Shown: in pieces, positions 1 to 64,000 of the stretch
Numbering within the stretch: the first letter of the stretch is position 1
Layout of the letters: every line of letters begins with the position of its first letter
Assembly (NCBI GenBank): GCA_036523395.1
Contig: DATDEH010000053.1
Span: forward strand, 1-64,000
DNA: 64,000 nt
Direction of reading: 5' to 3'
Source of the DNA: Candidatus Limnocylindria bacterium
GTDB taxonomy: Bacteria; Chloroflexota; Limnocylindria; P2-11E
Notes under the pieces: model-generated
The model's database searches: none
Told to the model about the DNA's origin: nothing
The model's input: only the letters and a program-made list of their open reading frames with translations
Position numbers and translations under genes: made by a program

Positions 1-221
1 TCGAACGAGCGGATCACCGGATGCTTCGTCGCGTGGTAGTGCTTGGTGGCATGTTTGTTCGGCGAGTCGTCGCAGCACCCGACGTGGCCGCAGGTAAGGC
101 AGAGCCGGAGGTGCACCCAGCGGTCACCGCTCGCGAGGCACTCCTCGCAGCCGCGCGGCGTGTTGGGCGCGTGGTCTTTCGCGGCCCGCAGATGCGCACA
201 GAGCTGCGTTACGCCGGTCAC
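1..221 (-). CDS. UBP-type zinc-finger protein (3' end outside window)
   Basis: Reading leftward from a GTG at 221, the frame is open to the window edge, about 73 residues. It carries closely spaced Cys/His pairs: CAHL, CEEC, CLTCGH, then CCDD and an HATKHYHATKHP segment. This spacing and the C-terminal His cluster are typical of the small bacterial zf-UBP (PF02148) proteins, usually 80-100 residues, so only a short tail is probably missing. In eukaryotes this fold binds the free C-terminus of ubiquitin; the role in bacteria is unknown to me. A GGAGGA lies immediately before the GTG, closer than ideal, so the start is uncertain. The gene is divergent from the transporter operon that starts 40 bases away. 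Confidence 0.7.
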   Translation of the reverse strand, partial: MTGVTQLCAHLRAAKDHAPNTPRGCEECLASGDRWVHLRLCLTCGHVGCCDDSPNKHATKHYHATKHPVIRSF

Positions 222-261
222 TCCTCCGACGATACTCGTCCGTCGCTCATATCCTCCAGCG

Positions 262-1236
262 GTGGCGAGCACGCGGGGCGCGACGGTGGAGTTCCGCGAC
301 GTCTCGAAGCGCTACCCAGGGCAGGCCGCCGTCGACCGGCTCTCGTTCAAGGTCCCGGCGGGAAAGATCTGCATCCTCGTCGGACCGAGCGGCTCCGGAA
401 AGACGACCTCTCTGAAGATGGTGAACCGGCTCATCGAGCCGAGCGGCGGGTCCATCTTCATCGATGGACAGGACGTCCTGCACAAGGAGCCGACTGCCCT
501 CCGGCGTGGCATCGGATACGTCATCCAGCAGGTCGGGCTCTTCCCGCACCAGACGATCGCCGAGAACGTCGGGACGGTGCCGCGGCTTCTCGGCTGGCCA
601 AAGACGCGCATCGACGCGCGGACCGAAGGGCTGCTTGCGCTCGTCGGTCTTGAGCCGTCGCGGTTCGCAGCGCGCTATCCGGCTCAGCTGTCAGGCGGTG
701 AGCGGCAGCGTGTGGGAGTCGCACGCGCTCTCGCGGCCGAGCCGCCGGTGATGCTGATGGACGAGCCGTTCGGCGCGGTCGACCCGATCGTGCGCGATCG
801 CCTTCAGAACGAATTCCTTCGCATCCAGCGCGACCAGGGGACGACGGTGCTGTTCGTGACGCACGACATCGACGAGGCGATCAAGCTCGGTGACCGCGTC
901 GCGGTGATGCGCGCGGGCAAGCTGGTGCAATACGCACCGCCCGCGGAGCTCCTCGCACACCCGGTGAACGAATTCGTCGCGGAGTTCGTCGGCTCCGATC
1001 GCGGACTGAAGCGGCTCGCGCTGCTTACGGTCGGCGGTGTCGATCTCGACACGAGCGTCGCGCGGGCGAGCGTGTCGTCGCACGCACCGGTCCTCGCTCC
1101 AGCGACCACGCTTCGCGACGCGCTCATACGCATGCTCGCGAGCGAGGCGCAGGTCGGCGTCGTTCTCGACGGGCAGCGCTATGTGGGCGTGCTGACGCTT
1201 TCGAAGATCGGCAAGATGATCCGGAGCGACGCGTGA
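262..1236 (+). CDS. opuCA: Glycine betaine/carnitine/choline ABC transporter ATP-binding protein
   Basis: ATPase of an osmoprotectant importer, 324 residues from a GTG at 262. The frame is open further upstream, but that stretch reads as non-protein and overlaps the divergent zinc-finger gene. Visible motifs are Walker A GPSGSGKTT (about 41-49), signature LSGGERQRV, Walker B LMDEPFG and switch His in VTHD. After about residue 240 there is a short CBS-type regulatory region ending in GVLTLSKIGKM, as in OpuCA/ProV proteins that sense ionic strength. It is followed with a 4-base overlap by two permeases and then by the binding protein, so all four parts of an OpuC-type system are present. The exact substrate (betaine, choline, carnitine) cannot be read from the sequence. 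Confidence 0.9.
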   Translation: MASTRGATVEFRDVSKRYPGQAAVDRLSFKVPAGKICILVGPSGSGKTTSLKMVNRLIEPSGGSIFIDGQDVLHKEPTALRRGIGYVIQQVGLFPHQTIAENVGTVPRLLGWPKTRIDARTEGLLALVGLEPSRFAARYPAQLSGGERQRVGVARALAAEPPVMLMDEPFGAVDPIVRDRLQNEFLRIQRDQGTTVLFVTHDIDEAIKLGDRVAVMRAGKLVQYAPPAELLAHPVNEFVAEFVGSDRGLKRLALLTVGGVDLDTSVARASVSSHAPVLAPATTLRDALIRMLASEAQVGVVLDGQRYVGVLTLSKIGKMIRSDA

Positions 1237-1886
1237 CCCCGGGCGAGCCGCTGATCCGCTGGGATTGGATCGCGAGCCACCTTGACGAGTTCGCGTTCCG
1301 GCTCGGCGAACACGTCGAGCTGACGGTGATCGCGGTGGGCGTCGGTTTCGTCATGGCCTTCGCCCTCTCGCTGCTCATCCTCCGGTTGCCGCGTGCCGAA
1401 GGTCCGATCACCTGGATCACCGGAACGCTCTACACGATCCCGAGCCTCGCGCTCTTCGCGCTGCTCATCCCGTACACCGGTCTCACGATCCTCACGGCGG
1501 AGATCGGGCTCGTCGGCTACACGCTGCTCATCTTCATCAACAACATCGTGCGCGGGATCCGCGGTGTGCCCGCCGACGTACGCGAAGCCGCGGTCGGCAT
1601 GGGCTACACGCCGCGCGAGGTCCTTTGGCGCGTCGAGCTGCCACTCGCGGCTGCGGTCATCATCGCCGGCATCCGCGTCGCGACCGTCAGCACGATCGGG
1701 CTCGTGACCGTGACCGCATTGATCGGACAGGGTGGGTTCGGATTCCTCATCCTCATCGGGCTGCAGCGCTTCTTCACCACCGAGCTGATCGCAGGCGCGG
1801 TCCTCTCGGTGGCGCTCGCCGTCGTGGCTGACGCGCTGCTGGTGCTGCTGCAACGCCGGCTCACCCCGTGGGCGGAAGTCGCATGA
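1233..1886 (+). CDS. opuCB: OpuC-type ABC transporter permease 1
   Basis: Integral membrane permease of the osmoprotectant transporter, 217 residues. The GTG start overlaps the stop of the ATPase gene. Five to six hydrophobic spans are visible. The cytoplasmic EAA loop, which docks on the ATPase, is seen in the stretch reading REAAVGMGYTPREVLWRVELP. It resembles the OpuCB/OpuCD/YehY permeases. The stop overlaps the start of the second permease (ATGA). The two permeases are different proteins, so the membrane part is likely a heterodimer. Confidence 0.88.
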   Translation: MTPGEPLIRWDWIASHLDEFAFRLGEHVELTVIAVGVGFVMAFALSLLILRLPRAEGPITWITGTLYTIPSLALFALLIPYTGLTILTAEIGLVGYTLLIFINNIVRGIRGVPADVREAAVGMGYTPREVLWRVELPLAAAVIIAGIRVATVSTIGLVTVTALIGQGGFGFLILIGLQRFFTTELIAGAVLSVALAVVADALLVLLQRRLTPWAEVA

Positions 1887-2584
1887 ACCTGCTCGGGGAC
1901 GTCGCGCGCTGGTTCGCCGATCCCGCGCACTATCGAGGGAGCGATGCGGTCCAGACTCGGATCCTCGAGCACCTCGAGGTGTCCGGCCTGGCGGTGCTGG
2001 TGGGCATCCTCGTCGCGCTGCCGGTCGGCCTGTACCTCGGGCACACCGGCCGCTTCGCCTTTGTCGCCGTGAACGTCGCGAACATCGGGCGCGCGATCCC
2101 CTCGCTCGCCGCGATCGCCCTTGCGATCCCCATTGCCGGCACGCTCCTCGGCGTCGAGCACGGCCTCGGCTTCTGGCCGACGTTCTTCGCCCTCATCCCG
2201 CTCGCGATCCCGCCAATCCTCACCAACGCGTACGTCGCCGTGCGAGGGGTGGACAGGGACGTCATCGAGGCCGCACGCGGCATGGGCGTGAGCGAGGCCG
2301 GGATCCTGCGCCGGATCGAGCTTCCACTCGCGCTTCCGCTGATCCTCGCCGGCATCCGCACCGCCGCGGTGAACGTCATCGCCACCGCGACGCTCGGTGC
2401 CCTGGTCGCCTTCGGCGGTCTAGGGCGGTACATCGTCGACGGCCTCGCGCTCCAGGAGTTCGACCGGTTGTTCGCGGGTGCGCTGCTGGTCGCACTTCTT
2501 GCCATCGCCGTGGAGGTAGCACTGCGCACATTCGAACGCGCCGCGGTATCCCCGGGCATACGCGTTCGACAAGGCGCGTTGTAG
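1883..2584 (+). CDS. opuCD: OpuC-type ABC transporter permease 2
   Basis: Second permease of the osmoprotectant importer, 233 residues. The ATG at 1883 was chosen because it overlaps the preceding stop as ATGA and has GGCGGAAG a few bases upstream; an in-frame GTG at 1868 would add five residues. An amphipathic N-terminus is followed by several membrane spans and an EAA loop (EAARGMGVSEAGILRRIELP). It follows the usual order ATPase-permease-permease-binding protein. The 76 bases before the next gene hold nothing but its ribosome-binding site. Confidence 0.88.
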   Translation: MNLLGDVARWFADPAHYRGSDAVQTRILEHLEVSGLAVLVGILVALPVGLYLGHTGRFAFVAVNVANIGRAIPSLAAIALAIPIAGTLLGVEHGLGFWPTFFALIPLAIPPILTNAYVAVRGVDRDVIEAARGMGVSEAGILRRIELPLALPLILAGIRTAAVNVIATATLGALVAFGGLGRYIVDGLALQEFDRLFAGALLVALLAIAVEVALRTFERAAVSPGIRVRQGAL

Positions 2585-2660
2585 GGGATGGCCCTCGGGG
2601 AGGGCGATACTGCCAGCGTGGGCCGAGAGAAACGCGCTGCGGCCCGGAAGGAGTTCCCAG

Positions 2661-3569
2661 TTGAACCGAGCGATCCGCGTCGCGATCCCATTCATCGTGG
2701 CGGCACTCGTCGCGAGCGCCTGCGGCGGTGCCTCCTCTGGCGGAGCCAAACCGGCGATCACCATCGGCTCCACCAACTTCAGCGAACAGCTCGTCCTCGG
2801 GGAGCTGTACAGCCAGATCCTCGAGTCCAACGGTTATGCCGTGACGCGCAAGTTCAACCTCGGCAACCGCGAGATCGTCTTCCCCGCCCTGCAGAGTGGG
2901 CAGATCGACATGGAAGCGGACTACCTCGCGACGCTCCTCGCATTCGTCGACAAGACCGCCGCTGGGTCGACCGACCCGAAGGCGACGGCGGCGACGCTGC
3001 AAAAGGCGCTCACGGCAAAGAGCCTCACGGTCCTTGACTACGCACCGGCGGTGGACCAGAACGGCTTCGTCGTGACGAAGGCGACCGCCGACAAGTACAA
3101 GCTCGCCAAGCTCTCCGATCTCGCGGCCGTCGGCAACCAGCTCGTGATGGGTGGTCCGGCGGAATGCCCGAACCGCGAGTTCTGCGCGCTGGGTCTGAAG
3201 AACAAGTACGGCATCACCTTCAAGGAATTCAAGCCGCTCGACACCGGTGGTCCACTCACCGTGCAGGCGCTCGTCGGCGGACAGATAGACGTGGGCCTGC
3301 TGTTCACGAGTGACGCGACCATCGCGGTGCGGGGGTTCGTGCTCCTCGCAGACGACAAGCAGCTTCAGCTCTCTGACAACGTCGCGCCGGTGGTGCGCAA
3401 CGACTACCTCACGAAAGCGGGCGACGACTTCAAGAAGGTCGTGAACTCCATCGCGCCCAAGCTGACGACCGCTGAGCTCACCGGGATGAACAAGCTCGTC
3501 GAGGTCGACAAGAAGGACCCCAAGGATGTCGCCAAGGAGTGGCTGAAGAAGCAGGGCCTCATCAAATAG
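2661..3569 (+). CDS. opuCC: Osmoprotectant ABC transporter substrate-binding lipoprotein
   Basis: OpuAC-family extracellular binding protein, 302 residues. It starts at TTG 2661 behind AAGGAG (about 2648-2653). The N-terminus is a lipoprotein signal peptide with lipobox VASAC, so the mature protein is anchored outside the membrane. The body begins with the typical ITIGSTNFSEQLVLGELYSQ strand and continues through the OsmF/OpuCC-like fold (GGPAECPNR, DTGGPLTVQALVGGQIDVG). It ends 31 bases inside the next gene, indicating translational coupling. Quaternary-ammonium substrates are the family norm; aromatic-cage residues were not verified. Confidence 0.88.
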   Translation: MNRAIRVAIPFIVAALVASACGGASSGGAKPAITIGSTNFSEQLVLGELYSQILESNGYAVTRKFNLGNREIVFPALQSGQIDMEADYLATLLAFVDKTAAGSTDPKATAATLQKALTAKSLTVLDYAPAVDQNGFVVTKATADKYKLAKLSDLAAVGNQLVMGGPAECPNREFCALGLKNKYGITFKEFKPLDTGGPLTVQALVGGQIDVGLLFTSDATIAVRGFVLLADDKQLQLSDNVAPVVRNDYLTKAGDDFKKVVNSIAPKLTTAELTGMNKLVEVDKKDPKDVAKEWLKKQGLIK

Positions 3570-3967
3570 GAGACTGGATCTCACTCGGCGGCGCGCTCTT
3601 ACGGGGTGCTGCCGTCACGTCGTGGGGCGATGGCGGAGAGTGCGAGCTCTTCGCCATCCACGACGACGGACAGCTTCGCGATCGCTATTGGGATGGCAAG
3701 AGCTGGCACGAGTGGGAGGCGCTCGGCGGGACCTTCACGGGCCAGCCAGCGGCCGCGGCTCGCGATGTGGACCGCATCGACGTCTTTGCCTTCGACCGCG
3801 ATGGGCGCCTGAATCATTGCTGGTGGGACGGAAAGCGCTGGGTCCCCTGGGAGATCGTCGAGGGGGCGCCGCGCGGTGACAGCGTGAGCTGTTCCTGGAG
3901 CGCCGGACGGCTGGATGTCTTTGTCAATCGTGAGGGCGGAGCCCTCTGGTATCGGGCGCTGGAGTGA
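3539..3967 (+). CDS. PLL-like beta-propeller repeat protein
   Basis: Protein of 142 residues made of about three propeller-blade repeats. Each blade has the pattern [F/V]-[A/V]-x-[D/E]-x-[D/G]-G-x-L-x-x-x-x-W-[D]-G-x-x-W-x-x-W-E, seen as YWDGKSWHEWEALGG and again as WWDGKRWVPWEIVEG. This is the repeat of PLL/fucose-lectin-like and sialidase-like propellers. Complete propellers have five to seven blades, so this is a partial one or must oligomerise. There is no signal peptide. The GTG start at 3539 lies inside the opuCC tail, and the stop overlaps the next start as GTGA, so it is translated as part of the transporter operon. Function is unknown; glycan binding is only a family-based guess. Confidence 0.65.
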   Translation: MAEEAGPHQIGDWISLGGALLRGAAVTSWGDGGECELFAIHDDGQLRDRYWDGKSWHEWEALGGTFTGQPAAAARDVDRIDVFAFDRDGRLNHCWWDGKRWVPWEIVEGAPRGDSVSCSWSAGRLDVFVNREGGALWYRALE

Positions 3968-5334
3968 CCGAAAGGACTTTCGACTTCGTGATCATCGGTG
4001 CGGGCGCCGCAGGCGAGGCCGCCGCGAGTTACGCGCGCGCACGCGGCGCGTCGGTCGCCATCGTGGACCGCGACCTCTTCGGCGGCTCGTGCCCGTTCTG
4101 GGCTTGCATGCCGTCGAAGACGCTGCTGCACGCGGCCGAGGTCCGCGCGCACGGCGGCGAGTACCCGTGGCCGAAAGCCTCGGACCGCCGCGACTACATG
4201 ATCGTCCGCGAGAAGCGCGACTACCCGGACGACACCGGTCATGTAAAAGGACTCGAGGAGAACGGCGCGATCGTCGTCCGCGGAACAGCAAGGCTCGCGG
4301 GACCCGGACGCGTCGACGTGACGCACGACAGCAAGACGCACATGCTCGCGGCGAAGAACGTCGTTATCGCCGTTGGCTCGGTCGGCAAGGTGCCTCCGAT
4401 CGACGGGCTCGCACAGGCTGGGTACTGGACGAATGTCGAAGCGACCTCGACTCGAACGCTCCCTCGGAGCATCGCCGTCCTCGGCGCCGGCCCCTCGGGC
4501 GTTGAGATCGCGCAGTACTTCGCACGGTTCGACGTGCGTACCGTGATCGTCGCACCGCGGCAGGTGAATCCCACGGATCACCCGCGCAGCTCCGAGCTGA
4601 TCGCCGAAACGCTTCGCCGCGCCGGCGTCGATGTGCGGACCGGCGTGCGCGCGCAGCGCGTTCGCCCGAACGCCGGCCCCGGCGGCGAGCACGTCATCGA
4701 TCTCTCGGACGGTTCGACGGTTTCGACCGAGGTCATCCAGCTGTCCGTCGGCCGCACGGCTGCGCCGGCGCTCAAGACGCTCGGCCTCGACACCATCGGC
4801 ATCACGTACGACGGAGCCGACACGCTGAGTATCGGCGATGACCTGCGGCTCGCTTCGAACGTGTACGCGATCGGCGACGCGGTCGGACGCGAGCTCAGCA
4901 CGCACCTCGGTCATTACGAAGGCGAGATCGCGGTGCGCATCGCACTCGGCGACGACGTGCGGGCAGACTTCAGCGCGATCCCGCGCGTCGTGTACACCGA
5001 TCCGGAGACGGCGGCCGTCGGTCTTCGCCTCGACGAGGCACGAGAGCGCGGCATCGACGCGTTCGAGGAGACCATCGACCTGCCGAAGACCTCGAAGGGC
5101 TACATCGTCGAGGCCGATCTCGGCCATGTCACGATCGTCGTCGACCGCGCGAACAAGATCGTGGTCGGCGCCTTCATCGGTGGAGCCGGCGCGAGCGAAG
5201 CGATCCACCAGGCCGTGCTCGCGGTGAAGCTGCGGATCCCGCTCGACACGCTCGCGCAGACCGTCAACGCTTTCCCAACGACTGCACGCGAGCTCGGCGG
5301 ACGATTCGCGTCAGCCGCGCTCAAGCTGCGCTGA
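3964..5334 (+). CDS. Pyridine nucleotide-disulfide oxidoreductase (mercuric reductase/lipoamide dehydrogenase-like)
   Basis: FAD-dependent oxidoreductase of 456 residues; GTG start overlapping the previous stop. The N-terminal FAD fold is VIIGAGAAGEAAA. The redox-active disulfide lies in GGSCPFWACMPSKTLL, a CxxxxC motif with an unusual hydrophobic loop. The NAD(P) fold is VLGAGPSGVEIAQ and the second FAD motif is YAIGDAVG. The dimerisation domain follows (YTDPETAAVG). In lipoamide dehydrogenases the C-terminus has an HPTxxE active-site His; here the corresponding stretch is NAFPTTARE, so the catalytic His is replaced by Phe. The natural acceptor is therefore unlikely to be lipoamide and cannot be named. 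The 3' end overlaps the convergent gene by 24 bases. Confidence 0.85.
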   Translation: MTERTFDFVIIGAGAAGEAAASYARARGASVAIVDRDLFGGSCPFWACMPSKTLLHAAEVRAHGGEYPWPKASDRRDYMIVREKRDYPDDTGHVKGLEENGAIVVRGTARLAGPGRVDVTHDSKTHMLAAKNVVIAVGSVGKVPPIDGLAQAGYWTNVEATSTRTLPRSIAVLGAGPSGVEIAQYFARFDVRTVIVAPRQVNPTDHPRSSELIAETLRRAGVDVRTGVRAQRVRPNAGPGGEHVIDLSDGSTVSTEVIQLSVGRTAAPALKTLGLDTIGITYDGADTLSIGDDLRLASNVYAIGDAVGRELSTHLGHYEGEIAVRIALGDDVRADFSAIPRVVYTDPETAAVGLRLDEARERGIDAFEETIDLPKTSKGYIVEADLGHVTIVVDRANKIVVGAFIGGAGASEAIHQAVLAVKLRIPLDTLAQTVNAFPTTARELGGRFASAALKLR

Positions 5335-5901
5335 CAACCGGGCGAGCACGATCTCGAGATCGCTCGCGGGCGACCCGCTCGTGAGCCGTATGACCTTTCC
5401 GATGTGCCTCCCGACCGCGCCTGCTACGCCGGCACGCGTCCACTGCTCCCCCACGTCTTCCGGCACATCTCCGTAGCGTTGGCGCACCGAGCGGAGGAAG
5501 CGGTAGAGCCGGCGGTATCCCGGGAATGCTTGGGTTCCGGCAAGGTCCGCTCGCATATGCCGGCTCACGATCCGGAGCGCCGCGGTCGCGAATGGGGGGT
5601 CGCACCAAACGATGAGGTCGCTCGCCTCGGCGACCCTCTCGATGAACGCCGGCTCCGCTCCCTCGACGATCCAGCCGACACGAGCGAGGTGATCGTCGAG
5701 GACCGCCTGTCGCGCCGCGAGCACCCCCTGAGACGGGTGGCCTGCCGAATCGCGCTCGAGGCGGACACCGCCGGGGAGACCGCGCCAATCGAGGTGCTCG
5801 TCGAGACGCAGGACCGCGACTCCTAGACGGTCACCGAGCGTCGCCGCGAGCGTGGTCTTGCCGCTGCCCGGACCGCCAACGATGTAGATCCGCGCGGCCA
5901 C
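5311..5901 (-). CDS. P-loop kinase-like protein (FlaR/adenylate-kinase type)
   Basis: Cytoplasmic P-loop NTPase, 196 residues from GTG 5901, placed because the domain starts right there (ARIYIVGGPGSGKTTLA). Walker A is GGPGSGKTT at about 8-16. Other visible parts are the LDEHLDWRG segment, WIVEGAEP, and a lid-like arginine-rich stretch in the C-terminal half. This is the arrangement of topology-modulation/shikimate-kinase-like small-molecule kinases; the substrate is unknown. It starts 9 bases after the stop of the upstream gene on the same strand and its 3' end overlaps the convergent oxidoreductase gene. Confidence 0.75.
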   Translation of the reverse strand: MAARIYIVGGPGSGKTTLAATLGDRLGVAVLRLDEHLDWRGLPGGVRLERDSAGHPSQGVLAARQAVLDDHLARVGWIVEGAEPAFIERVAEASDLIVWCDPPFATAALRIVSRHMRADLAGTQAFPGYRRLYRFLRSVRQRYGDVPEDVGEQWTRAGVAGAVGRHIGKVIRLTSGSPASDLEIVLARLSAQLERG

Positions 5902-5909
5902 GCGCCTGG

Positions 5910-7361
5910 TCAGGGAAGCGGTGCGAGCACCGAAGTCAACTGCGAACGATGCTCGGCGGTCTCGAAGTCGAGCAGCGGATTCGTCGGCAGAAGATGTTCG
6001 GTGACGACGTTGTTCTTGCGGACATAGACGGCGGGATAGATCTCGGCCTTCGGGTTCGCCTCGACAGCGACCGCCACGCCGTCCGGCCCGTCTCCGTCGA
6101 CGAACAGCTGCAGCGGCACGATGCCGTCGTCGATGATGCCGCGCGCACTGTCCCACAGGAGCGAGCGCGCGAGATACGACTTCTGGTGCCAGAGCTCGGG
6201 AGCTCGCGACAGCTCAGAGAGCAGGTAGCCCAGCACCTCGTCGCGCTTCAGTGTTGGTCGCGCGGGATCGATGCCGAAGTACGTGCGCGCGATGTGTCGC
6301 GCGAGGATGCGTGCGTTGTAACGGTGGCCATGCACCGCGCCCGAGCTGCTCGGGATCCCGTTCTTCTTGAGCCCCGGCGCGCCTCGTGTGGCAGTGCCGG
6401 CGAAGTAGAGATGGGGCACGCTGATGCTCTCGAACAGAGGAGTCTGTGACGGGATCTTCTCGCGGCCGGAGCTCACGACGCCGAGCTCTGGAAGATCGCC
6501 GAGCGGCGGCTGGAAGCCCGTCGTGGCGATGACGTCCTCGGTCTCGAACACGAGCGTCCCGCCCCCGTCGCTGCGCGTGGTCCGCACGCGGAATCCGCTC
6601 CCGGTACGCGCTACTTCGTCGATCGACGCGTTCATGATCACCACGCCACCGCCCAGGATGTGGTCCTCGTAAGGTTGCACGTACCGCGCGCGCACTCCCA
6701 CGAGCGAGTTGGTGACGACGGAGAGCTGCGTCGGGCGCGGGGACGCGAGCACGATCTGCCGCGCCCACGGAAGGAACCCGTTCGCGAGCTCGAACGCCGA
6801 AGTCTCCTTTCCGATGATGAACACGCGCTTGCCCGCGTACGTCTCGGGCGCGCGCGTGTCGGCGTAGTGAGGTACGTGCTCGATACCGGGGATCTCCGGC
6901 TTCCACGGCTCCGCCAGCCCGAACGCGAACACGACGACGCGCGCCCGGTACTCACCGGCGCTCGTCCGCAAACGGAAACCCTCGCCGTCACGTGCCGTTC
7001 CGGTCCAGCGGCAGCCGTACCGCACGCGGATCCCCGTTTCGCGCGCGAACGTCGCGATGTTCTGCTCCATCTCCGCGCGCGAGGGGAAGTACGACGTCCC
7101 GTCCATGAGGCGCGGCTGGATCGCGCGGTGCTGGTCGTCGTCGGGGATGAGCGAGTTCCAGTCGTAGCGTTCGTAGAAGCGAGTTCCGCGTTCGAACGGC
7201 GCGAACGGCTTCGTCCATGAAAGGAGGCGCTGGAAGAATGGCCAGCGCCGGAACATCCCGCCGGGCGCCGGATCGGCGGAGATCACCGCGTGGGGAACGC
7301 CGAAGTACCTGAGCGCGTACGACAGCTGCAGACCGCCGGGGCCGCTGCCGACGACGACCAC
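5910..7361 (-). CDS. Flavin-containing monooxygenase-like FAD oxidoreductase
   Basis: Protein of about 483 residues with an FAD-binding GSGPGGLQ at the very N-terminus. A second dinucleotide-binding segment reads RVFIIGKETSAFELANG, and a TTGFQPP motif marks the C-terminal part of the FAD/NAD core, as in flavin monooxygenases and FAD-dependent NAD(P)-binding oxidoreductases. In the second site the usual GxGxSG is IGKETS, a weak match. The GTG at 7361 is the first start codon in frame; the frame is open upstream into the neighbouring gene and would add a natural-looking EYP, so the real start may be slightly upstream. Likely co-transcribed with the cyclic-nucleotide-binding gene before it and the kinase after it. 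Confidence 0.78.
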   Translation of the reverse strand: MVVVGSGPGGLQLSYALRYFGVPHAVISADPAPGGMFRRWPFFQRLLSWTKPFAPFERGTRFYERYDWNSLIPDDDQHRAIQPRLMDGTSYFPSRAEMEQNIATFARETGIRVRYGCRWTGTARDGEGFRLRTSAGEYRARVVVFAFGLAEPWKPEIPGIEHVPHYADTRAPETYAGKRVFIIGKETSAFELANGFLPWARQIVLASPRPTQLSVVTNSLVGVRARYVQPYEDHILGGGVVIMNASIDEVARTGSGFRVRTTRSDGGGTLVFETEDVIATTGFQPPLGDLPELGVVSSGREKIPSQTPLFESISVPHLYFAGTATRGAPGLKKNGIPSSSGAVHGHRYNARILARHIARTYFGIDPARPTLKRDEVLGYLLSELSRAPELWHQKSYLARSLLWDSARGIIDDGIVPLQLFVDGDGPDGVAVAVEANPKAEIYPAVYVRKNNVVTEHLLPTNPLLDFETAEHRSQLTSVLAPLP

Positions 7362-7393
7362 GGGATACTCGCCGGGCGGGAACGGCTGCTCGG

Positions 7394-7819
7394 CTAGCTC
7401 CGCCAGCGCGTTGCCGTCCGTAGCTTGCGCGCCTCGCTCTGCAACATGCGGAACATCACCTGCGGATGTCCGACCATGAATTGCTCGAGCGCGGGGCCGG
7501 GGATGATCGCGCAGTGGAGCTCGCGCGCGGCGACGATGTCCGCGACAGGTGGGTCGCCGAGGAGCGCCGAGATCTCGCCGAAGAAATCTCCGCGGCCGAG
7601 CCGCCCGTATTCCTTGCCGTCGACGCGGATGATGGCCTCGCCCGCGAGGATGACGTAAAAGCCCGATCCAGAGAGACCCTGTCGCAGGATGCGCTCGCCC
7701 TCGGCGAAGCGTCGCTCGTCAACGATGTGTGCGACGGACTCGAGCTCGGCGGCGCTGAGATCGGCGAAGAGCGAAAGGTTCGACAGCTTATCGCCGAGCT
7801 CGCCGCGGGTGGCTGCCAT
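7394..7819 (-). CDS. Cyclic nucleotide-binding domain protein
   Basis: Single cNMP-binding domain, about 141 residues from ATG 7819; an in-frame GTG at 7867 would add 16 residues that look random. Visible are LSLFADLSAAELE at the N-terminus, the phosphate-binding cassette GRGDFFGEISALLGDPPVAD, and a C-terminal helix. There is no helix-turn-helix, so it is not a CRP-type regulator but a stand-alone sensor. It precedes the flavin monooxygenase-like gene on the same strand and is divergent from a gene with an adenylate-cyclase domain. That suggests, by position only, that cAMP made by the neighbour is sensed here. In the cassette the Arg that binds the phosphate appears replaced (PPVAD), so cAMP binding is uncertain. 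Confidence 0.78.
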   Translation of the reverse strand: MAATRGELGDKLSNLSLFADLSAAELESVAHIVDERRFAEGERILRQGLSGSGFYVILAGEAIIRVDGKEYGRLGRGDFFGEISALLGDPPVADIVAARELHCAIIPGPALEQFMVGHPQVMFRMLQSEARKLRTATRWRS

Positions 7820-7884
7820 CGGCACATGTCTAGGCCTGCGGCGGTCGGTTGGCAACTCGCTGGTCACGAGCGGACAATCGAGAC

Positions 7885-10542
7885 ATGAACTACCGAGGTC
7901 TGCCGAGCGGCACCCTCACCTTCTTGTTCACGGACATCGAGGGTTCCACGAAGCTCCTGACCGCGCTCGGCACGGACCGCTATCACGAGGTGCTCGCGAC
8001 GCACACTCAGACCCTCCGCGCGGCGTTCGCCGCCGGGACCGAAGTGCGCATCGAGGGCGACGCGCTCTTCCTGGTCTTCGACGACGCCGCGGCCGCGATC
8101 CGCGCGACCGCCGCGGCACAACGCGCGCTCGCGTCGACGCCGTTCCCCTACGACGCGGTGGTGCGCGTGCGTATGGGCATGCACACCGGCCAGGGCACAC
8201 CCGCGAGCCGCGAGGCGGGCGCCGATTATGTCGGCATCGACGTTCATCGCGCGGCGCGCATCGCGAACATCGCTAACGGCGGACAGGTGCTGGTCTCTGG
8301 CGCGACCGCGATGCTCGCGGGTCAGGAGCTCGGCGACGGCATCGCGCTTCGCGATCTGGGCGAGCACAGGCTCAAGGATCTGGCGCATGCGGAACGCGTG
8401 TACCAGCTGGTCATCGCCGGTCTCGCGAACGATTTCCCACCGGTGCGCAGCCTCGACCGCACGCCGAACAACTTCCCCACCCAGGTGACGACGTTCATCG
8501 GCCGCGCGCCGGAGATCCGCGAGGGGCTGCGCCTCCTCGACAGTACGCGACTGCTCACGCTCACGGGTCCGGGCGGCACCGGGAAGACACGACTCTCTCT
8601 CCAGATCGCGGCCGAATCGGCGTCCCGTTTTCCCGACGGCGCGTTCTGGGTCGCGCTCGCTCCGATCGCCGACCCTGAGCTTGTCCCTTCGACGATCGCG
8701 CACGCCCTCGGTGTGCATATCGGCGGGAAGGAAGACCCACTTCAGCGTGTTCTCGAACACGTGCGCGGAAAGCGGATGCTCCTCGTCCTCGACAACTTCG
8801 AGCAGATCCTTCCCGCGGCGTCTTCTGTGTCGGCGCTCCTGGCGAGCGGCCCAGATCTCAAGGTCATCGCCTCCAGCCGGGCGCCGCTGAGGATCTCGGG
8901 TGAACAGGAGTTCCCCGTCCCCCCGCTCGAGCTCCCGGATCCCGAACGCCTCCCGTCGCTCGAGGCCCTCGCGCAGTCGGACGCGGTGAGGCTCTTCATC
9001 GAGCGAGCACGCGCGGTGAAGCCCGACTTCATGGTCACCGCGGAGAACGCCCCGGCAGTCGCTGAGATCTGCTACCGGCTGGACGGTCTCCCCCTCGCCA
9101 TCGAGCTCGCCGCCGCACGGGTGAAGCTCCTCGCGCCGCAGGCGATGCTTCCCCGGCTCAAGCAGGGTCTCGATCTGCTCGCGACCTCGTCGCCCGACCG
9201 CACCGACCGCCAGCGCACGCTGCGCGGGGCGATCGCCTGGAGCTACGACCTCCTCGATGACGGGCTCAAACGGCTCTTCACGCGCAGCGGCGTGTTCATC
9301 GGGGGCGCGATGCTCGAGCAGCTCGAGGCGGTGTGTGGTCCCGCGAGCGAGATCGGCGGCGAAGTGCTCGACCGCCTCGCAGAGCTCCTGGACAACAGCC
9401 TGACCCGACAGCTCGAAGCGGCGGGCGAGCCGCGCTTCCGGATGCTCGTCACGATCCGCGACTTCGCCATGGAGAAGCTCGACGCGAGCGGCGAGGCAGA
9501 AGCGATCCGGCAACGCCATCTCGCGGCGTATCTCGCCCTCGCCGAACAAGCCGGGCCGCAAGTACAGGGCAACGAACAGCGGCGCTGGCTCGATCTCCTC
9601 GAGCTCGAGCACGACAACATGCGCGCGGCCCTCGATCACGCGATCGGTCGTGCGCGCGTCGACGACGCCTCACGGCTGGTGTTCTCGCTCTGGCGCTTCT
9701 GGCAGGTGCGCGGCTACCTCCGCGAGGGATTGGCGTGGGCGCAGCGCGTGCTCGCGCTTCCAGCCGGCGACGCGCGGCTACGCCTCCGCGCGCTCGAAGC
9801 GGCTGGCGGGCTGGCGTACTGGATGGGGGACCTCGACGTGACCGAGCGCTATTACCAGGAGACCTACGAACGCTCCGGTGCGCTGGGCGACGACGCCGAG
9901 CGTGCGAAGGCCGCGTACAACCTCTCCTTCGCGTATCTGCTCATCGAGAGCAAGCACGGCCGCGCGAAAGAGCTGCTCGAGGAGGCGTTGACCATCCTCC
10001 GCAGATACGACGACCGAGGGGCCATCGGCCGTGCCGCTTGGGCTCTGGGCGCTGTGTACGGGGAAGGATGGAACCGGTCGCGCGACGACTACCTGAAGTC
10101 GCGCCAGCTGGCGCAGGAGGCGCTCGAGCAGCATCAGCTGCTGGGCAACCGCTTCGACATCGCTTGGGATCTGCACTCGACCGGGCTGGCCGCCCTCCAT
10201 CTCGGCGAGTTCGGCGACGCGCAGCGCGATTTCAGCGAGGCGCTTCGGATGTTCGTCGACGCCGGTGACACAAGCGGGATCGTGCTGCTGCTCAGCGACT
10301 TCTCGGAGCTCGCGCGGATGCGCGGTGAGATCGAGCGCTTGGACACGCTGGTTGGAGCCTGGACCGCGATGTCCAGGCGCACCGGAGTCGGGCTGGCCTC
10401 GCTGTGGGGCACGACGGAGGGCCGCGTGCTCGCTGCCGACATCCCCGACGAGCGCAGACCGGCGCTCGAGCGCGGCCTCGCGATGAAGACGGACGAGGCC
10501 ATCGCGTTTGCGCTCGAGCCGCAGCCCGCAAAGACCGCATGA
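7885..10542 (+). CDS. Adenylate/guanylate cyclase - STAND ATPase - TPR signalling protein
   Basis: Large regulator of 885 residues from ATG 7885. The N-terminal class III cyclase domain (about 8-165) contains TFLFTDIEGSTKLL, RIEGDALFLVF and RVRMGMHTGQ. It is followed by a STAND/NB-ARC-like ATPase: Walker A GPGGTGKTR near residue 228, Walker B LLVLDNFEQIL, then the GLPLAIELAAARVKLL winged region. A C-terminal helical repeat half resembles TPRs (LEAAGGLAYWMGDLDVTERY and similar). There is no DNA-binding domain, unlike the related LuxR- or BTAD-containing proteins. The family is abundant in Actinobacteria and Chloroflexota. Metal-binding Asp residues of the cyclase are present (TDIEGS), so catalysis is plausible. 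Confidence 0.85.
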   Translation: MNYRGLPSGTLTFLFTDIEGSTKLLTALGTDRYHEVLATHTQTLRAAFAAGTEVRIEGDALFLVFDDAAAAIRATAAAQRALASTPFPYDAVVRVRMGMHTGQGTPASREAGADYVGIDVHRAARIANIANGGQVLVSGATAMLAGQELGDGIALRDLGEHRLKDLAHAERVYQLVIAGLANDFPPVRSLDRTPNNFPTQVTTFIGRAPEIREGLRLLDSTRLLTLTGPGGTGKTRLSLQIAAESASRFPDGAFWVALAPIADPELVPSTIAHALGVHIGGKEDPLQRVLEHVRGKRMLLVLDNFEQILPAASSVSALLASGPDLKVIASSRAPLRISGEQEFPVPPLELPDPERLPSLEALAQSDAVRLFIERARAVKPDFMVTAENAPAVAEICYRLDGLPLAIELAAARVKLLAPQAMLPRLKQGLDLLATSSPDRTDRQRTLRGAIAWSYDLLDDGLKRLFTRSGVFIGGAMLEQLEAVCGPASEIGGEVLDRLAELLDNSLTRQLEAAGEPRFRMLVTIRDFAMEKLDASGEAEAIRQRHLAAYLALAEQAGPQVQGNEQRRWLDLLELEHDNMRAALDHAIGRARVDDASRLVFSLWRFWQVRGYLREGLAWAQRVLALPAGDARLRLRALEAAGGLAYWMGDLDVTERYYQETYERSGALGDDAERAKAAYNLSFAYLLIESKHGRAKELLEEALTILRRYDDRGAIGRAAWALGAVYGEGWNRSRDDYLKSRQLAQEALEQHQLLGNRFDIAWDLHSTGLAALHLGEFGDAQRDFSEALRMFVDAGDTSGIVLLLSDFSELARMRGEIERLDTLVGAWTAMSRRTGVGLASLWGTTEGRVLAADIPDERRPALERGLAMKTDEAIAFALEPQPAKTA

Positions 10543-10545
10543 CCG

Positions 10546-11145
10546 TTGGCTGACCCGCTCCTCGACCTTCTGGACTATCGCCGCAGCGTGACCGAGATGT
10601 ACCAGGCGGTCCGCTCGCTGCGAGAACGCGATCCCCGCGCGGCCCATCAGTTATGGCGCGAGCGTCGCGACGAGCTGTTCCGCTCGCATCCGCAGTCGGC
10701 GCTGCCGGAGAGCGAGCGCTCCACATTCCGCGGTCTTCGCTATCACGAGTACGACCCGGCATTCGCGTTCACCGCGAAGGTCCGCTCGATGACGCGCGAG
10801 AGCTACGACGTCGACACGAGCACGGGGGGCGTGATCCGCTTCGTGCGCTTCGGCGCCGTCGACCTGCCCCTGGGCGCGCTCGAGGTCCTGTGGCTGGACG
10901 AGTACAGCGGCGGCGTGTTCCTGCCATTCCGCGACGCGACCTCCGGCAAGACGACATACGGGGGCGGCCGCTATCTGCTCGACACGGCAAAGGGAGCCGA
11001 TCTCGGCTCGAGCGGCGACGCGCTCGTACTCGACTTCAACTTCGCGTATCACCCGTCCTGCGTCTACGACCCGAAATGGACGTGTCCGCTCGCGCCGCTG
11101 TCGAATCGTCTCACCGCACCTATCGAGGCCGGAGAGCTGTCGTGA
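10546..11145 (+). CDS. DUF1684 family protein
   Basis: Protein of 199 residues starting at TTG 10546, three bases after the cyclase gene. The conserved DUF1684 core is visible in the second half: FLPFRDATSGKTTYGGGRYL, then LDFNFAYHPSCVYDP and CPLAPLSNRL. The first 60 residues are a charged helical segment with WRERRDELFRSHPQS, which is also usual in the family. No signal peptide. The stop overlaps the MFS gene start as GTGA. The biochemical function of DUF1684 is not established. Confidence 0.82.
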   Translation: MADPLLDLLDYRRSVTEMYQAVRSLRERDPRAAHQLWRERRDELFRSHPQSALPESERSTFRGLRYHEYDPAFAFTAKVRSMTRESYDVDTSTGGVIRFVRFGAVDLPLGALEVLWLDEYSGGVFLPFRDATSGKTTYGGGRYLLDTAKGADLGSSGDALVLDFNFAYHPSCVYDPKWTCPLAPLSNRLTAPIEAGELS

Positions 11146-12719
11146 ACAGCCAGCAACGCTGGACGCTCGTCGCGACGATCCTCGCGTCGGCGATCGTCTT
11201 CATCGACTCGACGATGGTGAACGTCGCGCTGCCGCGCATCGGCCGCGAACTGCCCTCGTCCGTGTTCGGTGTGCTCGAGGGACAGTCCTATGTCGCCAAC
11301 GGCTACCTCGTCACGCTCTCCGCGCTGCTCGTGCTCGCGGGCGCGCTGAACGACTTCTACGGCCGGCGGCGGATGTTCGCCGTCGGACTCGTTGGCTTCC
11401 TGGTGACGAGCCTGCTGTGCGGGGTCGCGCCGTCGATGGAGCTCCTCATCGTCTTCCGCGTCCTTCAGGGCGCGGCTGGCGCGCTGCTGGTCCCCGGCTC
11501 GCTGGCGCTCCTCACCGCGACATTCACCGGCGAGGCACAGGGCCGCGCGTTCGGGCTGTGGGCCGGGGCGTCGGCGGCGATGACGATCCTCGGGCCCTTC
11601 CTTGGCGGCGCGCTCGTCGACACGGTGTCGTGGCGCGCCGCGTTCCTCATCAACGTGCCGCTCTGCGTCGTGGCCGTGTGGGCGACGCTCTCCTTCGTGC
11701 GCGAGAGCCGCGACGAGAGCGCGACCGGAAGGTTCGACTGGCTCGGCGCGTTCGTCGTCGCCGTCGCTGTTGGCGGGCTCTCCTTCGGCACCATCTACAG
11801 CCAGCAGCGCGAGTGGCGAGACCCGCTCGGCATGGCGGTGCTGGTGATCGGCGCGATCGCGGCGGTCGCCGTCCCGTTCCTGATGATCGCGCGCCCCGAC
11901 CCGCTCATCCCGCCGGCGCTCTTCCGCTCGCGGAACTTCACGGTGACGAACCTCTCGACGTTCCTGATCTACGGCGCGCTCTACGTGATCGGCTGGTTCC
12001 TCACATTGTTCGTCCAGGGCACCGCCGGGTACACCGCCGCCGCGGCGGGCCTCGGCTTCATCCCATCGGGTCTCTTCCTGGTCTTCTTGAGCTCACGCTT
12101 CGGCGCGCTCGCAGGCAGATACGGCCCGCGCCGCTTCATGGCCGTCGGACCAGCACTCATGAGCCTCGCTGTCCTCTGGTACGCGCGCATCCCGGCCACA
12201 ACGCAGCCGTGGGTGTTCGCGTTCGGCGACAGGGCCACGTACGTTCCGCCGTCGGGCTACCTGATCGACCTGCTGCCGGGAAGTCTCCTGTTCGGGTTCG
12301 GCCTGTCGATCATGGTCGCGCCGCTGACGACCGCGCTCATGACGAGCCTGCCGGTGCACAACGCCGGCATCGGCTCCGCGCTGAACAACGCCATCTCACG
12401 CGTCGGTTCGCCGCTGGTCGGCGCGCTGATCTTCGTTGCGGTCACCGCGAGCTTCTATTCGGGATTGCAGTCGCGCGTGCCGAACATCGACGTCGACGAT
12501 CCGCAGACGCGTCTCCGGATATCGCCACTCAACGTCGAGCGCCCGTCGTCATCACCAACGCCAGGCGAAACGGCACGCATCGCGGCCGAGCGCGAGGCGT
12601 CGGCGGAGGCGTTCCATCTCGCGATGCTGATCTCCGCTGGGCTCCTCGCCGCAGGCGCGATCACCAACGCCGTCGGGATCGTCGATAGCGTCGCGAAGGC
12701 GAACGCCGCCGGGCGCTAA
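11142..12719 (+). CDS. MFS drug-resistance-type transporter (DHA2/EmrB family)
   Basis: Membrane transporter of 525 residues; GTG 11142 overlaps the DUF1684 stop. The same frame is open upstream but only as a shadow of that gene. About fourteen hydrophobic spans fit the 14-TMS DHA2 family. The TMS1 motif DSTMVNVALPRIG and the loop GALNDFYGRRRMF are diagnostic of proton-driven exporters. A longer soluble loop lies after the thirteenth span (residues about 445-490). The substrate is unknown. The 3' end overlaps the convergent gene by 4 bases. Confidence 0.88.
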   Translation: MNSQQRWTLVATILASAIVFIDSTMVNVALPRIGRELPSSVFGVLEGQSYVANGYLVTLSALLVLAGALNDFYGRRRMFAVGLVGFLVTSLLCGVAPSMELLIVFRVLQGAAGALLVPGSLALLTATFTGEAQGRAFGLWAGASAAMTILGPFLGGALVDTVSWRAAFLINVPLCVVAVWATLSFVRESRDESATGRFDWLGAFVVAVAVGGLSFGTIYSQQREWRDPLGMAVLVIGAIAAVAVPFLMIARPDPLIPPALFRSRNFTVTNLSTFLIYGALYVIGWFLTLFVQGTAGYTAAAAGLGFIPSGLFLVFLSSRFGALAGRYGPRRFMAVGPALMSLAVLWYARIPATTQPWVFAFGDRATYVPPSGYLIDLLPGSLLFGFGLSIMVAPLTTALMTSLPVHNAGIGSALNNAISRVGSPLVGALIFVAVTASFYSGLQSRVPNIDVDDPQTRLRISPLNVERPSSSPTPGETARIAAEREASAEAFHLAMLISAGLLAAGAITNAVGIVDSVAKANAAGR

Positions 12720-14017
12720 GGCTTCGTAAGGACGATCGCGTTCGGCAGCAGCCGGCCGGGGCCGACCCGGTACGCGCCTCCGATGTACATCGCCGACGTG
12801 CCGCCGCCATCGAGGTTGAGCGCGTCCCGCGCGCCGAGCGCCTGCAGCACGTAGGCGGATTCGGTGACCGTCGCGTTCGACACGATCGCGAGGTACACGT
12901 ACGTGCCGTCCACCCCGATCGATCCCTTGGTCCCCTTCGTCTTCTGCACGGCGGTCTGCTCGAACTCGGAGTCGACCACGGACCCGCCTTGCAGCAGCAA
13001 CGGGAACATCGTGATGCCGGCGGTGATCGGCGCGTTCATGAGCGACGCGTTCTGTCCATAGACGAAGCTGCGCCGGTAGACCGCGGTCGCGCTGCCGTTG
13101 AACGTGAGCAGGCTGTTCTGGCCGATGAGCGCCGGACGGTTGATCCAACGGCGCAGGTTGCTGTTGTAGATGGCGTAGTCGTACGAGTTCACCTTGCCCG
13201 CGCAGGCGGGATAGTCGGGTGGACACAGATACGTGCCGTTCATGCCGGCGTATCCGCCGTTCTCGGCGACGTACTGCGCGAGCGGCTTCGCGGGACAGTC
13301 GCTCGTGCAGTCGCTGCTGTTCGCGGTGAGCGTGCGGACGGTCACGTCCGCGAGTCGCTCCTTGATGAGATGCACGTTGAAGGCGCCGCGCGCCGTCGGA
13401 ACGCTGAGGTCGCTGTAGCCGAGCGGGCTGTACACCGCGCCGTTCTGTGGCGGCGCGCTCCCGTCGGGATTCAGGACCGTGACGAGCCAGAACACGCCGA
13501 AGTCCTCGAGCCAGGTGGCGCCTTCGATGAGCGGACGCAGGTAGAGGCGGTAATAGCCCGGCGTCAGCGGGGCCTCGATCGTGAACTGGAACCACGCGAC
13601 CTGCCCTGGACCGACGTACGGCGCCGGTTGCACCGCGATGCGGTTGTAGCGCGGCCAACCGGTCGCGAGCGAGCCCGCGGTCCCATCGCCGCCGAGCGGA
13701 CTGATCTGATCCTGTCCCGGCTCCGGACCCCAGGTCCCGAGATACGCGACCTCGCCGAGCCGGCCGCTCACCCATCCGAGGGATCCGCTGTTGAAGAACG
13801 CGACCGTCGCGGTCGATCGTCCGCCCGGACAGAGCGTCGGGTAACCGCTCTGTCCGTACCACTGCGCGTGGAAGCCGGGGATGCCCGACGGAAGGCCCGT
13901 CGGTGCGGGGATCCCCGGACCGGTGCTGGCGACGCACGCCGCGTTCGCCGGCCGCGCAGGTTGACCCAGGACCAGCGTGCTTGCTACGAGAAGCACACCC
14001 GCGAGACGCGCGAACAT
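12716..14017 (-). CDS. Secreted phosphodiester glycosidase (NAGPA) domain protein with N-terminal Ig-like domain
   Basis: Secreted protein of 433 residues from ATG 14017, preceded by AAGGTGGG. The signal peptide ends at about ARPANA. Residues about 40-180 form an Ig-like module of the NBR1/central-Ig type (FHAQWYGQSGYP, then QVAWFQFTIEAPLTPGYYRLY). The C-terminal half is a NAGPA/phosphodiester-glycosidase domain (PF09992): NVHLIKERL, an NGTYL segment, and the terminal ALNLDGGGTSAMYIGG motif. The family cleaves GlcNAc-1-phosphodiesters or acts on exopolysaccharide. A cell-surface glycan role is therefore likely but unproven. Paired Cys residues (CTSDC, CPPDYPAC) suggest disulfides outside the cell. 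Confidence 0.85.
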   Translation of the reverse strand: MFARLAGVLLVASTLVLGQPARPANAACVASTGPGIPAPTGLPSGIPGFHAQWYGQSGYPTLCPGGRSTATVAFFNSGSLGWVSGRLGEVAYLGTWGPEPGQDQISPLGGDGTAGSLATGWPRYNRIAVQPAPYVGPGQVAWFQFTIEAPLTPGYYRLYLRPLIEGATWLEDFGVFWLVTVLNPDGSAPPQNGAVYSPLGYSDLSVPTARGAFNVHLIKERLADVTVRTLTANSSDCTSDCPAKPLAQYVAENGGYAGMNGTYLCPPDYPACAGKVNSYDYAIYNSNLRRWINRPALIGQNSLLTFNGSATAVYRRSFVYGQNASLMNAPITAGITMFPLLLQGGSVVDSEFEQTAVQKTKGTKGSIGVDGTYVYLAIVSNATVTESAYVLQALGARDALNLDGGGTSAMYIGGAYRVGPGRLLPNAIVLTKP

Positions 14018-14084
14018 CCGGAGTCCCACCTTCTGGGGTAACGAGGCTGCGGGACCCAGCAGTACGTTTCGAGCGCGTCGCCGG

Positions 14085-14996
14085 TCAGCGGATGCCGGTC
14101 TGAAACTCCCGTAGCGGACGGCCGCTGGCGACAACAGGGCGCGCGACATCACGCCCCACCCAGCGGTAGTGCCACGGCTCGTAGTCGTAGCAGGTGATCG
14201 CGCTCTTGCCCCACGGATAGCTCACGACGAATCCGAGGTCAGCCGCGTGCTGCGTGAGCCACCCGCCTGTCGGTGTGGCAGCCCAATCGTCGTACTCCCA
14301 CGGCGCGGCGGAGCCATCGCCGAAATCGATCGTCGTGCCCAGCTGATGCTCGGAGTGGCCCGGCCGAGCGCTCGTGCGCAGCGCCTGTGCGTATCCGCCG
14401 ATGCCGACCCAGTACTCGAACGTCAGCACCTGTTGGGCATACGAGCGGTACGCCGAGACGATCACGAGCGGAAATCCGTCTGATCGCGCGGCGTCGCGGA
14501 GTGCGGTGAGATCGGAGTAGGTGGTCTTTCGTGCGAGCGCGTTGCGGTCGTCCGCAAGCACGGCTTCGTATCCAGGTTTTCCTTTCACGACCAGCGTGTC
14601 GGCCGCTGTGACCCCGGGTTCGGGGATGATCACTCGTGGCGACACGCCCGTGAGCGCTGAAACGAGGTCGGGCGGCTGGTAGGAGTCGGTCAGCGTGTGG
14701 GTCCAGTCGAGGTACGTCTGCTCGGGATGAGCGTAGTCGCGGTTCGGTGTGGGGACATCGTCGACCGCGCAGTACGGCGCGCGGCCTGGATCCGACGTGC
14801 TTGGCGACCGCGCTGCGGTCGGCGTTGGTGACGGGGCGAGTGACGGCAGTGACGATGTCGGTGGCGACACGGCCGGAGTCGTAGTCGCCGGCGCGACCGT
14901 GATCGTCGGTAGCGGGGTGGACGTCGCGGTGACGCGCGGCGCCGTGCAGGTCAGCGCAAACAGTGCGCAGACCGCGAGCTCTAACGGGCGCTTCAA
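14085..14996 (-). CDS. D-alanyl-D-alanine carboxypeptidase, VanY/M15 family
   Basis: Zinc peptidase acting on peptidoglycan stem peptides. The chosen start is a TTG at 14996 that gives a clean signal peptide (KRPLELAVCALFALTC), probably a lipoprotein. Reading further upstream would run through the terminator of the neighbouring gene. A 70-residue Thr/Pro/Ser linker follows. The M15B domain shows SAYRSYAQQ, the metal motif RPGHSEHQLGTTIDFG (SxHxxGxxxD) and EPWHYRWVG. All zinc ligands and the catalytic Asp/Glu are present. It is transcribed toward the NAGPA gene, 67 bases away. Confidence 0.87.
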   Translation of the reverse strand: MKRPLELAVCALFALTCTAPRVTATSTPLPTITVAPATTTPAVSPPTSSLPSLAPSPTPTAARSPSTSDPGRAPYCAVDDVPTPNRDYAHPEQTYLDWTHTLTDSYQPPDLVSALTGVSPRVIIPEPGVTAADTLVVKGKPGYEAVLADDRNALARKTTYSDLTALRDAARSDGFPLVIVSAYRSYAQQVLTFEYWVGIGGYAQALRTSARPGHSEHQLGTTIDFGDGSAAPWEYDDWAATPTGGWLTQHAADLGFVVSYPWGKSAITCYDYEPWHYRWVGRDVARPVVASGRPLREFQTGIR

Positions 14997-15039
14997 AGGG
15001 CGCAGTGGTCCGTATGTTGTGTGGTTCGAGGCACAAGGA

Positions 15040-15067
15040 GAAGACCCGCCATCGCTGGCGGGTCTTC
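15040..15067 (-). terminator. Rho-independent-type hairpin
   Basis: Perfect 12-base inverted repeat (GAAGACCCGCCA and its complement) around a 4-base loop. It lies just after the stop of the glycine-zipper gene on the minus strand and is followed on that strand by CTCCTTG. It separates that gene from the VanY gene. Confidence 0.8.
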
Positions 15068-15085
15068 TCGTCATGCAGGTCGAGG

Positions 15086-15655
15086 TCAGCGCTTCGTCTG
15101 GGTCTCCTGCTCGAAGCGCTCGCTCTTGATCGGACGGTCTTCGCGCGTCTCGTAGTCGAAGCCACGACGGCGACGGACGATGTCGCTCGCGTCGTTGTAG
15201 CGGTCGTCGGCGCGCACCGTCATCAGGGTGCCGCCCTTCTTGAACTGCTCGTCGTAGTACCTCGCTTCCACGTCGGGGATGCCGAGGCCGACCAGGGCCC
15301 CGCTCACGCCACCGGCAACTCCACCGGCGACCGCACCCGTCGCAGCGCCCGCGAGAGCGGTGGCGAGCAGACCGCCGGAGACCACGGGGCCGATGCCCGG
15401 GATGAGGAGCGCCGCGCCGGCGCCGATGATCCCGCCGAGCACGACGCCCGTGCCCGCGCCCGATGCCGCCATCTCGCCGGCCTTGTTGCCTTCGGTGTGC
15501 GTCTTCCCGGCGTCATCACGCCACGCGTAACCGATCTGGTCGTCCTTGAAACCCTTTTCGCGAAGATCGCGTGCCGCGAGCTCGGCATCGCTGCGGTCGT
15601 CGAAGATCCCCACGTAATGCGTGCGCTTGGTCGTTCGCTGTTGTGACTGATCCAT
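15086..15655 (-). CDS. General stress protein with glycine-zipper membrane segment
   Basis: Protein of 189 residues with a strong AGGAGG 7 bases before its ATG. The N-terminus (HYVGIFDDRSDAELAARDLREKGF) is a YflT/general-stress-protein 17M-like alpha-beta fold. The middle (about 65-125) is a long Gly/Ala-rich hydrophobic stretch with GxxxG repeats, a glycine zipper expected to insert in membranes. The C-terminus repeats a short DVEARYYDEQFKKGGTLM strand and ends in a charged tail with Arg repeats. Similar proteins accompany desiccation and osmotic stress responses; the molecular role is unknown. It is a single gene with its own terminator. Confidence 0.78.
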   Translation of the reverse strand: MDQSQQRTTKRTHYVGIFDDRSDAELAARDLREKGFKDDQIGYAWRDDAGKTHTEGNKAGEMAASGAGTGVVLGGIIGAGAALLIPGIGPVVSGGLLATALAGAATGAVAGGVAGGVSGALVGLGIPDVEARYYDEQFKKGGTLMTVRADDRYNDASDIVRRRRGFDYETREDRPIKSERFEQETQTKR

Positions 15656-15867
15656 TCGTTTCCTCCTGAATTTGTGTCCTGATCAATGCGTGAGCAGATT
15701 CGGGGCCGCCGCATGTGAGAACAGGCGCGGGGTCGCTTGCTAGTTGTTGCCGCAGGAGGCCGAAGACGAGGGGGTTGCAGGGGGTTCTCCCCCTGCGATG
15801 ACCGTGATCTCCGCTTCGCTCCGGCTTTCTGGACCGGCTTCGCCGGTCCATCAGTACAGTTCGCGAC
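15656..15867. other. Intergenic region with two tandem hairpins
   Basis: Divergent 212-base region between the stress gene and the GTPase pair. Two perfect hairpins lie near its right end: 15777-15796 (8-base stem GCAGGGGG, loop TTCT) and 15831-15849 (8-base stem GGACCGGC, loop TTC), the second only 18 bases before the GTPase start. They could be a leader structure or a small dispersed repeat. No T-tract follows either. Confidence 0.5.
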
Positions 15868-17544
15868 ATGGACTCGGACGAAGCCGACCTCATCGAACGC
15901 AGCGATCGCCTTGCCGATCTCGCGGAGCGCCGGCTGGCGCTCGCGCCGGCGAACGCCGCTGCGAGCGAGCGAGCGCGTCAACTTCGCGACCACCTCGAGG
16001 GCTTCGTGCGGCCGCGCGCCGCGGACCTCGATGCGCCGCTGCTCGTGCTGCTCCTCGGACCGACCGGTGCAGGGAAATCGTCTCTGCTCAACACCATCGC
16101 CGGCGCCGAGGTGAGCCAGGCCGGCGTGTTACGACCGACGACGCGTGAGGCCATCCTTTACGCGAGCGACAGCGACGCGAAGCACATCCTCGGTGGCAGC
16201 AGGCTGCGCCTCATCTCCGCCCACCGCGTCGTCGTCGCGCCGGCTCCCGCGAGCTCGAGCGGCGTTGCCGTCATCGACGCGCCGGACATCGACTCGGTGG
16301 AACGCGACAACCGCGAGCTCGCCGATGTCCTCCTCGAGGCCTGCGACCTGTGCGTCTTCGTGACGACGGCGAGCCGCTACGCGGACCTCGTTCCGTGGCA
16401 GGTCCTGCGCCGCGTGCAGGAGCGCGGATTGCCTCTGGTGGTGCTGATCAACCGCGTGCCCGCGGACGAGCGCGACCGCGACGTGGTCTTGGCCGATGCG
16501 CGCCGACTTCTCGCGGAGGCCGGCATGCGTGAGGCAGACAACACGTTGGATCTCATCGCGGTGACCGACGGCCAGCTGGACCGGCGCATCAACGGGCTCT
16601 CCCGAGAGAGCGTCCTACCGCTCCTCGAGCGCATCCAGCAGCTCGCGTCCGAGAGCTCTGAGCGACGAGGCGTGGCGCTCGACGCGCTCGCGGGTGCGAT
16701 CGGTGGGCTCGCCCCGCTGGCACACGCCGTTGCCGACGACCTCGAGCACGAGGCGATCGACACTGAGGCGCTCCGCCGCATCGCACAGACGTCGTATGCG
16801 GAGGAGCTCGCCGCGCTCTCCCAGAGTCTCCACAGCGGTGCGCTGCTGCGCGGCGAAGTGCTCCGCCGCTGGCACGACTTCGTCGGCGCCGATCAGATCA
16901 CGCGCTTCGTCTCCTCTGGTCTGGGACGGCTGCGCGGACTGCTGATGACAGCTTTCCGGGGAACGCCGACCGCGCCGGTCGCCATGGTCGAGGAAGAGAT
17001 GGTCAGCACGTTGGAAGCGCTCGCGCTGCGCCACGCCAGCGATGCGGCGCGCCGCACCGCCACCGCATGGTCCGACCGTTCGGATGCGGCGGCCTTGATC
17101 GGCGCCCAGCCGACGCTGTGGTCCGCTTCGGCGGACTTCGCGCCGGCCATACGGGACGGACTTGCGATGTGGATGCGAGCGACCATCGACGACGTACGCA
17201 CCGCCGGTGGACGCAAACGCGCGGTCGCGCAGGTCGCCGCGCTTGGCGTGAACGTCGTCGGTGTCGCGGTGATGCTCGGCGTGTTCGCGCACACCGCGGG
17301 ACTGACCGGCGCGGAGTTCGGGATCGCCGCCGGCACCGCGTTCCTGAATCAGAAGCTGCTCGAGGCGCTGTTCGGCGAACGCGCCATGGAGCAGCTGATC
17401 GAGCAGGCGCGCGCGCGACTGGACACGCTGCTCACGTCGCTCTTCGCGCATGAGCGTGTCCGATTCGACGCGCTCGCGACGTCGCCGGACACGCTTCGTG
17501 CGCTGGCCGCCGAGCTGCGCGCCACCGCGCCAGGGCGGAGCTGA
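15868..17544 (+). CDS. Membrane-associated dynamin-like/50S-type GTPase, first of a pair
   Basis: Protein of 558 residues. The G domain starts near residue 60 with G1 GPTGAGKSS, a switch Thr in RPTTREA, G3 DAPD, and a G4-like LINRVP, where the classical NKxD is altered. After a helical middle (about 250-430) come two hydrophobic segments (VAALGVNVVGVAVMLGVFA and a following GIAAGTAFL stretch), then a charged C-terminal helix. This resembles the paired membrane GTPases/dynamin-like proteins of Actinobacteria and Chloroflexota. It shares one base with the next gene (TGATG), so the two are made together and probably form a heteromer. The cellular role is unknown; membrane remodelling is an inference. 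Confidence 0.75.
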   Translation: MDSDEADLIERSDRLADLAERRLALAPANAAASERARQLRDHLEGFVRPRAADLDAPLLVLLLGPTGAGKSSLLNTIAGAEVSQAGVLRPTTREAILYASDSDAKHILGGSRLRLISAHRVVVAPAPASSSGVAVIDAPDIDSVERDNRELADVLLEACDLCVFVTTASRYADLVPWQVLRRVQERGLPLVVLINRVPADERDRDVVLADARRLLAEAGMREADNTLDLIAVTDGQLDRRINGLSRESVLPLLERIQQLASESSERRGVALDALAGAIGGLAPLAHAVADDLEHEAIDTEALRRIAQTSYAEELAALSQSLHSGALLRGEVLRRWHDFVGADQITRFVSSGLGRLRGLLMTAFRGTPTAPVAMVEEEMVSTLEALALRHASDAARRTATAWSDRSDAAALIGAQPTLWSASADFAPAIRDGLAMWMRATIDDVRTAGGRKRAVAQVAALGVNVVGVAVMLGVFAHTAGLTGAEFGIAAGTAFLNQKLLEALFGERAMEQLIEQARARLDTLLTSLFAHERVRFDALATSPDTLRALAAELRATAPGRS

Positions 17545-19151
17545 TGGATCTGCCTAGTTGCCTCGCGCATCTGGATGAGGCGATAACGGCCGCGACCGAT
17601 CTCGCCCTGGACACGACCGCGGCAGCGACCGTGCGCGAGACGGCGCGCACGCGTCTTGGATTCCCGAGCGACGCCTATGTGCTCGCGCTCGCCGGCGGGA
17701 CCGGCGTCGGGAAGTCGACCCTTCTGAACGCCCTCGCGGGGCAGGAAGTGAGCTCGGCGAGCGCGCGGCGGCCGACCACGTCCGAGGCCGTCGCGTGGGT
17801 CCCGGCCGACCGGCGCCGAGACCTCTCCGGTCTGCTCAGCTGGCTGAGCGTGACACAGGTGCGGGAGCACTCCGCGGGGATCCTCGGCGAGCTCGCCGTG
17901 CTCGACCTCCCAGACTTTGACTCGATCGCTCCCGAGCACCGCGCGCGCGTCGATGCGCTGCTCCCGCGCGTCGACGCCGTCGCGTGGGTGGTCGATCCCG
18001 AGAAGTACAAGGACGAGATCATGCACGGCGGCTATCTGCGCACGTTCGCTCCACGCCTGCGGCAGCAGATCGTGGTGCTCAATCGGAGCGACCTTCTGAG
18101 CGCGGAGGACGCGGCGCGGGTGAGCGAGGATATGAGCGCGCAGCTCCGGCGGGAAGGGCTCGTCGACATCGGCATCGTGACCACGCGCGCGCGCGAAGGC
18201 GCGGCGGGCGTCGCCGAGCTCCGCCGCTGGCTCGACAGCGGCGTCGAGGCGAAGCGCGTGATCGCATCACGTGTCGCCGCCGACGCGCAGCAGTCGGTGC
18301 GTGAGCTCGCTACGCGCGCGGGTGTCGCCGACGGCGAGGTGATGCCGCTCATCGATCCGGCGCGCCGCGACCGCGCGCTCGATGCCGTCGCGCGCGGCGT
18401 GCTCGCGCTCATCGACATCCGCGGTCTCGAGCGTCAGGCCGTCGCCGCCACGCGACTCGCCGCCCGACCGCGAGGCGCTGGACCCTTCGGTCACGTCACC
18501 AGCCTGGTGTATCGCGTGACCGGACGGGCGCGCGCCTCGGCGGATCCCGCGCGGTACCTGCGGGCCTGGCAGATGCGTGGCTCGCTCGCGCCGGCGGTCG
18601 AGCCACTGCGCGAGCTGATCGCGACGACGCTCCCCACCGTGCCCGGATCCGTGCGTGGATCGCTTGCCACGCTGAGCACTCCCGCGGTCTTCGAGCAGCG
18701 GCTCGCGGAGACGATCGACCGTTCGCTCACGACGGAGGCGGCCGAGTTCCGCGTCCCGACGAGCGCGCTCTGGTCGCTCATCGGTCTCGGGAATTACGCG
18801 GTGACGGCCGTGCTCTTGTTCTGTGCGCTCTGGTTCGCCGCACTGTTCCTCATCCACGAGGCGCCCGTCGGCTCGATCGATGTTCCCAACCTCGGCGCGA
18901 TCCCCACCCCGGTCGTCCTGCTGGCGGCGACGCTTCTCGTCGGGTTCCTGCTCGCGCAGGCGCTGCGCCTGCACGCTGGTTGGCTGGGCCGGCGCTGGGC
19001 GCGGCGGATCGGCAAGCAGATCACTGGCGGCGTGCGCGAGCGCGTCACCGACAGCCTCCTGCTCCCGATCGAACGCTTCGATCTGGCGCGCCAGCAGCTC
19101 GCAAAGGCCGCGCGCGGCGCGATGGAAGACTGCGTGTCCGACACCACATGA
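17544..19151 (+). CDS. Membrane-associated dynamin-like/50S-type GTPase, second of a pair
   Basis: Protein of 535 residues homologous in layout to its upstream partner. It has G1 GGTGVGKST at about 50-58, the switch RRPTTSEAVAW, G3 DLPDFDS and G4 VLNRSD. The two share RPTT-x-EA and D-x-PD-x-DS, implying an old duplication. The C-terminal part has two clear membrane spans (VTAVLLFCALWFAALFLI and VVLLAATLLVGFLLAQAL) followed by an amphipathic helix. In the first partner the NKxD motif is poorer than here, so the pair may be asymmetric. A terminator hairpin follows 25 bases after the stop. Confidence 0.75.
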   Translation: MDLPSCLAHLDEAITAATDLALDTTAAATVRETARTRLGFPSDAYVLALAGGTGVGKSTLLNALAGQEVSSASARRPTTSEAVAWVPADRRRDLSGLLSWLSVTQVREHSAGILGELAVLDLPDFDSIAPEHRARVDALLPRVDAVAWVVDPEKYKDEIMHGGYLRTFAPRLRQQIVVLNRSDLLSAEDAARVSEDMSAQLRREGLVDIGIVTTRAREGAAGVAELRRWLDSGVEAKRVIASRVAADAQQSVRELATRAGVADGEVMPLIDPARRDRALDAVARGVLALIDIRGLERQAVAATRLAARPRGAGPFGHVTSLVYRVTGRARASADPARYLRAWQMRGSLAPAVEPLRELIATTLPTVPGSVRGSLATLSTPAVFEQRLAETIDRSLTTEAAEFRVPTSALWSLIGLGNYAVTAVLLFCALWFAALFLIHEAPVGSIDVPNLGAIPTPVVLLAATLLVGFLLAQALRLHAGWLGRRWARRIGKQITGGVRERVTDSLLLPIERFDLARQQLAKAARGAMEDCVSDTT

Positions 19152-19176
19152 CGCGCGTGCCGAGGCCCACCGCGCC

Positions 19177-19205
19177 CATCGCCCGGGATCAGACCCGGGG
19201 CGATG
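19177..19205. terminator. Terminator hairpin between convergent genes
   Basis: An inverted repeat CATCGCCCGGG...CCCGGGGCGATG (one bulged base) with a 6-base loop, followed on the plus strand by CCTTTG. It lies in the 73 bases between the GTPase pair and the convergent membrane-protein gene. Confidence 0.65.
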
Positions 19206-19224
19206 CCTTTGTCGCGCGAGACCG

Positions 19225-19737
19225 TCAGGGCTCGTCGATGTGCTGGACGCGGAAGATCAGCTCCCAGGTGTTGAAGACTCCCCAGAGCAGGCTGAGCACC
19301 CCGACGCCGCCGATGACGTACAGCGCGTTCGCCTCACCGACGAAGATCCCGATCCCCGCGGTGATGGTGACGACGAACAACCCGAAACCGGCGAAGAACT
19401 GCCACACGGTGACCTTGCGGTCGTAGCCGACCCCCGTCGCGCGCAGTCCGCTCCGCGCCGCCGCCCCGAACGGAACCATCGCCGCGAGGAGCATGACAAG
19501 CAGCTCGAGCCCGAACGCCGAGAGGCTCTGCGGCATCAGCGCGAGGAATCCGATGCCGAGAGACACCACGTAACCAAGGAAGATGGAGCGCGCGACGGCG
19601 CGCAGCTCCGCGTTGCGACTCGCGCTGAGCACGCGGACGTGGATCGAGAGCGCGACGAACAGCAGGCCCAGCAGCCCGGCCGACGCGGTGACCAGGCTGA
19701 TGTTGAAGTCGTGCCACAGGACGAGGTCTTCGGACAT
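19225..19737 (-). CDS. Four- to five-span membrane protein, unknown function
   Basis: Protein of 170 residues from ATG 19737 (a start at 19770 would add 11 basic, disordered-looking residues). The spans are visible around ITASAGLLGLLFVALS-like residues 11-30, SIFLGYVVSLGIGFLAL, LELLVMLLAAMVPFG, WQFFAGFGLFVVTITAGIGIFV and VIGGVGVLSLLWGVF. I do not recognise a named family. It is last in the direction of the cox maturation genes, 53 bases after mocA, and may be co-transcribed; no link to CO oxidation is evident. Confidence 0.65.
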   Translation of the reverse strand: MSEDLVLWHDFNISLVTASAGLLGLLFVALSIHVRVLSASRNAELRAVARSIFLGYVVSLGIGFLALMPQSLSAFGLELLVMLLAAMVPFGAAARSGLRATGVGYDRKVTVWQFFAGFGLFVVTITAGIGIFVGEANALYVIGGVGVLSLLWGVFNTWELIFRVQHIDEP

Positions 19738-19790
19738 CGAGGCGCGTCGAGGATAGCGAGGCGCGTGCACGCGAGCCTCAACGGACGGCG

Positions 19791-20387
19791 CTAGCCGCCG
19801 GACAGGCGTTCTCGATCCTCCTGCGTATCGACGTCGTCCAAGCCCGCGAGATCGTGAGCGACGTCGAAGACTGCGACGTCACCGCGGCGCGCGAGCACGT
19901 CACGCGCCCCGGTGTCCCCGCGAAGCGCATCGACCTCCATCCAGAGATCACGGTGCAGCAGCGTCGGCGGCGAACGTCTGCCGTCCTGGGCGCACACCAC
20001 GGCGGGCGCACCGGTCGAACGCTGTGTCGCGACGAGCGCGTCGAGAAGCGCGGCGGTGACGTTCGGCTGATCGCCCAGCACGACGACGGCGGCATCGCTC
20101 GCATCAAGTGAACGCAACCCGATCCGCAGGGAGCTCGCCTGACCGGTGGCGTGATCGGGATTGCGCACGAGCCGCGCACGGCCGCTGCGGACCCCTGCCT
20201 CGATCGCATCGGCGTCGGCGCCGAGGACGACAACGACCGGCGACAGCGACGATGCGTTCGCGGCGTCGAGCGCATGCTGCAGGAGCGGCCGGTCGCCAAC
20301 TGGCGCAAGGAGTTTCTGACTGCCGTAGCGCAGGCCCTGGCCCGCCGCGAGCACGACCGCCGCGACGCGCTTCGCGGGCGCGCTCAT
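19791..20387 (-). CDS. mocA: Molybdenum cofactor cytidylyltransferase-like protein (MocA family)
   Basis: Nucleotidyltransferase of 198 residues. The N-terminal signature VVLAAGQGLRYGSQKLLAPV is the MobA/MocA nucleotide-binding loop (LAAGxxxRxGxxK). VVVLGDQP holds the catalytic Asp of the family. MocA transfers CMP to the molybdopterin cofactor, producing MCD, the cofactor form used by CO dehydrogenases and xanthine-dehydrogenase-type enzymes. It is the last cox maturation gene, 3 bases after the CoxI-like gene, which supports this role over a MobA-type GMP transfer. Confidence 0.85.
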   Translation of the reverse strand: MSAPAKRVAAVVLAAGQGLRYGSQKLLAPVGDRPLLQHALDAANASSLSPVVVVLGADADAIEAGVRSGRARLVRNPDHATGQASSLRIGLRSLDASDAAVVVLGDQPNVTAALLDALVATQRSTGAPAVVCAQDGRRSPPTLLHRDLWMEVDALRGDTGARDVLARRGDVAVFDVAHDLAGLDDVDTQEDRERLSGG

Positions 20388-20390
20388 CGA

Positions 20391-21458
20391 TCAGCCGGTC
20401 GTCACGAGGTTGCGCGCGGAAAGGCTGCCGCCGGCGCGGCCGCGACGCGCCGCGAGCATCTCCGCGACGATCGCGAGCGCGGTCTCCTCGGCGGTCCGAG
20501 CGCCGATGTCGAGCCCGATCGGCGCGTGGATGCGCGCGAGGTCGTCGTCCGAGGACCCCCGCGACCTTAGCCACGCGAACCGCTTCTCGTTCGTCCGCGT
20601 GCTGCCGATCGCGCCGATGTAACCCGCGCGGCTGCGAAGCGCGGCGAGGAGAGCGGGCTGATCGAACTTCTCGTCGTGACTGAGCACGACGATCGCCGAG
20701 CTGTCGTCGAGCGCGAGATGCCCGAAGGCGATGTCGGGCCACTCATGGACGAGCTCATCCGCCTGAGGAAAGCGCTCTCGGCTCGCAAGGGCCTTTCGGG
20801 GATCCAACACGACGCTGCGATAGCCGAGCGGCTTCGCGAAATGGACGAGCGCGATCGCGATGTCCGTCGCGCCCACGATCGCCAGCGTGGCCGGGGCGGG
20901 GACCGCGTGGAGGAAGACGCTGGCCTCGCGCCCATCGGCGAGGCGCAGCGGGGCGCTGCGCGATTGCCCTTCGCGGAGCGCTCCCAGCGCATCGCGCCCG
21001 AGCGGCGCCAGATCCGCGCTCCATCCGTCGCCACGCGGATCTGCGGTCCACACGCCGACAGTGCCGGCGTGATCCTCCGGTGAAACGATGCGAGCGAGCA
21101 CGACACCGGTGCCGTTCCGGACGGCCAGCGCGGCGCGCTCGTGAAGGGGACCGACCGGCTCGATGAGGACCTCGATCGTGCCACCACACGACAGGCCAAC
21201 GGTGAACGCCCGGTCGTCGCTGATGCCGTAGCGGACCACGCGGGCGCGACCCGACTGCAGCACCGACAGCGCCTCCTCGTAGACGTCGGCCTCGACGCAG
21301 CCGTTGCTCACCGAGCCGGCGAGGCGTTCGTTCGGAGCCACGAGGAGCGTGGCGCCGAGCGGGCGCGGCGCGGAACCCGTGATCCCTACGACCGTCGCGA
21401 TGGCCACGCGCCCCTCGGCGGCACGCCACGCGAGGAGCTCCGCGGCGACCTGTCTCAC
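20391..21458 (-). CDS. coxI: XdhC/CoxI family maturation protein
   Basis: Protein of 355 residues; GTG 21458 overlaps the stop of the upstream XdhC-YHS gene. The N-terminal XdhC domain shows IATVVGITGSAPRPLGATLLV, the SNGCVEADV stretch and SCGGTIEVLIEP with its Cys. The C-terminal Rossmann domain (XdhC_C) shows TLAIVGATDIAIALV, a VLDPRKA stretch and GYIGAIGSTRTNEKR. XdhC proteins bind molybdenum cofactor and help insert the sulfurated form into the apo-enzyme. CoxI of Oligotropha-type clusters belongs here. The two XdhC proteins in this operon differ, so each probably serves a distinct step. Confidence 0.83.
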   Translation of the reverse strand: MRQVAAELLAWRAAEGRVAIATVVGITGSAPRPLGATLLVAPNERLAGSVSNGCVEADVYEEALSVLQSGRARVVRYGISDDRAFTVGLSCGGTIEVLIEPVGPLHERAALAVRNGTGVVLARIVSPEDHAGTVGVWTADPRGDGWSADLAPLGRDALGALREGQSRSAPLRLADGREASVFLHAVPAPATLAIVGATDIAIALVHFAKPLGYRSVVLDPRKALASRERFPQADELVHEWPDIAFGHLALDDSSAIVVLSHDEKFDQPALLAALRSRAGYIGAIGSTRTNEKRFAWLRSRGSSDDDLARIHAPIGLDIGARTAEETALAIVAEMLAARRGRAGGSLSARNLVTTG

Positions 21459-22348
21459 CGCGAGCCGGCGATGGCCGCGGCCGGATCGGCGAGGAATCGG
21501 CGGAGGCAGCCTGGGCCGCAGAAGTAGTACGTCGTGCCGTCGTGGTCCGCACGGAGCGCGCTCTCGGTGATCGCGACGGTCATGTCGCAGATCGGATCGA
21601 CGGCTTCGGCGGGCGCGCTCTTCGGCGTGACGAGCCGCGGCCGTGTGGACACGATCTCGGCCAGGATGCTGAGCGCGATCTCCTCTTCGGTCCGAGCGTG
21701 GATGTCGAAACCCGACGGGTACTTGAGCCGCTCGAGCGCTTCGGCGCTCACACCAAGGTCGCGAAGCGCGCCGACCAGCTCGTCTCCACGCTTGCGGCTC
21801 GCGATGAGCCCGACGTACCGTGCTGACGTCGCGAGCGCGTCGCGGACAGCGTCCTCGTCGCCGTCGCCGCGCGACGCGATCACGATCGCCGCGCGGTCGT
21901 CGAGCGGAACATCGGCCAGGGTCGACACGACGTCGAATCCAAGCATCGCGGCCATCGAGACGAGCGCGCGCGCGACGGGCGTCGTACCGACGATCGCGAG
22001 CTGCTCCGGAGGCATGATCGGCTCGATGTAGATCTCCAGCTCTCCGCCGCTGTGGCAGGTCATTGGAAAGTGTCGCACCCCGTCGCGGGCCGACGAGGCG
22101 CGATTGGAGAGCACGATGAGTCTGGGCTCGCCCTCCGCGAGCGCGGCGAGGGACTCGCGCAGGACGACCGGCGCCGCGCAGCTTCCGCCGATCCAACCGT
22201 GCAGCGTCCCCTCCGCCGTGACGATCGCCTTGGCACCGGGCTTCGCCGATGTCGGGCGATCCGCGCGAACGATGGTCGCGGTCACGAACGGCTCCCGGCG
22301 CGCGACGAGCTCCGCCGCGTCGGCGAAGAACCGCGCGCGCTCGTTCAC
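21455..22348 (-). CDS. coxF: XdhC-type maturation protein fused to a C-terminal YHS metal-binding domain (CoxF-like)
   Basis: Protein of 297 residues from GTG 22348, overlapping the coxE stop. Residues 1-245 are XdhC-like: TATIVRADRPTSAKPGAKAIV, the GGSCAAPVVL Cys motif, TCHSGGELEIYIEP and a Rossmann part with LAIVGTTPVARALV and RYVGLIASRKRG. Residues about 251-297 are a YHS domain with DPICDMTV and YYFCGPGC, three Cys in a metal-binding arrangement known from copper ATPases and related proteins. CoxF in Oligotropha is needed to insert copper into the Mo-Cu site. Here the fused YHS domain gives a direct candidate for Cu(I) delivery. That link is inference. Confidence 0.82.
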   Translation of the reverse strand: MNERARFFADAAELVARREPFVTATIVRADRPTSAKPGAKAIVTAEGTLHGWIGGSCAAPVVLRESLAALAEGEPRLIVLSNRASSARDGVRHFPMTCHSGGELEIYIEPIMPPEQLAIVGTTPVARALVSMAAMLGFDVVSTLADVPLDDRAAIVIASRGDGDEDAVRDALATSARYVGLIASRKRGDELVGALRDLGVSAEALERLKYPSGFDIHARTEEEIALSILAEIVSTRPRLVTPKSAPAEAVDPICDMTVAITESALRADHDGTTYYFCGPGCLRRFLADPAAAIAGSR

Positions 22349-23502
22349 GGACGCACCTGCCGCCGCACCGGTCGACCACGTCCTGCCTGCCCGAGGAGCT
22401 TCGCGATCGTCACCAAGGCATCGACTGTATTCGCCGCGAGGTGGTCGTCCGCGGCGGCGGCGAGGGCGCGCGCTCCCGACGCCTCCGGCATGTATCCGGG
22501 CGTGCCCGCGAGCGGGTTGAGCCAAACGAGACGGTAGGCCGCGCGTTGCAGCGAGCGCGCCTCGGACGCCAGAAGGGATGGGTCACCGCGCTCCCAGCCG
22601 TCGGTCACGAGCAGCGCCACGGCGCCCCGGCCGAGCACGCGGCGCGACCAGCGCCGGTTGAACTCCCGCAGCGCGTCGCCGATGCGCGTGCCACCGGACC
22701 AGTCCGTCACCGACCGGCCGACGCGCGCGAGCGCGACGTCCGTTCGCCGGTGACGCAGCTGGCGCGTCACGCGCGTGAGCCGCGTTCCGAAGGTGAAGAC
22801 CTCCACCCGTCCCCAGCCGCGGATGAGGGAATGGCTCATGTGCAGAAGGAGCCTGGTGTAGGCCTCCATCGATCCGGAGACGTCGAGAAGCAATACGAGC
22901 GGTCGACGCTTCTGGCGCGGTCCGCGCCGGATGAGCTCGATCGGCTCGCCGAAGCGCGCCAGGCTGCGACGGAGCGTGGCGCGCGTATCGAGGTTCGCGC
23001 CGCTCATCACGGGCGAGAAGCGACGGCTCGGGCGCAGCCCCGGCGACCAATCCAGATCCTCGAGAAAACGCGCGGCGGCGGTGCGCTCCTCCGCCGTCAT
23101 CACCGAGAAGTCCCGAAGGCGCAGCACTTCCGCCGGACTCGCGACGACGCGGAGCGTGCGCGTGATTGTCTCGCGCCCCTGGCGCGACGGAGGCGCGTCC
23201 GACGCGACCGCCCAGCCGTCGTTCGCTCTGGAGCGCGCCGGAGCCTCGCTCGGGAGCACGACGCGCGTTCCGCGCAGCAGCGCCCAGAACAGATCGAACG
23301 CCTCGTCGAAGCGAGCGTGATCGGCCGGATGCGTCACGAGCATCGCGCGGCATGCGGCCCGGACATCGGCTTCGCGCGCGAGGTCGATCTCCGCGAGCCC
23401 CCGCAGCAGAAGCCGAGCGCGTTCCGCGTCGACCGGGATCCCGGCTCGGCGGAGCAGCCTGGGAAACTGGAGGAGATTCGGCGCGACGGGGCTAGCGAGC
23501 AC
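22345..23502 (-). CDS. coxE: CoxE, von Willebrand factor A domain protein
   Basis: Protein of 385 residues of the CoxE/VWA-containing family. The N-terminal 180 residues are charged and helical. The VWA domain begins with the MIDAS motif DVSGSM at 207-212, then FTFGTRL and the GGTRIGDALREF and LLVTDGWERGD segments. CoxE works with the MoxR-type ATPase CoxD in maturing CO dehydrogenase. The gene starts at GTG 23502, inside the last 11 bases of coxD, as expected for a complex made at fixed ratio, and ends overlapping the XdhC-YHS gene. Confidence 0.9.
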   Translation of the reverse strand: MLASPVAPNLLQFPRLLRRAGIPVDAERARLLLRGLAEIDLAREADVRAACRAMLVTHPADHARFDEAFDLFWALLRGTRVVLPSEAPARSRANDGWAVASDAPPSRQGRETITRTLRVVASPAEVLRLRDFSVMTAEERTAAARFLEDLDWSPGLRPSRRFSPVMSGANLDTRATLRRSLARFGEPIELIRRGPRQKRRPLVLLLDVSGSMEAYTRLLLHMSHSLIRGWGRVEVFTFGTRLTRVTRQLRHRRTDVALARVGRSVTDWSGGTRIGDALREFNRRWSRRVLGRGAVALLVTDGWERGDPSLLASEARSLQRAAYRLVWLNPLAGTPGYMPEASGARALAAAADDHLAANTVDALVTIAKLLGQAGRGRPVRRQVRP

Positions 23503-24400
23503 CGGCTTCTTCCAAGAGACGCGGCAGCGACTCTTCGCGGACGCGGCGAACGTCCTCCTCGTATTTCAGCAGGACGCCGAGCGTGCTGCCAAAAGATTCG
23601 AGGTCGAGCTCGACCGTCCCGAGCGCGGTGAGGGCGAGCGCCCAGTCGAGCGTCTCCGCAACGCCGGGTCGCTTGAAGAGGTCGTCCCGCCGCAGCGCCT
23701 GCACGACGGCGACGACGCTGCGCGCGAGGCGCGCCGAGAGGTCGGGGAGCCGGCGCGACAGGATCGCGAGCTCGCGCTCGGGCGTGGGGTAGTCGATCCA
23801 TTGATAGAGACAGCGCCGTTTGAGAGCGTCGTGTACCTCGCGCGTCCGGTTCGAGGTGATGACGACCGGAGGTGGTGCGGTCGCGCGGAACGTCCCGAGC
23901 TCGGGGACCGTGATCTGGAAGTCCGACAGCAGCTCGAGCAGATACGCCTCGAACTCCTCATCGGCGCGATCGACCTCGTCGATGAGCAGCACCGCGGGCA
24001 TTCCGGCCGGGTCGATCGCGTCGAGGAGCGGCCTCTTGATCAGGAACTCCTCCGAGTAGATGCGCGTTCGTGCGGCCGCGGCGCGCCCCTCCGCCTCCGC
24101 CAGACGGATCTCGAGGATCTGTCTCGCGTGGTCCCACTCGTATACGGCCGACGCGAGGTCGAGACCCTCGTAGCACTGCAGGCGGATGAGACGACGGCCC
24201 AGCCCAGACGCGAGGACCTTCGCGACCTCGGTCTTGCCGACGCCGGCCTCGCCCTCCAGAAAAACGGGCTTGCCCAAGCGAAGGCCCAGGAAGAGCGTGA
24301 CCGCGAGGTCGCGATCGGCGACGTACTTCTCGCGCTCCAGCGCCGCGCGCACCTCATCGGGCGTCGTCCAAGACGGAGGCGCCTCTGCCCGCTGCGTCAC
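23492..24400 (-). CDS. coxD: CoxD, MoxR-family AAA+ ATPase
   Basis: AAA+ chaperone of 302 residues. GTG 24400 overlaps the coxG stop. Walker A is GEAGVGKT at 50-57. Walker B is AVLLIDEVDRADEEF, and sensor 1 is VITSNRTREVHDALKRRC, with the arginine finger region following. In Oligotropha CoxD drives the ATP-dependent sulfuration of the molybdenum that later becomes the [CuSMoO2] site. The tight coxG-coxD-coxE order is the usual one in form I CO dehydrogenase clusters. Confidence 0.9.
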   Translation of the reverse strand: MTQRAEAPPSWTTPDEVRAALEREKYVADRDLAVTLFLGLRLGKPVFLEGEAGVGKTEVAKVLASGLGRRLIRLQCYEGLDLASAVYEWDHARQILEIRLAEAEGRAAAARTRIYSEEFLIKRPLLDAIDPAGMPAVLLIDEVDRADEEFEAYLLELLSDFQITVPELGTFRATAPPPVVITSNRTREVHDALKRRCLYQWIDYPTPERELAILSRRLPDLSARLARSVVAVVQALRRDDLFKRPGVAETLDWALALTALGTVELDLESFGSTLGVLLKYEEDVRRVREESLPRLLEEAGAR

Positions 24401-24855
24401 GTGCTCGCCGCGGCAGGCGCTTCCAGCTGCTCCTTGATACATGCGAAGACCTGCTGCGTGACCTTGTCGGCCGCGCCCTGCATCAGGCGCGCGCCGACGC
24501 TCGCGATCATCCCGCTCACCGTGACGTCACTCGCCCAGCGGAGCGTCGTCCGTCCCGGGGCGGCGTCGGCGAGGTCGAGGGTGTTCGTCATCTCGACCGC
24601 GCTCCCGGGCGCCTGCCCGCGGGCACGTACGGAAGCGTGATCCGGCGCGCGAAGCTCGGTGAAGACCACGTCGAGCGCGAACGTGGTGCGGATCGGACCG
24701 ACGCCGGCGCGGGCGACGACCTTGAAGTGCGTCGGGTCGATGACATCGACGCGCTGCACGTCCGGGCCGCACCGACTCACTCGCTCCGGGTCGGTGACGA
24801 ACGCCCACACGCGCTCGCGCGGCGCGCCGATGTCCGCGGTGCCTTCGAAGTGCAT
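24397..24855 (-). CDS. coxG: CoxG, SRPBCC-fold protein
   Basis: Protein of 152 residues of the CoxG family. The start of the SRPBCC fold is HFEGTADIGAPRERVWAFVTDPERV, with VRARGQAPGSAVEMTNTLDL and TTLRWASDVTVSGMIASVGARLM later. In known organisms CoxG helps anchor CO dehydrogenase at the membrane and may bind quinone, linking it to the respiratory chain; the function is partly characterised elsewhere. It is 23 bases downstream of coxL and overlaps coxD. Confidence 0.88.
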   Translation of the reverse strand: MHFEGTADIGAPRERVWAFVTDPERVSRCGPDVQRVDVIDPTHFKVVARAGVGPIRTTFALDVVFTELRAPDHASVRARGQAPGSAVEMTNTLDLADAAPGRTTLRWASDVTVSGMIASVGARLMQGAADKVTQQVFACIKEQLEAPAAAST

Positions 24856-24878
24856 GGCCCTGCCGCGCTACCTCCGCG

Positions 24879-27236
24879 TCACTCGGCGACGCCCTTCTCC
24901 CTCAGTATCTTCTGCACCTTCCACGGTGTGATCGGGATGTCGATGTGCCTGACGCCGAGATGAGCAAGCGCGTCGACGACCGCGTTCGCGATCGCCGCGG
25001 GTGCCCCGACGGTGGCGGATTCGCCGACGCCCTTCGCGCCGATGGGATGGTGTGGTGACGGCGTGGTCGTCTTGCCCGTCTCCCAGCTCGGCGTCTCCAT
25101 CGACGTCGGCATGAGGTAGTCCATCAGCGTCCCGCCCTGGATGTTGCCGTCCTTGTCGTAGTTGATCTCCTCGTAGAGCGCGGGTGCGAGCCCCATGGTC
25201 AGGCCGCCGTGGATCTGACCTTCGACGATCATCGGATTGATGATCGTTCCGCAGTCGTCGACGGCATAGAACCGGCGGACCTTGATCTCGCCGGTGCCCT
25301 TGTCGATGTCGACGACGCAGATGTAGCTGCCGAACGGGAACGTGAGGTTCGGCGGGTCGTAGTAGTCCACCGCCTCGAGTCCCGCCTCCATGCCCTGCGG
25401 ATGGTTGGTGTATGCGGCGAAGGCGACCTCGGCCATCGTCTTCGACTTCGCGGGCACGCCCTTGACCTGGTACTTGTAGTCCTTCCATTCGATGTCGTCG
25501 GGGCTCGCTTCGAGCAGATGCGCGGCGATCAGCCTGCCCTTCTCCCGGATCTTGCGCGCGGCCATCGCGGTGGCCGCGCCGGCGACCGGCGTGCTGCGGC
25601 TCGCGTACGTCCCCAGGCCGTACGGCGCCGTGTCGGTGTCGCCTTCCTCGACCTTGATGTCGCCGACCGGAAGGCCGAGCTCCTCGGCGACGATCTGCGC
25701 GAACGTCGTCTCGTGCCCCTGTCCCTGTGATTTCACGCCGAGCCGGACCAGCGCTTTGCCGGTGGGGTGAACGCGGATCTCGGCGGAGTCGAACATCTTG
25801 ATCCCCAGGATGTCGAAGTGCTTCGACGGACCCGCGCCGACGATCTCGGTGAAGCTCGAGATGCCGATGCCCATGAGCTCACCGCGGCTTCGCTTCTCGG
25901 CCTGCTCCTTGCGGAGCTGCGCGTAGCCGATCTTGTCCATCGCGAGCTTGAGCGCGGCACCGTAATTACCGCTGTCGTACTCCCAGCCGAGAGGCGTTTT
26001 GTACGGGAAGGCCTGCGGCGGTATGAAGTTCTGCATGCGCAGCTCCGCCGGATCCCTCTTCAGCTCGAGCGCGAGGATGTCCACCAGCCGCTCGATCGCG
26101 AACGCAGCCTCGGTGACGCGGAACGAGCAGCGGTATGCGATGCCCCCCGGAGGCTTGTTCGTGTAGACGCCATCGACCTCGACGAACGCCTTCTCGAACG
26201 GATACGAGCCGGTGATCACGCCGAAGAGGCCCGCCGGGAACTTCGACGGATTCGCCGCGGCGTCGAACGCGCCGTGGTCGGCGATCGTCTTCACGCGCAG
26301 CGCTTTCATGGTGCCGTCCTTCTTGGACGCGAGCTCGGCGGTGATGTGGTAGTCGCGGGCGAACGAGTCGGCCTGGATGTTCTCCGAGCGGTCCTCGATC
26401 CACTTCACCGGCAGCCCGGTGAGCACGGACGCCCCGATCGCGAGGACGTAACCCGGATAGACCGGGACCTTCCCCCCGAAGCCACCACCGATGTCGGGCG
26501 AGATCACGCGGATCTTCTGCTCCGATAGCCCGAGGTGGCCGGCGACCAGCGCGATGACGGTGCGGATCGCGTGCGGCGCCTGCGTCGTCATCCATACCGT
26601 GAGATGTCCCTCGACCTTGTCGAACTTCGCGACCATCCCACAGGTCTCGATGGAGGCGACCACGATGCGCGGGATGTAGATGTCCTGCTTCACGACGACG
26701 TCCGCCGCGGCGAACGCCTTGTCCGTGCCCGCTCGGTCGCCGGTCTCCCAGTGCCAGATGTGATTGTTCTTCTGCGCGCGGTCTTCGCGGATGACAGGAG
26801 CGTCGGGAAGGAGAGCCTTGATCGGATCGACGACGACCGGGAGCGGCTCGTACTCGACCTCGACAGCGGCGACTCCGTCAGCCGCGATGTAGCGCTCCGT
26901 GGCGACGACCGCCGCGACCTCCTGCGCTTGATACATCACGGTGTCAGTGGGCAACACCATCTGCTTGTCGCCCATCAGCGTCGGCATCCACTCCAGCTTG
27001 AGCGGAACGAGATCCTTGCCCGTGATGACCGCAAGGACGCCGGGGATCGCGAGCGCCTTGCTGGTGTCGATCTTCAGGATGCGCGCGTGCGCGTACGGAC
27101 TGCGCACGATGTCGAGGTAGACCATGCCGGGCAGCTTCACGTCATCGACGTAGTTGCCCCTGCCGCGTATGAACCTGGCGTCTTCCTTTCGCGCGACGGA
27201 GTGGCCGATGCCACCGATCTCGACCGCCATCGTCAT
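24879..27236 (-). CDS. coxL: Form I aerobic carbon-monoxide dehydrogenase large (molybdenum) subunit
   Basis: Molybdenum subunit of 785 residues that would oxidise CO to CO2 at a Mo-Cu site. The diagnostic active-site loop AYRCSFR, with Cys370 that binds copper, marks form I, the true CO dehydrogenase type. Other features are GGGFGGK for the pterin, [32 protein letters not shown], and the C-terminal GVGESA with the catalytic Glu. Length is close to the usual 800. The ATG overlaps the coxS stop (ATGA). The order coxM-coxS-coxL then coxG-D-E-F-I is typical. The active-site Cys and Glu are both present, so the enzyme looks functional. Confidence 0.95.
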
Positions 27237-27736
27237 GCCCTCCCCGCCGTGGCCGGCTCTTTCTCGGCCTTGGCCTCACGCATCGTCGCGCTTGCGTGCT
27301 GGATCGCCTTCACGATGTTCACGTACCCCGTGCAGCGGCACAGGTTGCCGGAGATGGCCTGGCGGATCTGCAGCTCCGTCGGCGCCGCGTTCCGTTCGAG
27401 CAGCGCGACCGAGGTCATCATCATCCCGGGCGTGCAGAAACCGCACTGGAGCCCGTGCTCCTTGGTGAAGCCCTCCTGGACTGCGTGAAGCACACCGTTC
27501 TGCTCCAGGCCCTCGACGGTCGACACGGTCCGGCCGCTCGCCTGCACCGCGAAGACGGTGCACGACTTCACCGGACGGCCGTCGAGGAGCACGGTGCACG
27601 CACCGCAGCTTGTCGTGTCGCACCCGATGTGCGTCCCGGTCAGCAGGAGGTTCTCGCGGATGAGGTGCACGAGAAGCAGGCGGGGCTCGACATCCGCTTC
27701 CCTTGAGGCACCGTTGATGGTGAGCTGCACGCGCAT
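27233..27736 (-). CDS. coxS: CO dehydrogenase small (iron-sulfur) subunit, form I cluster
   Basis: Two [2Fe-2S] subunit of 167 residues. The N-terminal ferredoxin-like cluster uses Cys39, 44, 47 and 59 ([14 protein letters not shown]). The C-terminal helical cluster uses Cys98, 101, 133 and 135 ([18 protein letters not shown]). These carry electrons from the Mo-Cu site to the FAD of CoxM. It starts exactly one base before the coxM stop region, and its own stop overlaps coxL. A short basic/Ala tail after the second cluster is an extension relative to most CoxS proteins. Confidence 0.94.
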
Positions 27737-28609
27737 CTATTTGCCCCCCTTCGCTCGGGCGACCGCACGGCGCAGTGCTCGCGTCGTGAGGACGCGCACG
27801 ACATCTCGCTTGTACTCGGCCGGCCCGCGAAGATCCGCCACCGGCTGCGACTCGGCCGCGGCAGCCTCGGCCGCTGCGGCGATGGCCCTGTCATCGGGCG
27901 CTCGGCCGCGGAGCGCCTCCTCGGCGTGGCGAGCGCGGATGGCCGTCGGTCCGACGTTCGTGAGTCCGATGCCCGCCGTCGCGACGCTGCCCTTGCCATC
28001 GAGTTGAAGGTGGGCGGCGACGCCCACGATCGCGAAGTCCCCGACCTTCCGCTCGAGCTTGATATACGCGCCACCGCTCTGCGCCTGGGCGCGCGGGATG
28101 CGGATCTCGGTGACGATCTCATCCGGAGCGAGCGACGTCGTGAAGGTGTCGACGAAGAAATCGTCGATCGGGATCACACGCTCTCCGCGGGGTCCGCGCG
28201 CCACGACCGACGCGCGAAGCGCGAGCAGCGTCGCGGGGTGGTCGTTCGCGGGGTCGGCATGCGCGACGTTGCCGCCCACGGTCGCGAGATTGCGCACGAT
28301 CGGATCGGCGATGACCGCGGCGGTGTCCGCGACGATCGCATAGCGGTCACGAATGACCGCGCTCTCTTCGAGATCGGATTCGCGCGTTAGCGCCCCGATC
28401 CGAAGATCGCCGTTCTCGCGGACGTAGGCGAGGCCGCTGATGCGATTCAGATCGATGATCCGGGCCGGCTGCGCGAGCCGGAACTTCATGAGTGGGATCA
28501 GGCTCTGACCACCAGCGAGGACTTTCGCCTCGCCGCCTGATCTGGCCAACCGGTCGATGGCTTCTGCGAGCTCCGTCGGCGCTTCGTACTCGAACGCTGC
28601 CGGGATCAT
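27737..28609 (-). CDS. coxM: CO dehydrogenase medium (FAD) subunit, form I cluster
   Basis: FAD-binding subunit of 290 residues with the two flavin loops typical of the family: AGGQSLIPLMK near 32-42 and TVGGN near 109. The C-terminal CO_deh_flav domain follows (AYIKLERKVGDFAIVGVA). A strong ribosome-binding site AAGGAGGGAG precedes the ATG. This is the first gene of the main cox operon; about 180 bases upstream contain no recognisable promoter or gene. The last step of the enzyme's electron path, FAD to quinone, would occur here. Confidence 0.93.
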   Translation of the reverse strand: MIPAAFEYEAPTELAEAIDRLARSGGEAKVLAGGQSLIPLMKFRLAQPARIIDLNRISGLAYVRENGDLRIGALTRESDLEESAVIRDRYAIVADTAAVIADPIVRNLATVGGNVAHADPANDHPATLLALRASVVARGPRGERVIPIDDFFVDTFTTSLAPDEIVTEIRIPRAQAQSGGAYIKLERKVGDFAIVGVAAHLQLDGKGSVATAGIGLTNVGPTAIRARHAEEALRGRAPDDRAIAAAAEAAAAESQPVADLRGPAEYKRDVVRVLTTRALRRAVARAKGGK

Positions 28610-28792
28610 CGCTCCCTCCTTCTCCCTGCGCGGGCGCGCGCGTCAGCACCCGGTGTACGCGTGGGTGCGCGGTGCGGATGCGCGCGCAACGGCAGGGCCC
28701 CCCGCATTCTCCCCATCTTCGGACGGGCGGCAGGATGCTAGGCCGCACTGGTCACAGTGGCAATCGGCGCGGTGGCGCGCCCTAGCGCGGGA

Positions 28793-28996
28793 TCAGGCTT
28801 CGAGCAGCCACTCGTGGCGACTGGACACGGTCGTGGGATACGAGCGCCAGCGCTCGGGCAGCATCGCCGCATTGCCGCGGCTGCGCACGCAGCGGCGGAG
28901 GATCAGGCCCAGGTCGGCGAGAGTGACGCGGCCGCGTTTGCGCGCCCACGTGGCGCGTAGCGCGACGATCGAGTCCAGGGCCTCGTTGGACGTCAT
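28793..28996 (-). CDS. Possible small protein, 67 residues
   Basis: A short frame between the two cox clusters, starting at ATG 28996. It encodes a charged, mostly helical peptide with many Arg residues (RATWARKRGRVTLADLGLILRR). There is no clear ribosome-binding site and I recognise no family. Its only support is a sensible composition and its location in an otherwise empty 556-base gap. It may be a real small gene or a chance frame. Confidence 0.3.
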   Translation of the reverse strand: MTSNEALDSIVALRATWARKRGRVTLADLGLILRRCVRSRGNAAMLPERWRSYPTTVSSRHEWLLEA

Positions 28997-29165
28997 CAGC
29001 GCACCACGCTGCTCGCGGGAGACGCGTGCATGGACCCACCGGTGGGGGGATTCACGGTCGCGGCGACGTTTCGGTCTCGCTCCATGCGAGCAGCCAGGCA
29101 CACACCATGCCAACGGCGCCCGCCGCCGTTTTTGGTGCCTGTCAGGTATCAGCCGATACCGAGGG
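28997..29165. other. Gap with inverted repeats between the two cox clusters
   Basis: Contains AACGGCG...CGCCGTT at 29112-29130 (5-base loop) followed by three more T on the plus strand, which looks like an intrinsic terminator for plus-strand RNA, although no plus-strand gene precedes it. Around it CAGGCAC (29095) pairs with GTGCCTG (29135), and GGTATC/GATACC form a small hairpin at 29145-29160 just beyond the coxM2 stop. It may end transcription of the second cluster; read on the minus strand the first hairpin has A residues in front, so it would be a poor terminator there. Confidence 0.4.
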
Positions 29166-30032
29166 TTAGCCCCGAGCACGCTCCATCGCGCGCTCGAGCG
29201 CACGTCGCGCTTGGACCGTGACGAGGTGCTGGCGGAACACCGCTGACGCGGTGAGATCCGACAACGTCGTGACGCCGTCAGCCGCCCTGGCTACGGCCGC
29301 TGCGATCGCGCCGGCATCGCCGCGCGTGCCCGCGAGGGCGCGCTCAGCGGCGGTCGCACGGAACGGACCGGCGGCGGCGCCGGTCACGCCGATCGCGGCA
29401 CGCTCCACCGTGCCGTCACCCTTCAGACCAACGACCGCGGCGACGCCGACGATCGCGAAGCCCGATGCGGGATGCGCGAACTTCGCGTACGCGCTACCCG
29501 AGCGGCCTGCCGGCGCGGGGAACCGGATCTCCACGACGATCTCGTTCGGTCCGAGCGCCGTCTCGAACGTGCCTTTGAAGAACTCGCGCGCTGGAATGTC
29601 GCGGCGGCCCTTTGGGCCGATGACGCGGACCGTGGCGTCGAACGCGAGAGTCGCCGCGGGTTCGTCCGCAGCTGGGTCGGCATGAGCGATGCTTCCTCCG
29701 ATCGTGCCGCGCGAACGCACCTGCAGGTCGCCGACGGCCGCGGCCGCCTCCGCGAGAGCCCTGAGGGTCGAGGCGACCCTGGCGTTGTCGGCGATGGACC
29801 GGTGAGTCGCGAGCGCGCCGACGACGACCCAGCCGTCCTCGCTCTTGATCTCGCGCAGCGCGGCGATGCGACCGATATCCACGAGCAGCTCGGGCTCGGC
29901 CAGTCCGAGCTTCATGAGCGGAATGAGACTGTGGCCACCGGCCAGGATCTTGGCTTCGCCCGACCGGCCGAGTGCCCTGACCGCGTCATCGATGGTCGTT
30001 GGCGCTTCGTAGGTGAACGGATGCGTGATCAT
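29166..30032 (-). CDS. CO dehydrogenase-like medium (FAD) subunit, form II cluster
   Basis: FAD subunit of 288 residues from ATG 30032, with GGGGGAGG upstream; the ATG overlaps the stop of the large-subunit gene. The two flavin loops are AGGHSLIPLMK and TIGGS. In the second loop the usual TVGGN is altered at the last position. The C-terminal domain shows AYAKFAHPASGFAIVGVAA. It is clearly paralogous to CoxM of the neighbouring cluster. It forms a three-gene unit small-large-medium, an order different from the form I cluster. Confidence 0.88.
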   Translation of the reverse strand: MITHPFTYEAPTTIDDAVRALGRSGEAKILAGGHSLIPLMKLGLAEPELLVDIGRIAALREIKSEDGWVVVGALATHRSIADNARVASTLRALAEAAAAVGDLQVRSRGTIGGSIAHADPAADEPAATLAFDATVRVIGPKGRRDIPAREFFKGTFETALGPNEIVVEIRFPAPAGRSGSAYAKFAHPASGFAIVGVAAVVGLKGDGTVERAAIGVTGAAAGPFRATAAERALAGTRGDAGAIAAAVARAADGVTTLSDLTASAVFRQHLVTVQARRALERAMERARG

Positions 30033-32382
30033 CGTCGTGCCTCCCCCGCCTTGCGTATCGCTTGCCACACCTTTTCTGCGGTCAGCGGCATGTCGATGTG
30101 CCTGATGCCCAGCGGAGACAGGGCGTCGATGACGGCGTTCACCATCGCGGGTGTCGATGCGATCGTGCCGGCCTCGCCGATGCCCTTGACGCCGAGCGGA
30201 TTCGTCTTCGTGAGCGTCACGGTGTGATCGAGCGCGAACGCGGGAACATCCGCCGCCGTCGGGACGTGGTACTCCATCATGCTGCCGGACAGCAGCTGGC
30301 CGTTGTTGTCATAGACCGCGGTCTCGTACAGGGCTTGCCCGATACCCTGGGTGATCCCACCGTGGAGCTGGCCTTCGACGATCATCGGATTGATCTGCCG
30401 ACCGCAGTCGTCGCACGCGGAATAGCGGATGATCTCGATCGATCCGGTCTCCGGGTCCACCTCCACCTCAGCGACGTGCGTGCCGAACGGGAACGTGAAG
30501 TTCGGTGGGTCGTAATAGGTCGTGGCCTCGAGCCCGGGCTCCATGCCCTCGGGCAGGTTCGATGCGAGATAGGCCGCCATCGAGATCTCACCGAACGCTT
30601 TCGCTTTCTCGGGCACGCCCTTCACGAAGACCTTGCCGCCCTGGACGACGACGTCCGCGGGAGAAGCCTCCAGCAGATGCGCGCCGATCTGGATGACCTT
30701 CTCGCGGATCTTCTGGGCAGCGTTGTGCACGGCGATGCCACCGACCGCGAGGCTTCGGCTGCCGAACGTGCCCACGCCCATGCCCGGCGACTCGAAGGTG
30801 TCACCGTGACGCACTTCTACGTCGTTCGGGGTGACCCCGATCGCGTCGGCGGCGATCTGCGCCCACGAGGTCTCGTGGCCCTGGCCGTGCGGCGAGGTAC
30901 CGGTGAAGACCTGCACGGCACCGGTCGGATGGACGCGGATGCGCGCGCTCTCGTAGCCGCCCCAGCCCACACCGAGGGCGGAGTTCGCCTTCGAGGGCGC
31001 GAGACCGCAGATCTCGACGTAGCTCGAGAGTCCGATCCCGCGATATCTTCCGCGCGCCTTCGCCTCAGCGCGTCGATCCTCGAAGCCCTTGTAATCGGCC
31101 ATCGCGAGCGCGCGGTCGAGCGCGGGCCCGTAGTCCCCGCTGTCGTACGTGATCCCACTGATCGTCGTGAAAGGGAATGCGTCGGGCGGGACGAAGTTCT
31201 TCCGACGGAGTTCCGCCGGGTCCATGCCGATCTCGTCGGCGAGACGGTCCATCGCGCGCTCGATGGCGAACGTCGCCTCGGGGCGTCCGGCGCCGCGGTA
31301 GGCGTCGACAGGGGTCGTGTTCGTGTACGCGCCTCTGACCTCGCAGTCGAACGCCGGGATGCGGTACGCGCCAGGAATGATGAAGGCGTGAAGGATCGTC
31401 GGGATGCCGGGCGCGAATGCCTGCAGGTACGCGCCCATGTTGGCGACGGTGCGGATACGTACGCCGAGCACGGTGCCGTCGCGCTTCGCGGCCACTTCGA
31501 CGTCTTCGACGAGGTCCCGGCCGTGGATCGTGGCGAGGTAGCCCTCGCGCCGGTCCTCGGTCCACTTCACGGGACGGCCGAGCGTCCTCGCGAGGTGCGC
31601 GACGAGCAGCTCCTCGGCGTAGACCTGCAGCTTGCTCCCGAACCCGCCTCCCACCTCGGGCGCGATCACGCGCACCTTGTTCTGCGAAAGGCCCAGATTG
31701 ACCGAGAGGATGAGCTGCACGAAGTGCGGGATCTGAGTGCTCGTCCACACGGTGAGCTCACCGGCCTCGAACTTCGCGACGACCGAGCGCGGCTCCATCG
31801 CGTTCGGGATGAGGCGCTGGTTGACGATGCGAAGCTTGACCGTCGCCTCGGCGTCACGGAACGCCTTGTCGATGTCGCCGCCCTTCACCGGATAGGTGAA
31901 GACGAGATTCGTCCCCAGCTCCTCGTGGAGGATGGGCGCGCCCGGCTCGAGCGCTTTCGTCGCGTCGACGACGACCGGCAGTGGCTCGTAATCGACCGTC
32001 ACCAGGTCGGCCGCGCGCTTCGCAGCCTGACGCGTCTCGGCGACGACGGCGGCGATCGCGTCTCCGGCGTAGCGCGCCTTGTCGGTCGCGAGCGGCATGT
32101 GCTTCGTGCCGTTCAAACCGGGCACGGTGATGAACACGGGCAGCACGCCCGTCGCCTCCGCGTCCTTGCCGGTGACGACGGTCACGACGCCCGGCACCTT
32201 GCGCGCTGCCGCCGCGTCGATGCGCCGGATGCGCGCATGGGCGTGAGGACTGCGCACGAGCGAGACGTAGACCATGGCCGGGAGGGTCACGTCGTCAGTG
32301 AACGTGCCCCGGCCCTGGATGAGCTTCGGGTCTTCCTTGCGAGGAGTGCGCGTTCCGATATAGGTCGTCGGTGCGGTGGCGG

Positions 32383-32386
<4 letters not shown>
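30029..32386 (-). CDS. Form II-like CO dehydrogenase family large (molybdenum) subunit
   Basis: Xanthine dehydrogenase/CO dehydrogenase-family molybdenum subunit of 785 residues. The active-site loop reads AYRGAGR (362-368), the signature of form II or CoxL-like enzymes; it lacks the copper-binding Cys of form I. Pterin loop GGGFGSK, SPHGQGHETSWAQIAADA and the C-terminal GIGEAG are intact. Whether form II enzymes oxidise CO is disputed; aldehydes, purines or other small molecules are alternatives. The ATG overlaps the small-subunit stop. The same frame continues open upstream over the small subunit, but only as a shadow. Confidence 0.9.
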
Positions 32387-32889
<503 letters not shown>

Positions 32890-33012
32890 GCGACACCTCC
32901 CCATTACGTGCGCTACGGGATAGCGACGCAGCTCCCCAGCTTCGAGGCGGCGTCAGGCTAGTCCCGGCATCTCGAAGGGTCAAGCAACCATCCGCTGCGC
33001 TAGGCTCGGCGC

Positions 33013-33486
33013 GTGGCACGACCGGTCCGAGCAAGGAAGACCGAGGGCGTCTGGGCGATCGAGCATGGCCGCGCTCGACCGAAGCCGCGGCCGAACCGGC
33101 TGCGTCGTGTCGAGGATCTTCGGTACAACAACCCCTACGGCTACAAGATCGAACGCGTGTGGTTCGACGGACGCGTCGTGTTCGCGACCGAGCAGGGCGA
33201 GGTCGATGTCGACCCGAAGAAGGTGAAGGTCGCGCAGGAGTACCAGGTCGTCTACTCGGTCGAGCTGACGCCAAAGGGGAAACTTGCGGGCGGCATAGGA
33301 CCGAAACGCGTCCCTGGCCAACTCAACATCTACGACTCCGTGCCGGGGATGAAGAAATACAGCGCGATCTGGCAGTTCAACTACGTCATCGTTCCGCGCG
33401 ACTACGTCGCCAACACGCTTCGTTCGGAGCGCGATTGCCTACGCAGCGGCTACGACATCAAGAAGAGCGTCGTCTTCGAGAACTGA
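33013..33486 (+). CDS. Hypothetical protein, 157 residues
   Basis: Starts at GTG 33013. No signal peptide or membrane span. The first 35 residues are basic and Pro/Arg-rich; the rest looks like a compact beta-rich domain with FDGRVVFATEQGEVDVDPKK and WQFNYVIVPRDYVANTLRSE. I do not recognise the family with confidence. It stands alone, divergent from the form II cluster and convergent with the acetyltransferase gene, from which it is separated by a hairpin. Confidence 0.55.
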   Translation: MARPVRARKTEGVWAIEHGRARPKPRPNRLRRVEDLRYNNPYGYKIERVWFDGRVVFATEQGEVDVDPKKVKVAQEYQVVYSVELTPKGKLAGGIGPKRVPGQLNIYDSVPGMKKYSAIWQFNYVIVPRDYVANTLRSERDCLRSGYDIKKSVVFEN

Positions 33487-33521
33487 CCGGTGCTCTAACG
33501 CCCGCGGTCGCGGGTGGTCAG
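33483..33521. terminator. Nested hairpin between convergent genes
   Basis: Inner stem CCCGCG/CGCGGG (33501-33514) nested in an outer repeat CTGACC (33483-33488) and GGTCAG (33516-33521). It sits in the 31 bases between two convergent stop codons and could serve both directions. There is no T-tract. Confidence 0.45.
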
Positions 33522-33997
33522 AGCGGTTGCTGGTGGATCGGCCAGCTCTTCGCGTAGAGCGACTCGCCGATCGCGGGACGCACGAAGCCCGGGAGATTCC
33601 CAACGTGCCGATAGCCACGACGGCGGTAGAAGGCGCGCGCCCGCCGGTTCGTCGTCGTCACCAGGAGCACGAGATGGCGGCAGCCGGACGCGCGGGCTCT
33701 GCGCTCCGAGTCGGCCAGCAGCGCGGCTCCAACGCCGCGCGACTGCTGTCCCTCAGCGACGAGCAGGAGCCGCAGATAGGCCGCGCGATCGAGCGCCCGG
33801 GTCGTCATGACCCACGCGAGTCCGAGCGGTACGCCGCCTTCGAGCGCGACGAGAAGCTGGTCACGTTCCCGAAGCCCTTCGACAAGGCTCGAACGCGCTC
33901 CCCGCAGGGTCACGCCATAGCGCTGGAGGAGTGGTGATCGGGTCATCAGCCGAGCAAGTGCCGGGACGTGCGTTGGGGTGGCGCGAGTGATCCTCAT
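33518..33997 (-). CDS. GNAT family N-acetyltransferase
   Basis: Protein of 159 residues from ATG 33997, which overlaps the permease gene stop. The GNAT fold is visible: ITRATPTHVPALARLM at the start and the acetyl-CoA loop GQQSRGVGAALLADSERRARASG. It ends with the Tyr/Arg motif TTTNRRARAFYRRRGY, as in typical acetyltransferases of unknown substrate. It is last in the dipeptide-transporter operon, so a small peptide- or amine-related substrate is possible but not shown. Confidence 0.85.
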   Translation of the reverse strand: MRITRATPTHVPALARLMTRSPLLQRYGVTLRGARSSLVEGLRERDQLLVALEGGVPLGLAWVMTTRALDRAAYLRLLLVAEGQQSRGVGAALLADSERRARASGCRHLVLLVTTTNRRARAFYRRRGYRHVGNLPGFVRPAIGESLYAKSWPIHQQPL

Positions 33998-34881
33998 CGT
34001 CGCTGAGGGTCCAGCGCATCGCGGAGTCCATCGCCAAGAAGGTTGAAGCCCAGCACCGCGATCATGATCGCCAGCCCCGGAAAGATCGCCAGGTGGGTCG
34101 CGAATTCCAGGTACTGGCGGCCCTCGCTGAGCATCACGCCCCACGACGGCGCGGGAGGCTGCGCCGAGAGCCCGAGGAACGACAGCGCCCCTTCTGTGAG
34201 CACCGCCCAGGAGAGCGCGAGGCTGACCTGCACGATGAGCGTCGACAAGAGGTTGGGCAGGATGTGGCGTATCACGATGCGCGGCCCGGTCGCGCCGACC
34301 GCGCGCGCCGCCTCCACGAACTCGCGCGCCTTCAGCGCGAGCACCGGGCCGCGGACCACGCGCGCGAAGATGGGCGTGTACACGACCGCGATGGCCACGA
34401 TGACGTTGTTCGGATCCGGCCCGAGCGCGGCGACGATCCCGAGCGCGAGGAGGATCGCGGGGAACGCGAAGAACACGTCGAGGACTCGCCCGATGGCCAT
34501 GTCCGCGAGTCCTCCGAGGTAGCCGGACACCAGTCCGAGCGTCCCGCCGACGATCGTCGCGATCGCGACCGATAGGACAGCGACGCGGATCGAGAGTCGC
34601 GCACCGAACATGATCCGGCTCAGAAGATCGCGGCCGAGCGCATCCGTGCCGAATGGGAATTCGGGCGACGGACCCACGAGGCGCTGCGTCGAGATCTGCA
34701 GCGGATCGCGCAGCGGAAGGAACGAGACCGTCAGCGCGATGCCCACGTAGACGAGGACCATCGCAAGACCGATGAGCGCGACGGGCTCGCGCACGATGGC
34801 CGCGCCGATGCCGGCGAGGCCGAAGGATCGGACCGCCGCGGCGGGCCTAGGTGAGGCGGATTCGGGGATCCAGGTAGCCAT
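33994..34881 (-). CDS. dppC: Dipeptide/oligopeptide ABC transporter permease (DppC family)
   Basis: Membrane permease of 295 residues. The ATG at 34881 lies within the last 35 bases of dppB. The N-terminal cytoplasmic tail is followed by one span (about residues 30-50), a periplasmic loop with FPFGTDALGRDLLSR, then five more spans. The EAA loop is EAARAVGATGPRIVIRHILPN. Partner of the DppB gene just upstream. No ATPase genes (DppD/DppF) are in the window, so the transporter must borrow them from elsewhere. Confidence 0.9.
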   Translation of the reverse strand: MATWIPESASPRPAAAVRSFGLAGIGAAIVREPVALIGLAMVLVYVGIALTVSFLPLRDPLQISTQRLVGPSPEFPFGTDALGRDLLSRIMFGARLSIRVAVLSVAIATIVGGTLGLVSGYLGGLADMAIGRVLDVFFAFPAILLALGIVAALGPDPNNVIVAIAVVYTPIFARVVRGPVLALKAREFVEAARAVGATGPRIVIRHILPNLLSTLIVQVSLALSWAVLTEGALSFLGLSAQPPAPSWGVMLSEGRQYLEFATHLAIFPGLAIMIAVLGFNLLGDGLRDALDPQRR

Positions 34882-35800
34882 AGAGCAGGTCCACGATGAT
34901 GTTGACAAGGACGAAGAGGATCGCGATCACGAGCACGCCCCCTTGAACGAGCGCGTAGTCGCGTTGCACGATCGCGGCGAGCAGCATCCGGCCGACGCCG
35001 GGGATCGAGAAGATCTCCTCGACGACGACCGCGCCACCGAGCAGTTGGCCGACCTGGATGCCGAGGAGCGTGACGACGACGATCAGGCCGTTCCTCAGGA
35101 CGTGCCGTCGGATGATCAGCCCGCCCGGAAGCCCTTTCGCCCACGCCGTCCGCACGTAGTCCGCGCCGAGCACGTCGAGCATCGCCGAGCGGGTCATCCG
35201 CATCGTCGCTGCCGCGAGCGCGACACCGAGCGTCACCGCCGGCAACACGATGAGCGCAAGGTTTGCCAGCGGATCGCGGATGAAGTCGACGTAGCCTCCG
35301 GTGTTGGGAAGCCACCGCAGATACAGCGAGAGCAGCACGATGATGAGCGTTCCGAGCCAGAAGCTGGGCAGCGAAAGCCCGATGAGCCCACCGATGCGCG
35401 CGACGACGTCGACGCGCGAACGAGATCGCATCGCGGACAGGAGGCCGAGCGGCAGGCCGATGAGGACCGCGATCAGCGTGGCCGCGGCCGCGAGCTCGAG
35501 CGTTGCCGGCAGCCGCTCGGCGATCTCGACGAGCACCGGCCGCCCGGTGCGTATCGAGTAGCCGAAGTCACCATGCAGCAGCGACGTGAGCCAGGTCCAG
35601 TACTGCTGGTACAGCGGCTGATCGAGGCCGAAGTACGCGCGAAGGCTCGCGAGCTGCTCAGGAGTGAGCGCGGTCGAGGTCCCGAGGCGCGCCGCGATCG
35701 CGTCGCCAGGGATCAGCCGTATGAACAGGAACGTGAGCACGGACACGCCGAGCAGCGTCGGGATGGCCCCGAGCAACCGCGTCGCGAGATACCGGCCCAC
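34847..35800 (-). CDS. dppB: Dipeptide/oligopeptide ABC transporter permease (DppB family)
   Basis: Permease of 317 residues starting at GTG 35800. The N-terminus YLATRLLGAIPTLLGVSVLTF is the hallmark first span, followed by the GLDQPLYQQYW periplasmic helix. The EAA-like loop is DYVRTAWAKGLPGGLIIRRHVLRN. It ends with LLYGYLDPRIR, typical of DppB. It is 20 bases after the binding-protein gene stop, so the three form one operon. Confidence 0.9.
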   Translation of the reverse strand: MGRYLATRLLGAIPTLLGVSVLTFLFIRLIPGDAIAARLGTSTALTPEQLASLRAYFGLDQPLYQQYWTWLTSLLHGDFGYSIRTGRPVLVEIAERLPATLELAAAATLIAVLIGLPLGLLSAMRSRSRVDVVARIGGLIGLSLPSFWLGTLIIVLLSLYLRWLPNTGGYVDFIRDPLANLALIVLPAVTLGVALAAATMRMTRSAMLDVLGADYVRTAWAKGLPGGLIIRRHVLRNGLIVVVTLLGIQVGQLLGGAVVVEEIFSIPGVGRMLLAAIVQRDYALVQGGVLVIAILFVLVNIIVDLLYGYLDPRIRLT

Positions 35801-35820
35801 GCGCCGCTAAGTGGTCGCCG

Positions 35821-37395
35821 TTATTTGTCCAGCCAGGTCTGACGCAGATAGATGATCGAACCGGTCGGAAGCTGGATGAAACCCTTCGTCGTCGGCAGCG
35901 TCGCGTTGTATTCACGACCCACATAGAGCCAGATGAACGGCACGCCGTTCACGAGCTCCTTCTGGGCCGTCGCGTAGAGCTCCTTGCGCTTCGCCAGATC
36001 CGTCGTCGCCCGCGCCTGCTTGATGGCGTCGCTCGAGATCGGATTCTTGTAGCTGGTCACGAAGTTCAGATTGCCGTCGTCGGTGAAATACCTGAAGACG
36101 TAGGCATCGGGGTCGATCCCTCCGCCGTTCAGGCCCGGAGCCATGTCGAAGTCGGCCTTCAGCCAGCGATCCACCCACTGCGTGAACTCGAGCGTCTCGA
36201 TCTTCATCGTCACGCCGATCTCGGCCAGCTGCGCCTGCACCAGCTGCGCGATGTCTTTGGCGTAGGCCGGCTCGGTCGTTTGCGTCAGCATCGTGAACGA
36301 GACGGGGCCGACAGCAGCTTCCTGCAGCAGCGCCTTGGCCTTCGCGACGTCGCGCGTGTACAGCGGGTACTGCGACGTCGGCAGGGCGTAGTTGGTCAGC
36401 GCCGGCGCGATCGGACCCGTGACCTCGCCCTCGCCGAGCGCAACGGCGTCGATGATCGCCTTGCGATCGATGGCGTATGCGATCGCCTGGCGGACCTTGA
36501 GGTTGTCGAATGGCTTGCGCTTGGTGTTCACGAACAGGAGGTTGTAGCCCAGGCTGGGCTTCGTGGAGAGGGTGACGCCTGTTTCGGTCCGGAGTGTGCG
36601 CGCGACCTTCGGATCGACCACGATCGCCATGTCGGCGGCCTTGGTGCGCAGCGCCGCGGTGATGCCCGTCTCGTCGGGAACGACGTTGATGCGGATCCCG
36701 GCGAGGTACGGCTGGCCGGCGACGTAGTAGTCCTTGTTCGCCTCGAAGCGCATGTAGTTGTCCGGGACCCACTCGACCAGCTTGAACGGTCCGCTGCCGA
36801 TCGCGGTCTCCTTCTTGGAGAGATCGGTGTTCGCCTCGCCGATCTTCTTCGAGACAATGCCGGTGTTCGGGTGCGCCATGTACGCGATGAGCGCAGCATT
36901 CGGCGTTTTCAGGTTGAACACGACCGTTGTGGCGTCGGGCGCGGTGATCGTATCGACGTCACCGAAGAACGACCGCGCCACCGACGAGTTCGCTGGAAGG
37001 ATGATGCGTTCGAAGGTGTATTTCACGTCCGCGCTCGTCAGCGGGTCGCCGTTGTGGAACTTGACACCCGAGCGGATCTTGACCGTGACGGTCTTCCCAT
37101 CGGAGGACGTCGTCGGCATCGATTCGGCGAGGTCCGGCTGCACCGCGGAGTTCTCGTCGAGGCGCATGAGGTAGCTGTACACGAGCTCGAACACGCGGGC
37201 CGACGTGAACGCTGGCACCTTGTGCGGGTCGAGGTTCGTGACCTCGCCCGCGCGGGCAAGGATCAACGTGCCGCCCTTCTTTGGCCCGCTCGCGGTCGCG
37301 GACGGGCTTGGCGCCGTCGCGGTCGGCGCACACGCCGAGACGACCGTCGCCATGATGAGGACCAGTGCACCGCTGATGTTCGATAGACGCAACAT
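35821..37395 (-). CDS. dppA: Peptide/nickel-type ABC transporter substrate-binding lipoprotein (SBP family 5)
   Basis: Extracellular binding protein of 524 residues from ATG 37395, with GGAGGG upstream; earlier in-frame starts lie in the divergent gene's leader. The signal peptide ends in the lipobox VSAC and a Thr/Pro/Ser linker. The SBP_bac_5 fold is clear: PDLAESMPTTSSDGKTVTVK, KFHNGDPLTSADVKYTFER, and IRSGVKFHNG. Typical ligands are di- and oligopeptides, nickel or heme; none can be assigned. It is divergent from a cyclase-family hydrolase, 42 bases away, which may act on the imported ligand. Confidence 0.9.
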   Translation of the reverse strand: MLRLSNISGALVLIMATVVSACAPTATAPSPSATASGPKKGGTLILARAGEVTNLDPHKVPAFTSARVFELVYSYLMRLDENSAVQPDLAESMPTTSSDGKTVTVKIRSGVKFHNGDPLTSADVKYTFERIILPANSSVARSFFGDVDTITAPDATTVVFNLKTPNAALIAYMAHPNTGIVSKKIGEANTDLSKKETAIGSGPFKLVEWVPDNYMRFEANKDYYVAGQPYLAGIRINVVPDETGITAALRTKAADMAIVVDPKVARTLRTETGVTLSTKPSLGYNLLFVNTKRKPFDNLKVRQAIAYAIDRKAIIDAVALGEGEVTGPIAPALTNYALPTSQYPLYTRDVAKAKALLQEAAVGPVSFTMLTQTTEPAYAKDIAQLVQAQLAEIGVTMKIETLEFTQWVDRWLKADFDMAPGLNGGGIDPDAYVFRYFTDDGNLNFVTSYKNPISSDAIKQARATTDLAKRKELYATAQKELVNGVPFIWLYVGREYNATLPTTKGFIQLPTGSIIYLRQTWLDK

Positions 37396-37437
37396 CTCTT
37401 GCCCTCCCGCGGCAGTGCCAGGTGGCACAGTAGCACC

Positions 37438-38103
37438 GTGGTCCGCTTCATCGAGGTCAGTCACCGCATCACCGCCGGGATGAAGACGTACCCGGGATTA
37501 CCCGAGCCCAAGGTCGACGTGATCATCGACTACGCCTCTTCGCGCGAGCGCTACGGCGGCAAGGCGGAGTTCCTCATCGCGTCACTGCACCTGTGCGGGA
37601 ACACCGGAACGTATGTCGACTCGCCGCATCACCGGTACCCGGCCGGCGCCGATCTCGCCGAGCTACCGCTCGAGCGCGTTGCGCACCTTCCGGTGGTCGT
37701 GATCGACGCGACGAGCTCCGGTCGCGCGATCGGTCCCGATGTCCTCCGTGGCAGGGAACTCACCGGTAGCGCAGTCCTCGTGCGCACGGATTTCGCGCAG
37801 CACTGGGGGACCGAGGCGTACTTCACCGACCATCCCTTTCTTACGAGCGACAGCGTCGACATCCTGGTGAAGGCGCGACCGGCGTTCGTCGGCATCGATT
37901 CGCTGAACATCGACGACACCGCGGACTTTTCGCGGCCCGCGCACACGAAGCTGCTCGGCGCCGGCATCCCGGTCTGCGAGCACATGACCGGCCTCGCGGC
38001 CATCCCGAAGTCCGGCGGACGTCTGCACGCGGTCCCGATCGCCTGGGTCGGCGGCGCGACGTTTCCCGTGCGCGCCTACGTGATCGCGGAAGACGCCGAA
38101 TAG
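37438..38103 (+). CDS. Cyclase family protein (kynurenine formamidase-like metal hydrolase)
   Basis: Protein of 221 residues from GTG 37438, family PF04199. The metal-binding motif, usually HxGTHxDxPxH, here reads NTGTYVDSPHHR, so the first and second His are replaced; close relatives with GTYxDxPxHR exist, and other His/Asp ligands must supply the metal. Further conserved parts are VLVRTDFAQHWG, FVGIDSLNIDD and GIPVCEHMTGL. The family includes kynurenine formamidase and isatin hydrolase. It is followed 10 bases later by an amidohydrolase and is divergent from dppA, suggesting a small catabolic unit for an imported amide or cyclic compound. Confidence 0.8.
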   Translation: MVRFIEVSHRITAGMKTYPGLPEPKVDVIIDYASSRERYGGKAEFLIASLHLCGNTGTYVDSPHHRYPAGADLAELPLERVAHLPVVVIDATSSGRAIGPDVLRGRELTGSAVLVRTDFAQHWGTEAYFTDHPFLTSDSVDILVKARPAFVGIDSLNIDDTADFSRPAHTKLLGAGIPVCEHMTGLAAIPKSGGRLHAVPIAWVGGATFPVRAYVIAEDAE

Positions 38104-38113
38104 ACTCGGCCGC

Positions 38114-40048
38114 GTGCGATCGGAGCAACCGGTCAGCGTGACCCACGTCAGCGTCGTTCCGATGGACCGTCAGATCGTCCTCGAGGATCAGACCGTTGTG
38201 ATCCGCGACGGCCGCATCGAATCCATCAGCGCCGCGGCCGATGTCGACGCCCGACAGATGCGCGTCATCGATGGACGAGGGAAATGGCTGATGCCAGCGA
38301 TCGCCGACATGCATGTGCACTTTTGGGATCCCACGGAGGCCAACCTCTTCCTCGCGAACGGGATCGCTCACGTTCGCAACATGTGGGGAGCGCCACTTCA
38401 TCTTGCGTGGCAGAAGAAGGTCGAGAGAGGAGAGGTCCCAGGGCCGCGAGTGACGACGACGAGTCCGATCGTCGATGGCGCGGGTCCAAATGGAAGAACG
38501 ATCTGGCCCGGATCAGTTCTGCTCGCTTCGCCCGAGGAGGCCGGACCGCTTGTCGCACGCTTGGCCGATCGAGGTTACGCGCAGATCAAGGCGTACTCGG
38601 CACTCCGACCGGAGCCGTTGCGGGCGCTTGGCGCCGCGGCAAAGGCACGTGGGATCCCCGTCACTGGTCATTGCCCAAGGTCGATGCGCTTCGAGGAAGC
38701 GATCGACGCCGGCATGAGCTGCTTCGAACACTTCGCGGCCATCGAGAACGGCCATCTGCGTGGCGGTGAGCGCCAGCCGCCAGAGGCCGGCAACTGGCTT
38801 GAGCGGTCTCGTATGGTCACCCAACTGGACCTGGAACGGATCCGCGTTCTCGCCGACCGCATGGCTCGCGAGCAGATCTGGAATTGTCCGACGCTGGTCG
38901 TGCTCCGCCAGATCACTCTCTCACGGGATGACGCGCTGGCGACTCCTCATCTCGACTACATTCGGCCGCACACTCGAGACGGCTGGGACCCGACAGACGA
39001 CTTTCGTTTCCGGGGAATGCCCTTCACCCGTGATGACCTCGCGGTCGCCGCGCGCGCGGCCGATGAGGTGTTCCGTCAGGTCGTCGGAGTTCTGCGAGAC
39101 GCCGGAGCTCCGCTACTCCTTGGCACGGACACGCCCAACCCATACGTCGTGCCTGGGTTTGCGATCCACCAAGAGCTGGCGCACCTGAGCGCGGCCGGAC
39201 TAACGCCTTATGAAGTATTTCGGACAGGGACGAGCGAGGCTGCACGATTCCTCGAGGAGCAGGACGACTGGGGGACCGTGGCGACCGCCCGACGCGCTGA
39301 CCTGGTACTCCTTTCACGCGATCCCCTGCAACACGTCGACGCCCTACAGCACATCCAACACCTCTTCATCAACGGACACGACTTCGATCGCGCCGCGCTA
39401 GACGCGCTCCTGGCCGAGCGGCTGAACGACGTGAAGCGGGAGCTCGAGCCGATCACGATCAGCGCCGACGACAGAAAGTGGTTCGTGAGCCACGCGGGCC
39501 GTCCATTCGGCCGCCTCACGACACGGCGGCAACCGACCGCCGGTGGGACGCTGTTCAAGGAGAGCGGTGTGAACTTCCAGTGGGGTGAGACGCGACGCGA
39601 GGCCGCGGCGATCCTTGAAGCAGACGGGTCGCTGAAAGAGCTCACCGCGACGACGAAGACTGGATTTGGCACGGAGAAACTCTCCATCGCACGGGCGCCC
39701 ACGGGATATGCGGCGCATCTGACCGCGGTCGACGGGGTCATTTCGGACACCACCGTTGAGACCAGCCCTGTCCCTCTCAGTCCTCGGCTGCTCGTCTCGG
39801 CGTCAGCGTCGTTCGCGTCTTCGCTGTCGACATCCGCACTCACGTTCGAGGATGAGCGACTCATTCTCACTTCGGTCGCCGCCACCTCCGCCCCGCCATC
39901 AGCGGCCGACGGAGCGACGGTGACGTTCTCACGCCCCGGCGAAGTGCTCGAGTTCGTGATCGCGTTCGATGACGCAGGCGACGTCGCGCGCGTCTCCCAA
40001 CGTATGGCGCTGGGCGTGCGCGAGTGGGTGGTAGAGAGCTCGGCCTGA
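38114..40048 (+). CDS. Amidohydrolase family protein with a long C-terminal extension
   Basis: Metal-dependent hydrolase of 644 residues; GTG start. The amidohydrolase fold includes ADMHVHFW (first metal motif), the Lys in QIKAYS, GHCP, the CFEHF His and LLLGTDTP for the catalytic Asp. It ends the catalytic part near residue 430 with the usual GTVATARRADLVLLSRDPL. The 200 residues that follow (from about 440: ISADDRKWFVSHAGRPFGRL, then a beta-rich segment) are not part of the standard imidazolonepropionase/prolidase-like fold and I do not recognise them. No signal peptide. Convergent with the aldehyde-dehydrogenase operon. Confidence 0.82.
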   Translation: MRSEQPVSVTHVSVVPMDRQIVLEDQTVVIRDGRIESISAAADVDARQMRVIDGRGKWLMPAIADMHVHFWDPTEANLFLANGIAHVRNMWGAPLHLAWQKKVERGEVPGPRVTTTSPIVDGAGPNGRTIWPGSVLLASPEEAGPLVARLADRGYAQIKAYSALRPEPLRALGAAAKARGIPVTGHCPRSMRFEEAIDAGMSCFEHFAAIENGHLRGGERQPPEAGNWLERSRMVTQLDLERIRVLADRMAREQIWNCPTLVVLRQITLSRDDALATPHLDYIRPHTRDGWDPTDDFRFRGMPFTRDDLAVAARAADEVFRQVVGVLRDAGAPLLLGTDTPNPYVVPGFAIHQELAHLSAAGLTPYEVFRTGTSEAARFLEEQDDWGTVATARRADLVLLSRDPLQHVDALQHIQHLFINGHDFDRAALDALLAERLNDVKRELEPITISADDRKWFVSHAGRPFGRLTTRRQPTAGGTLFKESGVNFQWGETRREAAAILEADGSLKELTATTKTGFGTEKLSIARAPTGYAAHLTAVDGVISDTTVETSPVPLSPRLLVSASASFASSLSTSALTFEDERLILTSVAATSAPPSAADGATVTFSRPGEVLEFVIAFDDAGDVARVSQRMALGVREWVVESSA

Positions 40049-40065
40049 CCTAGCGAGGCTGAGCG

Positions 40066-40860
40066 TCACATCCCGATGGGATGCCAGACGGTCTTCAGCT
40101 CGAGGAACGCCTCGATGTCGTAGGGGCTCTGCCCGTCGGCCTTCCCGCGCACGACGCGCTTCACGTTCTCCGCGCCGAGGCGCTCGAGCTCCGCGGCATC
40201 GCCATCCGCGCCGGTGAGGTCGAGCGCGGCAACGTCCATGTGCGACGCGAGGATCGGCGCGAGCTCCTTCCGGAGACCGGTGAGGACGTTCACGACGCCC
40301 GGCGGCACGTCCGCGGTGGCGAGGCACTCAGCGAATTCGATCGCGACGAGCGGGTGCTTCTCCGATGCGATGACGACGGCGGTGTTGCCGCCGACGATGA
40401 CCGGCATCAAGCGCGTGACGAGGCCGAGGAGCGGCGGCTCGGGCGCGAGGATCCCCGTGACGCCGGTCGGTTCGGGCACGGTGAAGTTGAAGTACGGGCC
40501 GGCGACGGGATTCGCGCTGCCGACGACCTGCGCGATCTTGTCCGCCCAGCCGGCGTACCAGACGACACGGTCGATCGCGCGGTCGACCTCGTTCTTGCGC
40601 GGCGCGAGGGACGCGAGCTCGCTCCGTCGCATCTCCATCATCTCGGCGATGCGGTAGAGCACCTGGCCACGGTTGTACGCCGTCGCCTTCGCCCAGCCCG
40701 CGCCGGCCTGCCGCGCGATGCGGACGGCGTCGCGGAGATCCTTGCGCGACGCGCGCGCGATGTTCGCGCCCTCCACGACGAGCGTGCGGCCCGACTCGGA
40801 TCGCGGGAACGCGCCGCCAATGAACAGCTTGTAGGTCTTCTGGACCGGCAGCCGGCTCAT
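40066..40860 (-). CDS. Truncated aldehyde dehydrogenase-like protein without catalytic residues
   Basis: Protein of 264 residues, about half an ALDH. It has the N-terminal TYKLFIGGAFPRSESGRT strand, NAD-fold parts (GVTGILAPEPPLLGLVTRL, VPPGVVNVLTGLRKE) and stops before the catalytic Cys and Glu region; it ends KTVWHPIG. It is not a broken gene: the ATG overlaps the stop of the full ALDH (ATGA), the frame is clean and the end is a conserved-looking motif. The arrangement resembles ALDH16, a two-domain protein whose second domain lacks the active-site Cys, but here split into two polypeptides. A structural or regulatory partner role is inferred. Confidence 0.8.
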   Translation of the reverse strand: MSRLPVQKTYKLFIGGAFPRSESGRTLVVEGANIARASRKDLRDAVRIARQAGAGWAKATAYNRGQVLYRIAEMMEMRRSELASLAPRKNEVDRAIDRVVWYAGWADKIAQVVGSANPVAGPYFNFTVPEPTGVTGILAPEPPLLGLVTRLMPVIVGGNTAVVIASEKHPLVAIEFAECLATADVPPGVVNVLTGLRKELAPILASHMDVAALDLTGADGDAAELERLGAENVKRVVRGKADGQSPYDIEAFLELKTVWHPIGM

Positions 40861-42305
40861 GCGTCGTCCAGCGCGACGTACGCCTCGAGGCCATGCCGGC
40901 CGCCTTCGCGCCCGAAGCCGGACTCCTTATAACCACCGAACGGCGAGGCGGGATCGAAACGGTTGTAGGTGTTCGCCCAGATGACGCCGGCGCGAAGCTT
41001 CTGCGCCATCGCCAGGATGCGCGAGCCCTTCTCGGTCCAGACGCCGGCCGAAAGCCCGTAGGGCGTGTTGTTCGCCTTCTCGATCGCCTCGTCGGGCGTG
41101 CGGAACGTGAGCACGGAGAGCACAGGACCGAAGATCTCCTCCTGCGCGATGCGGTACGACTGGGCGACGTTGGTGAAGACGGTCGGCACGAACCAGTAGC
41201 CGCGCTCGGGCAGCTTGCACGGCGGCTGGTAGATCTCCGCGCCCTCGTCGACGCCCGACTGCACCAGCGCGGCGATCTTGTCCAGCTGCTGCTTCGAGTT
41301 GATGGCGCCCACGTCGGTGTTCTTGTCGAGCGGATCGCCGACGCGCAGGGTGCGCATGCGCCGCTTCAGCTTCGCGATCGTCGCCTCGTAGATGGACTCC
41401 TGCACGAGGAGGCGCGACCCGGCGCAGCACACATGGCCCTGGTTGAAGTAGATGCCGTTGATGATCCCCTCGACGGCCTGGTCGAGCGGCGCGTCGTCGA
41501 AGATGATGTTCGCCGCCTTCCCGCCAAGCTCGAGCGTGAGGCGCTTACCGGTCCCGGCGAGCGTCCGCTGGATGGCCTTCCCCACCTCGGTCGACCCGGT
41601 GAACGCGATCTTGTCGACGTCAGGGTGCGCGACCATCTCCGCGCCGGTGCGGCCGTCGCCGGTGATGATGTTCACGACGCCCGGCGGAAGCTCCGCCTGC
41701 CGAAGTACGTCGCAGAACAAGAGGGCGGAGAGTGGCGTCGTCTCCGCCGGCTTGAGCACGACGGTGTTGCCGGCGGCGAGCGCGGGCGCGATCTTCCACG
41801 CGAGCATGAGCAACGGGAAGTTCCACGGGATGATCTGCGCCGCGACGCCGATCGGCCGCGGTCTGCGGTTGGGGAACGCGTACTCGAGCTTGTCCGCCCA
41901 GCCGGCGTAATAGAAGAAGTGCGCGGCGGCCAGCGGGATGTCGACGTCGCGGGACTCGCGGATCGGCTTGCCGCCGTTGAGGGACTCGAGGACGGCGAAC
42001 TCCCGCGCGCGCTCCTGCAGGATCCGCGCGATCCGGAAGAGGTACTTCGCGCGCTCGCTCGGACGCAGCTTCGACCACGTTCCGTCGAACGCGCCACGCG
42101 CGGCCTTCACCGCGCGGTCGACGTCGGCCTTGTTGGCCTGAGCCACCTCGGAGAGTGGCGCTTCGCGCGCAGGATCGATCGTCGTGTAGCGCTCGCCGGA
42201 CAGCGGCTCGACGAACTTTCCACCGATGAACAGGCCGTAGCGCTCCTGGATGCGCACGATGTCGCGCGACTCCGGCGCGGGCGCATAGTCCCATGCCGTC
42301 GCCAT
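40857..42305 (-). CDS. Aldehyde dehydrogenase
   Basis: NAD(P)-dependent aldehyde dehydrogenase of 482 residues from ATG 42305 (an in-frame TTG at 42356 would overlap deoC). Motifs include PWNFPLLMLAWKIAPALAAGN, FTGSTEVGKAIQ, the catalytic Glu in TLELGGKAANI and the nucleophile Cys in NQGHVCCAGSR. It ends SGFGREGGRHGLEAYV. It follows deoC and precedes the half-ALDH. DeoC makes acetaldehyde and glyceraldehyde-3-phosphate from deoxyribose 5-phosphate, so oxidation of acetaldehyde is a reasonable guess. ALDH16-type pairing (see next gene) may also apply. Confidence 0.9.
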   Translation of the reverse strand: MATAWDYAPAPESRDIVRIQERYGLFIGGKFVEPLSGERYTTIDPAREAPLSEVAQANKADVDRAVKAARGAFDGTWSKLRPSERAKYLFRIARILQERAREFAVLESLNGGKPIRESRDVDIPLAAAHFFYYAGWADKLEYAFPNRRPRPIGVAAQIIPWNFPLLMLAWKIAPALAAGNTVVLKPAETTPLSALLFCDVLRQAELPPGVVNIITGDGRTGAEMVAHPDVDKIAFTGSTEVGKAIQRTLAGTGKRLTLELGGKAANIIFDDAPLDQAVEGIINGIYFNQGHVCCAGSRLLVQESIYEATIAKLKRRMRTLRVGDPLDKNTDVGAINSKQQLDKIAALVQSGVDEGAEIYQPPCKLPERGYWFVPTVFTNVAQSYRIAQEEIFGPVLSVLTFRTPDEAIEKANNTPYGLSAGVWTEKGSRILAMAQKLRAGVIWANTYNRFDPASPFGGYKESGFGREGGRHGLEAYVALDDA

Positions 42306-42348
42306 CGGCGCCTTGTCGGCGCGGCGAACGACGTCGCCCTGCCTACGC

Positions 42349-43290
42349 TCAGTCAATCGTGAAGTAGTCCGGGTTCTGGTAGCGGCCGGTGCGCTCCTTG
42401 TGGATCTGCATGAGCACGTCGTTGAGGAGAGTCGAAGCCCCGATCCGATAGCGATCCGGAGTGAGCCACGCGAGTCCGAGCGTCTCGTGCACCTGCACGA
42501 GGAACTGGACCGCCTGCTTGGACTGGCGGATCCCGCCAGCGACCTTCATGCCGACGACACGGCCGGTCTCCTCGTGCACGTCGCGGATCACCTCGAGCAT
42601 GCAGAGAGCGACCGGCAGCGTCGCGTTGGTCGCGGCCTTGCCGGTCGACGTCTTGATGAAGTCCGCGCCGCCGGCGATCGCGAGCAGCGACGCCCGGCGC
42701 ACGTTGTCGTACGTGCCGAGCTCACCGGTCTCGATGATGACCTTCAGATGCGCGCGGCTTCCGCAGATCTCCTTCACGCGCACGACCTCGTCATAGACCT
42801 GCGCATAGCGGCCCGAGAGGAACGCGCCCCGGTCGATCACCATGTCGACCTCTTGCGCGCCGGCGTCGACCACCCACTTCGTCTCATCGAGCTTCACCTG
42901 CAGCGGCGACTGGCCCGATGGGAACGCCGTCGCGACGGAGGCGACCTTCACGTCGGTGCCTTTGGTGCGCTCGAGCGCGTACGGGACGAGGTTCGGATAG
43001 ACGCAGATCGCCGCCACCGAAGGGATGGCGGGATCGCCGGGGTCCGGCCGGATGCCCTTCGAGCTGAGCGCGGCGACCTTTCCCGGCGTGTCGGCGCCCT
43101 CGAGCGTGGTCAGGTCCATCATGCGGATCGCGAGATCCAGCGCGAACAGCTTTGACTCGCGCTTGATCGAGCGCTTCGAGAGCACATCGGCGCGTTCCTC
43201 GAGCGCGACGGCATCGACCGACCCGAGACGCGGGAGACGCGGCTCGAGTGGGAGCTCGAATCCTCCGGGAAGCGCGGGTGCCGTCGCCAC
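42349..43290 (-). CDS. deoC: Deoxyribose-phosphate aldolase
   Basis: DeoC-type aldolase of 313 residues (longer than the usual 220-260 because of an N-terminal 60-residue extension). Catalytic Schiff-base Lys is in GADFIKTSTGKAATN. Other motifs are VASVATAFPSGQ, EVDMVIDRGAF and GMKVAGGIRQSKQ with the second conserved Lys. It cleaves 2-deoxyribose 5-phosphate, allowing use of DNA-derived nucleosides. It heads a deoC-ALDH-half-ALDH operon. The GTG start at 43290 is the only good candidate before the domain. Confidence 0.9.
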   Translation of the reverse strand: MATAPALPGGFELPLEPRLPRLGSVDAVALEERADVLSKRSIKRESKLFALDLAIRMMDLTTLEGADTPGKVAALSSKGIRPDPGDPAIPSVAAICVYPNLVPYALERTKGTDVKVASVATAFPSGQSPLQVKLDETKWVVDAGAQEVDMVIDRGAFLSGRYAQVYDEVVRVKEICGSRAHLKVIIETGELGTYDNVRRASLLAIAGGADFIKTSTGKAATNATLPVALCMLEVIRDVHEETGRVVGMKVAGGIRQSKQAVQFLVQVHETLGLAWLTPDRYRIGASTLLNDVLMQIHKERTGRYQNPDYFTID

Positions 43291-43335
43291 TACCTTTGAG
43301 GATATTCCCCGCGCCGCTGCCGGAGGCGCGGTGGT

Positions 43336-45243
43336 CTAGCGGTTGCCCGCCGCCTGTGACACGAGCGCGCCTCGCTCCGAGCCCACACTTGGCGCGTGCA
43401 GCGCCGCGCCGATGAAGGTCGCGTAGCTCGACAGCACCTGGAGGTGGGGCTCGCCGTACTCACGACGCCGCGTGGTGACGAGCACAAGGACCCCGGCGAC
43501 CACTTCTGCGACGCCGGGGATCGGGACGACGATCGCGCCCTTCGCATCGGGGACGGCGCGGATCACCGCGCCGTTCGTCAGGTCCCACGAGATGGACGCG
43601 TGCCGTTGCAGTTGAGCCCGCACGAGCTCGCCAGCGGTCTCCCGCTGGCCGACCGTTGTCCGCGCCGCGCCCGTCGCCGCGACAAGCTCGAGGCCGCCGC
43701 CGGGGACCGTGGCGTACAGCAGGGCGGCATCTCCGGGAACGATCTCCAGCGCGCCCTCTGCGAGGAGCCGCAACACGTCGGGCGTCGGACCGGCCGCCAG
43801 CGCCAGCGCGACCTCGGCAAGGGCGCCGAGCCGTCGGCCGTGCGCATCGAATCGGCCTCGCACGAGGCGCATCGCGCCGAAGCCGGCGCCGATGCCCATG
43901 AGGACGAGCGCGCCCACGCCGTTGCCGCCGACCCGGATCACCGGCTCTCCGATCGGATGGTCCGTCCCGGCCCAGAGCGCGAAGTTCGCGGCGACCGCGA
44001 GGAACGCGGCAACGACGCCGAGCTCCGGCCCAAAGAGCGCACCGGCCACCGCCACGGGCGCGATCGACAGCACCGCGGCGCTCGCGCCGAAGATCGGCTC
44101 GGCGATGAGGAACGCGGCCGCGTACGCGACGAGCAGGATCGCGATGACCGTGATCGCTCGCCGGCGCCGTGCGAGAACGCTGAACGCGCCGCGCGAAACG
44201 CCCCGTGCGGTCAGGACGATGCGCGCGTTCGCCCGCTCCGGAGGCGTGTCTCGCTGTGGTCTCGCGACGCGGCGGATCTCGGCCAGCAGCGTCGCGAGGG
44301 GCGTGTCCTTTGGAACGAACGCAGTCACGCCGTTCGCGAGCGCAAGGTCGCGGATGCCCTCGTCGAGCGTGAACATGACCACCGCGGTGTCAGACGACTC
44401 GTTATGAAGGCGCGTCGCCACATCGAGTCCGCGCAGGCCCGGCATCCGATGATCCAGGACGACGACGTCCGGATCGAGCTGGCGAATAAGGCTCAGTGCC
44501 TCGTTGCCATCGGTCGCGATGCCCACGGTGACGAGGTCGTCACTCGTCGCGATCGCGCTGCGCAGTCCTTCACGCACCATCGGATTGTCGTCGGCGATCA
44601 CCAGGCGTATCTGCCTCCGCGCCGCACCGCTGTCGGCGGGCACCTCGCGCGCGCGCTGTTGACGTGCGGCGGCGCGTTCGACGTCCTCCCGCTTCGCGAA
44701 GCCGAGCTCGACCAGGAGCGCACCGATTGGTACACGACGGCCCTGACGGAGGCGCTGTTCCGCGAGCGCGCGCTCGAGCTGCGCCGGCTGGATCGCGCCC
44801 GCATCGACGAGGAACAGGCCGAGACCGGGGTCGGGTGTGGGTTGATCGAGAACGATCTTCAGCATCCGGACGAGATCGAGGGGGCCGAACGGCTTCACGA
44901 TGTACGCGGTCGCGCCGACCGCGCTCGCGAAGGCGCGGCTCTCCGGATCGTCGCGCGCGGTCAGCATGACGACGCGAATGTCGCGGGTCTCCGGCGCGCT
45001 GCGAAGCTCGCGACACACGACGAAGCCGTCACGCTCGTGCTCTCCGAAAGCGACGTCGAGAAGAACGATCTCAGGCTGCTCCGCGCGCGCAACGACGAGC
45101 GTTTCGCCCGGCGTCGAGGCCTCGACGACACGCCAGCCCTGCGCCATGAGCGTTACTCGCACCAGGGCGCGGACCGCCGCGTGGTCGTCCGCGATGAGCA
45201 CGCTGGGGCCGCGCACGTCCGAGGTTCTTGCCGCATCGCTCAT
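43336..45243 (-). CDS. Dual-receiver membrane signalling protein (REC - MshEN-like - REC - TM - GAF)
   Basis: Unusual 635-residue protein. REC1 spans about 14-135 with phospho-Asp63 (IVLLDVAF) and Lys117. Residues about 140-196 look like a T2SSE/MshEN-type N-terminal domain (LFLVDAGAIQPAQLERALAEQ). REC2 spans about 213-330 with Asp264 (VVVLDHRMPG) and Lys312. A membrane part (about 363-458) has three hydrophobic spans. It ends with a GAF-like domain (about 470-620). No kinase, cyclase, EAL/GGDEF or DNA-binding domain follows. So two phospho-acceptors feed a membrane sensor with no visible output. Confidence 0.72.
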   Translation of the reverse strand: MSDAARTSDVRGPSVLIADDHAAVRALVRVTLMAQGWRVVEASTPGETLVVARAEQPEIVLLDVAFGEHERDGFVVCRELRSAPETRDIRVVMLTARDDPESRAFASAVGATAYIVKPFGPLDLVRMLKIVLDQPTPDPGLGLFLVDAGAIQPAQLERALAEQRLRQGRRVPIGALLVELGFAKREDVERAAARQQRAREVPADSGAARRQIRLVIADDNPMVREGLRSAIATSDDLVTVGIATDGNEALSLIRQLDPDVVVLDHRMPGLRGLDVATRLHNESSDTAVVMFTLDEGIRDLALANGVTAFVPKDTPLATLLAEIRRVARPQRDTPPERANARIVLTARGVSRGAFSVLARRRRAITVIAILLVAYAAAFLIAEPIFGASAAVLSIAPVAVAGALFGPELGVVAAFLAVAANFALWAGTDHPIGEPVIRVGGNGVGALVLMGIGAGFGAMRLVRGRFDAHGRRLGALAEVALALAAGPTPDVLRLLAEGALEIVPGDAALLYATVPGGGLELVAATGAARTTVGQRETAGELVRAQLQRHASISWDLTNGAVIRAVPDAKGAIVVPIPGVAEVVAGVLVLVTTRRREYGEPHLQVLSSYATFIGAALHAPSVGSERGALVSQAAGNR

Positions 45244-45410
45244 TACGAGAACTCTTGGGCATATGGCAACCCGTGGTCAAGCATGACTTTAATGGGTCGC
45301 CGAACGAATGCGACCCGAGGGCGTTAGAGCGGATGGCGATCCTCAGCGCGGAAGGCGATACGACGGATCGGTAATGGCGGAACTCATACGCGACCCGTAG
45401 CCGCTGCACA
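45244..45410. other. Upstream region of the dual-receiver gene
   Basis: 167 bases without a gene. It contains a TTGACC (minus strand, about 45277-45282) but no well-spaced -10 element, and ATCGGTAATGGCG at 45367-45379, which recurs with one change (ATCGGTAATGACG) at 52619-52631 in another regulatory gap. Otherwise nothing is seen. Confidence 0.35.
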
Positions 45411-45730
45411 CTATTTCCTCAGACGACACCACATCGATCGCGAGGCCGCCGATCGCGAGGGGATAGCGGAGCGGGATCCCGAGGAACTTGTGGAAGTACG
45501 GAGCCGGCCGCGCGCCCCGGTTATAAGAGGTGTGGATTGCGCGTGACGACCCACAGCGCGGTCCCGTTGAATCCGGCGTACAGCATCAAGTGCCAGATGG
45601 TGAAGAAGCCGCCGAGCGCGCCGTTCTGCAGATTGATGTGATTCCAACCATCGAGGAAGAGCCCCATCACGAGAAGGCTCGCGAGCAGGCTGGTGACGAG
45701 GTCCTCGCGCCAGATCGCTTTTGCTCCCAC
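45411..45730 (-). pseudogene. Remnant of a membrane protein gene
   Basis: From GTG 45730, behind GAGGAGGG at 7 bases, a 69-residue frame encodes two membrane spans with the DGWNH and GGFFTIWHLMLYAGF motifs found at the N-terminus of larger membrane proteins in related bacteria (recollection, not searched). A stop at 45521 interrupts it. The following 110 bases encode a sensible-looking tail in another frame (APYFHKFLGIPLRYPLAIGG), which supports truncation with an internal deletion. The alternative is a genuine small two-span protein. Confidence 0.5.
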
Positions 45731-45834
45731 GCTGGTCCCTCCTCTGTCGCAGGTGCGGAGGCTATACCGCAGCAAGACGGCGCTCGCGTGCGCCGGCGAA
45801 CACAGTCACGGCAGTCCTCGTTGCGCTACTGACG

Positions 45835-46475
45835 CTAGCGATCACCCGGGGGCGTCGGGAACCGCGGGCGAAGTCCGGCTTGCATTTTGGCGATGTTCCT
45901 CCGGACATACAGACCCTGGAGCAGCAACGCGACGACGAAGCCCAGTGCACCTACTGCGAGGATCGCCGATGCGGCCCCTTCGATACGGAGCGTGGCGAGC
46001 GCGACGATGACCCCAACGAGCACGGCATTCAGGACCATCACCACCGTGCCTGTGCCCGAGAGTATCTGCAGAAACCAGAAGGGCACGCCGCCGCCAGGCT
46101 GGACGCCCATCGTGATGCGCATGCCCATGCGGATCGTCGTGAGCGCTCATCACGAAGTAACGTTCGACGTCGGGTGCGAGCTCCAGATACGCCGCCCGGA
46201 TGCGATTCATGCCGATCACACAGAGCGCCTCGTGGTAATTCGCCGTGCCGAGGCGGATCGCTGTGGCAACACCGATGAGCAGCACGACAGGCAGGATCCG
46301 CGCGGCTGAACGACTCGTTCCAGGCGAGCGAGCGCGACGCGAGCAGGCTCCAGTGCTCGGTCGACAAGATCTGGAGCCGGATCGCTGGCGACACGCCATC
46401 GGTGATCGTTGCCCCGCTCGCCGGAACGGGAGCCGGCTCCGCGCCGATCCCAGGTGCGCGTTCGAAGGACATCAT
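45835..46475 (-). pseudogene. Frameshifted membrane protein gene
   Basis: Three reading frames line up into one protein. The N-terminal part from ATG 46475 or 46472 (ILSTEHWSLLASRSLAWNESFS) runs to about 46300. A second frame then gives ARILPVVLLIGVATAIRLGTANYHEAL and GMNRIRAAYLELAPDVERYF to about 46130. A third frame gives MGVQPGGGVPFWFLQILSGTG and two more spans to 45835. The joins occur at NESFSRA and at SAHDDP. The first join also seems to have lost one membrane span, so a deletion as well as a frameshift is likely. Each part alone is too short to function. Confidence 0.7.
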
Positions 46476-46497
46476 GCGGACCTCGCTTCCAGCCGGG

Positions 46498-47415
46498 TCA
46501 GCGACCGTACCCGACCGGCAAAAGGATGTCACCCCGCGTCGTCAGGTAATAGACCTGCCAGCCGTAATAGCCACGGTATGCGTCGGGCTCGGCGAGCATG
46601 ACCTCGGCGTACGCGGTCACAGCGCGCACGTAACGCTGTGAGTTGTTGTAGCGGAAGAGCGCGTTCGCCATGTTGGCCGGCGCTCCGTTCGCTTTGAGGT
46701 AACGCGCAGCCGCGCGGATCGCATCGCGGTCCGAGTTCACGTCACCTTGGCCGTACGCGGCCCACGTGCCGGGCATGAACTGCATCGGCCCCTGCGCGCC
46801 CGCGACAGACGTGCCGCGGATCCGGCCCATGCGCGTCTCGACAAGATGGATCGACGCGAGATATGCCCAGGGGACTCCGAACTCGGTCTCCGCCTCGCGA
46901 TAGAAGCGAGCCAGGTCGGCGAGAGGCGCCGGATCGACGATGCGCCACGCGGTCGGCAGATCGGGACCGGGAACGACCGTCGCACGCAGCTCCGACGTGG
47001 CATCGAGATTCGTGGTGACGACGCCGCGGATCGCGGCGGGGACGGCTGCGAGGAATCCCTCGCGCCACTCGGGCCGCGCCGAGATGGTGCGATAGATGCG
47101 CTGCTGCAGATGGCCCGTCCACGTCAGCTCCGCACCGGTCACCTTGCTGTCACGGATCGCACGCTCAGCGCCCGCGATCTGCGCGGCGATCGCGACCGGG
47201 TCGGCCGCGACCGGCGGAGGTTCCTCGCGCGGGGTCGGCGTCGGCTGCGGACTTGGCGTCGACGTCGGCGTGCCGGCCGCGGACGCATCCGGCGCCGTGG
47301 TGGCTAGCGCGCTCGGCGATGCGGACGGCGCGCCGCTCCGAACAGCGCAGGCGCTTGCGAGCACCACAGCGGACGCGATGGCAAGAGTCCGGCTGATGCG
47401 GGATGTCAGCGCCAC
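46498..47415 (-). CDS. Lytic transglycosylase-like lipoprotein (SLT domain)
   Basis: Secreted protein of 305 residues from GTG 47415; the open frame further upstream overlaps a degraded plus-strand gene and looks non-coding. The signal peptide ends in the lipobox LASAC, then a Ser/Pro/Thr linker. A helical region follows (about 75-190), and the SLT/GH23 domain has the catalytic Glu in HLVETRMGRIRG and the conserved GAQGPMQFMPGTWAAYG. It would cut the glycan strand between MurNAc and GlcNAc. The start is uncertain because the GGAGG is 13 bases away. Confidence 0.84.
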   Translation of the reverse strand: MALTSRISRTLAIASAVVLASACAVRSGAPSASPSALATTAPDASAAGTPTSTPSPQPTPTPREEPPPVAADPVAIAAQIAGAERAIRDSKVTGAELTWTGHLQQRIYRTISARPEWREGFLAAVPAAIRGVVTTNLDATSELRATVVPGPDLPTAWRIVDPAPLADLARFYREAETEFGVPWAYLASIHLVETRMGRIRGTSVAGAQGPMQFMPGTWAAYGQGDVNSDRDAIRAAARYLKANGAPANMANALFRYNNSQRYVRAVTAYAEVMLAEPDAYRGYYGWQVYYLTTRGDILLPVGYGR

Positions 47416-47515
47416 TCGATCGATGCGACCTCCACGGGTTCGGGTATGTCTTTGAGCGTAAGGCTGCGCATCTCGCTGGGGTACGTCGTCTTCGCCGCCG
47501 CGAGAGTGCCGGCGC

Positions 47516-48185
47516 TCCTGGAACGCGTACACCGACAACCGCAGCCACATCGCGCACAACGCGCTGGCCGCAGCCGGTGTCTGGGACGCCAAACAGACCC
47601 GCGGACCTGGCCTCATCGACGTCGTGAAAGACATCCTCAGTGTCGGCACAGCGGTCGCACTGGGGCGCATGTCGGACTTCTCATTTCCTGCGAACAAATT
47701 CGTCAGGGCATTCGAGGCGGGCAACGAGCGCCCGATCGACAGCGCGGCCACTGGCTTCGGGGATCACGATGTCGTGCGCACGCTGAACGAGGGCTGGCTG
47801 AGCACCGGCCCCGGTGCCCTGATCGTCACGTACCCGATGCACGACGCGACGCGCAAACCAGATGTTCGCGCCCGGCCGCGATCCGTTCCTGTTCTCAGTG
47901 CCGAGGGTGTGGGACAAGGAAGAGAAATTCAAGATGCTCACCCGCAACGCGAGCCCGAGCCTCACGGATCTTGGCGCGAACCTGTCGCGGTTCCGCGACC
48001 GCTACGCCCAGATCCTTTCCGGCCAGCAAGACGTCAGCGAAGAGCTCGCGGCGGTCGGCGGCGAGGACAGCGAGCAGGCCTTCCCGCTGTTCTACGAGCG
48101 CTTCTACCAGTTCATCGCGCGGCAGCTCGAGAGGACCAACGCTCTCATCGTCGATCACGCGCGCTTCATCGATGCAGGCCCGTGA
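47516..48185 (+). pseudogene. Broken gene of unknown family
   Basis: Coding-like sequence without a usable start. The first frame (SWNAYTDNRSHIAHNAL to about 47855) continues convincingly with ALGRMSDFSFPANKFVRAF and HDVVRTLNEGWLSTGPG. A +1 shift near 47855-47862 is needed to go on with FAPGRDPFLFSVPRVWD and AFPLFYERFYQFIARQLE to a TGA at 48185. Upstream, the frame closes at a stop at 47459 and no ATG/GTG/TTG with a ribosome site precedes the domain, so the 5' part is missing too. I do not recognise the family. Confidence 0.6.
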
Positions 48186-48487
48186 CGCGAACTTCGGCGT
48201 GGCCTGCGGGTGCCCCAGCGCTTCAGTGCGTTGATGGTCGGGCGAAGCTCGCGGCCGCGATCGGTGAGCGTGTACTCCACCCGCGGAGGTACCTCGGCGT
48301 AGATCGTGCGTGAGACGAGGCCCGCCGCCTCGAGCTCGCGCAGCCGCGCCGTGACCATCTTTGGATTGGCGTGAACGAGCGAACGTTCTATCTCGGTGAA
48401 TCGACGCGGACCGTTGAGAAGATCGCGGATGATGAGCAGCGTCCACTTGTGTCCAACAACAGCGAGTGCGCTCGCGAGCTCATCCAT
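48155..48487 (-). CDS. HxlR family transcriptional regulator
   Basis: Winged-helix regulator of 110 residues. The HxlR core is clear: VVGHKWTLLIIRDLLNGPRRFTEIER, VTARLRELEAAGLVSRTIYAEVPPRVEYTLT. The usual N-terminal Cys-containing extension is absent, so a redox- or aldehyde-sensing Cys cannot be assigned. The 3' end overlaps the degraded gene by about 30 bases. Divergent from the SnoaL-like gene, with a strong AT-rich palindrome between them, so it probably controls that gene and itself. Confidence 0.87.
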   Translation of the reverse strand: MDELASALAVVGHKWTLLIIRDLLNGPRRFTEIERSLVHANPKMVTARLRELEAAGLVSRTIYAEVPPRVEYTLTDRGRELRPTINALKRWGTRRPRRSSRHGPASMKRA

Positions 48488-48490
48488 CGG

Positions 48491-48529
48491 GTACTTACTT
48501 TATTGTTACTTACTTGCTATTTGCAAGTA
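48491..48529. promoter_or_regulatory. Probable HxlR operator
   Basis: The 77-base gap between the HxlR gene and the SnoaL-like gene is strikingly AT-rich for this genome. It holds an inverted repeat TACTTGC-TATTT-GCAAGTA (48511-48529) and a direct repeat TACTTACTT at 48492 and, as TTACTTACTT, at about 48506. HxlR proteins bind such near-palindromes in divergent promoters. The position fits autoregulation plus control of the neighbour. Confidence 0.6.
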
Positions 48530-48564
48530 TTGCGAGTAGGGTTGACGCAGAAAGAAGGGCATCT

Positions 48565-49047
48565 ATGACGCTCACACAAGACAAACCGATCGTCGCTCAG
48601 AACGGCACGAACAACGGCGGCATCAACAACGCCGCAGCCAACACCGCGACGATCAAGCAATGGGTCTCAGCCATGGTCAAGGGCGACCTCGACAAGGCTC
48701 CGTACGCTGAGGACGCCGAGACCTCCGACCCGAGCGGCAAGTACAAGGGCAAGGCGCAGATCCTCCAGTCACTCAAGGTCTGGAAGACGGCGTTCCCTCA
48801 GGGCACCGCAGAAGTCACGAACCAGATCGCACAGGGCGACCAGGTCGCTTCCGAGGTCGTCTTCAAGGCGACGCAGACCGGCCCGCTCGTCGCATCGACG
48901 GGAACGATCCCGGCGACGAACAAGCCGATCGTTCTCAAGACCATGGTGATCAGCTCGTTCCGCAACGGCCTGATCCAGCGCGAGCGTACCTACTTCGATC
49001 AGGTCGACCTGATGAAGCAGCTCGGCATCACGCAGCCCAAGCCGTAA
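48565..49047 (+). CDS. SnoaL-like/NTF2-fold ester cyclase family protein
   Basis: Protein of 160 residues from ATG 48565, with AAAGAAGGG upstream. After an Asn/Thr-rich N-terminal tail (about 1-25), it has ATIKQWVSAMVKGDLDKAPYAEDAE, the first helix and strand of the SnoaL fold, and ends with LIQRERTYFDQVDLMKQLGI. The N-terminal tail is short and low-complexity (QNGTNNGG). Members are often catalytic cyclases or uncharacterised stress proteins. Divergent from HxlR, which likely regulates it. Followed by a strong terminator. Confidence 0.82.
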   Translation: MTLTQDKPIVAQNGTNNGGINNAAANTATIKQWVSAMVKGDLDKAPYAEDAETSDPSGKYKGKAQILQSLKVWKTAFPQGTAEVTNQIAQGDQVASEVVFKATQTGPLVASTGTIPATNKPIVLKTMVISSFRNGLIQRERTYFDQVDLMKQLGITQPKP

Positions 49048-49070
49048 CTCAACCTCGTGGCAGGGCGAAA

Positions 49071-49093
49071 GGAGCACCCGATAAGGGTGCTCC
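49071..49093. terminator. Strong intrinsic terminator hairpin
   Basis: Perfect 9-base inverted repeat GGAGCACCC/GGGTGCTCC with a 5-base loop, followed by TTCG. It lies between the SnoaL gene and the convergent histidine kinase gene and probably serves both. Confidence 0.8.
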
Positions 49094-49105
49094 TTCGTCG
49101 TTGCG

Positions 49106-50290
49106 CTACTGAGTACCGGCGCCTCCGGGCCGCGGTCTGGCGCCCGCGAGCGGCAGTGCGAAAACGAACGTACTGCCGGCGCTCGATGTGGCTTCCAGCC
49201 ACATACGACCACCGTGACGCTCGGCGAGACGCTTGCTGATGTGCAGGCCCAGGCCGTTTCCGGGAACGTCGCGCGTCCTCGACGTGCGGTAGAACGGCGT
49301 GAACAGCAGGTCGCGCTCATCTTCGGGCACGCCAACGCCGTGGTCCGAGACCCGGACCTGCGCCTCGTTCCGTTCGATCGTGAGCAGGACCTCGATCGGA
49401 TCCGCCGGTCCGCTGTATTTCGCGGCGTTGCTGAGGAGGTTGTCCAGGATCTGCGCGATCCGCGCCGGGTCACCAAGCACGCGCACCGCGTCGGGAGGCC
49501 GCTCGAAGCTGATCCGCGGAGTCGCGCCGTATTCGAACCGACCGATCGCCTCCACCACCACGCTCGCGAGATCAAGTGGGACGACCTTGAGGCTGAGGCC
49601 GTTGGACGTGATCCGCGAGTGATCCAGGAGCCCGGCGATCAGCTGCGCCATCCGCTCCGTCTGCGCGATCGCGATGTCGATCGCCTCGCGCTCCTTCTCC
49701 GGGTCCTGCCCGATGTGCCGGCGCGCCCGCTGCGCTTGTCCCCGGATCACGGTGAGGGGAGCGCGCAGCTCGTGGACGACGACCTCAAGGAGATCGGTCT
49801 CCGGCCAGTCGGACGCGAGCCGGCCGACATCCGGGAACACCGTGATCTCGGCGGCCGCGCTGTTGGATGGCGGCGCTGCTTTCTCGTCGGTCGCCGCCGG
49901 ACCATCGATGGCGCTCCTCACCATCGCGAGGAATTCCTCGACGACGAAAGGCTTGCTCACGAACCCCGCGAACCGCGCGTCGCGGCTGCGTCGCGACGTA
50001 CCGGCCTCAGCCTCTGCCAGAGCCGCCCCATCGGCCGTGAACATCAACACAGGCAAGGTCGGATGGGCTCGACGGATGGCGGCGGCGTCCGACCAGGTGC
50101 GACTCTCGCCGGTGGCGTTTAGCTCGCCGTCGATGATCACGCACCGCGGCTGCCACCGGTCGACGGCGGCGCCGATGAGCGCGTGATCGGCAATGGTGAC
50201 GGGACGATAGCCGGCCTCGGTGAGCAGATCGCCGACGAGCGCGCTCAGTCCGGCGTCGTCCTCGACGACAAGAACGCTTTCTGGCTTCAT
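49106..50290 (-). CDS. Receiver-histidine kinase fusion
   Basis: Soluble protein of 394 residues from ATG 50290, with GGGAGGAAG upstream. A REC domain comes first (1-125; phospho-Asp54 in VIIDGEL, Lys113). Then HisKA at about 165-230 with phospho-His173 (VVHELRAPLTVIRG), then HATPase_c with DNLLSNAAKYSGPADP, DHGVGVP and GNGLGLHISK. No transmembrane span, so it takes its signal through its own receiver or a partner. It lies downstream of the OmpR-type regulator gene on the same strand, 143 bases away; the two may form a cascade. Confidence 0.88.
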   Translation of the reverse strand: MKPESVLVVEDDAGLSALVGDLLTEAGYRPVTIADHALIGAAVDRWQPRCVIIDGELNATGESRTWSDAAAIRRAHPTLPVLMFTADGAALAEAEAGTSRRSRDARFAGFVSKPFVVEEFLAMVRSAIDGPAATDEKAAPPSNSAAAEITVFPDVGRLASDWPETDLLEVVVHELRAPLTVIRGQAQRARRHIGQDPEKEREAIDIAIAQTERMAQLIAGLLDHSRITSNGLSLKVVPLDLASVVVEAIGRFEYGATPRISFERPPDAVRVLGDPARIAQILDNLLSNAAKYSGPADPIEVLLTIERNEAQVRVSDHGVGVPEDERDLLFTPFYRTSRTRDVPGNGLGLHISKRLAERHGGRMWLEATSSAGSTFVFALPLAGARPRPGGAGTQ

Positions 50291-50433
50291 CGCTTCCTCC
50301 CGCCGTTTCCCCCCACGGCCTGCCGACGACCCGTCTCGGCAGCCAGGACAAGGTCGCACGCGGGTGCGATCGGCGCATGACGATTTCGTAACGCCACGCG
50401 CGGCTTGACCCCGGCCCGGGCAGGAAAGCCAGA

Positions 50434-51189
50434 CTAGACCGGGCCGTTCGCCTTCGTGCCCGTCCCCGGAACGAACCGATACCCGCTCCCGGGAACGGTC
50501 TCGATGTATCGCGGCTTGTGCCAGTCGTTCTGCAGCTTTGCGCGCAGAGCGCGAACGTGCCGGTCAACCACGTTGCTTTCGATCACAAAGTCGGTGCCCC
50601 AGAGCGCGTCGAGGATCTGCTCACGCGTCAGCACGCTTCCCGCGTTCGCGGCGAGCAGGTACAGCAGCGCCTGCTCGAGCGACGTGAGATGCAGCTCGTG
50701 ATCGCCGGCGAGGACTTTCCGGTTGAGCACGTCGATCTCGAGATCGCCGACACGCAGGCGCGGCACGAGCTCCCCGGCCTTGCCGTGCGTCCGGCGGATG
50801 ACCGCGCGGGCGCGCGCGACCAGATCGTCCGGAACGAATGGCACGGCGATGTAGTCGTCGGCACCGCGCTCGAAGGCGTCGAGCTTTCCACGAAGGTCGC
50901 TTCGGCGGGTCAGTGCGATGACGCCGATCGGCCCACCGGACCGCGCGTCGTCGATGAGCTGGATACCCGCGCCTGCCTCGAGGTCGATGTCGAGAAGAAG
51001 GAGGTGCGGCTTCCATTCGGAGATCGCAGCCCTGGCGGCTTCGACGCTCGACTCCGCGCGCCGGAGATAGCCTCCGTGGCGCAGGGTCAGGTCGATGGTG
51101 TTCGCGAGCGCCCGGTCTTCGATCACCAGGAGCACGCGCACAGCACGCTCGGCGTCCTTCGTGGCAGGTGCGGCCGGCCTAGACGCCAT
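50434..51189 (-). CDS. OmpR-family response regulator with atypical receiver
   Basis: Protein of 251 residues from ATG 51189 behind AAAGGAG. The receiver (about 17-130) has phospho-Asp67 (LLLLDIDL) and Thr94, but the acidic pair is ED and the conserved Lys before Pro-Phe is Val116 (DDYIAVPF), so normal phosphorylation may be impaired. The C-terminal winged helix is standard: HLTSLEQALLYLLAANAGSV, LTREQILDALWG, VVDRHVRALRAKL and ETVPGSGYRF. It probably regulates genes near the REC-histidine kinase gene downstream. Confidence 0.87.
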   Translation of the reverse strand: MASRPAAPATKDAERAVRVLLVIEDRALANTIDLTLRHGGYLRRAESSVEAARAAISEWKPHLLLLDIDLEAGAGIQLIDDARSGGPIGVIALTRRSDLRGKLDAFERGADDYIAVPFVPDDLVARARAVIRRTHGKAGELVPRLRVGDLEIDVLNRKVLAGDHELHLTSLEQALLYLLAANAGSVLTREQILDALWGTDFVIESNVVDRHVRALRAKLQNDWHKPRYIETVPGSGYRFVPGTGTKANGPV

Positions 51190-51271
51190 CCGCTCTCCTT
51201 TTACTCCGAACCATGGTCCAAAGCTATTGCAGTTGTCGATGACGCTTCGCAATATTGTCCTCGATTTGGCA

Positions 51272-51895
51272 ATGCCTAACTTGAATAGAAGTGCAATTTC
51301 GACCACCGGCCGGCCGGCATCGATCCGGGAGCGCGGCGACAGCTTTCGGCGCCTCCTGGATGGGCAGAGGCGACGTTCGCGGAGCGCGGCTACAACGCCG
51401 CGACGATCCATGACATCTGTGCGCGCGCCGGCGTAGGGATCGGGACCTTTTACACGCACTTCGGGCGCAAGTCGGAGCTGCTCCGCCAGGTGATGGTCGT
51501 CCGCGCGCCGGTCCTGTCGCGGATCCTCACCACGAAGGACCTTGGGGATAAGGAATCACTCGCCGCCGGTCTTCGCAAGACCGTCGACGACCCACGTTCG
51601 GTCGGTCTGTGGCGGGCCTGGTACGACGCCGTGCTGCAGGAAAGCGACATCGCGCGGTTCCACACGGACTGGCGCCGCGCGGTCCGCGATGAGCTCACCG
51701 CCATGATCGATCAGGCGCGTGCAACGAAGCCGAGGCAGGGCCGTTTGATGGATACGAAAGTTCGTCGCGTGGACGATGATGACGCTCGCGCGCGAGCTCG
51801 CCATCCATGACCGCACGGGCGGTGCGGCAGATGTCGAGACCGCTGCCGAGCTCATTTCCCAGCTCGTTCCCGGACCCGCGCCCACAAGCGCTTAG
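51272..51895 (+). pseudogene. TetR-family regulator gene with two compensating frameshifts
   Basis: The TetR helix-turn-helix is unmistakable: AEATFAERGYNAATIHDICA, then GVGIGTFYTHFGRKSELL. The protein must be read in three pieces. From ATG 51272 the first frame gives RPASIRERGDSFRRLLD. One base is missing near 51360, so the HTH and ligand domain lie in the next frame (to about 51762). A second indel near 51763-51768 returns to the first frame for WTMMTLARELAIHDRTGG to TAG 51895. The two indels cancel. It is divergent from the OmpR-type gene; 82 AT-rich bases with CAATATTG (51250-51257) lie between. Confidence 0.8.
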
Positions 51896-52462
51896 CTAGG
51901 ACTGGCTCTCGTAGATCCGAACACCGAGGAGGCGGCTGAACGGCAGTGGCCAGTCACGCGGAGCGAGCATCGCCCCGGCTGGATCATCGTGGTCGCCTAC
52001 GAGGACCATCAGGCCGGCATACGTCCCCAGCGGTGAACCGATCCACAGCAGACCGAGAGGTGTCGCTGCTCCGCCTTCCGAGACGCCGCGCTGGGTGTCG
52101 GCCGGTATGTCGGACGCCGTGCTGTTGATGCCTGACTCCGTCACCGCGAGCCGGTAGTACGACGGCGGACTCTCGGAACGTTCCGTGATCCGCGGTCCGT
52201 AATGCCGCGGTGGCTGCCATGTCGCCACGAGTGCATCGAGCGCCACGCGTTCCGCCGGATCACCGTCCGGGAGCTCTCCCGGATGCAGCGCACGCACCGT
52301 CGCGACATCGCGGTTGTCGTCGATGCTCGTGAGCAGCGGGACGGCCGGTCCGATCCCGCGAGAGAAGGTCGCGACGATCCCGGCCGCGTCGCCCGCGCTA
52401 TCCGCGCTGTGCAGCCGGAACTCCTGGACCACCAGGCCATTGATGCGGTCGTCGATCGACAT
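51896..52462 (-). CDS. Hypothetical protein, 188 residues
   Basis: ATG start at 52462, stop directly abutting the TetR remnant on the other strand. No signal peptide or membrane span. The sequence has a mixed alpha/beta character (VVQEFRLHSADSAGDAAG, PLGLLWIGSPLGTYAGLMVLVGDHDDP) and reads coding throughout, but I recognise no family. Confidence 0.55.
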   Translation of the reverse strand: MSIDDRINGLVVQEFRLHSADSAGDAAGIVATFSRGIGPAVPLLTSIDDNRDVATVRALHPGELPDGDPAERVALDALVATWQPPRHYGPRITERSESPPSYYRLAVTESGINSTASDIPADTQRGVSEGGAATPLGLLWIGSPLGTYAGLMVLVGDHDDPAGAMLAPRDWPLPFSRLLGVRIYESQS

Positions 52463-52825
52463 GACCCAAGACTGACCCTCAAGAGCGGTCGAGTCATGAC
52501 TCGACGGTCATTTCCGGGAACGGCAGCCTGTGAAATCGAGGGTGAAGGTAACTTCAGCAGCGGACCGAACACTATCGACGGCCGCGCCGCCCCCGCGATG
52601 ACGATTTCGTCATGACGAATCGGTAATGACGACGGCCACCCGCCGGTGCTCATCTTCACGTGAGCACCATTTAACACGCCACCCCAACCCCTCCCCACAG
52701 CCGCCGTCGGCTCGCGTCGGGGCCTCGCGCAGGTCACGGCGCGAGCCCGGCGGCAACGACTGCGTGGTGAAGCGCCTGCTCATCACCGGTATGCCGGCGG
52801 GATCCTGGGCCCCGATAATCAGGTC
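52463..52825. other. Intergenic region with a shared palindromic element
   Basis: 363 bases without a supported gene. It holds ATGACGA-TT-TCGTCAT (52598-52613), a 7-base-arm palindrome. Its first 13 bases (ATGACGATTTCGT) recur exactly at 50377-50389 upstream of the REC-histidine kinase gene. Six bases later ATCGGTAATGACG resembles 45367-45379. These are candidate operators for a shared regulator. No -10/-35 pair stands out. Confidence 0.45.
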
Positions 52826-53191
52826 ATGAGAGCGCTGAACAAGCTCACGGCGGAAGAGGCGCGGGTCATCGTCAACAAGGGGACGGAGCGCCCATTCACC
52901 GGCGAGTACGACGATTTCTTCGTCGAGGGCACGTACATCTGCAGACGCTGCGAGGCGCCCCTCTACATCTCAGATGCGAAGTTCCACTCCGGCTGTGGCT
53001 GGCCATCATTCGACCAGGAGATCGAAGGCGCCGTGCGGCGGGTGCCGGATCCGGATGGCGAACGCGTCGAGATAGAGTGCGCGGCCTGCGGCGGACACCT
53101 CGGCCACGTCTTCGTCGGCGAGCGGTTCACCGCCAAGAACACGCGGCACTGCGTGAACTCGATCTCGCTCAGATTCGCGCCCAGGGCGTAG
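52826..53191 (+). CDS. msrB: Peptide-methionine (R)-S-oxide reductase
   Basis: MsrB of 121 residues. It has the zinc-binding pairs CRRC and CAAC, the GCGWPSFDQ motif, GHLGHVF and the catalytic Cys in TRHCVNSISL. It reduces methionine-R-sulfoxide in proteins using thioredoxin. The resolving Cys is not obvious by sight, so it may be a 1-Cys type. ATG 52826 was chosen because the domain starts right after it. No MsrA is in the window. Convergent with the two-component kinase gene. Confidence 0.92.
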   Translation: MRALNKLTAEEARVIVNKGTERPFTGEYDDFFVEGTYICRRCEAPLYISDAKFHSGCGWPSFDQEIEGAVRRVPDPDGERVEIECAACGGHLGHVFVGERFTAKNTRHCVNSISLRFAPRA

Positions 53192-53244
53192 ACCCGGGCC
53201 CCGAGCGAATGATCCCGCCGCCGCGCGCTGAGGAGCGGTGCGCG

Positions 53245-54609
53245 TTACGCGGCCGAGGCCGCCAGCGGGATCCGCGCGGTGACCCGCGTGCCGCGCAGCG
53301 GGCGCGACTCGATGCGGATCTCTCCCCCGTGCCGTTCGACGATCCAACGCGCGATCGGTAAGCCCAGGCCGCTGCCCGACGCGTCGATACGTCGTGCGGC
53401 GTCTCCACGGTAGAAGCGCTCGAAGACATGCGGCAGGTCAGACACCGCGATGCCGATCCCGTCGTCCTCGACCCGCAGCACCGCGTCCCGACCGTCGTCG
53501 GCGATCGAAACGTCCACCGTGCCGTTTGGGGTGTAGCGCAGCGCGTTGTCGAGAAGCACGAGCACGAGCTGCTTGAGGCGGTCGGGCTCGCCTCCCACCG
53601 TCACCGCGTCGATGGCACTCACTCGGAGCCGCCGGCCGGCGATACCTTGCAGGTCGGCGAACGTCTCCATCAGCACCTCGTCGAGCTGAACCCGACGCGG
53701 CACGAACGCTTCGAGAGCATCGGCGCGCGCGAGCACGAGGAGCTCGTCGACGAGCCGCGAGAGCCGCTCCGTCTCCCGGCGGATCTGCGCGATCGCGACG
53801 CGTTGGCCTGCGGGGTCGGCGTCGTTCGCGGCGAGGAGCTCGGCGTTCCCGCGGATCGTGGTGAGCGGCGTTCGCAGCTCGTGCGACACGTCCCCAACAA
53901 AACGCTGCTGTTGGCGGTGCGCGTCCTGGAGGCTCGCGAGCATCTCGTCGAACGTCAGCCCGAGCTGCACCAACTCGTCCTCGTCGCCGCCGTCCACACG
54001 CACGCGGCGTGAGAAGTCGCGCGATCGCGCGATCTCCCCGGCCGTTTCGGTCATGCGCGCGATCGGACGCAGCGCGCTTCCCGCGATGGCCGAGGCCCCC
54101 GCGGCACCGACTCCGACCGCGACGAGCGCGAGCAAGAACAGCGCGGTCCGGAGCTCGGCGTTCGAAGCGTCGACCGAGGCCAGGTTGACAGCGGTAACGA
54201 CCTTCACGGTGGTGCCGGCGACCGCAGCGACGAGCAGCCGCGCGCGTCCGCTCGGGGTCCAGGTCGTCAGCCAGCCTGGGCCCAGATCGCCGACCCGCAG
54301 ATCGGCGAGTGCGGGATCGTCGGTGCTTCCAGCGCTGTCGAGCAGCGTCGGACCGTCGAAGATCCACACGCCGTGCGGCTCGTCGATCATGCGATGCAGC
54401 TCGACCAGGCGCACGTCGGCCGCGGATCTACCTCCGGTCATCTCGAGCACGACGTCGGCGATCGCGCGATCGGTCATGTCCGTTATCGCCGCATCCACGT
54501 CGGCGTCATGCGACTCCGCGTGGAGGACGTAGGCGAGGGTGAGCGCCACCGCGAGCACGACGCCAAGAAGCACGCCGTAGAAGAGGGTGAGACGGCGACG
54601 CAGGGTCAC
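53245..54609 (-). CDS. Sensor histidine kinase
   Basis: Membrane histidine kinase of 454 residues; GTG 54609 overlaps the response-regulator stop. TM1 (about 8-30) and TM2 (about 155-178) flank a 120-residue extracytoplasmic domain. Then HAMP (about 178-235), HisKA with phospho-His243 (VSHELRTPLTTIRG), and HATPase_c (LLDNALRYTPNG, DDGIGI, GSGLGLPIARWIVERHGG). It is the kinase of an OmpR-type pair and should act on the regulator just upstream. Confidence 0.92.
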   Translation of the reverse strand: MTLRRRLTLFYGVLLGVVLAVALTLAYVLHAESHDADVDAAITDMTDRAIADVVLEMTGGRSAADVRLVELHRMIDEPHGVWIFDGPTLLDSAGSTDDPALADLRVGDLGPGWLTTWTPSGRARLLVAAVAGTTVKVVTAVNLASVDASNAELRTALFLLALVAVGVGAAGASAIAGSALRPIARMTETAGEIARSRDFSRRVRVDGGDEDELVQLGLTFDEMLASLQDAHRQQQRFVGDVSHELRTPLTTIRGNAELLAANDADPAGQRVAIAQIRRETERLSRLVDELLVLARADALEAFVPRRVQLDEVLMETFADLQGIAGRRLRVSAIDAVTVGGEPDRLKQLVLVLLDNALRYTPNGTVDVSIADDGRDAVLRVEDDGIGIAVSDLPHVFERFYRGDAARRIDASGSGLGLPIARWIVERHGGEIRIESRPLRGTRVTARIPLAASAA

Positions 54610-55295
54610 GACCCGTCTCGGAGCGTGTACCCCGCGCCGCGCAGGGTGTGGATCAGCCGCGGCTCGCCGCCGGCCTCGAGCTTCTGCCGGAGGTATCCCA
54701 CGTAGACCTCGCACACGTTCTCGTTGCCCTCGAAGTCGTACCCCCACACCCGTCGTGTGAGATCGGCCTTGGGGATGACCTGTCCAGCTTCTCGCATGAG
54801 ATGGAGCAGGAGTCGATACTCGGTCGACGTCAGCGTGAAACGACGCTGGCCGCGGCTCGCATCGTGACTCCCGGTGTCGAGCTCGAGGTCCGCGACGCGA
54901 AGCACCTTCGGTGAGGGTTCTCGCCGTCGAAGCACGGCGCGAAGGTGCGCCGCGAGCACCTGAAGGCTGAAGGGCTTCACCAGATAGTCGTCCGCGCCAG
55001 CGTCGAGACCGACGATCTGATCGCTCGCCCCGTCCTTCGCGGTGAGGATGAGGATGCCGAGATCGGGACGTTCGCTGCGAACTCGTCGGCAGACCGCGAG
55101 GCCATCGGTCCCTGGCATGAGGACGTCGAGGACGACCGCATCGGGTTGCCACTCGCGTAGCGAGCGCAGGGCGGAATCGCCGTCGGGCGCGGTCCGCACT
55201 TCGTATCCCTCGCGTATCAGCGTTCGCGCGACGACGCTCGTGACACCCTCGTCGTCGTCCGCCACAAGTACGCGCTGCGCCCTGTCGGTGGACAT
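54606..55295 (-). CDS. OmpR-family response regulator
   Basis: Protein of 229 residues from ATG 55295. Receiver with acidic DDD, phospho-Asp57 (AVVLDVLMPG), Thr in LTAKDG and Lys in YLVKPF. The DNA-binding domain shows LTSTEYRLLLHLMREAGQVI, NENVCEVYVGYLRQKLEAGG and HTLRGAGYTLR. Its gene is divergent from the FeS/NrfD operon. In the 154-base gap four TCTCAG-like boxes lie at 11-bp spacing, the usual geometry for this family, so it likely controls both itself and that operon. Confidence 0.92.
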   Translation of the reverse strand: MSTDRAQRVLVADDDEGVTSVVARTLIREGYEVRTAPDGDSALRSLREWQPDAVVLDVLMPGTDGLAVCRRVRSERPDLGILILTAKDGASDQIVGLDAGADDYLVKPFSLQVLAAHLRAVLRRREPSPKVLRVADLELDTGSHDASRGQRRFTLTSTEYRLLLHLMREAGQVIPKADLTRRVWGYDFEGNENVCEVYVGYLRQKLEAGGEPRLIHTLRGAGYTLRDGS

Positions 55296-55371
55296 GGATG
55301 CAGTGTCAGGAGGGGCCTGACAGCCGGAATCTGCCGGTAGGACCACCTCGTTAGTGCCGAACGGGCCTTTT

Positions 55372-55428
55372 TCTCAGCCTCTTCTTAGGTGAGCGTTCGC
55401 TCCAACCTGAGAGCGCACTGAGAGCGCT
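55372..55428. promoter_or_regulatory. Probable OmpR-type operator boxes
   Basis: Plus strand: TCTCAG (55372-55377) and TCTTAG (55383-55388), 11 bp apart. Then CTGAGAGCGCA (55407-55417) directly followed by CTGAGAGCGCT (55418-55428), again 11 bp apart; on the minus strand each contains TCTCAG. The pairs face each other and lie between the response-regulator gene and the ferredoxin gene. A further hairpin TGTCAGG-AGGGG-CCTGACA is at 55304-55322, just upstream of the regulator's start. Confidence 0.65.
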
Positions 55429-55449
55429 GACACAGGCAGGAGGCTGGCG

Positions 55450-56208
55450 ATGGCGCTGGTGTCACGGAGGCAGCTCCTCGGGAGACTGGGAGGTATCGGA
55501 GCCGGAGCGCTCGCGGCTGGCTTCGTTCCCCTGGCGTTCGCCGAGGCCGACGCTGCCGAGACCGGCCCCCAGCGCCAGTGGGCGATGGTGATCGACCTCC
55601 GCAAGTGCGATGGGTGTAAGGCCTGCACCAAGGCCTGCCAGGAGACCCATCACCTTCCTGAGAGCTTCGAGTGGATCAAGGTCTTCGAGGTCCACGACAA
55701 GCAGGGCGGCTCCTTCTTCATGCCGCGCCCATGCTTCCAGTGCGAGAACGCGCCATGCCTGAAGGTCTGCCCCGTCGCCGCGACCTTCAAGACGAGGGAC
55801 GGGGTCGTCCTCGTGGACCAGGATCGCTGCATCGGGTGCCGCATGTGCATGGCGGCCTGCCCGTACGGCGCGCGCTACTTCAACTACGGCGACCCGCCCG
55901 TCGCGAGCAATCCCTTCCAGCACCCCACGCCTGAGTTTCCGGTGCCGCAGCAGAAGGGCACGGTCGGCAAGTGCATGTTCTGCGTGCACCGCAGCGCGAA
56001 TGGCGAGCTCCCCGCGTGCGTCGACGCGTGTGGCATGAAAGCGATCTGGATCGGCGACCTGGTGGAGGACATCGCGACGAACGGCGACGAGACGGTCCGC
56101 CTCTCGACCTTCATCAAGGAGAACGACGCCTTCCGCTACAAGGAAGAGCTCGGTACCGGTCCGCGCGTGTACTACATCGCCGGCCACGGCCAGCTCCTGG
56201 ACTACTAG
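55450..56208 (+). CDS. Tat-exported 4Fe-4S ferredoxin subunit (PsrB/DmsB/NrfC-like)
   Basis: Electron-transfer protein of 252 residues. The N-terminus is a twin-arginine signal (SRRQLLG, then a hydrophobic stretch to AFAEADA), so the folded protein goes to the outer face of the membrane. Four Cys clusters of the DmsB type follow: CDGCKACTKAC, CFQCENAPCLKVC, CIGCRMCMAAC and a CMFC...CVDAC set, enough for four [4Fe-4S] clusters. It has a direct NrfD partner downstream (one base apart). There is no catalytic molybdopterin subunit next to it. Confidence 0.9.
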   Translation: MALVSRRQLLGRLGGIGAGALAAGFVPLAFAEADAAETGPQRQWAMVIDLRKCDGCKACTKACQETHHLPESFEWIKVFEVHDKQGGSFFMPRPCFQCENAPCLKVCPVAATFKTRDGVVLVDQDRCIGCRMCMAACPYGARYFNYGDPPVASNPFQHPTPEFPVPQQKGTVGKCMFCVHRSANGELPACVDACGMKAIWIGDLVEDIATNGDETVRLSTFIKENDAFRYKEELGTGPRVYYIAGHGQLLDY

Positions 56209-57543
56209 ATGGACACCCGGACGCACGAGCGCTACGTGGCCCGCGCCATGTGGTCGATCGGCCGCGGCGACGCGAAGTTCTGGATCAGCGTCGTCGTCCT
56301 CTCAGCCCTGGTCGCGGCCGGCTTCTATGCCTACATCTACCAGGTCCAGCGTGGACTCTGGGTCACCGGACTAAATCAGAAGGTCTCGTGGGGCTTCTAC
56401 ATCATCAACTGCGTCTTCTTTATCGGGATCAGCTACGGCGGCGCGATGACGAGCGCGATCCTCCGACTCACCAACGCGAAATGGCGGGCGCCGCTGACGC
56501 GCATCGCCGAAGCGACGGCCGTCGCCGCCCTGCTCGTCGGCGCGATCTATCCGATCATCGATCTGGGCCGGCCCGACCGCTTCCTCTACACGATCCAGTA
56601 CGCGCAGGTCGGATCGCCGATCATCTGGGACCTCGTCGCGATCAGTACCTACATGATGGCGAGCCTCGTCTTCCTGTATCTGCCGCTCATCCCGGACCTC
56701 GCGACGACGCGCGACACGATGCGGCCGGGCCTGTTGCGCCGGATCTACGGCATCCTCGCGCTCGGGTGGCGCGGCGCCGTGGGTCAGGAGCGCTCGCTGC
56801 AGCGCGGCATCGCGGTCATGGCCGTCCTCATCATCCCGCTCGCGATCTCGGTGCACTCGGTGCTCGCATGGCTCTTCGCGGTGACCGCGCGCGGCGGCTG
56901 GCACAGCACGATCTTCGCTCCGCTCTTCGTCCTCGCCGCGATGCTCTCGGGTGTCGCCGCGGTGATCATCGTGGTCGCCGTCTTCCGCAAGGTGTATGGC
57001 CTGCAGGAGTTCATCACCGCGAAGCACTTCCGCTACCTCTCATACCTGCTCATCGCACTGGGCATGGGGTATCTGTACTTCATGGTCAGCGAGTACCTCA
57101 CGGAGGGATACCTCCTCGACGCCGCGACGACGCCGGTGCTCGAGGCGATCTTCGTCGGGACCTACGCACCAGCCTTCTGGGGTTTCACCTTCCTGGGTCT
57201 CATCTTCCCGCTCCTGCTCGCGGCGGTCCCCGGACGGTGGGCGATCGGGCGCGTGTGCGCGGCGTCGGGACTCGTGATCGCCGGCATGTGGCTGAAGCGC
57301 TTCCTCATCGTGGTCCCCGGCATGGCCGAGCCGGTCATGCCCTGGGACTGGGGCCGGTACGCACCGACATGGGTCGAGGTGACGATCACCATCGGGACCG
57401 CGGCGGCGATCCCGCTGATCCTGATCCTCTTCTTCCGCTTCTTCCCGGTCATGTCCGTCCACGAGATGGAGGAGGTCGAAGGCGCATCCGAGCCGCGCGC
57501 CGCGGCGCTGGTGCCCAGCTTCGCCTCGGGAGGCGACGAATGA
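56209..57543 (+). CDS. NrfD/PsrC-family membrane subunit
   Basis: Integral membrane protein of 444 residues with about ten spans, NrfD/PsrC/HybB fold. N-terminal WSIGRGDAKFWISVVVLS and QKVSWGFYIINCVFFIGISYGG are typical. In the family this subunit exchanges electrons with quinone and may pump protons. It follows the ferredoxin gene with no gap and overlaps the next gene (ATGA). Residues 430-444 form a short soluble tail. It lacks a heme-binding set of His residues as far as I can see. Confidence 0.9.
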   Translation: MDTRTHERYVARAMWSIGRGDAKFWISVVVLSALVAAGFYAYIYQVQRGLWVTGLNQKVSWGFYIINCVFFIGISYGGAMTSAILRLTNAKWRAPLTRIAEATAVAALLVGAIYPIIDLGRPDRFLYTIQYAQVGSPIIWDLVAISTYMMASLVFLYLPLIPDLATTRDTMRPGLLRRIYGILALGWRGAVGQERSLQRGIAVMAVLIIPLAISVHSVLAWLFAVTARGGWHSTIFAPLFVLAAMLSGVAAVIIVVAVFRKVYGLQEFITAKHFRYLSYLLIALGMGYLYFMVSEYLTEGYLLDAATTPVLEAIFVGTYAPAFWGFTFLGLIFPLLLAAVPGRWAIGRVCAASGLVIAGMWLKRFLIVVPGMAEPVMPWDWGRYAPTWVEVTITIGTAAAIPLILILFFRFFPVMSVHEMEEVEGASEPRAAALVPSFASGGDE

Positions 57544-58226
57544 GGCGCATCGTGATCGCGTTCGCGGCCGTGAGTATCGCGGCATTCGCACTGCTCGGAC
57601 CCGGACGCTCGCTCCTTCCCGCCGGGACGCGGCCCGTGAGCGCGCTGGCCGCGCCGGCGCCCGACGCTGCCGCGCCGGCGCATGCCGGACACGACACGGC
57701 GAGCGCACGCGCCGTGCGAGCGGCGATCGCGCCGCCGCCGGACGGCGCCCGTGTCGAAGTCAAGACGCGCGCAGCCGCCAAGGCGGAGCTCGGATACGTC
57801 ATCGAGACACGCGTCGTGAGCCCCGACGGCAAACCGGTCAACGATGCGATCGTCCGGTTCTACGACCTCGTCGACTTCTTCGGCCCGCGCGAGGAGCTCA
57901 TCGGGACCGCGCGCACCGACGGCCAGGGGAACGCCTCGCTCAGTTATCTGCCGGCGTCGACCGGGTCACACGACATCGCCGTCCGCTTCGCCGGGCAGGG
58001 ATCCCTGGTGCCGTCGGTGGGCACCGCGACGTTCGAGGCGACGCTGGCGGCGCCACCCTATCGCAGCGACGAGCCCGCTCTGCTCGGCTTCACGCGCCTC
58101 GTCCCCTACGCCGCCGGCGCGATCGTGCTGTCGGTCTGGGGCCTCATCGCGTTCGCACTATTCGGCACCGCGCGCGGCATCGCCGTACGCGCGGTCAAGA
58201 CAACCGCAAAGGAGGACACCGCATGA
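57540..58226 (+). CDS. Membrane-anchored Ig-like-fold protein
   Basis: Protein of 228 residues with an N-terminal signal-anchor (IVIAFAAVSIAAFALLG), an Ala/Pro-rich linker, then a beta-sandwich domain with GYVIETRVVSPDGKPVNDAIV and GQGNASLSYLPASTGSHDIAVRF, like carboxypeptidase-regulatory or big Ig folds. A C-terminal span (YAAGAIVLSVWGLIAFALFG) anchors it. Located fully within the redox operon by ATGA overlaps on both sides. It could hold the exported ferredoxin at the membrane; no known partner can be named. Confidence 0.7.
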   Translation: MRRIVIAFAAVSIAAFALLGPGRSLLPAGTRPVSALAAPAPDAAAPAHAGHDTASARAVRAAIAPPPDGARVEVKTRAAAKAELGYVIETRVVSPDGKPVNDAIVRFYDLVDFFGPREELIGTARTDGQGNASLSYLPASTGSHDIAVRFAGQGSLVPSVGTATFEATLAAPPYRSDEPALLGFTRLVPYAAGAIVLSVWGLIAFALFGTARGIAVRAVKTTAKEDTA

Positions 58227-58804
58227 CGTTCCGATCCCGCGCGCTCGCATCCACCGCGGCCATGACCTTCCTCGCCGGCGTACTTGCCTCGTGCGGAGCT
58301 GGCACTGGCGAAACGGGGACGTCCGCTACGACGGCACCGACGACCGCGCCGACCGTCGCGGCCACCACCAAGCCCCAGGTCGCCACGTTCCTCATCCTGC
58401 AAGGCGACACGGTCCGTAGCCCCGAAGGGCTCACCGATGAGGAAAAGACGTTCCTCTCCTGCACGCAGCAGAGTCGGTTCCCTCAGGGTTCGCGCATCGT
58501 GTGGCGCTACCGGGCGCTCGACCCGCTCTCGAACAAGGCCCTTGACGACAAGGCCATCAAGTCGTTCGACCTGATCACTCCAGACGGGAAGGCAACGGCA
58601 TTCAAGTACGGCGGGCACGGTGGCACCAAGGAGGCCCCCGCGGAATTCTTCTGGACCGCCGGCTTCAGCGTGCCGAAGGACTACCCGACCGGAGCGTTCA
58701 CCTACCAGATCAAGGCGACGAGCCTGGACGGCGCGATCGGTACCTGGAACCAGTTCTTGGTCCCTGCCGCCCAACTCCAGATCGTCCCTGCCGGAAAGAG
58801 GTAA
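58223..58804 (+). CDS. Lipoprotein of the redox operon
   Basis: Protein of 193 residues with a lipobox in GVLASCG and a Thr/Ala-rich linker. The rest is beta-rich (FLILQGDTVRSPEGLTDEE, RIVWRYRALDPLSNKALDD) with two Cys in or near SCTQQS. The pattern VWRYRALDP...GKATAFKYGG looks like an Ig/FN3-like domain. I do not recognise the family. It overlaps the preceding gene by ATGA and is 5 bases before the next one, so it belongs to the same transcript. Confidence 0.68.
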   Translation: MTFRSRALASTAAMTFLAGVLASCGAGTGETGTSATTAPTTAPTVAATTKPQVATFLILQGDTVRSPEGLTDEEKTFLSCTQQSRFPQGSRIVWRYRALDPLSNKALDDKAIKSFDLITPDGKATAFKYGGHGGTKEAPAEFFWTAGFSVPKDYPTGAFTYQIKATSLDGAIGTWNQFLVPAAQLQIVPAGKR

Positions 58805-58809
58805 CTGAA

Positions 58810-60303
58810 ATGAGGCGTGTCGCCGTCGCGTTCGCCCTCGCAGCCATGCTGTCCGCGTGCGGCAGCGCATCCAAGACGCCCGAGCCGAGCGCGAGCGTCG
58901 CCGCAACGCCCAAGCCCACCGCGTCCGTGGCGGCGGCCGCCTCAGCGCAACCGTCGATCCAACCACAGGAGATCGTTGGCAAGTTCTCGCTGGAACCGGC
59001 ACACGGCCCGTGGGATACGCCGGTGACCGCGACGGCGAGCGGTCTCAAGCCATCGACCAAGTACGACCTCGTCTGGACCACCGGGAAGGTCCAGTGGAAG
59101 CTCTCGGACGACCGGAGCAAGTTCCTCGGGCGCGACGCCCGGACCGTGCAGAACGCTCTCCAGAGCGTCACGACCGACGCGACCGGCGGCTTCAAGGCCA
59201 CCTTCGCCGTCCCGCAGGGATTCGGATACGCGCACGACGTGATGGTCGTCGACGCCGACAAAGTGATCCGCAACAAGAGCCTGTTCGATGTCGACATGGT
59301 CACGACGATCACGCCGACCAGCGGTCCCGTCGGGACACCGATCACCGTCGAGGTGAAGGGCATCGGCTATCAGTCGTACCAGAACAGCTTCCAGCTGGCG
59401 TATGACAACGCGTACACCGGCTGGGTATCGTCGATCACGACCGACGGCTACGCCAAGGTCGTGATCCCCGCCACCGGTTACGTGGGCACGCACATCATCA
59501 CGCTCGGCCATTCCGAGTTCGGCGCGCCCTACATGAACCCGAACCAGCAGCCCGTCGTCGCATCGCGGCCATTCCCGCACATTCCCTTCACGGTCACCGA
59601 TGGCGTCGCGGTGAAGCCCACGGCTGCCGAGGCGCAGGGCTTCGCTCAGATCGCGGCGAGGCCGGTGGCGCAGGGCATCTGGTCCGCTCCCTACGGAGCG
59701 GCTGTCGGCACGCCGGCGACGTTGAACGGCAAAGCGCTCGCCGCGAACAGCGAGATCGAGCTTCAATGGACGACGATGGTCGGCAACCGCTCCGTCACCG
59801 GATTCGAGGAGCGCACCAAGACGCTCACGAGAGTGAAGACGGATGCGGCCGGCTCGTTCAATTGGGCATTCCCGATCCCCGATGACCTCGGCGGTATCCA
59901 CACGGTCACCGCAAAGCTCGGTGACGCGGTCGTCGCGAAGACGAGCGTGTACATCCTCGCGAGCGCCCTGCCCCTCTCCGTTGACAAGGGCCCGTCGGGC
60001 ACGAAGACGACACTGCACCTGAAGGGTGTCGGCTGGACGGAGACCGAGCAGATCTACCACGTCGTGTACGACAACGCCTTCACCGGATACGCGTGTGCCT
60101 TCCAGAGCGCGGGCGACCTCACGATCTTCCTGACCGTGTCCGGGGCGCCGGGCTGGCACTACGTCGACATGTATCCCGGCATCTACCAGGGCAGCGAAAC
60201 GCGGCCGGCCAACTACAAGATGCCGCAGCTCACCGCGCTGTCGGACCATCCCGGCGAACCACTGCCGATCTTCCGCTTCGCGTTCCTGATCACATCTCCG
60301 TAG
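58810..60303 (+). CDS. Large lipoprotein with repeated Ig/IPT-like domains
   Basis: Protein of 497 residues with lipobox in AAMLSACGS and a Pro/Thr/Ala linker. At least three beta-sandwich repeats follow: about 60-160 (GKFSLEPAHGPWDTPVTATASGL), 160-265 (TSGPVGTPITVEVKGIGYQ) and 370-497 (DKGPSGTKTTLHLKGVGW), with the shared pattern GPxGTxxTxxxxGxGW. Near-identical AYDNAYTGWVSS and VYDNAFTGYACA segments show internal duplication. It is the last gene of the operon; a terminator follows. The likely role is a surface scaffold or receptor near the redox complex, unproven. Confidence 0.7.
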   Translation: MRRVAVAFALAAMLSACGSASKTPEPSASVAATPKPTASVAAAASAQPSIQPQEIVGKFSLEPAHGPWDTPVTATASGLKPSTKYDLVWTTGKVQWKLSDDRSKFLGRDARTVQNALQSVTTDATGGFKATFAVPQGFGYAHDVMVVDADKVIRNKSLFDVDMVTTITPTSGPVGTPITVEVKGIGYQSYQNSFQLAYDNAYTGWVSSITTDGYAKVVIPATGYVGTHIITLGHSEFGAPYMNPNQQPVVASRPFPHIPFTVTDGVAVKPTAAEAQGFAQIAARPVAQGIWSAPYGAAVGTPATLNGKALAANSEIELQWTTMVGNRSVTGFEERTKTLTRVKTDAAGSFNWAFPIPDDLGGIHTVTAKLGDAVVAKTSVYILASALPLSVDKGPSGTKTTLHLKGVGWTETEQIYHVVYDNAFTGYACAFQSAGDLTIFLTVSGAPGWHYVDMYPGIYQGSETRPANYKMPQLTALSDHPGEPLPIFRFAFLITSP

Positions 60304-60323
60304 ACACACCCCTCGTGCCTGAC

Positions 60324-60359
60324 ACGCGCCGCTCGCGGCGGAAGCAGCGAGCGGCGCGT
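60324..60359 (+). terminator. Terminator hairpin after the redox operon
   Basis: Perfect 13-base inverted repeat ACGCGCCGCTCGC/GCGAGCGGCGCGT with a 10-base loop, 20 bases after the last lipoprotein stop. A very stable GC hairpin without a T-tract. Confidence 0.7.
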
Positions 60360-60448
60360 CCGGGCATCCGACGAGATCGATCCGCGGAACTCATACTGAC
60401 GCCGACGAACTTGAGCAAGTCGAACGCGCACAGCTCCGACGCGCCACG

Positions 60449-61357
60449 ATGTCATCGATGCACGAACGGGTGCTGAAGCCGCTACGTGTCCTGTTCGCCG
60501 CCGACGAGTCCCCGGGTTCAGAACGCGCCCGCGCTCTGGTGCGGAAGCTCCATCTGCCGAGGGGGTCGTCGATCCGCGTCGTCCGCGCGCTGGGTGCCGA
60601 GCCCACGGCGGCGGGTCTTCCAGACGCGATGCGCGACGAGGTCGTGAGCGCGGTCGTCTCGGCGCTCCAGGCCGAAGTCCAGGCGTTCGCGGAGCCGCTT
60701 CGGCAGACGCAGATCACACTCGAGGCCGAGGCACTTCGCGGCCGAGCCGCGAGCGTGATCGTTACGGAGGCCGAGCGGTGGGCGGCCGACCTTGTCGTCG
60801 TGGGCTCCCACGGCCGCGGAGCTATTGCCTCGGCGATCCTGGGTTCGGTCGCCGCGGAGGTCGTCGACCACGCTCCCTGCCCGGTGCTGATCGCCCGTGC
60901 CACCGACGTCACCTCGATCGTCCTCGCGGACGATGGATCGGCTGACTCAGGAACGGCGGCGGGCGTGGTCGCGTCGGGGATCTTCGCGGCGCCGGTCCAG
61001 GTGATCAGCGTCGTTTCCGTCACCCGGCCCCTGTCGTCGGGCATCGCCCCGACCGTCCGAGCTGCGGCCAGGGAAGCGTACCGGGAGGCGCTCGCCGCGG
61101 ACCGCGTCGAACACGAGCAGCTCGTCCGCCGGCGTGCGGACCAGCTCCGCGCGGCCGGCCTCGAGGTCGCCACCGACGTGCGTGAGGGCGATCCTGGCGA
61201 TGAGATCCTGGCTGCCGCTCAGGAGAGCCGGGCCGACCTCATCGCGATGGGAACGCGTGGACGTACCGGCCTGCAGCGCCTCATCCTGGGGAGCGTCGCG
61301 CGCAAGGTCTTGGGCCGCGCGAGCGGCTCCGTGCTGGTGGCACGCTCGCGCGGCTGA
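60449..61357 (+). CDS. Tandem universal stress protein
   Basis: Protein of 302 residues with two UspA domains. Each ends in the ATP-binding motif: VVGSHGRGAIASAILGSVAAEVV near 128-150, and MGTRGRTGLQRLILGSVARKVL near 265-290, matching Gx2Gx9GS. The first domain starts with LRVLFAADESPGSERA; the second is divergent at its start (VTSIVLADDGSADSG). ATP-binding USPs help survival in stress and starvation. The gene stands alone between two terminator-like signals and an opposing operon. Confidence 0.88.
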   Translation: MSSMHERVLKPLRVLFAADESPGSERARALVRKLHLPRGSSIRVVRALGAEPTAAGLPDAMRDEVVSAVVSALQAEVQAFAEPLRQTQITLEAEALRGRAASVIVTEAERWAADLVVVGSHGRGAIASAILGSVAAEVVDHAPCPVLIARATDVTSIVLADDGSADSGTAAGVVASGIFAAPVQVISVVSVTRPLSSGIAPTVRAAAREAYREALAADRVEHEQLVRRRADQLRAAGLEVATDVREGDPGDEILAAAQESRADLIAMGTRGRTGLQRLILGSVARKVLGRASGSVLVARSRG

Positions 61358-61359
61358 CC

Positions 61360-61536
61360 CTATGCCGCGAAGGCCCGATGCCGGCGGACCGCCTTCCCTT
61401 GCCGGGCTCGGAGCTCTGCCCGCCAGGGGCTTGACGTCGCGGCGTCATAGCCTCGCTCGTACGCGCTCAGCGCGAGGAAGGCGATGACGATCGTGCCGAG
61501 CGCGACGCCCACGATCAGGCCAACGACGAACGTCAT
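61360..61536 (-). CDS. Single-span microprotein, 58 residues
   Basis: Last gene of the PspC/LiaF-like operon. ATG 61536 overlaps the stop of the upstream gene (ATGA). One strong membrane span (FVVGLIVGVALGTIVIAFLAL) is followed by a basic cytosolic tail (YERGYDAATSSPWRAELRAR). It is easily missed because of its length. The coupling to the operon and a clear span support it being real; no family is known to me. Confidence 0.65.
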   Translation of the reverse strand: MTFVVGLIVGVALGTIVIAFLALSAYERGYDAATSSPWRAELRARQGKAVRRHRAFAA

Positions 61537-62447
61537 TCCGTCACTCCCTGGTGGATCGTGATCGAAGACACGCCGGACGAGATCGCGATGGTCAATCGGT
61601 TCGTCGCCGAGCTATAGCCGTTCGACTCCTCAGGACCCGAGATGCTGTTCAGGGCACCGGTCACGCGGACGCGGTACTCGACGCCTGCGGGGATGCGCAG
61701 GTCGACCGACGAGGCGCCGGTCGAGACGGTGACGGGAACGTTGCCATTCGCCTTGGGCAGCGCGATCTCGAGATTCGAGGCGCCATTGTTGATGGTCGCC
61801 TCTGTCAGCATCACGTTCGATAGGTCGAGATCGAAGTCGCCGGCTCCGAGGTTGAGCGTGAGGCCCACGGGCATGTCGGACGGCACGGTGACGTCCCATG
61901 CTCGGGCGATCCCACGAAGGGGACTGTTCTGATCCGTCGACTTCACTTCGACGATGGCCGACCCGCTGCTACGGACGTTCCACTGCAGGTCGATGTCCTC
62001 GCGGGTCGACTTGACCATGACGAGGTCCGGCATGACGGCGGCGGACGGGCCCGCCTTCACGGTGAGGTCGCCGGCCCCGTAGCCGAGCGTGAGCGAGAGC
62101 GACGACGCGCCGGTACGAAGCACGCTCTCCTGCGAGGTGAACGTGCCGGTGTTGATGACGTTCGCACCCGGTAGATTCGGGGTCGCCGCTAGATAGAACA
62201 GGGCCGCGCCGATGATCGCGATCTCGACGATCGCCGCGACGATCACCGAGCGTGGCCGTAGAAGCAGGTCGACGCCGAGGATCACGAGGAGGACCGGCCA
62301 GAGCTGGGCGACGCCCATCCATGAGACGCGATCCAGGTATCCCGCGTTGGCGAGCAGGAACACGACACCGAGCGCGATCAGGACGAGCGGGAAAGCCAGA
62401 GAGGGGGTGCGTCGCGGGGACTCGAACGTCATCGCCGGGCTCGTCAT
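61533..62447 (-). CDS. LiaF/DUF5668-like membrane envelope-stress protein
   Basis: Protein of 304 residues from ATG 62447, with AGGAGGG upstream; ATG overlaps the pspC stop. Four short spans at the N-terminus (about 15-110) contain the LiaI/DUF5668-type repeat FPLVLIALGVVFLLANAGYL and QLWPVLLVILGVDLLL. The C-terminal half (120-304) is a beta-helix-like DUF4097/LiaF-type domain with repeats such as LTLNLGAGDFDLDLSNV and INNGASNLEIALPKANG. Related to LiaF, a cell-wall stress sensor component. No LiaRS kinase is adjacent. Confidence 0.8.
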   Translation of the reverse strand: MTSPAMTFESPRRTPSLAFPLVLIALGVVFLLANAGYLDRVSWMGVAQLWPVLLVILGVDLLLRPRSVIVAAIVEIAIIGAALFYLAATPNLPGANVINTGTFTSQESVLRTGASSLSLTLGYGAGDLTVKAGPSAAVMPDLVMVKSTREDIDLQWNVRSSGSAIVEVKSTDQNSPLRGIARAWDVTVPSDMPVGLTLNLGAGDFDLDLSNVMLTEATINNGASNLEIALPKANGNVPVTVSTGASSVDLRIPAGVEYRVRVTGALNSISGPEESNGYSSATNRLTIAISSGVSSITIHQGVTE

Positions 62448-62827
62448 GGCCGTACCCTCCTGAGCAGAAGTGCGACACCCGCCGCGACCAGGACCAGCGG
62501 CCAGGCGAAGCGCCAGTTGATGAACGTGAACGCGCCGAGGTTCGCGAGCAGCCACAGGGCACCGATCGCGATGAGGACCGTGGCCAGCACCTCGTGTCCC
62601 CGCTCACCGAGCGCGACCGCCGGGGAGCCCTCGCCGACCGGGACGGCGATCCAGAGCACGATGTACAGAAGGACCGATGCGCCGCCGGCCAGTGCGAACA
62701 CGACGAAGGCCAGGCGGACGAGTGCCGGGTCGATGTTGAAGTAGTGCGCGAGCCCGCCGCAGACACCCGCGATCGCTTTGTCCGTGGCGCTGCGATACAG
62801 CCGTGGCGTGGTTCTGATGTTCTCCAT
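62444..62827 (-). CDS. PspC domain protein with extra membrane spans
   Basis: Protein of 127 residues. The PspC domain (1-70) reads RLYRSATDKAIAGVCGGLAHYFNIDPALVRLAFV, a typical signature for PspC, followed by one span. Two more spans of the LiaI/DUF5668 type follow (about 85-120). PspC works in phage-shock/envelope-stress responses. It overlaps the LiaF-like gene and is the third gene of the operon starting at 63917. Confidence 0.9.
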   Translation of the reverse strand: MENIRTTPRLYRSATDKAIAGVCGGLAHYFNIDPALVRLAFVVFALAGGASVLLYIVLWIAVPVGEGSPAVALGERGHEVLATVLIAIGALWLLANLGAFTFINWRFAWPLVLVAAGVALLLRRVRP

Positions 62828-62850
62828 TGAGTGAGCCCTCCCTGTGTATT

Positions 62851-63483
62851 TCAGTACGTCGAGCTGGACCGCGACATTGCGGCGGCGGCATGCGATTCCG
62901 CCAGCTCTTTGATCCGGGTGAGCATCCGCTGCTCCATGACGAAGTCCATCGTCCCGAACACGGCGTTCGCCACGGTCTCCGCCGCACCATTCGCCTTCGA
63001 GCCGCGCCAGCGCGTGATGAGCCGTGTGCCGTCGTCGCTCGGCAGCAGGTAGAAGGTCCAGCTGACCGGGCTGACGGACTGGCCTCGGTACACGATCACT
63101 CGCGGCGCGCTCACCATCGCCACGGTGTACGCGAGGCCGGTCGGCGGGTGGAACACCATCTGATCCCCAACGTTCCGGTCCTGCAACTCTGGGTGGATGC
63201 GTGTGGCGGAGTGACCGTCCACGGCATCACCGGACCCGACGATCCGATCGATCCAGTCGTAGCTGTACATACCCGCGCGTCCGACGCCCATCTGCACGAG
63301 CCAGCGCCAGGTCTCGTCTGGGGTCACGTGGATCGAGATCGCTTTGGTGCCCATCGTCCCGGCGCCGGGAAGGATCTCGTCGCCCGGAAGGCGGATCGAT
63401 CGCTCGACCCCCCACATGCCGGCGAGGACCAGGGGCACCCCAGCTATGGTGATCGCGATCTTCGTCTTGCGCCCGATCGTCAT
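62851..63483 (-). CDS. Membrane-anchored SRPBCC-like protein
   Basis: Protein of 210 residues from ATG 63483, overlapping the upstream stop. N-terminal signal-anchor (IAITIAGVPLVLAGMWGV). The rest is a START/SRPBCC-like fold: ISIHVTPDETWRWLVQMGVGRAGMYSYDWIDR, then VSWTFYLLPSDDGTRLITRWRG, typical of the family. It resembles a common but uncharacterised protein class. It is in an operon with PspC and LiaF-like genes, so an envelope-related, possibly lipid-binding, job is inferred. Confidence 0.78.
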   Translation of the reverse strand: MTIGRKTKIAITIAGVPLVLAGMWGVERSIRLPGDEILPGAGTMGTKAISIHVTPDETWRWLVQMGVGRAGMYSYDWIDRIVGSGDAVDGHSATRIHPELQDRNVGDQMVFHPPTGLAYTVAMVSAPRVIVYRGQSVSPVSWTFYLLPSDDGTRLITRWRGSKANGAAETVANAVFGTMDFVMEQRMLTRIKELAESHAAAAMSRSSSTY

Positions 63484-63917
63484 GGCGTCGAAGGCTCCAC
63501 TAGCGCGCCGCCCTGGTAGACGATCAGGAACACGACGATCGCATCGACGAAGAGCGGCATGATCGCCAGCGGGCTGAAGTAGATCGCGAACAGCAGCGCC
63601 GACGCGGCGGACGCGAAGAGCACGAGAGGCTGCCACCACGTTGGTGGGACGACGAAGCCCCACACGCCCGCGATCGCGACAAGGAAGGCCATCGAAGCGA
63701 GACCAGCGGCCACGAGCGCAAGGGTCGGCGAACCGGTCGCGGGGAGCGTCGCCGGCGCGATGACCGTGGGAATGCCCTCGAACGCGGGCCTGGTCTGCTG
63801 CCCGAACGGCCAGATCACCCAGCCCTTCTCGTAGGGCGGCCCGCCGGGGACGAAGAACGTCGTCGGGAAGTGCCAGCCAATGATGAGCAGCGCGGTGAGT
63901 CCGATCTTGAGCAACAC
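63480..63917 (-). CDS. Four-span membrane protein, unknown
   Basis: Protein of 145 residues from GTG 63917 behind GGGAGG. Hydrophobic spans are at 2-22, 65-88, 94-112 and 115-138. Between the first and second is a soluble loop with GGPPYEKGWVIWPFGQQTRPAF. No family is recognised. It is the first gene of the operon and overlaps the SRPBCC gene; the 83 bases to the window edge show no other gene. Confidence 0.65.
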   Translation of the reverse strand: MLLKIGLTALLIIGWHFPTTFFVPGGPPYEKGWVIWPFGQQTRPAFEGIPTVIAPATLPATGSPTLALVAAGLASMAFLVAIAGVWGFVVPPTWWQPLVLFASAASALLFAIYFSPLAIMPLFVDAIVVFLIVYQGGALVEPSTP

Positions 63918-64000
63918 CTTGGTCCTCCCGTGCGCACCGATCGCACCGGGTCGATCGTGGCTCCCCGCGATGTCGCGAAGAAGTTCCGGAAGGCGCGACT

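Follow-up and report, generated by a model that had tools for sequence, protein, structure and literature searches.

A five-gene FeS/NrfD module of a Limnocylindria bacterium as a candidate quinol:electron-carrier oxidoreductase without a molybdopterin subunit

A four-cluster ferredoxin paired with an NrfD-type membrane subunit is typical of iron-sulfur molybdoenzymes, which raises the question of what such a pair does at a locus where it is encoded with an Ig-domain protein and two lipoproteins and lacks a catalytic subunit. The locus lies in a stretch of 64,000 nucleotides from a Candidatus Limnocylindria metagenome-assembled genome (MAG), hereafter the window. Five tightly packed genes on the + strand occupy positions 55450–60303: a Tat-exported ferredoxin-like subunit of the NrfC/PsrB/DsrO type (FeS; 55450–56208, 252 aa), an NrfD-like integral membrane quinone subunit (NrfD; 56209–57543, 444 aa), an Ig-domain protein with an N-terminal hydrophobic segment and a C-terminal transmembrane (TM) helix (Ig3; 57540–58226, 228 aa), and two lipoproteins, lipo4 (58223–58804, 193 aa) and lipo5 (58810–60303, 497 aa). 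The NrfD start is the base right after the FeS stop, ATGA overlaps join NrfD to Ig3 and Ig3 to lipo4, and 5 nt separate lipo4 from lipo5, in agreement with the tight coupling described in an earlier sequence-only reading. A 751 aa open reading frame on the + strand at 55971–58226, in the Ig3 frame, is a spurious read-through into Ig3.

The terminator proposed in that reading was recovered in part: a strong GC-rich hairpin follows lipo5 at about 60315–60367 on the + strand (RNA fold, −49.2 kcal/mol for 60300–60400, z = −4.2) and possibly marks the operon end, but it lacks a T-tract and was not called by the intrinsic-terminator scan. Divergently from the module, on the − strand, lie an OmpR-type response regulator (54606–55346; PF00072 and PF00486) and, downstream of it, a histidine kinase (53245 onward; HATPase/HisKA/HAMP). 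The response regulator is a possible candidate for regulation of the module; one is found within six genes at 17 of 26 loci of the same subclade vs. 5 of 26 loci of the alternative complex III (ACIII) type. PspC/LiaF-like membrane-stress genes are also present near the module (61533–62827).

Analysis of the ferredoxin agreed with the predicted Tat export and approximately four [4Fe-4S] clusters: the signal motif is SRRQLL, and the 16 cysteines fall into four groups and are all invariant across nine homologues. The protein matched PF13247 (E = 5e-18), passed the NCBIfam DsrO model (211.7 bits vs. a cut-off of 200) and had ActB, ArrB (6cz7) and PsrB (2vpw) among its PDB matches. Its partner is a member of PF03916 (E = 2e-38), so that the window operon encodes both a four-cluster extracytoplasmic ferredoxin and an NrfD/PsrC membrane subunit. 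The best NCBIfam match of NrfD was DsrP, with a score of 123 vs. a cut-off of 350, and its nearest solved relative was ActC of ACIII (6f0k_C; profile match, E = 7e-89). Compared with the quinone-site residues of ActC (PMC8076601), the site is partly conserved. The positions of ActC Ser164, Asp169, Arg119, Glu122, Tyr176, Asp191, His247, Glu326 and Arg395 are invariant in 11 module NrfDs, with Ser136 and Asp141 of the window protein corresponding to Ser164 and Asp169. The position of His139 is occupied by Asp in most module NrfDs (Asp118 in the window protein), and Asp253 is not kept (Leu222 in the window protein).

A search with lipo5 recovered the family in 10 of 177 genomes of the class, representing 8 of 46 genera, with no match in four other genomes of the same genus; the distribution is therefore patchy, with MAG incompleteness as a caveat. 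All complete neighbourhoods of the class have the order FeS–NrfD–Ig3–lipo4–lipo5, although Ig3 is divergent in two of them (L030 and L031). Across the phylum, 17 of 400 genomes gave strong lipo5 matches (E below 1e-100), most of which carry the same five-gene operon (exceptions without NrfD: L148, L157 and L159), and the other matches were weak and generic-looking. Because the whole set is kept in the same order in relatives, a chance arrangement can be ruled out. Failure of the downstream genes to stay with NrfD had been named as an outcome that would speak against a module, and the opposite was found. CYCXC-family proteins are encoded shortly downstream of the module in L022 (7502–7960, below the NCBIfam cut-off) and L023 (12514–12852).

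A tree of NrfD homologues drawn from the genome collection was read together with their gene neighbours. The Ig-associated NrfDs formed their own clade (61 rows, support 100), apart from ACIII-type rows and spanning at least seven phyla (Chloroflexota, Actinomycetota, Deinococcota, Bacteroidota, Gemmatimonadota, Verrucomicrobiota, Acidobacteriota, Bacillota). The ACIII-type rows fell mostly into one group, and at many of them a pentahaem gene is accompanied by one of ~760 aa; how reliably a single row can be placed is limited by the quick tree method and by one very long branch, that of Rhodothermus marinus ActC. Among the loci examined, pentahaem genes occurred only at ACIII-type loci. Among 58 assessable clade members, an FeS gene was detected directly upstream of NrfD in 44, a count in which our own ORF-calling script may have missed starts and some FeS genes. 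No molybdopterin-type gene of >550 aa was found within six same-strand genes of the 61 clade NrfDs, where two of the large genes were checked by Pfam and the others by eye from their N-termini; a catalytic subunit is thus not a usual neighbour in relatives, whereas the opposite outcome would have counted against the sequence-only reading. PF00384 was confirmed at the ACIII-type controls L090 and L123. Descriptions of the Ig family, the lipoprotein families or the gene set were not found in a literature search of openly available papers, which does not prove their absence. We regard the module as a catalyst-free FeS/NrfD system whose combination of subunits is new, and the group as a new clade whose probable function we read from its architecture.

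The Ig protein associated with this clade matched Ig-like Pfam models only below cut-off in the window (Big_3_5, E = 7e-5, 23.8 of 35.5 bits), and the Ig3 profile aligned with that of the Bacteroidota Ig proteins at 94% probability. In two Chloroflexota (L026 and L027) an Ig domain is fused to the C-terminus of NrfD. Long NrfDs of about 610–750 aa in Gemmatimonadota, Verrucomicrobiota and some Bacteroidota carry a TM tail like that of the Bacteroidota Ig proteins, and from their sequences we read them as independent fusions with putative Ig tails. Since the two proteins are repeatedly fused, they probably bind each other, and Ig3 is probably bound to NrfD in the window organism. Some Ig proteins carry a C-terminal domain resembling planctomycete cytochrome c without a CxxCH haem motif (L079, 11268–12386; L080, 5164–6291; L104, 11557–12387; PSCyt1 in L104), with GGPH in its place in L080 and L104.

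At the position of the Ig protein, electron carriers are exchangeable among relatives. A monohaem cytochrome c gene lies between Ig3 and lipo4 in L030 and after or within the Ig protein in three Bacteroidota (L131, L135, L145); dihaem cytochromes c (L156, L077_19) and a hexahaem protein (L074) occur at the Ig position; and in L077 and L149–L153 the Ig protein has an N-terminal cupredoxin-like domain with a CxxxCxxH motif (FKCDLDCEIH-type), below the Pfam cut-off. Overall, a c-type haem gene is found near 24 of the 61 clade members. In genome G414, CoxB (over cut-off), COX1 and a COX3-like gene come directly after the operon, and a search for cytochrome b (PF00033) found none, an absence that in this draft genome could be a gap. 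This continuation into oxidase genes where cytochrome b was not found is the strongest argument that electrons pass from quinol to a carrier; oxygen-reductase clusters often follow ACIII clusters as well (PMC5928083). The window operon itself has no carrier gene and no haem-motif gene beside it, and its carrier is therefore probably a freely diffusing cupredoxin or cytochrome. At two Verrucomicrobiota loci (L098, 12068–14839; L108, 3599–6669), genes for a heptahaem cytochrome and for a protein of 677–740 aa come after an NrfD-Ig fusion, and the second of these proteins has a sub-threshold MtrB/PioB match in L108; this cluster is a possible extracellular electron-transfer conduit.

The lipoproteins are an add-on centred on Chloroflexota rather than part of the core, since pairs occur without NrfD on the stretch (in the three exceptions above) and several pairs occur per locus in L150 and L152. 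Many clade members lack them altogether. The sequence-only reading had proposed an extracytoplasmic partner held by the lipoproteins; this distribution does not bear it out, since the carriers of relatives adjoin or are fused to the Ig protein. Both proteins have a lipobox and were without a family in Pfam, NCBIfam and PHROGs and without a solved-structure match by sequence. The AlphaFold2 models give one beta-sandwich domain for lipo4 (pLDDT 82.6) and a chain of Ig/macroglobulin-like beta-sandwich domains for lipo5 (pLDDT 80.8). Fold matches were generic beta-sandwiches only, with nothing under E = 0.001 for lipo4 and multi-domain Ig/MG folds at low TM-scores for lipo5; enzymes or known redox domains were therefore rejected for either protein. 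Each has a single conserved cysteine outside the lipobox, found in 29 of 30 lipo4 sequences (Cys80; the exception is a truncated ORF; His132 of lipo4 is conserved as well) and in 28 of 28 lipo5 sequences (Cys429).

From the directly computed gene content, order, conservation, fusions, missing subunits and partly conserved quinone site, we consider it probable that the module is a minimal oxidoreductase linking quinol to an extracytoplasmic electron carrier, with no need for a molybdopterin subunit or a multihaem ActA. The link from quinone to an extracytoplasmic partner suggested earlier fits this reading. NrfD would bind quinol near the outer membrane face and pass electrons to the nearest of the four [4Fe-4S] clusters in the exported ferredoxin, which in turn would directly reduce a cytochrome c or cupredoxin that serves as small carrier at the NrfD-bound Ig protein. 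In the window lineage the carrier is neither fused nor linked, and a cupredoxin or c-type cytochrome encoded in the genome, soluble or lipid-anchored, would probably fill this role. The lipoproteins would form an accessory pair, probably a docking or scaffold arm, whose single cysteines may pair in a disulfide between the subunits or bind a metal. Electron direction and any coupling to proton transfer are likewise what we infer from this architecture. Points against the quinol-oxidoreductase reading are the replacements of ActC His139 and Asp253, the missing window carrier, a cytochrome b complex in the same genome and the lipoprotein pairs that occur apart from NrfD.

The MAG (95% complete) was searched family by family. 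One cytochrome b-type match with Rieske-like and cytochrome neighbours was found, so that the module is not the only quinol oxidation route of this genome, and a role as the sole complex III of the window organism is weakened. The search also gave one COX1, 13 cupredoxin matches and five cytochrome c matches (PF13442, only on contigs C122 and C72). Only two PF00384 proteins were present, and the expected lack of a molybdopterin-type subunit or cytochrome nearby held, as all PF00384 and PF13442 matches lie on other contigs. An ordinary iron-sulfur molybdoenzyme whose catalytic subunit is encoded elsewhere would explain the FeS/NrfD pair, and a gene could be missing from an incomplete MAG. However, of the two PF00384 proteins, the formate-dehydrogenase-like one on C5 has its own FeS and NrfD genes (the sole other NrfD of the genome) and the one on C8 is of the FdhF/YdeP type, while the 61 clade neighbourhoods are without such a gene and the control loci score PF00384. 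An unlinked molybdenum partner was rejected on this gene content, and the split arrangement appears highly improbable. In the C5 cluster (L036, G000:C5:10001-30000), an in-frame TGA in the large subunit possibly encodes selenocysteine.

Electrons could also run the other way, from a periplasmic or surface donor (e.g., a metal or sulfur compound acting through a cytochrome or cupredoxin) through the ferredoxin to quinone. NrfD/FeS pairs function in both directions, Qrc reducing menaquinone from a periplasmic cytochrome (PMC13059093), and the heptahaem cytochromes behind the Verrucomicrobiota fusions, with the sub-threshold MtrB/PioB match in L108, would suit such a donor. The continuation of the G414 operon into cytochrome c oxidase genes, with cytochrome b not detected, and the predominance of lone small carriers, which are characteristic of a chain's oxidising end, make this direction unlikely. 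The lone cysteines of lipo4 and lipo5, near-universal as they are, might instead serve a quinone-linked thiol/disulfide relay that oxidises or reduces extracytoplasmic thiols, or a cysteine-bound metal on the lipoproteins; this is very unlikely, given the independent occurrence of lipoproteins and NrfD described above and a window pair without a CxxC motif.

Among the nearest known systems is ACIII, which we take to consist of ActABCDE(F) (structures 6F0K from R. marinus and 6BTM from F. johnsoniae); the module resembles its core, stripped of the large subunits. Shared with it are an ActC-like NrfD with the positions of Ser164, Asp169 and Arg395 kept, a four-cluster ferredoxin resembling the ActB2 domain, cytochrome c partners in relatives and the downstream oxidase genes of G414. 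Unlike ACIII, the module lacks the pentahaem ActA, the Mo-like ActB1, ActD and ActF, its Tat ferredoxin is a separate gene, an Ig protein and lipoproteins are present instead, and its NrfD belongs to a separate clade. Neither PF00384 protein of the genome is an ActB1 counterpart, none occurs near relatives, and the second NrfD, belonging to the C5 cluster, is no ActF. DsrMKJOP identity was rejected: the ferredoxin passes the DsrO model and DsrP tops the NCBIfam matches of NrfD, but DsrP falls far below cut-off, DsrC (PF04358) was not found in the genome, and no DsrJ-type cytochrome or other Dsr gene was seen nearby. QrcABCD likewise has an NrfD and four-cluster FeS pair; the module lacks its QrcB-like Mo-type subunit and multihaem QrcA, and the QrcC and QrcD models scored far below cut-off. 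The pair is also that of the complex iron-sulfur molybdoenzymes PsrABC, TtrABC and ArrAB, but the operon has no molybdopterin catalytic subunit, and the only unlinked one lacking its own anchor is the FdhF/YdeP-type protein.

More broadly, we tentatively suggest that the Ig-NrfD clade may be a distinct and widespread class of quinol:carrier oxidoreductases without a molybdopterin-type or multihaem subunit, with plug-in carriers at the Ig protein, standing in for complex III in some bacteria (as in G414) and extended in Chloroflexota by a cysteine-linked lipoprotein pair. An FeS/NrfD pair acting as a stand-alone electron-transfer unit bears on the assembly history of ACIII and of the iron-sulfur molybdoenzymes. 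Annotation can mislead here, as the ferredoxin would be named DsrO, and cultured isolates of Bacteroidota or Gemmatimonadota, should any carry the module, would allow the proposal to be tested. Such a class would amount to an additional path from quinol to small carriers in numerous environmental bacteria with gapped or misnamed respiratory annotations.
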